DNA of 32,220 nt from Candidatus Erginobacter occultus (GTDB taxonomy: Bacteria; Auribacterota; Erginobacteria; Erginobacterales; Erginobacteraceae). The stretch spans positions 1 through 32,220 of the forward strand of contig JAVCCZ010000147.1 in assembly GCA_030765265.1 (NCBI GenBank). The letters are read 5' to 3'. The notes beneath the pieces are model-generated. The model searched no databases and was not told the DNA's origin. It worked only from the letters and a program-made list of their open reading frames with translations. Positions 1 through 32,220 of the stretch are shown piece by piece. The number at the start of each line of letters is the position of its first letter. Positions within the stretch are counted from its first letter, which is position 1. The position numbers were made by a program, and so were the translations under genes.

Positions 1-65
1 GAGACCCCTTCGAGAAGATCGAAGACCTCCCCGCAATCCCGGCAGCGATAACTGTAAATCGGCAT
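1..65 (-). CDS. FmdB-family zinc-ribbon protein, N-terminal part only (truncated by window edge)
   Basis: Reverse complement from ATG at 63-65 reads MPIYSYRCRDCGEVFDLLEGV, the typical FmdB/CxxC zinc-ribbon start. Confidence 0.75.
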   Translation of the reverse strand, partial: MPIYSYRCRDCGEVFDLLEGV

Positions 66-91
66 CGTTAATCTCCCAAACTTTTCCCGGA

Positions 92-1018
92 TCAATATTC
101 GACCAGCAGGGCACGCGCCCCCAGGGCGGCGGCCGTCCCCTCACCGCAAGCGGCGGCGACCTGCCGGACGTTCCCCGACCGGGCATCCCCGGCGGCGAAG
201 ATCGCGGGGCGCGAGGTCCGCATTTCCGGGTCGGTGAGGATGAACCCTTTCTCGTCCAGATCAACTACGGAACTGAGAAAACCGGTATTCGGCTCCACCC
301 CGACAAAGATAAAGACCCCTTCGACCGCGATCTCTTCCTCCCGGCCGGCCGGCCGGTTGCGGACGGTAATCGACTCCACGTTCCGTTCGCCGTTGATCGA
401 AACCGGAATCGCCTCGAGCACGAAGTTGACCTTCCCGGTCTTCTCAAGTTCCCCGACCACGTACTTCTCCCCCCGGAAGCGATCCCGGCGGTGGACCAGG
501 TGGACCCGGGAGGCGAAGCGGGTGAGAAAGAGGGCCTCCTCCAGGGCGGCATTCCCGCCCCCGACCACCGCCACCTCCTTCTCCCTATAGAGGGGCCCGT
601 CGCAGGTGGCGCAGTAGGATACCCCCTTCCCCAGCAGCTCCTTTTCCCCGGGGACGCCGAGCTCCTTCATCCGGCTTCCGGGGGTGGCGACCAGGCAGCG
701 GCCGGAGTACTCGCCCTTCTCCGTCTCCACCCGGATTGTCTCCCCGGAGGGGATTACCCGGCGGACCTCCTCGAATTCCCGGATCCCGGCCCCGAACCGT
801 TCGGCCTGGGACTTGAACCGTCCGGCCAGTTCCATCCCGTTGATCCCTTCCGGGAAGCCGGGATAATTCTCGATCTCCCCGGTCATATTCGGCCACCCGC
901 CGCAGATCGACTTCTCCAGGATCAGGGTCGATAATTTCTCCCGGCCGGTGTAGATCGCGGCAGCCAACCCGGCCGGCCCGCCGCCGATTATTATCACATC
1001 ATATAGAGGCTGATTCAT
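92..1018 (-). CDS. trxB: thioredoxin-disulfide reductase (start set at internal MNQPLYDVIIIGGGPAG)
   Basis: FAD-binding GGGPAGLAAAIY, redox CATC motif, NADPH-site VVGGGNAALEEA, C-terminal FAAGDAR. Confidence 0.93.
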   Translation of the reverse strand: MNQPLYDVIIIGGGPAGLAAAIYTGREKLSTLILEKSICGGWPNMTGEIENYPGFPEGINGMELAGRFKSQAERFGAGIREFEEVRRVIPSGETIRVETEKGEYSGRCLVATPGSRMKELGVPGEKELLGKGVSYCATCDGPLYREKEVAVVGGGNAALEEALFLTRFASRVHLVHRRDRFRGEKYVVGELEKTGKVNFVLEAIPVSINGERNVESITVRNRPAGREEEIAVEGVFIFVGVEPNTGFLSSVVDLDEKGFILTDPEMRTSRPAIFAAGDARSGNVRQVAAACGEGTAAALGARALLVEY

Positions 1019-1084
1019 CAGGGGCATAATACCACCAGCGGGTGGCGGGGGCAAGGCAACACAGACCGGAATGTCCGTGCTGCT

Positions 1085-1168
1085 TTCACAGGCGGGCCGC
1101 CTGTGCTACTAGTTCACAGGCGGGCCGCCTGTGCTACTAGTTCACAGGCGGGCCGCCTGTGCTACTAG
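1085..1168. repeat. Three perfect tandem copies of a 28-bp unit, TTCACAGGCGGGCCGCCTGTGCTACTAG, each containing a palindrome CACAGGCGG-G-CCGCCTGTG
   Basis: Copies at 1085-1112, 1113-1140 and 1141-1168, read directly. Confidence 0.97.
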
Positions 1169-1890
1169 TGCCCCCGGGCGCAGAAACGGTTCAGGTTCAG
1201 GATATGGGCGGGACCGGCGATGGTCACCCCGTAAAAGATCACCGGCTTCTTCAGGCCGAGGAAGAGCTCGATCGTCCCGTTGACAATCGTGGTCCCGGTG
1301 ACCAGGAGCAGATCCGCCCACTCGATCAGTTCCCCGATATCCTCCGGGGGCTCGATAACCACACCGGACCGGGTCCGCCCGATATTTTCCGGATCGAGAT
1401 CAACCGCCCGGACCCGGCAACGGGCGGCGAGCGCCTCGAGGAGCCGGGGCTGGTGGCCGACCAGGACCGCCCGCTCCGGCCGGCCGAACTTACCCAAAAG
1501 GTACTCATCCAGAGCCCGGCCGCATTCCTCCGGCTCCCGGTCCCGGCAATGGACCGTCCCCTCGATCAGGTTCAGGGAGCGCATCACGGCGTTGAGCGAG
1601 GAGATGAAGACCGCCCGGTGGAAGTTATCGGTCAATTCCAACTCCGTTATCTCTTGCAAGGAACCCTCGAAATCTCCGAATTGGTCGGCGTAGGCCTGCC
1701 CTCGGGCCTCGCGGAACTGAGCCTCCATCAACCGCTCCTTCCCCTTTAACAGCGGGTAGTCGCCGTCCTTAGGAGTTCCGATCGCCTCCTCGGCGGTCAA
1801 CGGCCGGGCCCGGACCCGGATCGCTTCCTCCCTCCATCCCCGGTCCTCGATCAACCGGGAGAAATATTCGCGTAATTGGCCGTAGATCAT
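1165..1890 (-). CDS. DUF364 / putative heavy-metal chelation Rossmann-like protein
   Basis: C-terminal pattern ADLLLVTGTTIVNGTIELFLGL...VIFYGVTIAGPA fits DUF364; start taken at MIYGQLREYF. Confidence 0.75.
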   Translation of the reverse strand: MIYGQLREYFSRLIEDRGWREEAIRVRARPLTAEEAIGTPKDGDYPLLKGKERLMEAQFREARGQAYADQFGDFEGSLQEITELELTDNFHRAVFISSLNAVMRSLNLIEGTVHCRDREPEECGRALDEYLLGKFGRPERAVLVGHQPRLLEALAARCRVRAVDLDPENIGRTRSGVVIEPPEDIGELIEWADLLLVTGTTIVNGTIELFLGLKKPVIFYGVTIAGPAHILNLNRFCARGH

Positions 1891-2079
1891 TGTAGTCCTC
1901 GTTGGCAGGTTGGCTTGTCGGACAACAAGATAAACCGTCCGTACCTCGCTGTCAACCGCCGGGAATAACCCTGGCAATTATTCCGGCCGCTGATATACTC
2001 GGCGCGAGTTATTTGAGAACGAAATTTATTTTGCCTCCGGACCGGCAGGGCCGACCTTCCCGGCTGGAGACTGATACCG

Positions 2080-3258
2080 ATGAACACCGAAAATAAACAC
2101 CCCCCGCATCCGGGGAGCGTCCCCCTCGGAAAGACGGGAAAGGAGAGCTCGGAGAGAAAAGACCTGCTCGCGCTCTCTCTGGAGAATCTCAGCGAGATGA
2201 TCCTGGTCACCGACCTCGAGCACCGGATCGTTTACGTCAACCCGGCGGTCCGAACGCTGCTCGGCTACGGTCCGGAAGAGATGATCGGCCGGAAGGCTGC
2301 CGATTTCTTCCCGGGTATCTCCGGCAACCCTCCCGACCTGGCCCGGGAGATGGTCCGGAACCACGGACCCGACGGGACCTGGCGGGGCGAGATCCTCAAC
2401 CGGAAAAAGGACGGCTCCACCATCGATGTCCTTCTTTCCTTGAGCGAACTACGGGATAGTCAAGACCGGCCGCTCGGATATGTCGGGGTCACCCGCGACA
2501 TCACCGCCCGGAAGAAGATCGAGCGGGAGCTAAAAAGAGCCAACCAGCGGCTGCGGCGGCTCGACCGGCAGAAATCCGATTACCTCTCCCTGGTCTCCCA
2601 CGAGCTGCGCACCCCCCTGACCTCGCTGCGATCGTTCGCCGAGATTCTTTTGGAGGACGAAACGATGGCCGAGGAGCGGCGGCGGGAATTTCTCTCGATT
2701 ATCCGGGAAGACACCGACCGCCTGACCCGGCTGATCAACAATGTCCTCGACCTGGGCCGGATCGAGGCGGGGACGATGCGCTGGGAGGAAGAGGTCTTCA
2801 GCCTCGCCGACCGGGTCGACAAAGCCATCCGAACCCTGAAAGGACTGGCCCTCTCGAGACAGGTCTCGATCGAACCGGCGCTGGCGGACGACCCGGTCCT
2901 GGTCTTCGCCGATCCCGACCGGATCCAGCAGGTGGCGATCAATCTGCTGAGCAACGCCGTCGCCGTCTCGCCCCCGGGAGAGACCGTCCGGGTCGAGGTC
3001 TCCCGGGTAAAGGAAGACGGCGAAATCCGGGCCCGGGTGGCGGTAACCGACCGGGGCGGGGGGATCGCCGCCGCCGACCGGGAAAAGATTTTCGAGAAAT
3101 TCTACCGCCAGGAAAAACGCAAAAGGGGATCCGGGCTGGGCCTCTTTATCTCCCGGGAGATCGTCCACCATTACGGTGGGACGATCGGGGTGGCGGAGAG
3201 TTCTCCCCGGGGAACGACCGTCAGCTTTTTCATCCCGACGACGGAGCGGGCGGGATGA
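2080..3258 (+). CDS. PAS domain sensor histidine kinase
   Basis: PAS region, H-box SHELRTPLTSL, N-box INLLSNAV, G-boxes DRGGGI and GSGLGLFI. Confidence 0.93.
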   Translation: MNTENKHPPHPGSVPLGKTGKESSERKDLLALSLENLSEMILVTDLEHRIVYVNPAVRTLLGYGPEEMIGRKAADFFPGISGNPPDLAREMVRNHGPDGTWRGEILNRKKDGSTIDVLLSLSELRDSQDRPLGYVGVTRDITARKKIERELKRANQRLRRLDRQKSDYLSLVSHELRTPLTSLRSFAEILLEDETMAEERRREFLSIIREDTDRLTRLINNVLDLGRIEAGTMRWEEEVFSLADRVDKAIRTLKGLALSRQVSIEPALADDPVLVFADPDRIQQVAINLLSNAVAVSPPGETVRVEVSRVKEDGEIRARVAVTDRGGGIAAADREKIFEKFYRQEKRKRGSGLGLFISREIVHHYGGTIGVAESSPRGTTVSFFIPTTERAG

Positions 3259-4145
3259 AGCAGAAGCGGAATCTGATCCTGGTGGTCGACGACGAACCCC
3301 ATATCCTGAAAGCGGTCCACTACATCCTCGACCGGGCGGGCTACCAGGTGCTGGCCGCCCGGGACGCGGAGGAAGCCCTGTCTCTGGTCTCCCGGGATCG
3401 GCCTTCGCTGGTGGTGGCGGATATTATGCTGCCGGGGATGGACGGTTATAAACTCTGCCGTCGCTTGCGGCATAGTCACCCCGATTCCCTGACCCCGTTT
3501 ATCTTTTTGAGCGCCCGGGATTCGGTCGATGACCGGGTGAAGGGTATCCGGACCGGGGCCGACGCCTACCTGACCAAACCCTTCCACCGGGAAGAGCTGC
3601 TGGCGATGGTGGAGGCGGTCCTGGACCGGCATCAGAGTTACGCGGAGCAGATTATGAATGACGATCTGACCGGGCTGCTCAACCGGAGTCATATCCTGCA
3701 GCGGCTGGAGGAGGAATTCGCCAGGGCCCGCCGTTACCGGCGGCCCCTGGCCGCGGCAATGATCGACCTGGATAATTTCAAGGCGGTCAACGACCTCTGC
3801 GGGCATCCGGCCGGCGACCGGCTCTTGAGGCAGATCGCTCAATTGCTTCGGGGAGAAATGAGGAAACAGGATTTTCTCGGCCGTTACGGCGGGGAGGAAT
3901 TCCTATCCGTGCTCCCGGAGACCACGGCCGCCGACGGCGCAATCCTCCTGGAGAGGTGCCGAAAGAAAGTGGCCGAAATCACCGCGCGGAGGGGGAAAAA
4001 CTCCGAGGGGATACCGGTCACCCTGAGCGCCGGGGTAACCGAACTGGCCGGCGGGGATAAAAACTTGTCCGAACTGCTCGACCGGGCCGACTGCCTTCTC
4101 TACCGGGCCAAGGAGGAAGGGCGCGACCGGGTGGCGGTCCGCTGA
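3255..4145 (+). CDS. Response regulator with GGDEF diguanylate cyclase domain
   Basis: Receiver VVDDEP...VVADIMLPGMDGY...LTKPF; GRYGGEEFL active site preceded by RKQD at I-site spacing; 4-bp ATGA overlap with upstream kinase. Confidence 0.93.
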   Translation: MKQKRNLILVVDDEPHILKAVHYILDRAGYQVLAARDAEEALSLVSRDRPSLVVADIMLPGMDGYKLCRRLRHSHPDSLTPFIFLSARDSVDDRVKGIRTGADAYLTKPFHREELLAMVEAVLDRHQSYAEQIMNDDLTGLLNRSHILQRLEEEFARARRYRRPLAAAMIDLDNFKAVNDLCGHPAGDRLLRQIAQLLRGEMRKQDFLGRYGGEEFLSVLPETTAADGAILLERCRKKVAEITARRGKNSEGIPVTLSAGVTELAGGDKNLSELLDRADCLLYRAKEEGRDRVAVR

Positions 4146-4165
4146 GCGCCACCATTGCGTTCAGC
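4141..4165. terminator. Candidate bidirectional hairpin between convergent genes, spanning both stop codons
   Basis: GCTGAGCGC-CACCATT-GCGTTCAGC, 9-bp stem with one G-T wobble; weak T-rich downstream sequence. Confidence 0.4.
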
Positions 4166-6161
4166 CTTTCAGTTTCTTGATGTATTCTTCGGCCTGCCGG
4201 CGCCACTTCTCGTCCGGTTTGCGATTCAGATATTCTCCCCAGGTCTCGAGCGCCATTTCCTTCCAGCCCTTCTTTTCGTACATCAGCGCCAGGTTGATAT
4301 AGGCGCCCATATATTCGGGGTTGAGAAAGAGAGCCTTCTTGAACTGGCCGATCGCATCGTCCACCATACCCCGGTCCCCCAGAAGCACCCCGAGCTTGGT
4401 GTGGAACTCGGGGTTGTCGGGGTCGAGCTCCAGGGCCTTGCGGTACTCCCGGGTCGCCTCGCTGTACATACCCTTGTTGGCGTAGAAAAAGGCGAGGTTG
4501 GAGTGGAAGGCGCTGTTCAGGGGATCGATCTGGAGGGCGATCTTCGCCTCGTCGATCGCCCGGTCGTACATCTTCTTCTCCCCGAAGAGGAAACCGAGTT
4601 TCTCGTGAGCGTGGGCGTAATTGGGGTTGATCTCGATGGCGGTTTCGTACTCGTTGATCGCCTCGGTGTACCGGCTGTTGTTGGCGTAGAAGAGGCCGAG
4701 GTTGTAGTGCATATCCGCGTAATCGGGGTGGGCGGCCACCACCTTCACCATCTCTTCGATCGCCCGCTTGTAATCCCCCCGGTTGGCGTGGGCGAAGGCG
4801 AGGTTGGTCCGGGCGTCGATATAATCCGGGTTGATCTCCAGCGCCCGGGTAAAGGACTCGATCGCCTTCTCGTCCAGACCCTTTTCGTTAAAGGAGAGAC
4901 CGAGCTTGAAGTGGAGATCGGCGTAATCGGGGTTGGCGGCGACCTTCTCCTGGTAAACCCGGATCCTTTCATCGACCCAGTCCTGATCACCGTAGATCAG
5001 CCGGAGGTTTTCCTGGACCGCCCGGTAACTCCCGTCGAGCTCCACCGCCTGCTGGAAAGCCTGGTTGGCCTCCTTGAACATCCGCCGCCGGAGATAGATA
5101 TAGCCCAGGTTGTGGTAGAGATCGGCAACCCGGGGGAACTTCTCGATCGCCGCCCGGAAGGTCTCCACCGCCTCCTCGAACCGGCCGTCCTTATGCCGGC
5201 AGACCCCGAGCCGGAGATAGGAATAAAAGTTCTGGGGGTTGACCTCGATTGCCTGGCGGAACTTCTCGATCGCCGCTTCGTACCTTCCCGCGGTCTCGTA
5301 CATATTACCCAGCTTGTTCAGGGCCTCCGGATGGCGGGGCTGAATCTCCAGGGTCTTTTCGTATTCCTGTTTCGCCTCTTCCTTCTTCCCGGCGGCGGCC
5401 AGGACCACCCCGAGCTGGAAATGCAGTTCGGGAAAGTCGGGGTTGACTTTTAGGGCCCGGGAGAGCTCGGTCCGGGCTTCCCGGTAACGACCCTGTTCGC
5501 CATAGGCCGTCCCCAGTTTCTGGAGGGCTTTCAGATAGCGGGGGTTGATCTCCACCGCCCGGCGGTACTCGGCGATTCCTTCCTCGAAATTCCCCGTCGC
5601 TTCCAGGAGCAGCCCGAGGTTATAGTGGAGATCCGGGTAGTGGGGATTGATCTCAATCGCCTGGCGGAGGAGCTCGATCGCCAGCGGATAGTCGCCGAGG
5701 TCAGCGTAGAGAGAGGAGAGCTTGAGGCAGGCCTCGAAGTTCCGGGAGCTGGTCTGGAGGAGGGTGCGGTAATAACCGATCGCCTTTTCGGTTTGGCCGA
5801 TGGCGGCGGCGATGCTCCCCAGCTCCAGCAGGGCCTCCCCGTTGGCGGGATCGATCTCCAGGATTCGGTCCAGTTCTTGTAGGGCCTGCTCGTAGCGTCC
5901 GCAATCCCGGTAGTAAAGTCCCAGCTGGCGCCGGGCGGTCAGATAGCGGGGGTTGAGTTCGAGGGCGGTCCGGAGCTCGGCGATCGCGTCCTCGATCCGG
6001 CCGACCCCGTAGTAAAGGATGCTGAGCTGGGAGTGGAGATCGGGATAGTCGGGATGGCGGCGGCAGTCCGCTTCCGCCTCGGCGATCAGCTTCCGGTAGT
6101 TCTCGATCCGCTCCTGGTTCAAACTCTTTTTCTCCTCGGGGGGTGGTGACGTCGCATTCAT
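4161..6161 (-). CDS. Large tetratricopeptide repeat (TPR) protein
   Basis: Continuous 34-residue repeats of the form A..Y..AI..F..AIEINP.Y.D.H..LG over nearly all 666 residues. Confidence 0.93.
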   Translation of the reverse strand: MNATSPPPEEKKSLNQERIENYRKLIAEAEADCRRHPDYPDLHSQLSILYYGVGRIEDAIAELRTALELNPRYLTARRQLGLYYRDCGRYEQALQELDRILEIDPANGEALLELGSIAAAIGQTEKAIGYYRTLLQTSSRNFEACLKLSSLYADLGDYPLAIELLRQAIEINPHYPDLHYNLGLLLEATGNFEEGIAEYRRAVEINPRYLKALQKLGTAYGEQGRYREARTELSRALKVNPDFPELHFQLGVVLAAAGKKEEAKQEYEKTLEIQPRHPEALNKLGNMYETAGRYEAAIEKFRQAIEVNPQNFYSYLRLGVCRHKDGRFEEAVETFRAAIEKFPRVADLYHNLGYIYLRRRMFKEANQAFQQAVELDGSYRAVQENLRLIYGDQDWVDERIRVYQEKVAANPDYADLHFKLGLSFNEKGLDEKAIESFTRALEINPDYIDARTNLAFAHANRGDYKRAIEEMVKVVAAHPDYADMHYNLGLFYANNSRYTEAINEYETAIEINPNYAHAHEKLGFLFGEKKMYDRAIDEAKIALQIDPLNSAFHSNLAFFYANKGMYSEATREYRKALELDPDNPEFHTKLGVLLGDRGMVDDAIGQFKKALFLNPEYMGAYINLALMYEKKGWKEMALETWGEYLNRKPDEKWRRQAEEYIKKLKG

Positions 6162-6236
6162 AACCAATCTCCTTCACCGGGGCAGTCAGTCCCCGGCCCG
6201 GTTTTCGTATCTGGGGATTCTGAATTCTGTTTATTA

Positions 6237-6851
6237 TTACAATCGTTTCCCGCGGTCGAACAGGTTGCGGAATAACAGCCCCAGGGTCAAAAGAACGATC
6301 TTCAGGTCGAGAAAGACATTCTTACGGCTGTTGTAAAAGATTTCATATCGGAGTTTTGAGATCACCGGGGTCTGGTAATCGCCCAGCACCTGGGCCAGAC
6401 CGGTCAGCCCCGGCTTGATCCGGAACTTTTCCTGGAAGTTAGGGAGGGTTTCCAGGAAATAATCGTAGAAGATAGGACGGATCGGCCGGGGACCGATGAA
6501 GTTCATATCCCCCTTGATGACGTTGAAGAGCTGGGGGAGTTCATCGATCTTCAGCCGGCGGAGCACCCCGCCCACCGGCGTGATGAAGGGGTCGCTGGGC
6601 TGGAGGAGCCGGGCCTTGATCTTGTCCTCCGACCCCGGCAGGAGCGAGCGGAACTTGTACATCTGGAAATTCTTCCCGTCCTTCCCCACCCGGTCCCCCT
6701 TATAAAAGGGACCTTTGCGGGTGGTCAGGACCAGGAGGATGATCGAGATGATGAAGACCGGGGAGGTGAGGAGGATGATGATGACGGCGGCCAGGATCTG
6801 GACTGATCTCTTCAGCAGGTTCATAGGCCGGGTATTTGGCTCCGCCTCCAT
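6237..6851 (-). CDS. Bacterial sugar transferase (undecaprenyl-phosphate sugar-1-phosphate transferase)
   Basis: N-terminal membrane helix, GPFYKGDRVGKDGKNFQMYKFRS, LRRLKIDELPQLFNVIKGDMNFIGPRP, KPGLTGLAQV. Confidence 0.93.
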   Translation of the reverse strand: MEAEPNTRPMNLLKRSVQILAAVIIILLTSPVFIISIILLVLTTRKGPFYKGDRVGKDGKNFQMYKFRSLLPGSEDKIKARLLQPSDPFITPVGGVLRRLKIDELPQLFNVIKGDMNFIGPRPIRPIFYDYFLETLPNFQEKFRIKPGLTGLAQVLGDYQTPVISKLRYEIFYNSRKNVFLDLKIVLLTLGLLFRNLFDRGKRL

Positions 6852-6922
6852 TATCCGCGATTCCAGCTCCGGGCCCCGGCACGCTCGGGCCGTTTTCCGG
6901 GACCGGGGAGGATACTACTTGA

Positions 6923-6935
6923 TCACCGGCGGTGA
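6923..6935. promoter_or_regulatory. Palindrome TCACCG-G-CGGTGA in the divergent intergenic region, candidate operator
   Basis: Perfect 6-bp arms, flanked by CTTG at 6919 side and CAAG downstream, between divergent genes 6237-6851(-) and 7014(+). Confidence 0.35.
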
Positions 6936-7013
6936 TGACAAGTATGATTTAATCGGGATTATTCCGGTCGAGAAATTTCAATCAATATTTTTCCAGATAG
7001 AAACGCCTTGAGG

Positions 7014-7871
7014 ATGAATATAAACGGGAAAAACCGGCGGGGACGATCCCGCTTCCGGACCGCCCTGGTCCTGGCCGTCATTCTTCTGGCCGGGCTCTAC
7101 GGCTACGGCCGGTTTATCGAACCTTACCGGCTCTCGGTGACCGAGGAGGAGATCACCATCGAGGGATACTTCCGCTCCCCGGGGACGGTCCGGATCGTCT
7201 TCCTGGCCGACCTCCACATCATTGACGCCGGGAGACGGGAGCGGCGCCTGCTGGAAACGGTCGAAGAGCTGGCCCCCGACCTGATCCTGATCGCGGGGGA
7301 TTTTATCAAGACCGGGGCCGACCCCGGAGAGACCATCGCCGCCGCCGCCCGCCTCCGGGCCCCCCTCGGGGTTTACGGCGTGGTCGGGAATATCGATATC
7401 TCCCACCGCCAATCCCGCCGGCTGCTGCAAGGGCTCGAAGCGGCGGGGGTGGATATGCTCCGCGACCGGCGACGGCGGCTGCGGGCGGGAGACCTGGAGT
7501 TCGACCTGGTCGGGTTCGATCTCAACCCCTCTCAGGAAGAGGTGGCGGAGGTCTTCGCCGGCCGGGAGTCGGGTTTTCCCCAGATCGTCCTCACCCACTG
7601 GCCCTACCTGCTGGATATCCTCACCCCCCACCAGCCGGAACTGATCCTCTGCGGCCATACCCACGGGGGGCAGGTCCGGCTGCCGGTGTTCGGTTCCTTC
7701 TTCGCCCGCCTCCTGGCGGGGACCCATTACGACCAGGGGCTCTTCACGGTCCTGGGGAGCCGGGTTTACGTTACCCGGGGGGTGGGTATGACCACCCACC
7801 AGATCCGCCTCTTCTGCCCGCCGGAGATCGTTTTTCTGACGGTGAACTTCGTCAACCGCGAGTTTCAATAA
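7014..7871 (+). CDS. Membrane-anchored metallophosphoesterase (YkuE/YaeI-like)
   Basis: N-terminal TM helix, FLADLHI, LIAGDFI, GNID (variant of GNHD), LTHWP, CGHTHGGQVRLP. Confidence 0.87.
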   Translation: MNINGKNRRGRSRFRTALVLAVILLAGLYGYGRFIEPYRLSVTEEEITIEGYFRSPGTVRIVFLADLHIIDAGRRERRLLETVEELAPDLILIAGDFIKTGADPGETIAAAARLRAPLGVYGVVGNIDISHRQSRRLLQGLEAAGVDMLRDRRRRLRAGDLEFDLVGFDLNPSQEEVAEVFAGRESGFPQIVLTHWPYLLDILTPHQPELILCGHTHGGQVRLPVFGSFFARLLAGTHYDQGLFTVLGSRVYVTRGVGMTTHQIRLFCPPEIVFLTVNFVNREFQ

Positions 7872-7878
7872 GAAAAGG

Positions 7879-9072
7879 TCAAATCCCTTCAAGATAGAAA
7901 GACCGGGTGGCGTCGGCGATCTCCTCCCAGGAAAAATTATCCCGGTAATACGCCGGGATGAACCTCTCCATCCTTCCGGCCGTCTCCCGGTCGGAGAGGA
8001 TGAAAGAGATCTTTTCCGCCAGGTCTTGACTGTCGCCGGGCTCGAAAGTATAGCCGCTCATCCCCTCGGAGACGTATTCCCCCAGCCCCCCGACCCGGCT
8101 GGCCACCACCGGGCGGCCGTAGGAGTAGGCCAGGGGGATAACGGCCGAGGTGTAGGATTCGCGATAAGGCAGAACCACCAGGTCGGCGGCGGAGAAGAAG
8201 AGCGGGGTTCGGTCGGGGGGGATAAAGCCCGCAAAGATCTTCACCCGGCCGCCGATCCGGAGACGGTCGATCTCTTCCTGATAAGGGGCGAAGTCGCCAA
8301 TTGGCTCACCGGCGATCAGGAGCCGGGCGGAATCCACCTTCCCGGGCAGGAGTGCGAAGGCCCGAAGCAGGATATCGAGGCCCTTGTACTCCCGGATAAT
8401 CCCGAAGAAGAGCACCACCGGATCCCCGGCCGGGAGCCCGAGCTCGCTCCGGGCCCGGGCGGGGGAGACCCCGGGCGGAGCTTCCGGATCGTCGATATTC
8501 CCCATCCGGATGACGGCGATCTTCTCCGCCTCCACCCCGAACTCCTCGATCAGCCTCCGCTTCAGGACTTGGGCGGTCACGATAATCCCGTCCAGCTTCC
8601 GGTAGAGGCGGCGGAAGAGAAACCGATCGCCCGGGTAGGGCGGGTGGTGAAGCAGGTCGTGGGCGGTATAGAACAGGCGGATGCCGAGTCGGGAATAGAG
8701 GGGAATGATCAACGCCTCCAGCCAGTACGCCGCCTGGAAATGGAGAATATCCGGTTTCCGGGCAAGACACCAGGCCAGGATCCGGAAATGGTTGAGGGGA
8801 AGTTCCAGCGCCTTGAGCAGGCGGCGGAGGCGGCGGAACCGCTGGAGGCGGAAGAAGGCGATCAGGCGGTTGGAGACCCCGAAAAGGGACGGCCGGAGAC
8901 GGAAGGGTAGGTTCTCTCCCCGCCAGGGGGTGGAGGAGGCGGTAAAGAGGACGACCCGGCCGAGCCGGGGGGCGAGTCGGGAGAGGAGGCAGAAGGAATA
9001 GCGGGCCCAGCCCCCCTCCCCCAGCGGCTCGATCATCGTCAGGGAAAGCCTAGCCGGAGACGACTTTTTCAT
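7879..9072 (-). CDS. Glycosyltransferase family 4
   Basis: GT-B fold: LFFGIIREYKGLDILLRAF, LIAGEPIG, PYRESYTSAVIPLAYSYGRPVVASRVGGLGEYV. Confidence 0.9.
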   Translation of the reverse strand: MKKSSPARLSLTMIEPLGEGGWARYSFCLLSRLAPRLGRVVLFTASSTPWRGENLPFRLRPSLFGVSNRLIAFFRLQRFRRLRRLLKALELPLNHFRILAWCLARKPDILHFQAAYWLEALIIPLYSRLGIRLFYTAHDLLHHPPYPGDRFLFRRLYRKLDGIIVTAQVLKRRLIEEFGVEAEKIAVIRMGNIDDPEAPPGVSPARARSELGLPAGDPVVLFFGIIREYKGLDILLRAFALLPGKVDSARLLIAGEPIGDFAPYQEEIDRLRIGGRVKIFAGFIPPDRTPLFFSAADLVVLPYRESYTSAVIPLAYSYGRPVVASRVGGLGEYVSEGMSGYTFEPGDSQDLAEKISFILSDRETAGRMERFIPAYYRDNFSWEEIADATRSFYLEGI

Positions 9073-10177
9073 AAATTCCTCCCACCTGGTTCACCATCCG
9101 CCGCGAAGAATATTCCCGTTCGACCAGGCCGCCCGCCGCCTCGCCCAGCCGGCGCCGGAGCGGCGCGTCCCCCAGCAGCCGGCTCAGTCTCCGGACCAGG
9201 GCGCCGCCGTCGCCGGGGGCGATCAACAATCCGTTGACCCCATCCTCGATCACGTCCGGGATCCCTCCGACCGCTGTCGCCACCACCGGCCTTTTCAACG
9301 CCATCGACTCCAGAAGGGCGATCGGGATCCCCTCCCGGTGGGAGGTGAAGACCACCGCCTCCAGCCGGGGGATGATCCGCCGGACGTCGCGCCGGTAGCC
9401 GGGGAAGAACGCCGACCCGGCCACCCCGAGCTCAGCCGCCCGCGCCGCCAGCCCCGTCCGCAGCTCCCCCTCGCCGAGAAAGAGGCAGCGCAGGCCGGGG
9501 AATTCCTCCCGGAGCCGGGGGAGGGCCTCCAGAAGCAACCCCGGGTTCTTCTCCCCGTCCAGCCTCCCGACCATCCCGATCAGCGGGCCGGGCCCGTCTA
9601 ACCACGATTCCGCCGCGCCAACGCCGGCCCCACCCCCCTCCCCCGCCGGGACTTCCATCTCCACCGAGTTGGTAACCAGAGTGATCCGCCCGGGGGCGAT
9701 CCCGGCGGCCAGCAGTTGGCGCTCGATCGGGCGGGAGACGGCGATCAGGTGATCGAACCGCTTCACCGCCGCCAGGTCGAGCCGCTTATAGAGGAGGTGG
9801 CGGGGTGATCTATCCACCCAGCCGTGGAGGGTGCTGACCAGATGAACCGGGAGAAACCGGGCGGCCAGCCAGGCCAGGATATCCGGCTTGTAGCCGTGGG
9901 AATGAAAGATCTCGACCCGGTTCTCCTTCCCGAAGGCGGCGATCTTCTTCATCACCCCCGGGTTGAGCTTGCCCCGCATCTCCAGGGTCAGGGTTGGGAT
10001 CCCCAGTTCCTCGGCCTTCTCCGCCAGGAGCCGGTTGAGCGTCAGCCGGTTTTCGAGGAAGACCAGGGAGGAGACGAAACGTTCCCGGTCCAACCCCCGA
10101 AAGAGGGAGAGGACCAGGGAGTCCGGTCCCCCGAAGGCGGCGGTGCAAACGATCTGGGCCACCCGGATCTTATCCAT
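9050..10177 (-). CDS. Glycosyltransferase family 4
   Basis: IGMVGRLDGEKNPGLLLEALPRL, FTSHREGIPIALLESMALKRPVVATAVGGIPDVIEDGVNGLL. Confidence 0.92.
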   Translation of the reverse strand: MDKIRVAQIVCTAAFGGPDSLVLSLFRGLDRERFVSSLVFLENRLTLNRLLAEKAEELGIPTLTLEMRGKLNPGVMKKIAAFGKENRVEIFHSHGYKPDILAWLAARFLPVHLVSTLHGWVDRSPRHLLYKRLDLAAVKRFDHLIAVSRPIERQLLAAGIAPGRITLVTNSVEMEVPAGEGGGAGVGAAESWLDGPGPLIGMVGRLDGEKNPGLLLEALPRLREEFPGLRCLFLGEGELRTGLAARAAELGVAGSAFFPGYRRDVRRIIPRLEAVVFTSHREGIPIALLESMALKRPVVATAVGGIPDVIEDGVNGLLIAPGDGGALVRRLSRLLGDAPLRRRLGEAAGGLVEREYSSRRMVNQVGGIYEKVVSG

Positions 10178-11150
10178 CTTCTTCTTCCTTTTCTTCCTTT
10201 AAGGGCAAGGGTCGAAAGGTCGAGCGATAGGCATAGAGCCGCTTCCGGGCGGGACGGGAAAACACCAGCGACGGCGCGGTCAGGAGCAGCCCGAGCAGAT
10301 GGACGATCCGGGCCGGCGGACGGCAGCAGGCAAACGAGAGCAGATGGGCGGTCGCCCGGGCCCGGCGGAAAATCGCCGCCGCCTGGCGTGGATGTTCCCG
10401 GAAGAGCTCCCGGCGGTGGCGGAAAAGCACTTTCAGCATATTTCGGGATATCCCTCCCGAATCCCGGGTCAGGCCGGAAGGGGATTTCTCCACCGTCCCC
10501 AGGACCTCGGGGACCAGCAGGAAGGCGCTCCAGGGAGAGATCCGGAGCCAGAAGTCCAGGTCCACACAGTTGCTCAAAGCGGAGTCAAAGCCGCCGGAGC
10601 GCTCAAAGACATCCCGACGGACCAGGACCGAGATCATCCCGAGCAGGTTCCGGACAAAAAGGGTGGGAAACGCCCGCTCCGGGGGCAGGAATTCGAGGGC
10701 GGGGTTCTGAAAAACTCCGCGGCGGAAGAGCCGCCCGGAGGCGTCATACTCCCGGCAGCGGCAGCCCCCGGAAATCACCCCGGCTTCGGGGTAGCTGCGG
10801 TGATAATCGACCAGGACCCGGACGCACTCCGGGTCCAGGGTGTCGTCAGCGTCAAGAAAGCAGAGCAGCTCGCCCCGGCTGGCGGCCACGGCCGCGTTTC
10901 GGGCGGCCGACGCCCCTTGGTTGTCCTGAACGGAATAGGCAACTTCCAGGCCGGGGCGGTCGGTCAGAAAGCGGCGGACCACCCCGTCGGTCCCGTCGGT
11001 GGAGCCGTCGTTGACCACCGAGATCTCCAGCGGCCGGTAGGTCTGCTCCCGAACGCTCCGCAGGGCCCGTTCCAGGGAGCCCTCGCAGTTCCAGGCCGGG
11101 ATGATCACGCTGACCAGGGGGGAGTTTCGATTCTCGGGTTTTTCCTTCAT
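10170..11150 (-). CDS. Glycosyltransferase family 2
   Basis: VSVIIPAWNCEGSLERALRSVREQTYRPLEISVVNDGSTDGT, CFLDADDTLDPE. Confidence 0.93.
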   Translation of the reverse strand: MKEKPENRNSPLVSVIIPAWNCEGSLERALRSVREQTYRPLEISVVNDGSTDGTDGVVRRFLTDRPGLEVAYSVQDNQGASAARNAAVAASRGELLCFLDADDTLDPECVRVLVDYHRSYPEAGVISGGCRCREYDASGRLFRRGVFQNPALEFLPPERAFPTLFVRNLLGMISVLVRRDVFERSGGFDSALSNCVDLDFWLRISPWSAFLLVPEVLGTVEKSPSGLTRDSGGISRNMLKVLFRHRRELFREHPRQAAAIFRRARATAHLLSFACCRPPARIVHLLGLLLTAPSLVFSRPARKRLYAYRSTFRPLPLKEEKEEEDG

Positions 11151-11189
11151 CCGGTTTCCTCCGAAAACGGCTTGTTCCTCGTAATTACT

Positions 11190-11227
11190 CAGGTATTTAG
11201 GTCGAAGACTGAAGGTTGAAATACCTG
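11190..11227. repeat. Intergenic inverted repeat CAGGTATTT...AAATACCTG
   Basis: Perfect 9-bp arms at 11190-11198 and 11219-11227 with a 20-nt loop. Confidence 0.75.
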
Positions 11228-11329
11228 GTCTTCTCTCGGAAACCCCGCGGTCACCGGATAAAACAATATCGCTATTTCGTCAGCCAACTCAGATGCTCTA
11301 AGTTTTATATGATCGCGCATAATTTACCC

Positions 11330-12754
11330 CTAAAAGTCTTCCTCCTTCAGTCTATCTAACTGAGTGTTACTTTTCTTCAACACCCGCCGGTAGACGTAGC
11401 CGAGGACAAAAGCGTTTCCGGCGATAATAGTCAGGGCAGTGGCCGCCGCCGCCCCGTATATCCCCCAGGCGGGAAAACCGAGAGCCCCTTTGATCAAAAG
11501 GTAATTGCCGGCCGCGTTGACCGCCAGCCGGATCAGGTCGGCGTAGGCCAGAATCTGGGGCTTGCTCTCGGCATAGGCGATCAGGGTCAGGGGGGCGGCG
11601 ATCACCTGGATCACCACCCCGACTAAAAGGATATTGAAAACCCGTCCGGCGGCGGCGGTTTCCAGCAGGGGACGGCGGAAGAGAAAACCGATCAGCGGCC
11701 CGGAGAAGGGGAAGAGAATACAGAAAAACAGGCCGACCGGGACGGTGATCTTGAGGATAGAGGCGATATAATTTCGATACTCGGCAACCGTGGTCATCCG
11801 GGAAGCCATCGGGGTACAGATCAGCATCAGGGAACTGGAGACCAGCAGCAGCGGGGCGACCAGCCGATAACCGAGCGCGTAGACCCCGACCTCGCCCATC
11901 TGGGGCATATACCGGGTCAGCATCAGAATATCCAGCCGCTCGAATATAGCCCCGCTGATATAGGATACCGCCACCCACTTGCTGAAGTGAAAGAGTTCGA
12001 GAAAGACATCGCGCCGGCCCCCACCCGCTTCGGGCGGGTGCCGCGGCAGCAGGAGAGAACCGATGACGGCGGAGAGAAGGGGAAGCGCGGCATAGAGCAC
12101 CAGAACCGGGATCGGCCGGAGTGAGGCGGCGAAAAGCAGCGCGATCACGGCCAGGACTTTTGCCGCCGGTCCGACCAGTTCCACCACTGAAAGAGAGAAG
12201 AAACGCCGGTAGGACTGAAGGACACTGACCGCCAGTCCCCGCAGGGAGAGAAAGAAGGCGCCGGCGAAAGCCAGGCGGAGCGGAGTGATCAATTCCGGCT
12301 TATTCCCGAAGAGACCGACGGCCAGGAGCGGGGAGAGAAAGTAACCGCCGACCAGCACCGCCAGACCGGAGGCGAGGCGGATCCGGATCGCCACCGCCAG
12401 CATCCGGGCGGCCCGGGGGCGATCGGTTTCCAGGTAGAGCGAAAGATAGCGGACCAGTCCGTTGTCCAGCGCCAGGCTGGCTATGATGGCGGCGGTCTGC
12501 ATCACCACCAGCGCGGCGGAGAAAATACCGAACTCGGCATCGGAAAAGTTCCGGGCGATCAGGAGAGTGGTGACGAAGCCGAGCACTACGGAAAGGCTTT
12601 TCCCGGAGAAGACAATTCCGAAATCGGTCTTGAAGCGGCCGGCAAAGAGGCCGGGCGCCGGGGTCTTTGTCTGGGACTCTATAATCGGTTTTGCTCCTTG
12701 TCTGGGGATGGGGGCTAATTGCTCCGATTCCGGGGAAAAAATATTCCCGGACAA
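11330..12754 (-). CDS. Polysaccharide/oligosaccharide flippase (Wzx-like, MATE/PST superfamily); start uncertain
   Basis: About 12-14 hydrophobic segments, N-terminal FGIVFSGKSLSVVLGFVTTLLIARNFSDAEFGIFS; TTG at 12752-12754 proposed because the longer ORF (to 12892) overlaps the divergent gene. Confidence 0.85.
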   Translation of the reverse strand: MSGNIFSPESEQLAPIPRQGAKPIIESQTKTPAPGLFAGRFKTDFGIVFSGKSLSVVLGFVTTLLIARNFSDAEFGIFSAALVVMQTAAIIASLALDNGLVRYLSLYLETDRPRAARMLAVAIRIRLASGLAVLVGGYFLSPLLAVGLFGNKPELITPLRLAFAGAFFLSLRGLAVSVLQSYRRFFSLSVVELVGPAAKVLAVIALLFAASLRPIPVLVLYAALPLLSAVIGSLLLPRHPPEAGGGRRDVFLELFHFSKWVAVSYISGAIFERLDILMLTRYMPQMGEVGVYALGYRLVAPLLLVSSSLMLICTPMASRMTTVAEYRNYIASILKITVPVGLFFCILFPFSGPLIGFLFRRPLLETAAAGRVFNILLVGVVIQVIAAPLTLIAYAESKPQILAYADLIRLAVNAAGNYLLIKGALGFPAWGIYGAAAATALTIIAGNAFVLGYVYRRVLKKSNTQLDRLKEEDF

Positions 12755-12757
12755 CGG

Positions 12758-12799
12758 GAAAATACTATAAAAACCGGAGAAAATACTATATAAAACCGG
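12758..12799. repeat. Tandem direct repeat in the divergent promoter region: GAAAATACTATAAAAACCGG / GAAAATACTATATAAAACCGG
   Basis: Copies at 12758-12777 and 12779-12799, read directly. Confidence 0.85.
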
Positions 12800-12845
12800 T
12801 ATCTGAAATGTTAGGGGAAGGAAAGCCCCTCGCCGTCTTCGGACT

Positions 12846-14009
12846 ATGAATTTCTGGATCTTTATCTTCTGGGCTTCGGTCTTCGCCCTCATCTACCCGT
12901 ATGCCGTGTACCCGCTGCTCCTCGCTTGCCTGGTGGCGGTTCGCGGTCAGAGGGAGCCCGATTACCCCCGCCGCCAACCGAAAGTCTCGCTCCTGATCCC
13001 CGCTCATAACGAGGAGGCGGTAATCGGGGAGAAAGTCGCCACCACCCTGGCCCTTGACTACCCCCCGGAGAAACTGGAGGTGGTTGTAATCTCGGACGGC
13101 TCTACCGACCAAACCGACCGGATACTGTCCGGATTCGCCGATCCCCGCCTGATCATAATCCGGCAGGAGAAGAACCGGGGCAAGAACCAGGCCCTGAACC
13201 GGGCGCTGGGGCTGGCCTCCGGGGAGTTGATCGTCTTCACCGACGCCAACGCCATCTTCGCCCCCGACGCGCTGGAAGAACTGGTCCGACCCTTTGCCGA
13301 TCCCCGAATCGGCTGCGCGGTGGGCCGGCTCCGGTACGGAAACCCGAAACACTCCCCCATCGGCCGGCTGGAGATCGCTTACTGGACCCTGGAGAACCTG
13401 CTCAAATCCGGCGAGGGACGGCTGGGGGCGCTGATCGGGGCCAACGGATCGATCTTCGCCATCCGCCGCCGGCTCTGGGAACCGCTCGACGACTCGGTCC
13501 ACGAGGATTTTATCATCCCGATGAAGATCCTTCTTCAGGGGCACCGGGTCGTCTACCGGCCCTCGGCCGTTGCCCGGGAGGAGACGGCCACCGCCGCCGA
13601 GCAGGAATTCAAGCGGAGGGCCCGGATCGTCTGGAAGGGCTGGACGGCGATCGGGATGGTCTGGCCCCGGCTCTTTCGCCCCTTCCGGCCCCTGCTGATC
13701 TTCGAACTCTTCTCCCGGAAGATCTGCAAGCGATTGCTCTGGCTGTTTATGTTCCTGCTCCTGCTCGCCCCCCTCTTCCTGCTTGATCGCCCCTTCTACC
13801 GAGTGGTCTTCATTCTCCAGGCGGTCTTCGCCGCCGCCGCCGGGATCGGCCGGGCAGGGCGAGGGGCGAGAAAGAAGAATCCGCTCTTCTACTACCCTTA
13901 CGCGATCTGGGGGCTGAGCCTGGCCAACCTGGCCGGGTTCCTTGACTTTATCCGCGGCCGGAAGCCGGCGGGGGCCTGGGAGGTGCAACGCCCGCTCGAT
14001 GAGGCTTAA
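12846..14009 (+). CDS. Membrane glycosyltransferase family 2 (cellulose synthase/HAS-like arrangement)
   Basis: N-terminal TM, VSLLIPAHNEEAVIGEKV, VVISDGSTDQTDRIL, VFTDANAIFAPDALEELV, QEFKRRARIVWKGW, C-terminal TM helices. Confidence 0.93.
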   Translation: MNFWIFIFWASVFALIYPYAVYPLLLACLVAVRGQREPDYPRRQPKVSLLIPAHNEEAVIGEKVATTLALDYPPEKLEVVVISDGSTDQTDRILSGFADPRLIIIRQEKNRGKNQALNRALGLASGELIVFTDANAIFAPDALEELVRPFADPRIGCAVGRLRYGNPKHSPIGRLEIAYWTLENLLKSGEGRLGALIGANGSIFAIRRRLWEPLDDSVHEDFIIPMKILLQGHRVVYRPSAVAREETATAAEQEFKRRARIVWKGWTAIGMVWPRLFRPFRPLLIFELFSRKICKRLLWLFMFLLLLAPLFLLDRPFYRVVFILQAVFAAAAGIGRAGRGARKKNPLFYYPYAIWGLSLANLAGFLDFIRGRKPAGAWEVQRPLDEA

Positions 14010-14076
14010 GTTCAGCCCCCTTCCCGGATGATTTCGGCCAGCAGCCAAAACAGAAATTTCCGTCCCCGGGAGAGAC

Positions 14077-14095
14077 CGGCAGGATCAACCTGCCG
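14077..14095. terminator. Hairpin CGGCAGG-ATCAA-CCTGCCG at the stop codon of the Wzy-like gene, between convergent genes
   Basis: Perfect 7-bp stem, 5-nt loop; no T tract follows, so intrinsic termination is uncertain. Confidence 0.35.
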
Positions 14096-15542
14096 AAGCG
14101 GGGGTTTCTTCATTGGCTATTCCCTGTTGGCTATTGGATGTTACGTTTCCTTTCCCGTTATTCCCATCCGCTTTGTCCCCGCGGCCGACGGCTATTCCCC
14201 CGAGCACCGTCCCCGAGGCCAGGATTATCCAGAGTTCTTTCTCCATCAGGTTGCTGACGAAGAGGCTGGCCGCCAGGTAGCCGATAAACCCCAGGGAGAT
14301 CATCCGTCCGGCGTAACCGAGCCAGTCGCCGGGAGGGCTTGACCTCGCGGCCCGCCGGAGGGATCTCCAGGAGATGACGATTATCCAGGTGAAGACGGCG
14401 AAACCGATAAGCCCGATATCGGCGGCCAGGTTGAGATAGAGGTTATGGGCAGCCCGGACCTCCTTGCCCACTTCCGGGGTGACATAGCGGGCGTAATTAT
14501 CCGGCATATTCTCAAACCCGACTCCGAAGAAGGGGTAATCCCGGATCATCATCAGCGCCGCCCGCGCCTCCTGGAATCGGGAGGCGAGGGAAGGGTCGGT
14601 CTGGTATTCCTGAAGGGTCGAAATCCGTTCCCGGTATCTCTCCGGGGCGAAGAAGGCGCCGACCATCAGCGCGGCCAGGACGATCATCAGCGCCCGGCCC
14701 TTCCGCCTCTCCTGGAGGAGCCAGTACATCCCGACCAGGCCCAACGCGACGAACCCTCCCCGGGAAAGGGTGAGCAGGAAGGCCAGACCCATCAGGCCGA
14801 GAGATACAAGAACGAAACCTCTCCCTCCGGCGGTCTTGCCCCGTCGGAGAAGAGGGAGGGCGAAAAAGATCCCCATAATGATGGCGGCGGCGGTGTAGTT
14901 GGGGTCCTTGCCGAGGCCGATCGCCCGGAATCCGGGGATCCGGAAGTACTGGTAGAGGGAGAAAACCGCGGTGATCAGGTTGGAGAGGAGGACTACCCAG
15001 AGGAGCTGGGCGAGTCGGCGGCGGGTATCGATCAGGTTGGCGATCAGGAGGTAGAGAATCAGCAGCTGGACCAGGGTGAAGGTCTTGCGGAGCAGCCAGG
15101 GGATGTTGACCGCCCCGGCGGCGGAGATTCCGATGGCGGCAAGGAGGAGGAGAAACGGCCACTCCTGACCTGTCCGGCGGTAGCGGACCCGGCCGGTGAG
15201 CAGGAGGTTATAGATGTAGGCAAAAAGGGCGAGATACCCGATCGCCGCCGCCAGGGTCAGTTTGGGCAGGACCGTAAACTGCCAGAGGGAGACGAGGATG
15301 AAGGCATAGACCCCGAGGACCGGTTGCCGACAGAAGACGACCAGGGCGGCCAGGACCAGGACCAGCCCGGCCAGGAGCTGCCAGCCGGTGGTGATGGCGA
15401 AACTGAGGATCAAGCCGAGGAAAAGCGCCAGGAGGATCACCGCCAGGTTCAGCGGATCGATCCCGGGTTGCCCCTCTCGGGGCCGGCGAGCCGCGCGAGC
15501 CGAACGGGAAGGGGGGACGCTGGCCTGGCGGTTGCCGGTCAT
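14085..15542 (-). CDS. O-antigen ligase / polymerase family (Wzy/WaaL-like) membrane protein
   Basis: Multi-TM, LTLSRGGFVALGLVGM, FFGVGFENMPDNYARY...AAHNLYLNLAADIGLIGFAVF. Confidence 0.9.
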   Translation of the reverse strand: MTGNRQASVPPSRSARAARRPREGQPGIDPLNLAVILLALFLGLILSFAITTGWQLLAGLVLVLAALVVFCRQPVLGVYAFILVSLWQFTVLPKLTLAAAIGYLALFAYIYNLLLTGRVRYRRTGQEWPFLLLLAAIGISAAGAVNIPWLLRKTFTLVQLLILYLLIANLIDTRRRLAQLLWVVLLSNLITAVFSLYQYFRIPGFRAIGLGKDPNYTAAAIIMGIFFALPLLRRGKTAGGRGFVLVSLGLMGLAFLLTLSRGGFVALGLVGMYWLLQERRKGRALMIVLAALMVGAFFAPERYRERISTLQEYQTDPSLASRFQEARAALMMIRDYPFFGVGFENMPDNYARYVTPEVGKEVRAAHNLYLNLAADIGLIGFAVFTWIIVISWRSLRRAARSSPPGDWLGYAGRMISLGFIGYLAASLFVSNLMEKELWIILASGTVLGGIAVGRGDKADGNNGKGNVTSNSQQGIANEETPASAG

Positions 15543-16294
15543 CTCATACGCCGATAAACGAAATCCGGGATCACGTACTGCCGTTCGTTGAGGATCAGGC
15601 CGCTGATCGGCACACCAGCCTGGTCGAGGATCTTGATCGCGGCCTGGATAACTTCCCGGCGGGTGTAGTTGGCCTTGATGACCAAAATCGTTCCGTCGAT
15701 GTAACTCCCGATGATCTCGGTCAGGGAACTGAGATTGATCGGGGGGCTGTCGATCAGGATGCAGTCGTAACTGTTTCTCAGTTCCTCAAGGAGGGCTCCG
15801 ATGTTCTGGGAGATCAGGATCTGGGCCTGGTTAACCTGGATGCTCTTCCCCAACGGGAGGAGGTAGAGATGATCGACCGCGGTCGGCTTGATCACCTCGG
15901 AGACCCGGTGGGTGCCGAGAAAGAGATCGATCAGCCCCGGGGAGAGTTCGGTCCGGGCCAGGGTATGGAGATGGGGGTGGTAAATGTCGCAGTCGATGAG
16001 GAGAAAATCGCCCAGGTTGCTGGCCGCCATCGTCCGCCCGGAGAGAAAGGATACGGTGGTCGAGCCCTCGTTGGTTTGGGCGCTGGAGATCTGGAGGACC
16101 AGGCGGCGTTTCTGGGTAATCCGCTGGAGGCGGGTAAGCAGCGAGGCGAAGCGCTCTTTGAGCAGCGGGGTGAGAAGGATATCCGAAGGGAGGGACTCCT
16201 CCTCGCCCCCGGGCCCGGGCATCCGGGGCGGGTCGGGCCGGAAATAATCCTTCAGCTTCCTGAAGCAGTCGATGTCGGCGAAAAATTTCTTCAT
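15539..16294 (-). CDS. CpsD/CapB-like P-loop ATPase of exopolysaccharide loci, with degenerate Walker A
   Basis: SSAQTNEGSTTVSFLSGRTMAASNLGDFLLIDCDIYHPHLH, YDCILIDSPPI, VLN-type C-terminus LILNERQYVIPDFVYRRMR; 4-bp overlap with next gene. Confidence 0.85.
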   Translation of the reverse strand: MKKFFADIDCFRKLKDYFRPDPPRMPGPGGEEESLPSDILLTPLLKERFASLLTRLQRITQKRRLVLQISSAQTNEGSTTVSFLSGRTMAASNLGDFLLIDCDIYHPHLHTLARTELSPGLIDLFLGTHRVSEVIKPTAVDHLYLLPLGKSIQVNQAQILISQNIGALLEELRNSYDCILIDSPPINLSSLTEIIGSYIDGTILVIKANYTRREVIQAAIKILDQAGVPISGLILNERQYVIPDFVYRRMR

Positions 16295-16311
16295 CTCTTC
16301 CCTCGCGAAGA

Positions 16312-17736
16312 TCAGTCGTATTCCCTCATTTCCCGGGAGAGGACGGGGAGGGAAAGCAGGAGCGGTTTTCCCAGGTAGAGTTCGACGTCCTCGATGCTCT
16401 TGATGCTATGGTCGAGAAAATCGGCCAGAAAGGCCAGGGAGATCCCGAGCAGGAGGCCGACGATCACGGCCAGGATAAGGTTGATCTTGGTCTTCGGACG
16501 GATCCGGGGGATGGGCTGGGCCGCTTCGTCGAGCAGGTAGACGTTGGCGACCTTGCTCAGGTCGCTGAACATCGTCAACCGGGCGTTCTCCAGTTCCTCA
16601 ATATGCCGCTGGTAAACCCGGTCGGCCGCCTCCTGTTCCCGCATCAGCTGGGAGTATTCCGACTTTGCCCGGATCAGGTCGTCCAGCTTGAGGGAGTATT
16701 CCCGGTTGATGGCGTCGAGACTCTCCACCCTCTCCCCGGCCTCGGCCAGGTCCATCCGGGCCTGGAGGAGCATCTCCCGCAGGTGGCCCCGCATCGTCTC
16801 CTCCCGGACCGCCTCCAGCGTGATCTTTTCCTCCCGGAGATGGGAGATCGGGACATAGTCCTCGGTGAACTGGCTCCTCAGCCGGGCCAGCTCGGTCTCC
16901 AGGTTAATGATCTTTTCCTGGATGAAGACCACCGGCTTTTCCCGCCCGATCGCCCCGCCCGGGATATCCCTGACCTCTTTTTGGGAGAGCATCCTCTCCA
17001 CTTCTTTTACCCGCGCCCGGACGGTATTGAGGTCGACCAGCCGGTGGTTGTACTCCTCGAGGAAAGCGGCGAAATCGGAGTAAAGGGCGACCGTCCCCTT
17101 CTGCATATTGACCAGCTCGAGGAGGGTCTTGCCCTGCTGCAATTCGAAGTCCCGCAATTTCCGGTCGGTCCGGCGCATATCGCCCTCAATCACCTCCAGG
17201 TGCTTCTGGAGGAAGTTATAGGCCTTGACGTTGCGGGCCCCCTTCACCTCGAAGAAGAACTCCTGGTACTTCCGGCAAATGGTATTGACCAGGGCGACGG
17301 CCTGGACCGGGTCGGAGTCGTTGACGCTGACGAAGATGATAAAGGAGTGGCCGAGGCCGGCTTCCGAGGGCTTGCTCTGCAGGCCGGTACGGGATCCGGC
17401 GATGATCCGCCCCTGGAGGTTTTCGATCATCTTCGAAAGCTCGGTGGGGTTGGCGGCCTTCTTCGCCAGACCCAGTTCCTCCAGCGTCCGCTCGGCCACC
17501 GTCCGGCTGCTGATCAGCTCGAGCTGGGTCTGGAGAAAGATCCGGATATCCGGCCCGCTCAGCGGCGGGGGAGCGAAGAGCTGCTGCTCGACCTTCTGTT
17601 CCACGTAAATGCTGGCAGTCGCCTGGTAGAGGGGCGGGGTAGTGAAAGTGATCAGGACGGTGGCGATAAAGACCGTGAGCAGGGAGACGGTCACGATCCA
17701 CTTCCGGGCGAAGATGACGTGGATATATCTTCTCAT
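16312..17736 (-). CDS. Wzz / GumC-type chain-length determinant, polysaccharide co-polymerase
   Basis: MRRYIHVIFARKWIVTVSLLTVFIATVLITFTTPPLYQATASIYVE, long coiled coil, second TM near C-terminus (KTKINLILAVIVGLLLGISLAFLADFLD). Confidence 0.9.
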   Translation of the reverse strand: MRRYIHVIFARKWIVTVSLLTVFIATVLITFTTPPLYQATASIYVEQKVEQQLFAPPPLSGPDIRIFLQTQLELISSRTVAERTLEELGLAKKAANPTELSKMIENLQGRIIAGSRTGLQSKPSEAGLGHSFIIFVSVNDSDPVQAVALVNTICRKYQEFFFEVKGARNVKAYNFLQKHLEVIEGDMRRTDRKLRDFELQQGKTLLELVNMQKGTVALYSDFAAFLEEYNHRLVDLNTVRARVKEVERMLSQKEVRDIPGGAIGREKPVVFIQEKIINLETELARLRSQFTEDYVPISHLREEKITLEAVREETMRGHLREMLLQARMDLAEAGERVESLDAINREYSLKLDDLIRAKSEYSQLMREQEAADRVYQRHIEELENARLTMFSDLSKVANVYLLDEAAQPIPRIRPKTKINLILAVIVGLLLGISLAFLADFLDHSIKSIEDVELYLGKPLLLSLPVLSREMREYD

Positions 17737-17750
17737 CGCGTAGTCTTTCC

Positions 17751-19022
17751 CTATTCGATCGTCTCGTCTACCCGGTAGCTGCGCCGCTCGTCGATATGGA
17801 TCACGTCCCAGGTATCGAGGATGAACCCCATCGTGGAGTCGGCCGGGAGCAGGCTGTAGAGCCCCTGGGTGAACCACTGGTCGATGAAGGTATTGACCCC
17901 GGCGATAAAGGTCTTCGGGACATAGACGATATCGTTGGTCTGGAGAACCAGGTCGTTATGGATAAAGCTCCAGTTCCCCAGGCCGGCATAAAGGCGTTCC
18001 GCCGCCTCGCTGTCCCGGCTCTCGCCCATCATCTCGGCCAGCTCCTTTTTCCGTTTCTCCCAGGCTTCGGAGAGAGAACTCTCCTTCAGATTGAAGAGCT
18101 GATCGAAATCGATCCTGATCCCCCGGGGGACCGGAAGCCCGACGTCGCGGAGGACGACCACGCTGTCGCGCCGGGCCGAATTCTTCAGGCCGCCGGCCAT
18201 CGTCACCGCCTGCAGGGTAGTCACCGGCCCGCTGGTGGGATAGACCCCCGGGTTCTCGACCTCGCCGAGGACAAAGACCTTGGGACTGATCACCTGCTGG
18301 AGAATTACGGAAGTTTCCAGGTTCCTGACCAGGGGGGCGTAGGAACGGTTGACCTCGTAGCGGATCTCGGGGATGGTCAGCCCGGCGGCCTGGACATCGC
18401 CGATCAGGGGCAGGGAGATCATCCCGTCGGGCCGCACCGGGACAATCTTGCTCTGTCCCCGCTCGGAGGTGGTAATCGCTTTCTTCAGTTCGTCGATCTT
18501 GACATTGCCCCGGACCACGATCACCGAGACTTCCGGGTTCCTGATGAAACGCCGGGATTTCTCGGTAATCAGCCGGCCCAGCTCGGGGGCGGTATAATTG
18601 GCGGCGGCGATCTCCCCGATCAGGGGCAGGGTGATTTTGCCGTCCATCCGCACGGTAACCTTCCGGGCCAGTTCCGGATTGAAGAGGAACTCCACCTGGA
18701 GTTCGTCCTGGATCTCGATGATGTACTCCTCCGGGGTCAGTTCGTAGCGAAAATTGTAGATGATTTCGATCACGTCCCCCGCCCCGACCACATAGCTCTT
18801 CTGGAAGGAACTCAGCGTATTCATTCGGGCCCGGACCACGTTGCGGGGGTCCCGGGTCAGGGCGGCGCTGTCGGCCAGCAGTTCCTCCTCCCCCTCCGGG
18901 TGGACCCAGTAATCGCGGGTTTCGGAGAGATCGGGGGCCTCGGGGAGTTCGGGGGCCGAACGGCACCCCCACCCGAGCACCAGGAGGGCGAGTAAAATCG
19001 TCTGTTTTCCCTTGGTCGTCAT
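17751..19022 (-). CDS. Polysaccharide export outer-membrane lipoprotein (Wza-like, SLBB domains)
   Basis: Lipobox LLVLGWGC, YVVGAGDVIEI, VTVRMDGKITLPLIGEI, KVFVLGEVENPGVYPTSGPVTTLQAVTMAGG. Confidence 0.93.
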   Translation of the reverse strand: MTTKGKQTILLALLVLGWGCRSAPELPEAPDLSETRDYWVHPEGEEELLADSAALTRDPRNVVRARMNTLSSFQKSYVVGAGDVIEIIYNFRYELTPEEYIIEIQDELQVEFLFNPELARKVTVRMDGKITLPLIGEIAAANYTAPELGRLITEKSRRFIRNPEVSVIVVRGNVKIDELKKAITTSERGQSKIVPVRPDGMISLPLIGDVQAAGLTIPEIRYEVNRSYAPLVRNLETSVILQQVISPKVFVLGEVENPGVYPTSGPVTTLQAVTMAGGLKNSARRDSVVVLRDVGLPVPRGIRIDFDQLFNLKESSLSEAWEKRKKELAEMMGESRDSEAAERLYAGLGNWSFIHNDLVLQTNDIVYVPKTFIAGVNTFIDQWFTQGLYSLLPADSTMGFILDTWDVIHIDERRSYRVDETIE

Positions 19023-19089
19023 ATCGGAGGTTTATATTCTCATTCCCCCGGCCTTCTGTAAAGTCCCAACTGCGCCCCCGCTTTCGGCT

Positions 19090-19920
19090 TTACCGGGGGC
19101 GGACCGGCAGCTGGAAGAGCCGTTGATACCGCCCGAAGAAAGGTCCCAGGGCCAGCCGGAAGTAGCCCAGGCCGTCGCCGGGCCGCAGGGTGACCCGGGG
19201 CAGGGTAAAAATCTCTTCCATCCGGCCCCGGTTGCCCGGTCGGAGGGTGACCGCCGCCTGGTAACCCGCCGTCCGGACCATTTCGACTATCCCCGCGGTG
19301 TAATCGCCCCGGGGATAGGCAAAGGAGCCGATCTCCTCCCCGGTCAATTCTTCCAGTACGGTCTTCGACTCCTCGATCTCCCGCCGGGACCGGTCGGCGG
19401 TCAGCCGGGGGAGGGAGGGATGGGAGAGGGTGTGGGAGCCGATCTCGTGACCCTCCCCGGAGAGAGCCGCCAGCTCCGACCGGTCAAGGAGGGGCAGGTC
19501 GAGCAGGGAGAAAGATCCGGAACTCCGGCCGACAAAATCGGCGGCGATGAAGATGGTGGCCTTGAATCCGTAGCGGTCGAGGACCGGCCGGGCTTGGGCG
19601 AAGAAATTCTTGTACCCGTCATCAAAGGTAATGACCGCCGCCGGCGGGCGCAGGGTGCCGCCCTTGAGGGCGGCGGCGTACCCGGACAGGGTGAGGACCC
19701 GCCATCCGTGCCGGTGGAGCCAGGCCATCTGCCGCCGGAATTTCTCCGGCGAAAGAGAGAGATCGGAGCCGCTCCCGTCAAGCGAGTGGTAGAGCAGGAT
19801 GGGGACCGGCGCGGGGGAAGACGAGAGGGGACCCAGGCGGTTGAAGAGAAACTGGACCACCGGCCGGGCCGCCGGCTTGATCAAACGGCGGAGGCGCGAA
19901 TTTCCGGCGGCACCGTTCAT
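19090..19920 (-). CDS. Polysaccharide deacetylase (NodB domain)
   Basis: VPILLYHSL, AVITFDDGYKNFF, EIGSHTLSHPSL, SFAYPRGDY. Confidence 0.93.
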   Translation of the reverse strand: MNGAAGNSRLRRLIKPAARPVVQFLFNRLGPLSSSPAPVPILLYHSLDGSGSDLSLSPEKFRRQMAWLHRHGWRVLTLSGYAAALKGGTLRPPAAVITFDDGYKNFFAQARPVLDRYGFKATIFIAADFVGRSSGSFSLLDLPLLDRSELAALSGEGHEIGSHTLSHPSLPRLTADRSRREIEESKTVLEELTGEEIGSFAYPRGDYTAGIVEMVRTAGYQAAVTLRPGNRGRMEEIFTLPRVTLRPGDGLGYFRLALGPFFGRYQRLFQLPVRPR

Positions 19921-19924
19921 CGGC

Positions 19925-21052
19925 TCAGATCCCCTTGCCCGGAAGCCGGGTTTCCTTTCCCAGCAGACGCTTCAGGGCCGTCTTCACCGCGAAGAGCGCC
20001 CGGAGAAGATCGGGACGGAAAGCCCGGTTGAAGACGATGATCTCGCGGTGGTAGCGGATTTCGTTGGTATAATGATACTTGAAGGGCTCCGCGCCCCGGA
20101 GATAATCCATCTCCCGGAAACTATTCTTGATGCTGTCCTGGATCAACAGGGCCATAATAACGTAACCGGGATGAAGACTTCCATAGCTGGATCGGAAAGA
20201 GCTGTTGAAGAGCCAGATCTTGTTTTGGAACTTGAAATTCAGCTTGTAGGCGATCGGTTCCCCGTCGAGGGTCAGCAGCTTGCAGTTCAGCCAGCCCGCC
20301 TCCTCGAACTTTTCCAGGAAGACGGGCAGGAACCGGTCGATCCCGGGCCGGAGGAAGAGGGAGGTCCCCCGTCTGGCTTTCGGAGAATCAAGGCTGATCT
20401 CCCGGAACAGCTTCCAGTCCGCAACCTTCGCCTCCTGGAGCCTCACCTCCCCGGCCCGCTTGATCCGTTTCAAATCCCCCCGGACCCGCTTGCGGAACTG
20501 TTTCGACCGGCTCTGTAGGTAGGCCTCCCAATCCTGGTCGAGGAGGATGAAGGGGCAGATCGAGCAGGTTCGGAAGGTATGCCGGATCTTCCGGTCCCGG
20601 AGCAGGTCGCCGGTCACGGTCAGGTTGAAGGAGCCGGCCGGGATCTCCCCCAGCCGGACAACGTCCCAGCGGGAGCGGACCTCCCAGAGGTAATCCCAGA
20701 ACAGCTCTACCACCTCCTCCTTCCGCTCGGGGATGATCATATCCATCCGGTCGCTCAGGGGGGAACCGGCGAATTCGAGCAGGCGGGCGGGCAGGCGGAG
20801 AAATTTTCCCTGGCGCAAGATCAGGGGACAGAGCCCGGCCAGTTCGTTCTTCCGGTAGGCGGCCAGGACCAGGATCTCCCCTTCCGGACCGTACACCTCC
20901 AGCCAGGGGATGATCCACCGGGGGGAGATAAAGGGAGAGGGCGCTGGGAGCTGTTTTATCAGCCGTTCCCAGTCGGCTTCCAGTTCCGCGAGCTGGGCAA
21001 CCTCGGTGAAGACTTTCAGGGCGAGGCCGCCCTTGCGGGTGGTGGCGGTCAC
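19925..21052 (-). CDS. CelD/BcsL-like GNAT acyltransferase domain (only GTG available as N-terminal start; same frame as the upstream ORF)
   Basis: SPFISPRWIIPWLEVYGPEGE, PIAYKLNFKFQNKIWLFNSSFRSSYGSLHPGYVIMALLIQDSIKNSFREMDYLRGAEPFKYHYT. Confidence 0.82.
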   Translation of the reverse strand: MTATTRKGGLALKVFTEVAQLAELEADWERLIKQLPAPSPFISPRWIIPWLEVYGPEGEILVLAAYRKNELAGLCPLILRQGKFLRLPARLLEFAGSPLSDRMDMIIPERKEEVVELFWDYLWEVRSRWDVVRLGEIPAGSFNLTVTGDLLRDRKIRHTFRTCSICPFILLDQDWEAYLQSRSKQFRKRVRGDLKRIKRAGEVRLQEAKVADWKLFREISLDSPKARRGTSLFLRPGIDRFLPVFLEKFEEAGWLNCKLLTLDGEPIAYKLNFKFQNKIWLFNSSFRSSYGSLHPGYVIMALLIQDSIKNSFREMDYLRGAEPFKYHYTNEIRYHREIIVFNRAFRPDLLRALFAVKTALKRLLGKETRLPGKGI

Positions 21053-21295
21053 CGGGAGCCGGGACGGATCCGTTCCCTTGCCGGAGGCGCGCCGGTACGC
21101 CGCACTGAAGATACCTTCCGGGCCGAGAAACCTGATCTGCTTCCGGCAGAGGAGCTGGGCCGTGGACCGCCCGCGGTCGGCCCAGCGGGCCAGGGTGGAG
21201 GGAAGACCGGGCAGGTAGACGGTGAATTCCAGGTGCTCCCGCCAGCGGCCGGTCCAGTTGAACTTGTAGTCTTCCGCCCCCCTCAGGAGATCGAA

Positions 21296-22219
21296 TTACC
21301 GCTCCCCCCGCTTGATCGCCGCCTGGATCATCAGCGCCAGCAGGAGATGCCCCGGGTTGTCGGCGGCCCGTTCCCGGTCGAAGGAGCTCTCGTAGGACCA
21401 GTTTTTTTTTCGGTAGCGGAAGCCGAGGTCGTAGGCGATCGGCCGGTTGTCAAGGAGGAGGAAAGAAAGTCCGAGCCGCCCGGCCGCCGAGAATCTCTCC
21501 AGCAGGAGCCGGGCGAACTCTTCCCTCCCCGGCGGGGAGAAAAAGGCGATCCCCCTTCTCTGCTTCTCGCTCCGCCGGGAGAGGCCGAGGATCGTCTTCC
21601 AGGACCGGGGAGTGAACGGCCGTTCCTCGAGCCGGACCCCGCCTGACTTTTCGGCGGCGAGGAAGTACTTTCTCAGTTTCTTGCGGAACGAAGAAGAGAG
21701 TGTCCCGAGATACTCCCCCCAGGAGCCGGGGAGGATGATCACCGGCGCCCGGTCGCAGACCCGGTAACGATAACGGAGCCCGCTGCCGGGGAGCAGCCGT
21801 TTCAGGACCCGGGCGGTGGGAGATCCGGCCGGGATCTGTTTCAGGGAAAGGAGGTCGGCCCCGAAAGGCCGGGTCCGGCAGAAGTCGAGAAAGGCGGCGA
21901 GGGCCTTTCCCCGGTTGCCGGAGATTAAAAAATCGCAGCGATCGGACTCCGGGTCGCCGATGAAGGAGACGGTCCTCAGTTTTCCGCCGGGGAAACTCCG
22001 CTCTTTCAGGCAGAGTGGGAAGAAACCCTTCCAGCCCTTCCCCTCCCCCCGGACCACAAGCAGCTTCCGGTTCAAGCCCAGGGTCTCCAACCAGGAGAGC
22101 ACCCACTCGAAGGTCAGGAAGACGGAATCTACCCCGCTATCCTCGAGGAGGAGGTTCCATTCCCCTTCCCGGGTCCGGAACTCTTCCCGGTTCTCAATTA
22201 TCCGCCAGCTGTTCTCCAT
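21296..22219 (-). pseudogene. CelD/BcsL-like GNAT acyltransferase interrupted by in-frame TAA; conserved C-terminus continues in frame as FDLLRGAEDYKFNWTG...
   Basis: SVFLTFEWVLSWLETLG, PIAYDLGFRYRKKNWSYESSFDRERAADNPGHLLLALMIQAAIKRGER-stop; codons 21295 down to 21053 are open and in frame with 19925-21052. Confidence 0.7.
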
Positions 22220-22865
22220 CGCTTCTTTTTTTGATCAGGTTCCATTTCCAGGCCAAAATCCTCCGGTGAAGGATAACCGCTGCCGGCCGGAACCCGGCTC
22301 GGAGCGCCGCCGCCCGAGCCGGCAGTTTTTCCCAGGAAATAATAACCAGCAACACCGTCCGGCCCCAGCGGCGCTGGAGCCGTCCGGCTTCCAGTAAACC
22401 TTCCTGGTAGCAACCCCGACCCCGAAAGGCGGGGCGGGTATAGGCGTCGTAAAGATAGCCCTTAGCGGGGAGGAGATCAATCCGGTAATTCATCTCCCGG
22501 TCGAGATAGGACTCCCCTGCCGTCAGCCAACAGTAGTGGGCGATCTTACCTTCCTTCAGGCCCACCAGGCAATATTCCCGATTTTGAAAACGCCGGCGGA
22601 AAAGCCTGATCTTGCCGGCGGGCAGAAGCTCTCCCAGAAGCGCTAAGTCATCCAGCCCCGCTTTTCTCCAGACCAGGATTGTCGGAGGGGGCGGCTCCTC
22701 GCGAAGTCTTTTTGCCATTATAACTACCGGGAAGGACCGATAAAAATAGCGCCCCAGAATCTTGAAACCGGATTTTACCAACCGGCAAAAAGATTTCCTC
22801 CCGATCGGACCGGGCCGAACCGGGACTTTCCGGATATTCTTTTCCATTTTCACCGGGCCGTCCAT
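22194..22865 (-). CDS. GNAT family N-acetyltransferase
   Basis: YLYDAYTRPAFRGRGCYQEGLLEAGRLQRRWGRTVLLVIISWEKLPARAAALRAGFRP; 26-bp overlap with next gene. Confidence 0.7.
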   Translation of the reverse strand: MDGPVKMEKNIRKVPVRPGPIGRKSFCRLVKSGFKILGRYFYRSFPVVIMAKRLREEPPPPTILVWRKAGLDDLALLGELLPAGKIRLFRRRFQNREYCLVGLKEGKIAHYCWLTAGESYLDREMNYRIDLLPAKGYLYDAYTRPAFRGRGCYQEGLLEAGRLQRRWGRTVLLVIISWEKLPARAAALRAGFRPAAVILHRRILAWKWNLIKKRSDGEQLADN

Positions 22866-23026
22866 CGCATTCCCAAGCGCTCCATCCTATCCCTGATCAG
22901 GTTTTCGCCAGCTCCTCCCGCCAAACCGCCGGCCATCGGCAATCATTGAGCGAGGCCGTCATTATATCACGTTAGTTCGTATTTCTCCAGTATGTCGGGA
23001 CCGAATTACATAAATCGTATTTGCTC

Positions 23027-23055
23027 TTGACGTTCGCGGGGGACAATGTTAAATT
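23027..23055 (+). promoter_or_regulatory. Candidate sigma70-type promoter for the gene at 23147
   Basis: TTGACG (23027-23032), 17-nt spacer, TAAATT (23050-23055) in an AT-richer divergent intergenic region. Confidence 0.4.
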
Positions 23056-23146
23056 TCTTGGGTATCGAATTAATTAACAGCCGGAAAGAATGGAATAATT
23101 GCCGATTCGGTCGGGAGATCATTAAAATCCATTCACGGATTTAGCA

Positions 23147-24490
23147 ATGAATACAGTTATGATAGCGTCCGGGGATATTTTCCGGACCAAGTACATCCAC
23201 CAGCTCCTGGAGAAGAAATACCGGGTGATCACCTCTTCGGAGGAGGGGGAGATCGTCGAGCGCCTGGCCCAGGGGACGCTTGATCTCCTGGTTCTCGACA
23301 GCCAGCTGGAGGTGGGCGAAAGCATCTCCATCCTCTACCGGATGCGGGCGGCGCGAAATTTTCTCCCCGTGATTATGCTGGTCCAGTCGATCCACAGCTC
23401 CCCGGCCCGGATCGCCGATGAACTGGGAGCTTTCCGAATTTTGAAGATCCCCTTCGAAGACCAGGAGTTGATCTACTGGGTCGCCCGGGGGATCGCCGAA
23501 GACGCCCGCCGCCGGGAGACCGCTGAGCCGGATGGCAGATTTCAACTCCCCGGACGGGACCGACCGGAGCACCGGTCCGGAACGGAAACAGGCGAAGGTC
23601 CGCAGTACTACATCCGGATTTTGGAAAAATATTCCGACGCCGCCCACTCCTTTTCCAGCCTGGAGGACTTGCTGGAAGTTTTAGTCAAGATTGTCCGGAA
23701 AGCCTTTGATGTCCGCAAGGTCTCGCTGCTTCTCTACCAGCCGAAGAGCGGCAAGTTCGCGGTCGAAGAATCCTCCTGGATGGATTCACTCCTGACCAAG
23801 GATTTCCTGCTCCAGCACGAAAAAGGTTTGGCGGCCTGGATGAGCCGAAATCAGCGGATTTTGCGGAAAGAAGAACTGGAAGGTGGGTTCCTCTCCCCGG
23901 ACACCTGGGAGGTGAAGCGCGACCTGGAACACCTCCAGGCAGTGGCGGCGATCCCGCTGTTGACCGAAGGCAAGCTGGTCGGTCTGGTCGCCTGCGGGGA
24001 CAAGTTCACCGGCGACCGTTTTTCCCGGGAGGAGCTCTCACTTTTCTCCATCCTCTCCACCTTCTTCGCCCGGGCGATCCGGCAGGCGATCCGTTTCCGG
24101 GAAATCGCCCGACAGGAAGAGATCGCCCGGACCACCCTCGATAGTCTTCCCACCGGCGTGGTCGTCTTTGACGGGGAAGGGAAGATCATCTCTCTCAATC
24201 GGGCCGCCCGGCAAAGCCTGGGATTCCGGGAGGACCATCTGATCTCCCGACCGGCGGAGACGATCGGCGAAGAACCGGCGGGGCTGGTTCGTCGTTCCCT
24301 GGAAAGCCGAGAGCCGGTTGAGGGTCTCCAGTATATTAACCCGGTCACTCAGCAGACCCTTCTGCTCAGCACCGTCTTGTCGGAGAATCAAGACCTCTCT
24401 CCTCTCCGGGTAGTCCTCCTGATTCAGGAAACGGAAGCCGAAGGAAATATCCATCGTGCGGAAAAACGAATCAGCGAAAGAGGCCGGTAA
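23147..24490 (+). CDS. Receiver-like domain + GAF + PAS protein without a recognisable output domain
   Basis: Receiver-like LLVLDSQLE...FRILKIPFEDQ, GAF-like VAAIPLLTEGKLVGLVACGDK, PAS LDSLPTGVVVFDGEGKIISLNRAARQSLGF. Confidence 0.8.
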   Translation: MNTVMIASGDIFRTKYIHQLLEKKYRVITSSEEGEIVERLAQGTLDLLVLDSQLEVGESISILYRMRAARNFLPVIMLVQSIHSSPARIADELGAFRILKIPFEDQELIYWVARGIAEDARRRETAEPDGRFQLPGRDRPEHRSGTETGEGPQYYIRILEKYSDAAHSFSSLEDLLEVLVKIVRKAFDVRKVSLLLYQPKSGKFAVEESSWMDSLLTKDFLLQHEKGLAAWMSRNQRILRKEELEGGFLSPDTWEVKRDLEHLQAVAAIPLLTEGKLVGLVACGDKFTGDRFSREELSLFSILSTFFARAIRQAIRFREIARQEEIARTTLDSLPTGVVVFDGEGKIISLNRAARQSLGFREDHLISRPAETIGEEPAGLVRRSLESREPVEGLQYINPVTQQTLLLSTVLSENQDLSPLRVVLLIQETEAEGNIHRAEKRISERGR

Positions 24491-25610
24491 TCGCGAAACC
24501 GCCGTCCCGGAACCCGGCCTCAGGCCATCCCCCGTTCAGCCTTCCAACCCGTCCGCTTTCCCGATCCTGGCCGTCGATGACGAGGAGATGATCCGCTCCG
24601 TCCTGAAAAGGATGCTGGAGAAGGCGGGCTACCCCTGCGACACCGTCGCCAGCGTCGGGGAAGCGATCGGAAAAATGGCCAAACGGCCCTACGCCGTCGT
24701 CCTCACCGACATTATGATGCCGGGGATGAGCGGGATGGAGTTCCTGGAACTGATCCGGAAGCGCGACGACGAGACCGCGGTGATTATGCTGACCGCCCTC
24801 AATGATATCGATCTTTCGATCCGGGCGCTGAAGGCGGGCGCCTACGATTACATCACCAAGCCCTTCCGGCTCGACGACGTCCTGGTCAGTATCGAAAAGG
24901 CTCTCCAGAAGCGGGCCCTGATCCTGGAGAACCGCGACTACCAGGAGAACCTGGAGCTCAAGGTAAGGGAACAGAGCCGGAAGATCCAGACATCCTTCAT
25001 CAAGACCATCGAATCCCTGGCCCGGACCCTGGAGGCCCGGGATCCGGAGACCCGCGACCACTCCCTGCGGGTGACCGAGTACTCGATAAGAACCGCCGAG
25101 GAGATGGGTCTCCCAGCCCGGGATGTCGAGAATATCCGGGTCGCCGCCGCCCTCCACGATATTGGGAAACTCGGGGTCAGAGAGCGGGTCCTCGACAAGG
25201 AGCAAGCCCTCCGTTGGGAGGAGATCGAGCATATCCACCGCCATCCGCTGGTCGCGGCCGAGATCCTGGGACCGATCGACGAACTGAAGGAAATTATCCT
25301 CCTGATCAAGCATCACCACGAAAACTTCGACGGGACCGGCTATCCGGACCGGCTGGCCGGGGAGGAGATCCCCCTTGGCTCGCGGATCATCGCCGTCGCC
25401 GACACTTTCGACGCCATCACCTCCACCCGGCCCTACCGGGAGGCGATGAGCGAGGAGTTCGCCATCGGGGAGATCCGGAAACATTCCGGAGGGCAGTTCG
25501 ATCCCACGGTGGTGCCGGCCTTTCTCCGGGCGCTCGGCTACGCCCGGGACACCGGCGAGAGGAGGGAACCGGAGAAACTTTCCTCACTTCCTCGCCCGGG
25601 CGGGGGATAA
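24456..25610 (+). CDS. Response regulator with HD-GYP c-di-GMP phosphodiesterase domain (RpfG-like); GTG start
   Basis: AVDDEEMIR...LTDIMMPGMSGMEF...ITKPF; ALHDIGKLGV, HHENFDGTGYPDRLAGEEIPLGSRIIAVADTFDAIT; 35-bp overlap with upstream gene. Confidence 0.93.
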   Translation: MRKNESAKEAGNRETAVPEPGLRPSPVQPSNPSAFPILAVDDEEMIRSVLKRMLEKAGYPCDTVASVGEAIGKMAKRPYAVVLTDIMMPGMSGMEFLELIRKRDDETAVIMLTALNDIDLSIRALKAGAYDYITKPFRLDDVLVSIEKALQKRALILENRDYQENLELKVREQSRKIQTSFIKTIESLARTLEARDPETRDHSLRVTEYSIRTAEEMGLPARDVENIRVAAALHDIGKLGVRERVLDKEQALRWEEIEHIHRHPLVAAEILGPIDELKEIILLIKHHHENFDGTGYPDRLAGEEIPLGSRIIAVADTFDAITSTRPYREAMSEEFAIGEIRKHSGGQFDPTVVPAFLRALGYARDTGERREPEKLSSLPRPGGG

Positions 25611-26045
25611 ATCATAGATCCGCTCCACCTTAACCCGGATCAGGGCCCGGGGCGGGGGGAGGTGCTGTTCCGAGCGGCCGTGGGAAAAACCCTTCCGGAC
25701 GTTCTTGCTGATCCGCCGGCCGATCAACCGGCTTTTTTTGTGCGTCCACTCGGCGGACATCTTTTCGAAGATCGTCCCCGAATCGATCAATTCCGCCGTC
25801 CCCGTGAACTGGTATCCGGTAAACTCCTCGATGCTGAAGACCAGGATCGAGACCGCCGGGTTGGCCTTCAGGTTCCGGTAGGTCTTCTTCCGATAGAGGT
25901 CGCAAACATCGATCAGCCCACCCTCGGTATCGACCTTGAGCAGACCCTTCAACGAAAGGTTGGGGGTCCCCTCCGGGTTGACCGACCCGACCACAACCAC
26001 GTTCTGCCGAGTCAAAAGCCGCTCCATATCCTGATCGATTTTCAT
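25584..26045 (-). CDS. Pyridoxamine 5'-phosphate oxidase-like (PNPOx/FMN-binding) protein
   Basis: VVVGSVNPEGTPNLSLKGLLKV, YRNLKANPAVSILVF, GYQFTGTAELID. Confidence 0.75.
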   Translation of the reverse strand: MKIDQDMERLLTRQNVVVVGSVNPEGTPNLSLKGLLKVDTEGGLIDVCDLYRKKTYRNLKANPAVSILVFSIEEFTGYQFTGTAELIDSGTIFEKMSAEWTHKKSRLIGRRISKNVRKGFSHGRSEQHLPPPRALIRVKVERIYDLSPARARK

Positions 26046-26650
26046 CACAAAATCGTACTCGTACCCGTACTCGTTCTCGGGCCTCCGCCGCCCGCAAATG
26101 TCCGCCCCGCCTTCATCGCCTCCTCGAGGGCGTCCGGGCGGGAAAGAATCGCGCCCTTCTCCTCGATCTCCCGGTAAACCAGGGAACCCTCCAGCCGGGC
26201 CGGGAGTGTATCCAGGAAATACCGGACGGTCAGGAGAGAACCGGTGAAGAGATTCTTACCCCGGGTTGCTCCCACTAAGAGGGCGAAACCCGAGCGTTTT
26301 CTCTCCCCGGTGCCGTCACTCTCCTCCCGGTTACGGTACCAGAGAGCCTGGCAGCGGTCGATCAGGGCCTTGAGCTGCCCGGGGAGACCGTAAAAAAAGA
26401 TCGGCGAGGCGATCACCACCCGGTCGGCCTCGATCAGTTGCCGGTAAACCTCCCCCATATCGTCCCCGATCACGCACTCCCCGGTGGTTTCGCAGGCCAG
26501 GCACTCGGTACAGGGAGAGATCTTCAGGTCGCAGACCGCGATCTTTTCCCGGAACGCCCCCCCCTCCCCCGCCCCCGCTAAAAAAGCGTCGAGAAGCAGA
26601 TCGGAATTCCCCCCCTTCCGGGGACTCCCCATTATCGTCAGGATCTTCAA
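26045..26650 (-). CDS. Flavodoxin-fold NAD(P)H/FMN-dependent oxidoreductase, iron-sulfur flavoprotein-like; TTG start
   Basis: MKILTIMGSPRKGGNSDLLL, CTECLACETTGECVIGDDM, SPIFFYGLPGQLKALIDR. Confidence 0.9.
   Translation of the reverse strand: MKILTIMGSPRKGGNSDLLLDAFLAGAGEGGAFREKIAVCDLKISPCTECLACETTGECVIGDDMGEVYRQLIEADRVVIASPIFFYGLPGQLKALIDRCQALWYRNREESDGTGERKRSGFALLVGATRGKNLFTGSLLTVRYFLDTLPARLEGSLVYREIEEKGAILSRPDALEEAMKAGRTFAGGGGPRTSTGTSTIL
26054..26079. repeat. Short tandem microrepeat (CGTACT)n-like: CGTACTCGTACCCGTACTCGTTCTCG
   Basis: Imperfect 6-bp periodicity read directly at the flavoprotein/PNPOx junction; encodes TSTGTST on the minus strand. Confidence 0.85.
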
Positions 26651-26667
26651 ATAAAGTATTCTCTCTG

Positions 26668-26690
26668 TTCTTTGCGTTCTCTGCGGTTCA
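26668..26690. repeat. TTCTTTGCGTTCTCTGCGGTTCA, related to the hairpin repeat at 29604-29676
   Basis: Shares TTCTTTGCGTTCT and GCGGTTCA with the reverse complement of 29604-29634. Confidence 0.7.
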
Positions 26691-26696
26691 TTTTTT

Positions 26697-27080
26697 TCAG
26701 TCCGCCATCTCCAGCGCGCCCACCGGGCAGGCCTCGACGCAGGCCCCGCACTGGACGCAGATCAAAGCCCCGGTGTCGCGGTGGAGCTTGATCCCGTCGT
26801 AGGGACAGACCGGGACGCAGGTCCCGCAGCCGGTGCATTTTTTCGCGTCGATCCGGACCGCGCCGTTCTTTTCCGTGATCGCCCCTTCGGGGCAGGCCTT
26901 GAGACAGGGCCGCCCGGCGCACTGGACGCAGACGCTCATCCGGGTCTCGGTGTCGGAGATCCGGGTGATCTCCAGCCGGGCTTTCTTCGGGTTGTTGACC
27001 TGGAAAAACCGGAAAGCGCAGACCATCTGGCAGCTCTGGCACCCGGAACAGAGGTCGATCCTGTGAACAAGATGTTTCAT
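26697..27080 (-). CDS. Ferredoxin-like protein with four [4Fe-4S] motifs (HycB/AOR-associated type)
   Basis: CSGCQSCQMVC, CVQCAGRPCLKAC, CTGCGTCVPVC, CVQCGACVEAC. Confidence 0.93.
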   Translation of the reverse strand: MKHLVHRIDLCSGCQSCQMVCAFRFFQVNNPKKARLEITRISDTETRMSVCVQCAGRPCLKACPEGAITEKNGAVRIDAKKCTGCGTCVPVCPYDGIKLHRDTGALICVQCGACVEACPVGALEMAD

Positions 27081-27139
27081 ATTTCAAACTCCATTTTAAT
27101 CGCTATCGCTATCGGGCTCCAAGCCTGGTCCCCCGCCCT

Positions 27140-29005
27140 CTACTTCCCGTACAACTCCTCCTTCACCTCCTCCAACCCCAGCTCATCGAGCGTCTCCGGC
27201 CGGATCAGCCCGTCCTCGTCGTACCCCCAGAGCCGGTAGTAATCATCGAGCATTACATCGAGGTGGACCACCTCGCCCTTAGCCGGGCCTTCCTCTTCCG
27301 GCTCGCTGAGGAACCGGTCGGGTAGGGTGTCGTCCTTCCGGGACAATCCTTCCCGCTGATTGAAGGCGCGTCTGAGAACGCAGATCCGCTTGCCGATCCG
27401 CTCGAGGTTCTCCACGTCGGCGAAGATCTCCAACCCGGTCAGACTGGTCAGGATGTCGGGGACATCCGGGTAGTAGTAGCAGAGGGGATACATTGTCCCG
27501 TACTTGCAGAGGATCAGGGAGTCGACCACGGCGTAGAAGTGCTCGACGTCAAAGACCATCTGGCCCTTGAAGGTCTCGGAGTGCCGGTCGAGGGCGTCTT
27601 TCAGCTTGTCCTCGCCGTAGCGGCGGCGGCCGATCTCGGGGAAACCGATCTCGTCGATCACCGAGAGCCCCCTCAAATGGTCGGCCCCCCGAACCGAGGT
27701 GGCGTGGGTCAGCCCCCCCGAGCGATGGGCCCGGCCGTCCTGTCCGGAGATCTCCTGCCCCTTGACGTGCATCGCGAACTTCTCCGCACCCCCTCCGATC
27801 TTCGCCGCCGCCCTCTTCACCCCCTCGGCCAAAAGATCGCCCAAACCCTCGCGGTAGGCGATCGCCTTGACCATCTCCACCATCTTCTCCCCGTCGGTCC
27901 ACTTCACCTCCTCGGGGATCAGGCCGTGCTCCGAGCATTCCATCGCGAAGCCGATCGCCGAGCCGCAGGAGATGGTATCCATCCCCAGGTCATTGCAGAG
28001 GTGGTTGGCGTAGATCAAGTCGTCGAGGTCGGAGTTGAGGCAGCCGGTGCCGAGCGAGACCACCGTTTCGTATTCCGGTCCCTCGCCGATGTTGTTGTAC
28101 TTCTTCGATAGGGTAACCAACTTGCACTGGATCTTGCAGTTGAAGCAGGAGTTCTTAGCCACCCGGAACTCGTCCCGGATCCGGGTCGAGCCGACCTTCT
28201 CCACCAGGTCGAAGACCCCCTTCTTGTGGTTCCGGGTCGGGAGCCGGCCGATCTCGTTCTCGATCTCGACCAACCCGGCGGAACCGAACTCCCGCAGGGA
28301 GAGGCAGCCCTCGGAGTCGGGACCCTCAAGAAAGCGGTATTTCGACTCCTTGAAGAGCTCGCCCAGTTTCTTCGGGTCGGCGGCGGTGATGTCGTTCGTT
28401 CCCCGGATGGCGATCGCCTTTAAGTTCTTCGAGCCCATCACCGCCCCCAGGCCGGAGCGGCCGAAGGCCCGGTGCTTGTCGGTCATCACGGCGGCGAAGC
28501 GGACCAGCTTCTCCCCGGCCGGGCCGATGCAGGCCACCCGTTCCAGGGAGTGCTTCTCCCTGAGAAATTCGGTAGTCCGGTTGACGGTCTCGCCCCAGAC
28601 CTCCGAGGCGTCCTCCAGGGTGACCCGGTCGTCCTCGATTAAAAGGTAGACCGGCTTGTCCGCCTTCCTCTCGAAGATGACCAGGTCGTAGCCGGCGTAC
28701 TTCAGCTCCGGGCCGAAATGCCCCCCGCAGTGAGCCTCGGCCCAGACCCCGGTCAGGGGAGACTTGGCGGCCATCATATATCGTCCGCTCTGGGGAAAGA
28801 GGGTCCCGGTGGTCGGCCCGGTCGCCAGGATCAGGATGTTCTCCGGCGAAAGGGCTTCGATCCCCGGCTTCAGCTCGTCCCAGAGGATCCGGGCGCAGAA
28901 CCCCGTCCCCCCGATATACTCGATCCAGCGTTCGGGGAGATCTTCTTTCTTGACCGTCCCCTCGGTCAGGTTGATCCGCAAAAACTTTCCCGCGTATCCG
29001 TGCAT
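27140..29005 (-). CDS. Aldehyde ferredoxin oxidoreductase family protein (AOR-1)
   Basis: MHGYAGKFLRINLTEGTVKKEDLPERWIEYIGGTGF, NILILATGPTTGTLFPQSGRYMMAAKSPLTGVWAEAHCGGHFGPELKYAGYD, CFNCKIQC, HLCNDLGMDTIS. Confidence 0.96.
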   Translation of the reverse strand: MHGYAGKFLRINLTEGTVKKEDLPERWIEYIGGTGFCARILWDELKPGIEALSPENILILATGPTTGTLFPQSGRYMMAAKSPLTGVWAEAHCGGHFGPELKYAGYDLVIFERKADKPVYLLIEDDRVTLEDASEVWGETVNRTTEFLREKHSLERVACIGPAGEKLVRFAAVMTDKHRAFGRSGLGAVMGSKNLKAIAIRGTNDITAADPKKLGELFKESKYRFLEGPDSEGCLSLREFGSAGLVEIENEIGRLPTRNHKKGVFDLVEKVGSTRIRDEFRVAKNSCFNCKIQCKLVTLSKKYNNIGEGPEYETVVSLGTGCLNSDLDDLIYANHLCNDLGMDTISCGSAIGFAMECSEHGLIPEEVKWTDGEKMVEMVKAIAYREGLGDLLAEGVKRAAAKIGGGAEKFAMHVKGQEISGQDGRAHRSGGLTHATSVRGADHLRGLSVIDEIGFPEIGRRRYGEDKLKDALDRHSETFKGQMVFDVEHFYAVVDSLILCKYGTMYPLCYYYPDVPDILTSLTGLEIFADVENLERIGKRICVLRRAFNQREGLSRKDDTLPDRFLSEPEEEGPAKGEVVHLDVMLDDYYRLWGYDEDGLIRPETLDELGLEEVKEELYGK

Positions 29006-29022
29006 ATAACTATTCTCCTCGT

Positions 29023-29298
29023 TTATCCTCCCGCCACCGCGGGAAATATGGTCACTGTCTCGTCCCGGCCGACCTCCCGTTCGAGATCGATCTGAGGCCG
29101 TCCCTCGATCAGGAGCACCACCGGCTGGCGTTTCTCCTGCCGGCCGTCTTTTTCCTCCAGAAGCAAATCCCGGACCGGCGGACCGTAAGTCTTCCCCAGG
29201 TACTCGAGGATACCCCGGATCGTCATCCCCCCCGGGGCCTCAACCATCCCGGTCCCCGCCCGGTCCCGCAGGGCTCCGAATAACTTCACCGTTGCCAT
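29023..29298 (-). CDS. MoaD/ThiS-like ubiquitin-fold sulfur carrier (C-terminal GG)
   Basis: MATVKLFGALRDRAG...RDETVTIFPAVAGG. Confidence 0.88.
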   Translation of the reverse strand: MATVKLFGALRDRAGTGMVEAPGGMTIRGILEYLGKTYGPPVRDLLLEEKDGRQEKRQPVVLLIEGRPQIDLEREVGRDETVTIFPAVAGG

Positions 29299-29348
29299 AA
29301 CCGATTTGATGTGTCACTTCAAATTTTAGTCACTTCAAACTTCTTCTC

Positions 29349-29585
29349 TCATCCACCGCCCAATCGGAGCATCACCAGAAGCTCCCCGTCGGAATCCAGC
29401 GGCTCGTCCAGGCGCAGAGTACGGCCCCCGGAGAGAACCTGGACGAAACCGAGTTCTTTCCGGGAATAACCCAGCGCCCGGGCCAGGATCGTTCCCACCC
29501 GGGTCCCCTTCCGTCCTTCCCATTCCAGTTCCCGCCCCTCCGGCGGCAGCCGAAGCGGTCCGGCCAGGCGAAGATGAACTTTCAT
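29349..29585 (-). CDS. MoaD/ThiS-like ubiquitin-fold protein (C-terminal GGG), most divergent of the three
   Basis: MKVHLRLAGPLRLPPEGRELEW...LDSDGELLVMLRLGGG; length, position and GG tail. Confidence 0.65.
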   Translation of the reverse strand: MKVHLRLAGPLRLPPEGRELEWEGRKGTRVGTILARALGYSRKELGFVQVLSGGRTLRLDEPLDSDGELLVMLRLGGG

Positions 29586-29603
29586 AATCAGATCTTCCGG
29601 TAT

Positions 29604-29676
29604 TGAACCGCGGAGGCGCCGAGAACGCAAAGAAAAACTATCAAATTCTCCGCGTCCTCCGCGCCTCCGCGGTGAA
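29604..29676. repeat. Long imperfect inverted repeat / hairpin with 31-nt arms and 11-nt loop
   Basis: Left arm 29604-29634 (TGAACCGCGGAGGCGCCGAGAACGCAAAGAA), right arm 29646-29676 (TTCTCCGCGTCCTCCGCGCCTCCGCGGTGAA); 25 of 31 positions pair by my count. Confidence 0.9.
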
Positions 29677-29693
29677 TTTTCCGCCCCGGCGGT

Positions 29694-29939
29694 TCAGCCC
29701 CCGGCGACGATCGGGATGAAGGCCACCCGGTCGCCCTCTTTCAGCTCAATGCCGGTATCCCGGACCAGGACCGAGTTAAGGGTGAGCTTGAGGTTGCGGT
29801 GCTCGTCGATATCCAGTCCGTACTCTTCCTTGACCCAATCGAGGAACCCGGCCAGGTTCCCGCCGGGGAATTCGACCTCATTGGTCCGGGCGGGAAAGTA
29901 GCGACGGAACTTGCTGACCGCGGTGACCGTGATCTTCAT
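29694..29939 (-). CDS. MoaD/ThiS-like ubiquitin-fold sulfur carrier (C-terminal GG)
   Basis: MKITVTAVSKFRRYFPARTNEVEFPGGNLAGFLDWV...LKEGDRVAFIPIVAGG. Confidence 0.9.
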   Translation of the reverse strand: MKITVTAVSKFRRYFPARTNEVEFPGGNLAGFLDWVKEEYGLDIDEHRNLKLTLNSVLVRDTGIELKEGDRVAFIPIVAGG

Positions 29940-30002
29940 AAAGATAGTAATCGGTAATCAGTCTCTGCCGGTCCTGCTTTATGATTACTGATCACTTGGT
30001 TG

Positions 30003-31856
30003 TTACTTCGCAATCCCTAACTCCTGGAGCTTTTCCTCGGTCGGACGGCCGTCCTCGGCCCACCCGCGGACCTCGTAATACCGCGGCAGCATCTTATCCA
30101 GCTCGACGATCTGGCCCTGGGCCGGACCCTCCGGGAGCGGTTCCTGCAGGTACCGCTTGGGCAGCGAATCGTCGGCCGGGGTCAGCCCGCAGGCGAGGTT
30201 GAAGAGCCGCTCGACGTTGAGGATCCGCTCCCCGGCCTTCATCACCTTCTCCTCGTCCCACTCGATCCCGGTAGCCAGAGTGAGCAGGTCGGCCATATCC
30301 TGGGGCAGAATGGCGTAGGTGGCGAACATACAGTACTTGCACATCTCGGCGGAGTCGACCACGGCGGCGAAGTTTTCGTGCCAGAGGACCATATCGGCCT
30401 TCCCCTGCCAGGCGTAGGGGTCGACGGTGTGGGGGTCGCCGAACCACTCCACCCCCTCCTCCGGGGTGTAACTCAAGAGTTCAAAGTTGGGCAGGGCGCG
30501 GAGGTGGTCTCCTCCCCGGGAGGCTACCGCCAGCCCGAGACCGAACCCCTTCCCGGTCCGGGGATCGTAGGCCGGCAGTTCCATCCCCTTGGTCTGGAGG
30601 GCGAAGTCCATCGAATCGCCGCCGATCTTCTCGGCCAGGTACTTCATCCCCTTGGCCGCCTCGTCTCCGATCCCCTCCCGGAAGGCGATCTTCCGTACCA
30701 GATCGATCACCATATCGACGTCGCCCCAGGCGTACTTCTCCGGGATCAACCCTTTCTCGGAACACTCGAAGAGAAATCCAATGATTCCCCCCACCGAGAT
30801 AGTGTCCATCCCCAGGTCGTTGCAGAGCCAGTTGGCGTAGATCACCGGGGCCAGGTCGGCGATATCCGGACGGGTGCCCAGGGCGACGAAAGTCTCGTAC
30901 TCCGGCCCCTTCCCCCGGCAGAAGTATTTTTCGTCCTTGACCTTGGCGTAGTTCGAGCAATGGATGATGCAGGAGAAGCAGCTCTCGGAGCGCTCGACGA
31001 AGTTCTCCCGGTAGTAGTGGCTGTCGTAGTTCTCAGCGTGTTCAAAGACCCCGGTCTGGCCGTTCCGGGTCGAAAGCCCCCCGCTGAGGGCGGCGATATC
31101 GGTGATCACCGCCGTCCCGTAGTGGGAGAAGTCGTCGTAGGTCTTGTCCCCGGTGATCTTGTCGTAGCACTCGGCGCACTTCTTCATAAACCCGGCCGGG
31201 TCGGACAGATTCAGATCGCCGATCCCGTTGACGGCGATAGCTTTGAGGTTCTTCGAGCCCATCACCGCCCCCACCCCGCAGCGGGCCAGGTAGTGGAACT
31301 TGTCGTTGGCGATGGCGGCACAGAAGACCATCTTCTCCCCGGCCGGCCCTATGCAGGCGACCTTGGTATCCCTTCCCAGCTTCTCGACCAGCCGGTCGGT
31401 GGTTTCCATCACCCCCTTACCCGCCAGGTCGGAGGCGGGGACGATCTCCACCAAGTCGTCGGTAATCTTGAGATAGACCAGCTCCTCTGACTTCCCCTCG
31501 ACGATAATCGCGTCGTAGCCGGCGTACTTGATCTCGGCCCCGAAGGCGCCCCCGGAGTTGGCGTCCCCGAAGAGCCCGGTCAGTGGCGACTTGGTGGTCA
31601 CCGTGTAGCGGCCCGAGGAGGGGGACATCGTCCCGTTGAGCGGACCGGCGGAGAAGATCAGGACGTTCTGGGGCCCCAGGGGATCGACGGCAGCCGGATC
31701 GGGGAGGAGGTCGGAGAGGAGCCGGGACCCGAACCCCCGCCCCCCGATGTAATCCTCCATCAGCTTCCGGGGGAGCGGCTCTTTGGTTATCGTGCCGGAA
31801 CTCAGGTTAACCCGAAGGATCTTCCCCATATATCCAAAGTAGTCGGCTTGGTTCAT
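30003..31856 (-). CDS. Aldehyde ferredoxin oxidoreductase family protein (AOR-2)
   Basis: MGKILRVNLSSGTITKEPLPRKLMEDYIGGRGFGSRLL, NVLIFSAGPLNGTMSPSSGRYTVTTKSPLTGLFGDANSGG, CFSCIIHC, WLCNDLGMDTIS; GGAGGAG upstream of ATGAACCAAG supports this start. Confidence 0.96.
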   Translation of the reverse strand: MNQADYFGYMGKILRVNLSSGTITKEPLPRKLMEDYIGGRGFGSRLLSDLLPDPAAVDPLGPQNVLIFSAGPLNGTMSPSSGRYTVTTKSPLTGLFGDANSGGAFGAEIKYAGYDAIIVEGKSEELVYLKITDDLVEIVPASDLAGKGVMETTDRLVEKLGRDTKVACIGPAGEKMVFCAAIANDKFHYLARCGVGAVMGSKNLKAIAVNGIGDLNLSDPAGFMKKCAECYDKITGDKTYDDFSHYGTAVITDIAALSGGLSTRNGQTGVFEHAENYDSHYYRENFVERSESCFSCIIHCSNYAKVKDEKYFCRGKGPEYETFVALGTRPDIADLAPVIYANWLCNDLGMDTISVGGIIGFLFECSEKGLIPEKYAWGDVDMVIDLVRKIAFREGIGDEAAKGMKYLAEKIGGDSMDFALQTKGMELPAYDPRTGKGFGLGLAVASRGGDHLRALPNFELLSYTPEEGVEWFGDPHTVDPYAWQGKADMVLWHENFAAVVDSAEMCKYCMFATYAILPQDMADLLTLATGIEWDEEKVMKAGERILNVERLFNLACGLTPADDSLPKRYLQEPLPEGPAQGQIVELDKMLPRYYEVRGWAEDGRPTEEKLQELGIAK

Positions 31857-31902
31857 CTCATTCTCCTCCATCCGCCCCACACGGCGGATTGGTCGTGTAT
31901 TC

Positions 31903-32169
31903 TTATTCGTAGTGCGTCCACATACGAACCACCTTCACCGTCCTGATATCGTCCAAAACCTGGTAGACCAGCCGATGCTTGATGTTAATCCGGCGGGAGC
32001 AGGCCCCGGACAGGTCGCCAACCAGTTTTTCGTACGGGGGCTGATCCTGGTACGGATTCCTGGCCAGGATTGCCAGAATCTTTTCCGCCTGGTCTTTCAA
32101 ACCCGAACGGGCAAGCTTCTTCGCGTCGCGCTTCGCCTGTTTCGTGTAGACGAGCGACCAGCTCACCAC
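31903..32169 (-). CDS. Type II toxin, Txe/YoeB family (GTG start, 32169 or 32166)
   Basis: WSLVYTKQAKRDAKKLARSGLKDQAEKILAILARNPYQDQPPYEKLVGDLSGACSRRINIKHRLVYQVLDDIRTVKVVRMWTHYE matches YoeB pattern. Confidence 0.92.
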   Translation of the reverse strand: MVSWSLVYTKQAKRDAKKLARSGLKDQAEKILAILARNPYQDQPPYEKLVGDLSGACSRRINIKHRLVYQVLDDIRTVKVVRMWTHYE

Positions 32170-32220
32170 TCGAGCTCCCGGTCACACTCCGTCACCGGGG
32201 TCTCCAGTCCTTTCCGAATA
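32163..32220 (-). CDS. Partial antitoxin gene (C-terminus), cut by the window edge
   Basis: Reverse complement reads ...IRKGLETPVTECDRELEW-stop, stop overlapping the toxin start as in TA operons. Confidence 0.65.
   Translation of the reverse strand, partial: IRKGLETPVTECDRELEW

Follow-up and report, generated by a model that had tools for sequence, protein, structure and literature searches.

A single in-frame TAA in a two-unit acyltransferase gene of Candidatus Erginobacter occultus, probably an ordinary interrupted copy

The closest described relatives of the locus reported here are the proteins of Pfam family PF13480 (Acetyltransf_6), which are CelD/BioF2-like GNAT acyltransferases, and the FemX/FemABX aminoacyltransferases, such as FemX of Weissella viridescens (PDB 1ne9, 7z6a). 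In the window, by which we mean the whole 32,220-nucleotide stretch of DNA that was analysed, a minus-strand frame of 765 codons (22219..19925) encodes two units, denoted B and A, that both match PF13480 (E = 1.8e-19 and 2.7e-21), and an uninterrupted relative likewise has two matches per chain. A preliminary description of this DNA had noted that one TAA is the sole interruption of the frame. This was borne out by translation, in which codon 308 (21296-21298) was the only internal stop, followed by a terminal TGA. The features are located as follows.

22194..22865, minus strand: small GNAT-like gene upstream (223 aa), overlapping the unit B start by 26 nt and carrying the motif YDAYTRPAFRGRG
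21296..22219, minus strand: unit B ORF, opening at ATG 22219 and closed early by the TAA (307 aa), a cut Acetyltransf_6 (FemX-like) unit
21263..21694, minus strand: PF13480 match of unit B with the TAA read through (model 1-142 of 143, 94.5 bits)
21296..21298, minus strand: in-frame TAA at codon 308, next base T (UAA-U), with Glu in the intact relative and most homologues
21053..21295, minus strand: rest of unit B past the stop, comprising the last two predicted strands of the C-terminal GNAT subdomain, C-terminal helices and a linker
19925..21052, minus strand: unit A, a complete second Acetyltransf_6 unit, a standalone ORF (375 aa) only from GTG 21052
20078..20500, minus strand: part of unit A that matches PF13480 (model 2-142 of 143)
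19090..19920, minus strand: polysaccharide deacetylase (PF01522), which begins 4 nt past the stop codon of unit A

The GC content at third codon positions was 0.83 before the TAA, 0.86 in the interval from there to unit A, and 0.82 within unit A itself, indicating that both sides of the stop look coding. No in-frame ATG, GTG or TTG was found in 21053..21295 (-), and the first such codon past the TAA is the GTG at 21050-21052, as had been noticed before. We favour, with a probability of roughly 0.9, the reading that an ordinary two-unit acyltransferase gene of an exopolysaccharide cluster is present here as a recently interrupted copy.

When the units were cut at the TAA, unit B scored 70.7 bits and unit A 76.6 bits, both above the curated PF13480 cut-off of 22. 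The truncated unit B matched columns 1-128 of the 143-column model, and reading through the TAA extended this match to column 142, showing that the stop lies inside the PF13480 domain and not at a domain boundary. The structure of the first unit was predicted from the intact homologue with a mean pLDDT of 78, in which the stop column corresponds to residue 304; according to this model, the parts missing here are the strands 304-307 and 321-331 together with the C-terminal helices. Unit A alone was predicted with lower confidence (mean pLDDT 69). A Foldseek search with this first-unit model of the intact homologue gave a full-length match to FemX (E = 1.4e-11, TM 0.56/0.63, 385 columns), although the sequence identity of this unit to FemX is just 13%; a PDB sequence search found no relative of the acyltransferase. 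Each half is thus probably a FemX-like protein of two GNAT subdomains, as far as the predicted models indicate, so that the intact chain would have about four GNAT folds. The earlier view of two tandem CelD-like GNAT domains holds insofar as both halves match PF13480, and is refined here in the number and likeness of the folds.

A first search for relatives took in 59 related genomes, and an orthologue without an internal stop was found in the genome G002, which belongs to a different genus of the same family (MAG DRR093004_bin.13, contig CAKZYZ010000254.1). It is 53% identical over query residues 6-755 (E = 9e-262), and gene order is kept upstream of it, where a counterpart of the small GNAT-like gene is located (38% over 71 aa, E = 5e-8). 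The existence of such an intact double acyltransferase had been anticipated. The residue at the stop column is Glu in G002, encoded by a codon one substitution away from TAA, and is also usually Glu in distant homologues. The assignment of the post-stop segment to unit B was likewise confirmed, since by homology it forms the C-terminus of that unit. It had also been considered that all homologues might end at ...KRGER with the following segment unconserved; instead, nine of nine other aligned units run on past the stop column, none ending or having a stop there, and the 37 residues just past the TAA are 70% identical to the G002 relative. Among 44 species genomes of the phylum that were covered, the two-unit gene was present in two, namely the window's genome and G002. 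A scan of genome contigs gave no relative when the window protein alone served as the query, and with an alignment as the query it returned only G002 records.

Several features of the G002 contig are recorded separately. The orthologue's frame (L002:405-3680, CAKZYZ010000254.1) runs on into a REC-GGDEF diguanylate cyclase, giving 1091 aa in total, and this cyclase part is 51% identical to a separate window gene at 3255-4145 (+), located 16 kb off on the opposite strand. The acyltransferase-cyclase junction carries an internal ATG, and may represent a true fusion or a lost stop codon. Apparent Illumina adapter sequences were seen by eye near both ends of this 3853-bp contig (L002:50-125 and 3785-3850).

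The rarity of the interruption was evaluated by a survey of 295 kb of the genome, composed of the window and 14 sampled stretches. Seven same-frame junctions with a single stop and coding-like sequence on both sides were detected. At six of them the next start codon lies 3-18 nt past the stop, as is usual for neighbouring genes; the distance is 243 nt at the acyltransferase junction. Because only this junction lacks a start within 18 nt, the event is an isolated one, with no such pattern across the genome. The reading as two ordinary tandem genes that happen to share a frame was rejected, as the other six junctions have a start within 18 nt and the segment after the TAA is, by homology, the C-terminus of unit B. 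Nonsynonymous divergence (dN) from the G002 relative was 0.43 before the TAA, 0.46 from the TAA to unit A, and 0.43 in unit A. There is accordingly no sign of excess amino-acid divergence or relaxed selection past the TAA, which suggests that the stop is either recent or not real, that is, a consensus error. Synonymous divergence (dS) from the same relative was saturated, so that dN/dS is of no use as a clock. With this saturation, and with a single intact two-unit relative in the 44 species genomes covered, the stop can be dated only loosely.

That an uninterrupted version exists in a related bacterium makes it most likely that the gene is simply broken here or that the assembly is wrong at one base, and not that a new decoding mechanism is at work. 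Programmed or regulated readthrough of the TAA would yield a short protein of unit B alone alongside a minor amount of the full-length double protein, and the continuation of the frame, codon usage and conserved residues past the stop is what it would call for. The context UAA-U is, however, reported as the most efficient bacterial terminator, UAA being the stop with the least readthrough (PMC5289835). Typing covered all 39 tRNAs detected in the genome, none of which has the anticodon TTA of an ochre suppressor; this absence is strong but not absolute, as the genome is 87% complete. Moreover, TAA ends 9 of the 28 window genes, and neither the G002 relative nor any other homologue has a stop at that position. 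It is highly improbable that the TAA is real and serves, through low-level readthrough, as a switch that yields a unit B acting as a decoy or lacking activity, together with a minor acyltransferase of four GNAT folds. An altered genetic code was rejected by the same 9 of 28 genes ending at TAA and the lack of a detected ochre-decoding tRNA. Of the three options raised in the preliminary description, readthrough is therefore disfavoured, and mutation and mis-sequencing both stand.

Within the reading of an interrupted two-unit gene, we consider it probable that the TAA is present in the organism itself. The sub-case in which the organism's gene is intact and the TAA is a one-base error of consensus or assembly appears unlikely, yet it draws on several observations: the assembly is a metagenome-assembled draft of 249 contigs, the relative's codon is one substitution from TAA, there is no decay past the stop, and no other interrupted gene was detected in the 295 kb. 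Against it, a read consensus seldom contains isolated substitution errors. A literature search on premature stops in metagenome-assembled genomes found nothing useful. The two ORFs might also represent a functional gene split, in which unit B works at 307 aa and unit A is separately translated from GTG 21052. Unit A is indeed complete from that codon, single-unit genes occur as a separate pair in G004, a genome of the same order, and a paralogue with one unit is present in G002. But the TAA takes away core strands of unit B in the model, the start-less intervening region is as conserved as the rest, and GTG 21052, located 243 nt from the stop, has no Shine-Dalgarno match, with a pairing energy of just -1.7 kcal/mol. 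Several window genes are likewise devoid of a good Shine-Dalgarno sequence, so that this GTG may allow a weak restart; such a split is nevertheless quite improbable on balance. For the interrupted copy that we favour, translation would end at 307 aa, unit B would be inactive because its C-terminal GNAT fold lacks the final two strands, and unit A would at best be made weakly through reinitiation at GTG 21052.

The neighbourhood gives a clue to the role of the intact protein. The genes that follow on the same strand encode the polysaccharide deacetylase, a polysaccharide export protein, a chain-length determinant, a tyrosine autokinase-like protein and an O-antigen-ligase-like protein. Judging from the family and these neighbours, the intact protein most likely transfers acyl or aminoacyl groups onto amino sugars in the exopolysaccharide that the surrounding cluster makes, and the acceptor amines may be those exposed by the adjacent deacetylase. 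A literature search on CelD-like GNATs and PEP-CTERM FemAB yielded nothing useful. The small upstream GNAT-like protein has no Pfam match at 1e-3, and upstream of its gene lies a sigma-70-like site, TGGAGA-17-TATAAT (22989-22961, minus strand), a candidate operon promoter. Elsewhere in the window, two long minus-strand ORFs (27140-29005 and 30003-31880) resemble, by eye, aldehyde:ferredoxin oxidoreductases in tandem; a ferredoxin-like ORF (26697-27080) and small ORFs of MoaD-like appearance lie between or next to the two.

In annotation, the two ORFs are to be recorded as one gene flagged as interrupted, not as two genes. A suspected case of recoding is settled in favour of an ordinary gene that has been interrupted. 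The locus also documents, in an exopolysaccharide cluster, an uncommon arrangement in which two FemX-like acyltransferase units stand in tandem. Compared with typical PF13480 proteins, the polypeptide considered here holds two full units, with the stop inside the first. The locus otherwise resembles the nonsense-interrupted pseudogenes of bacteria, in that one in-frame stop lies in an otherwise intact frame and an uninterrupted orthologue exists elsewhere, with the stop placed inside a conserved domain, where it removes structure that the model indicates to be necessary. The sole difference from such pseudogenes is the tandem architecture of the product.
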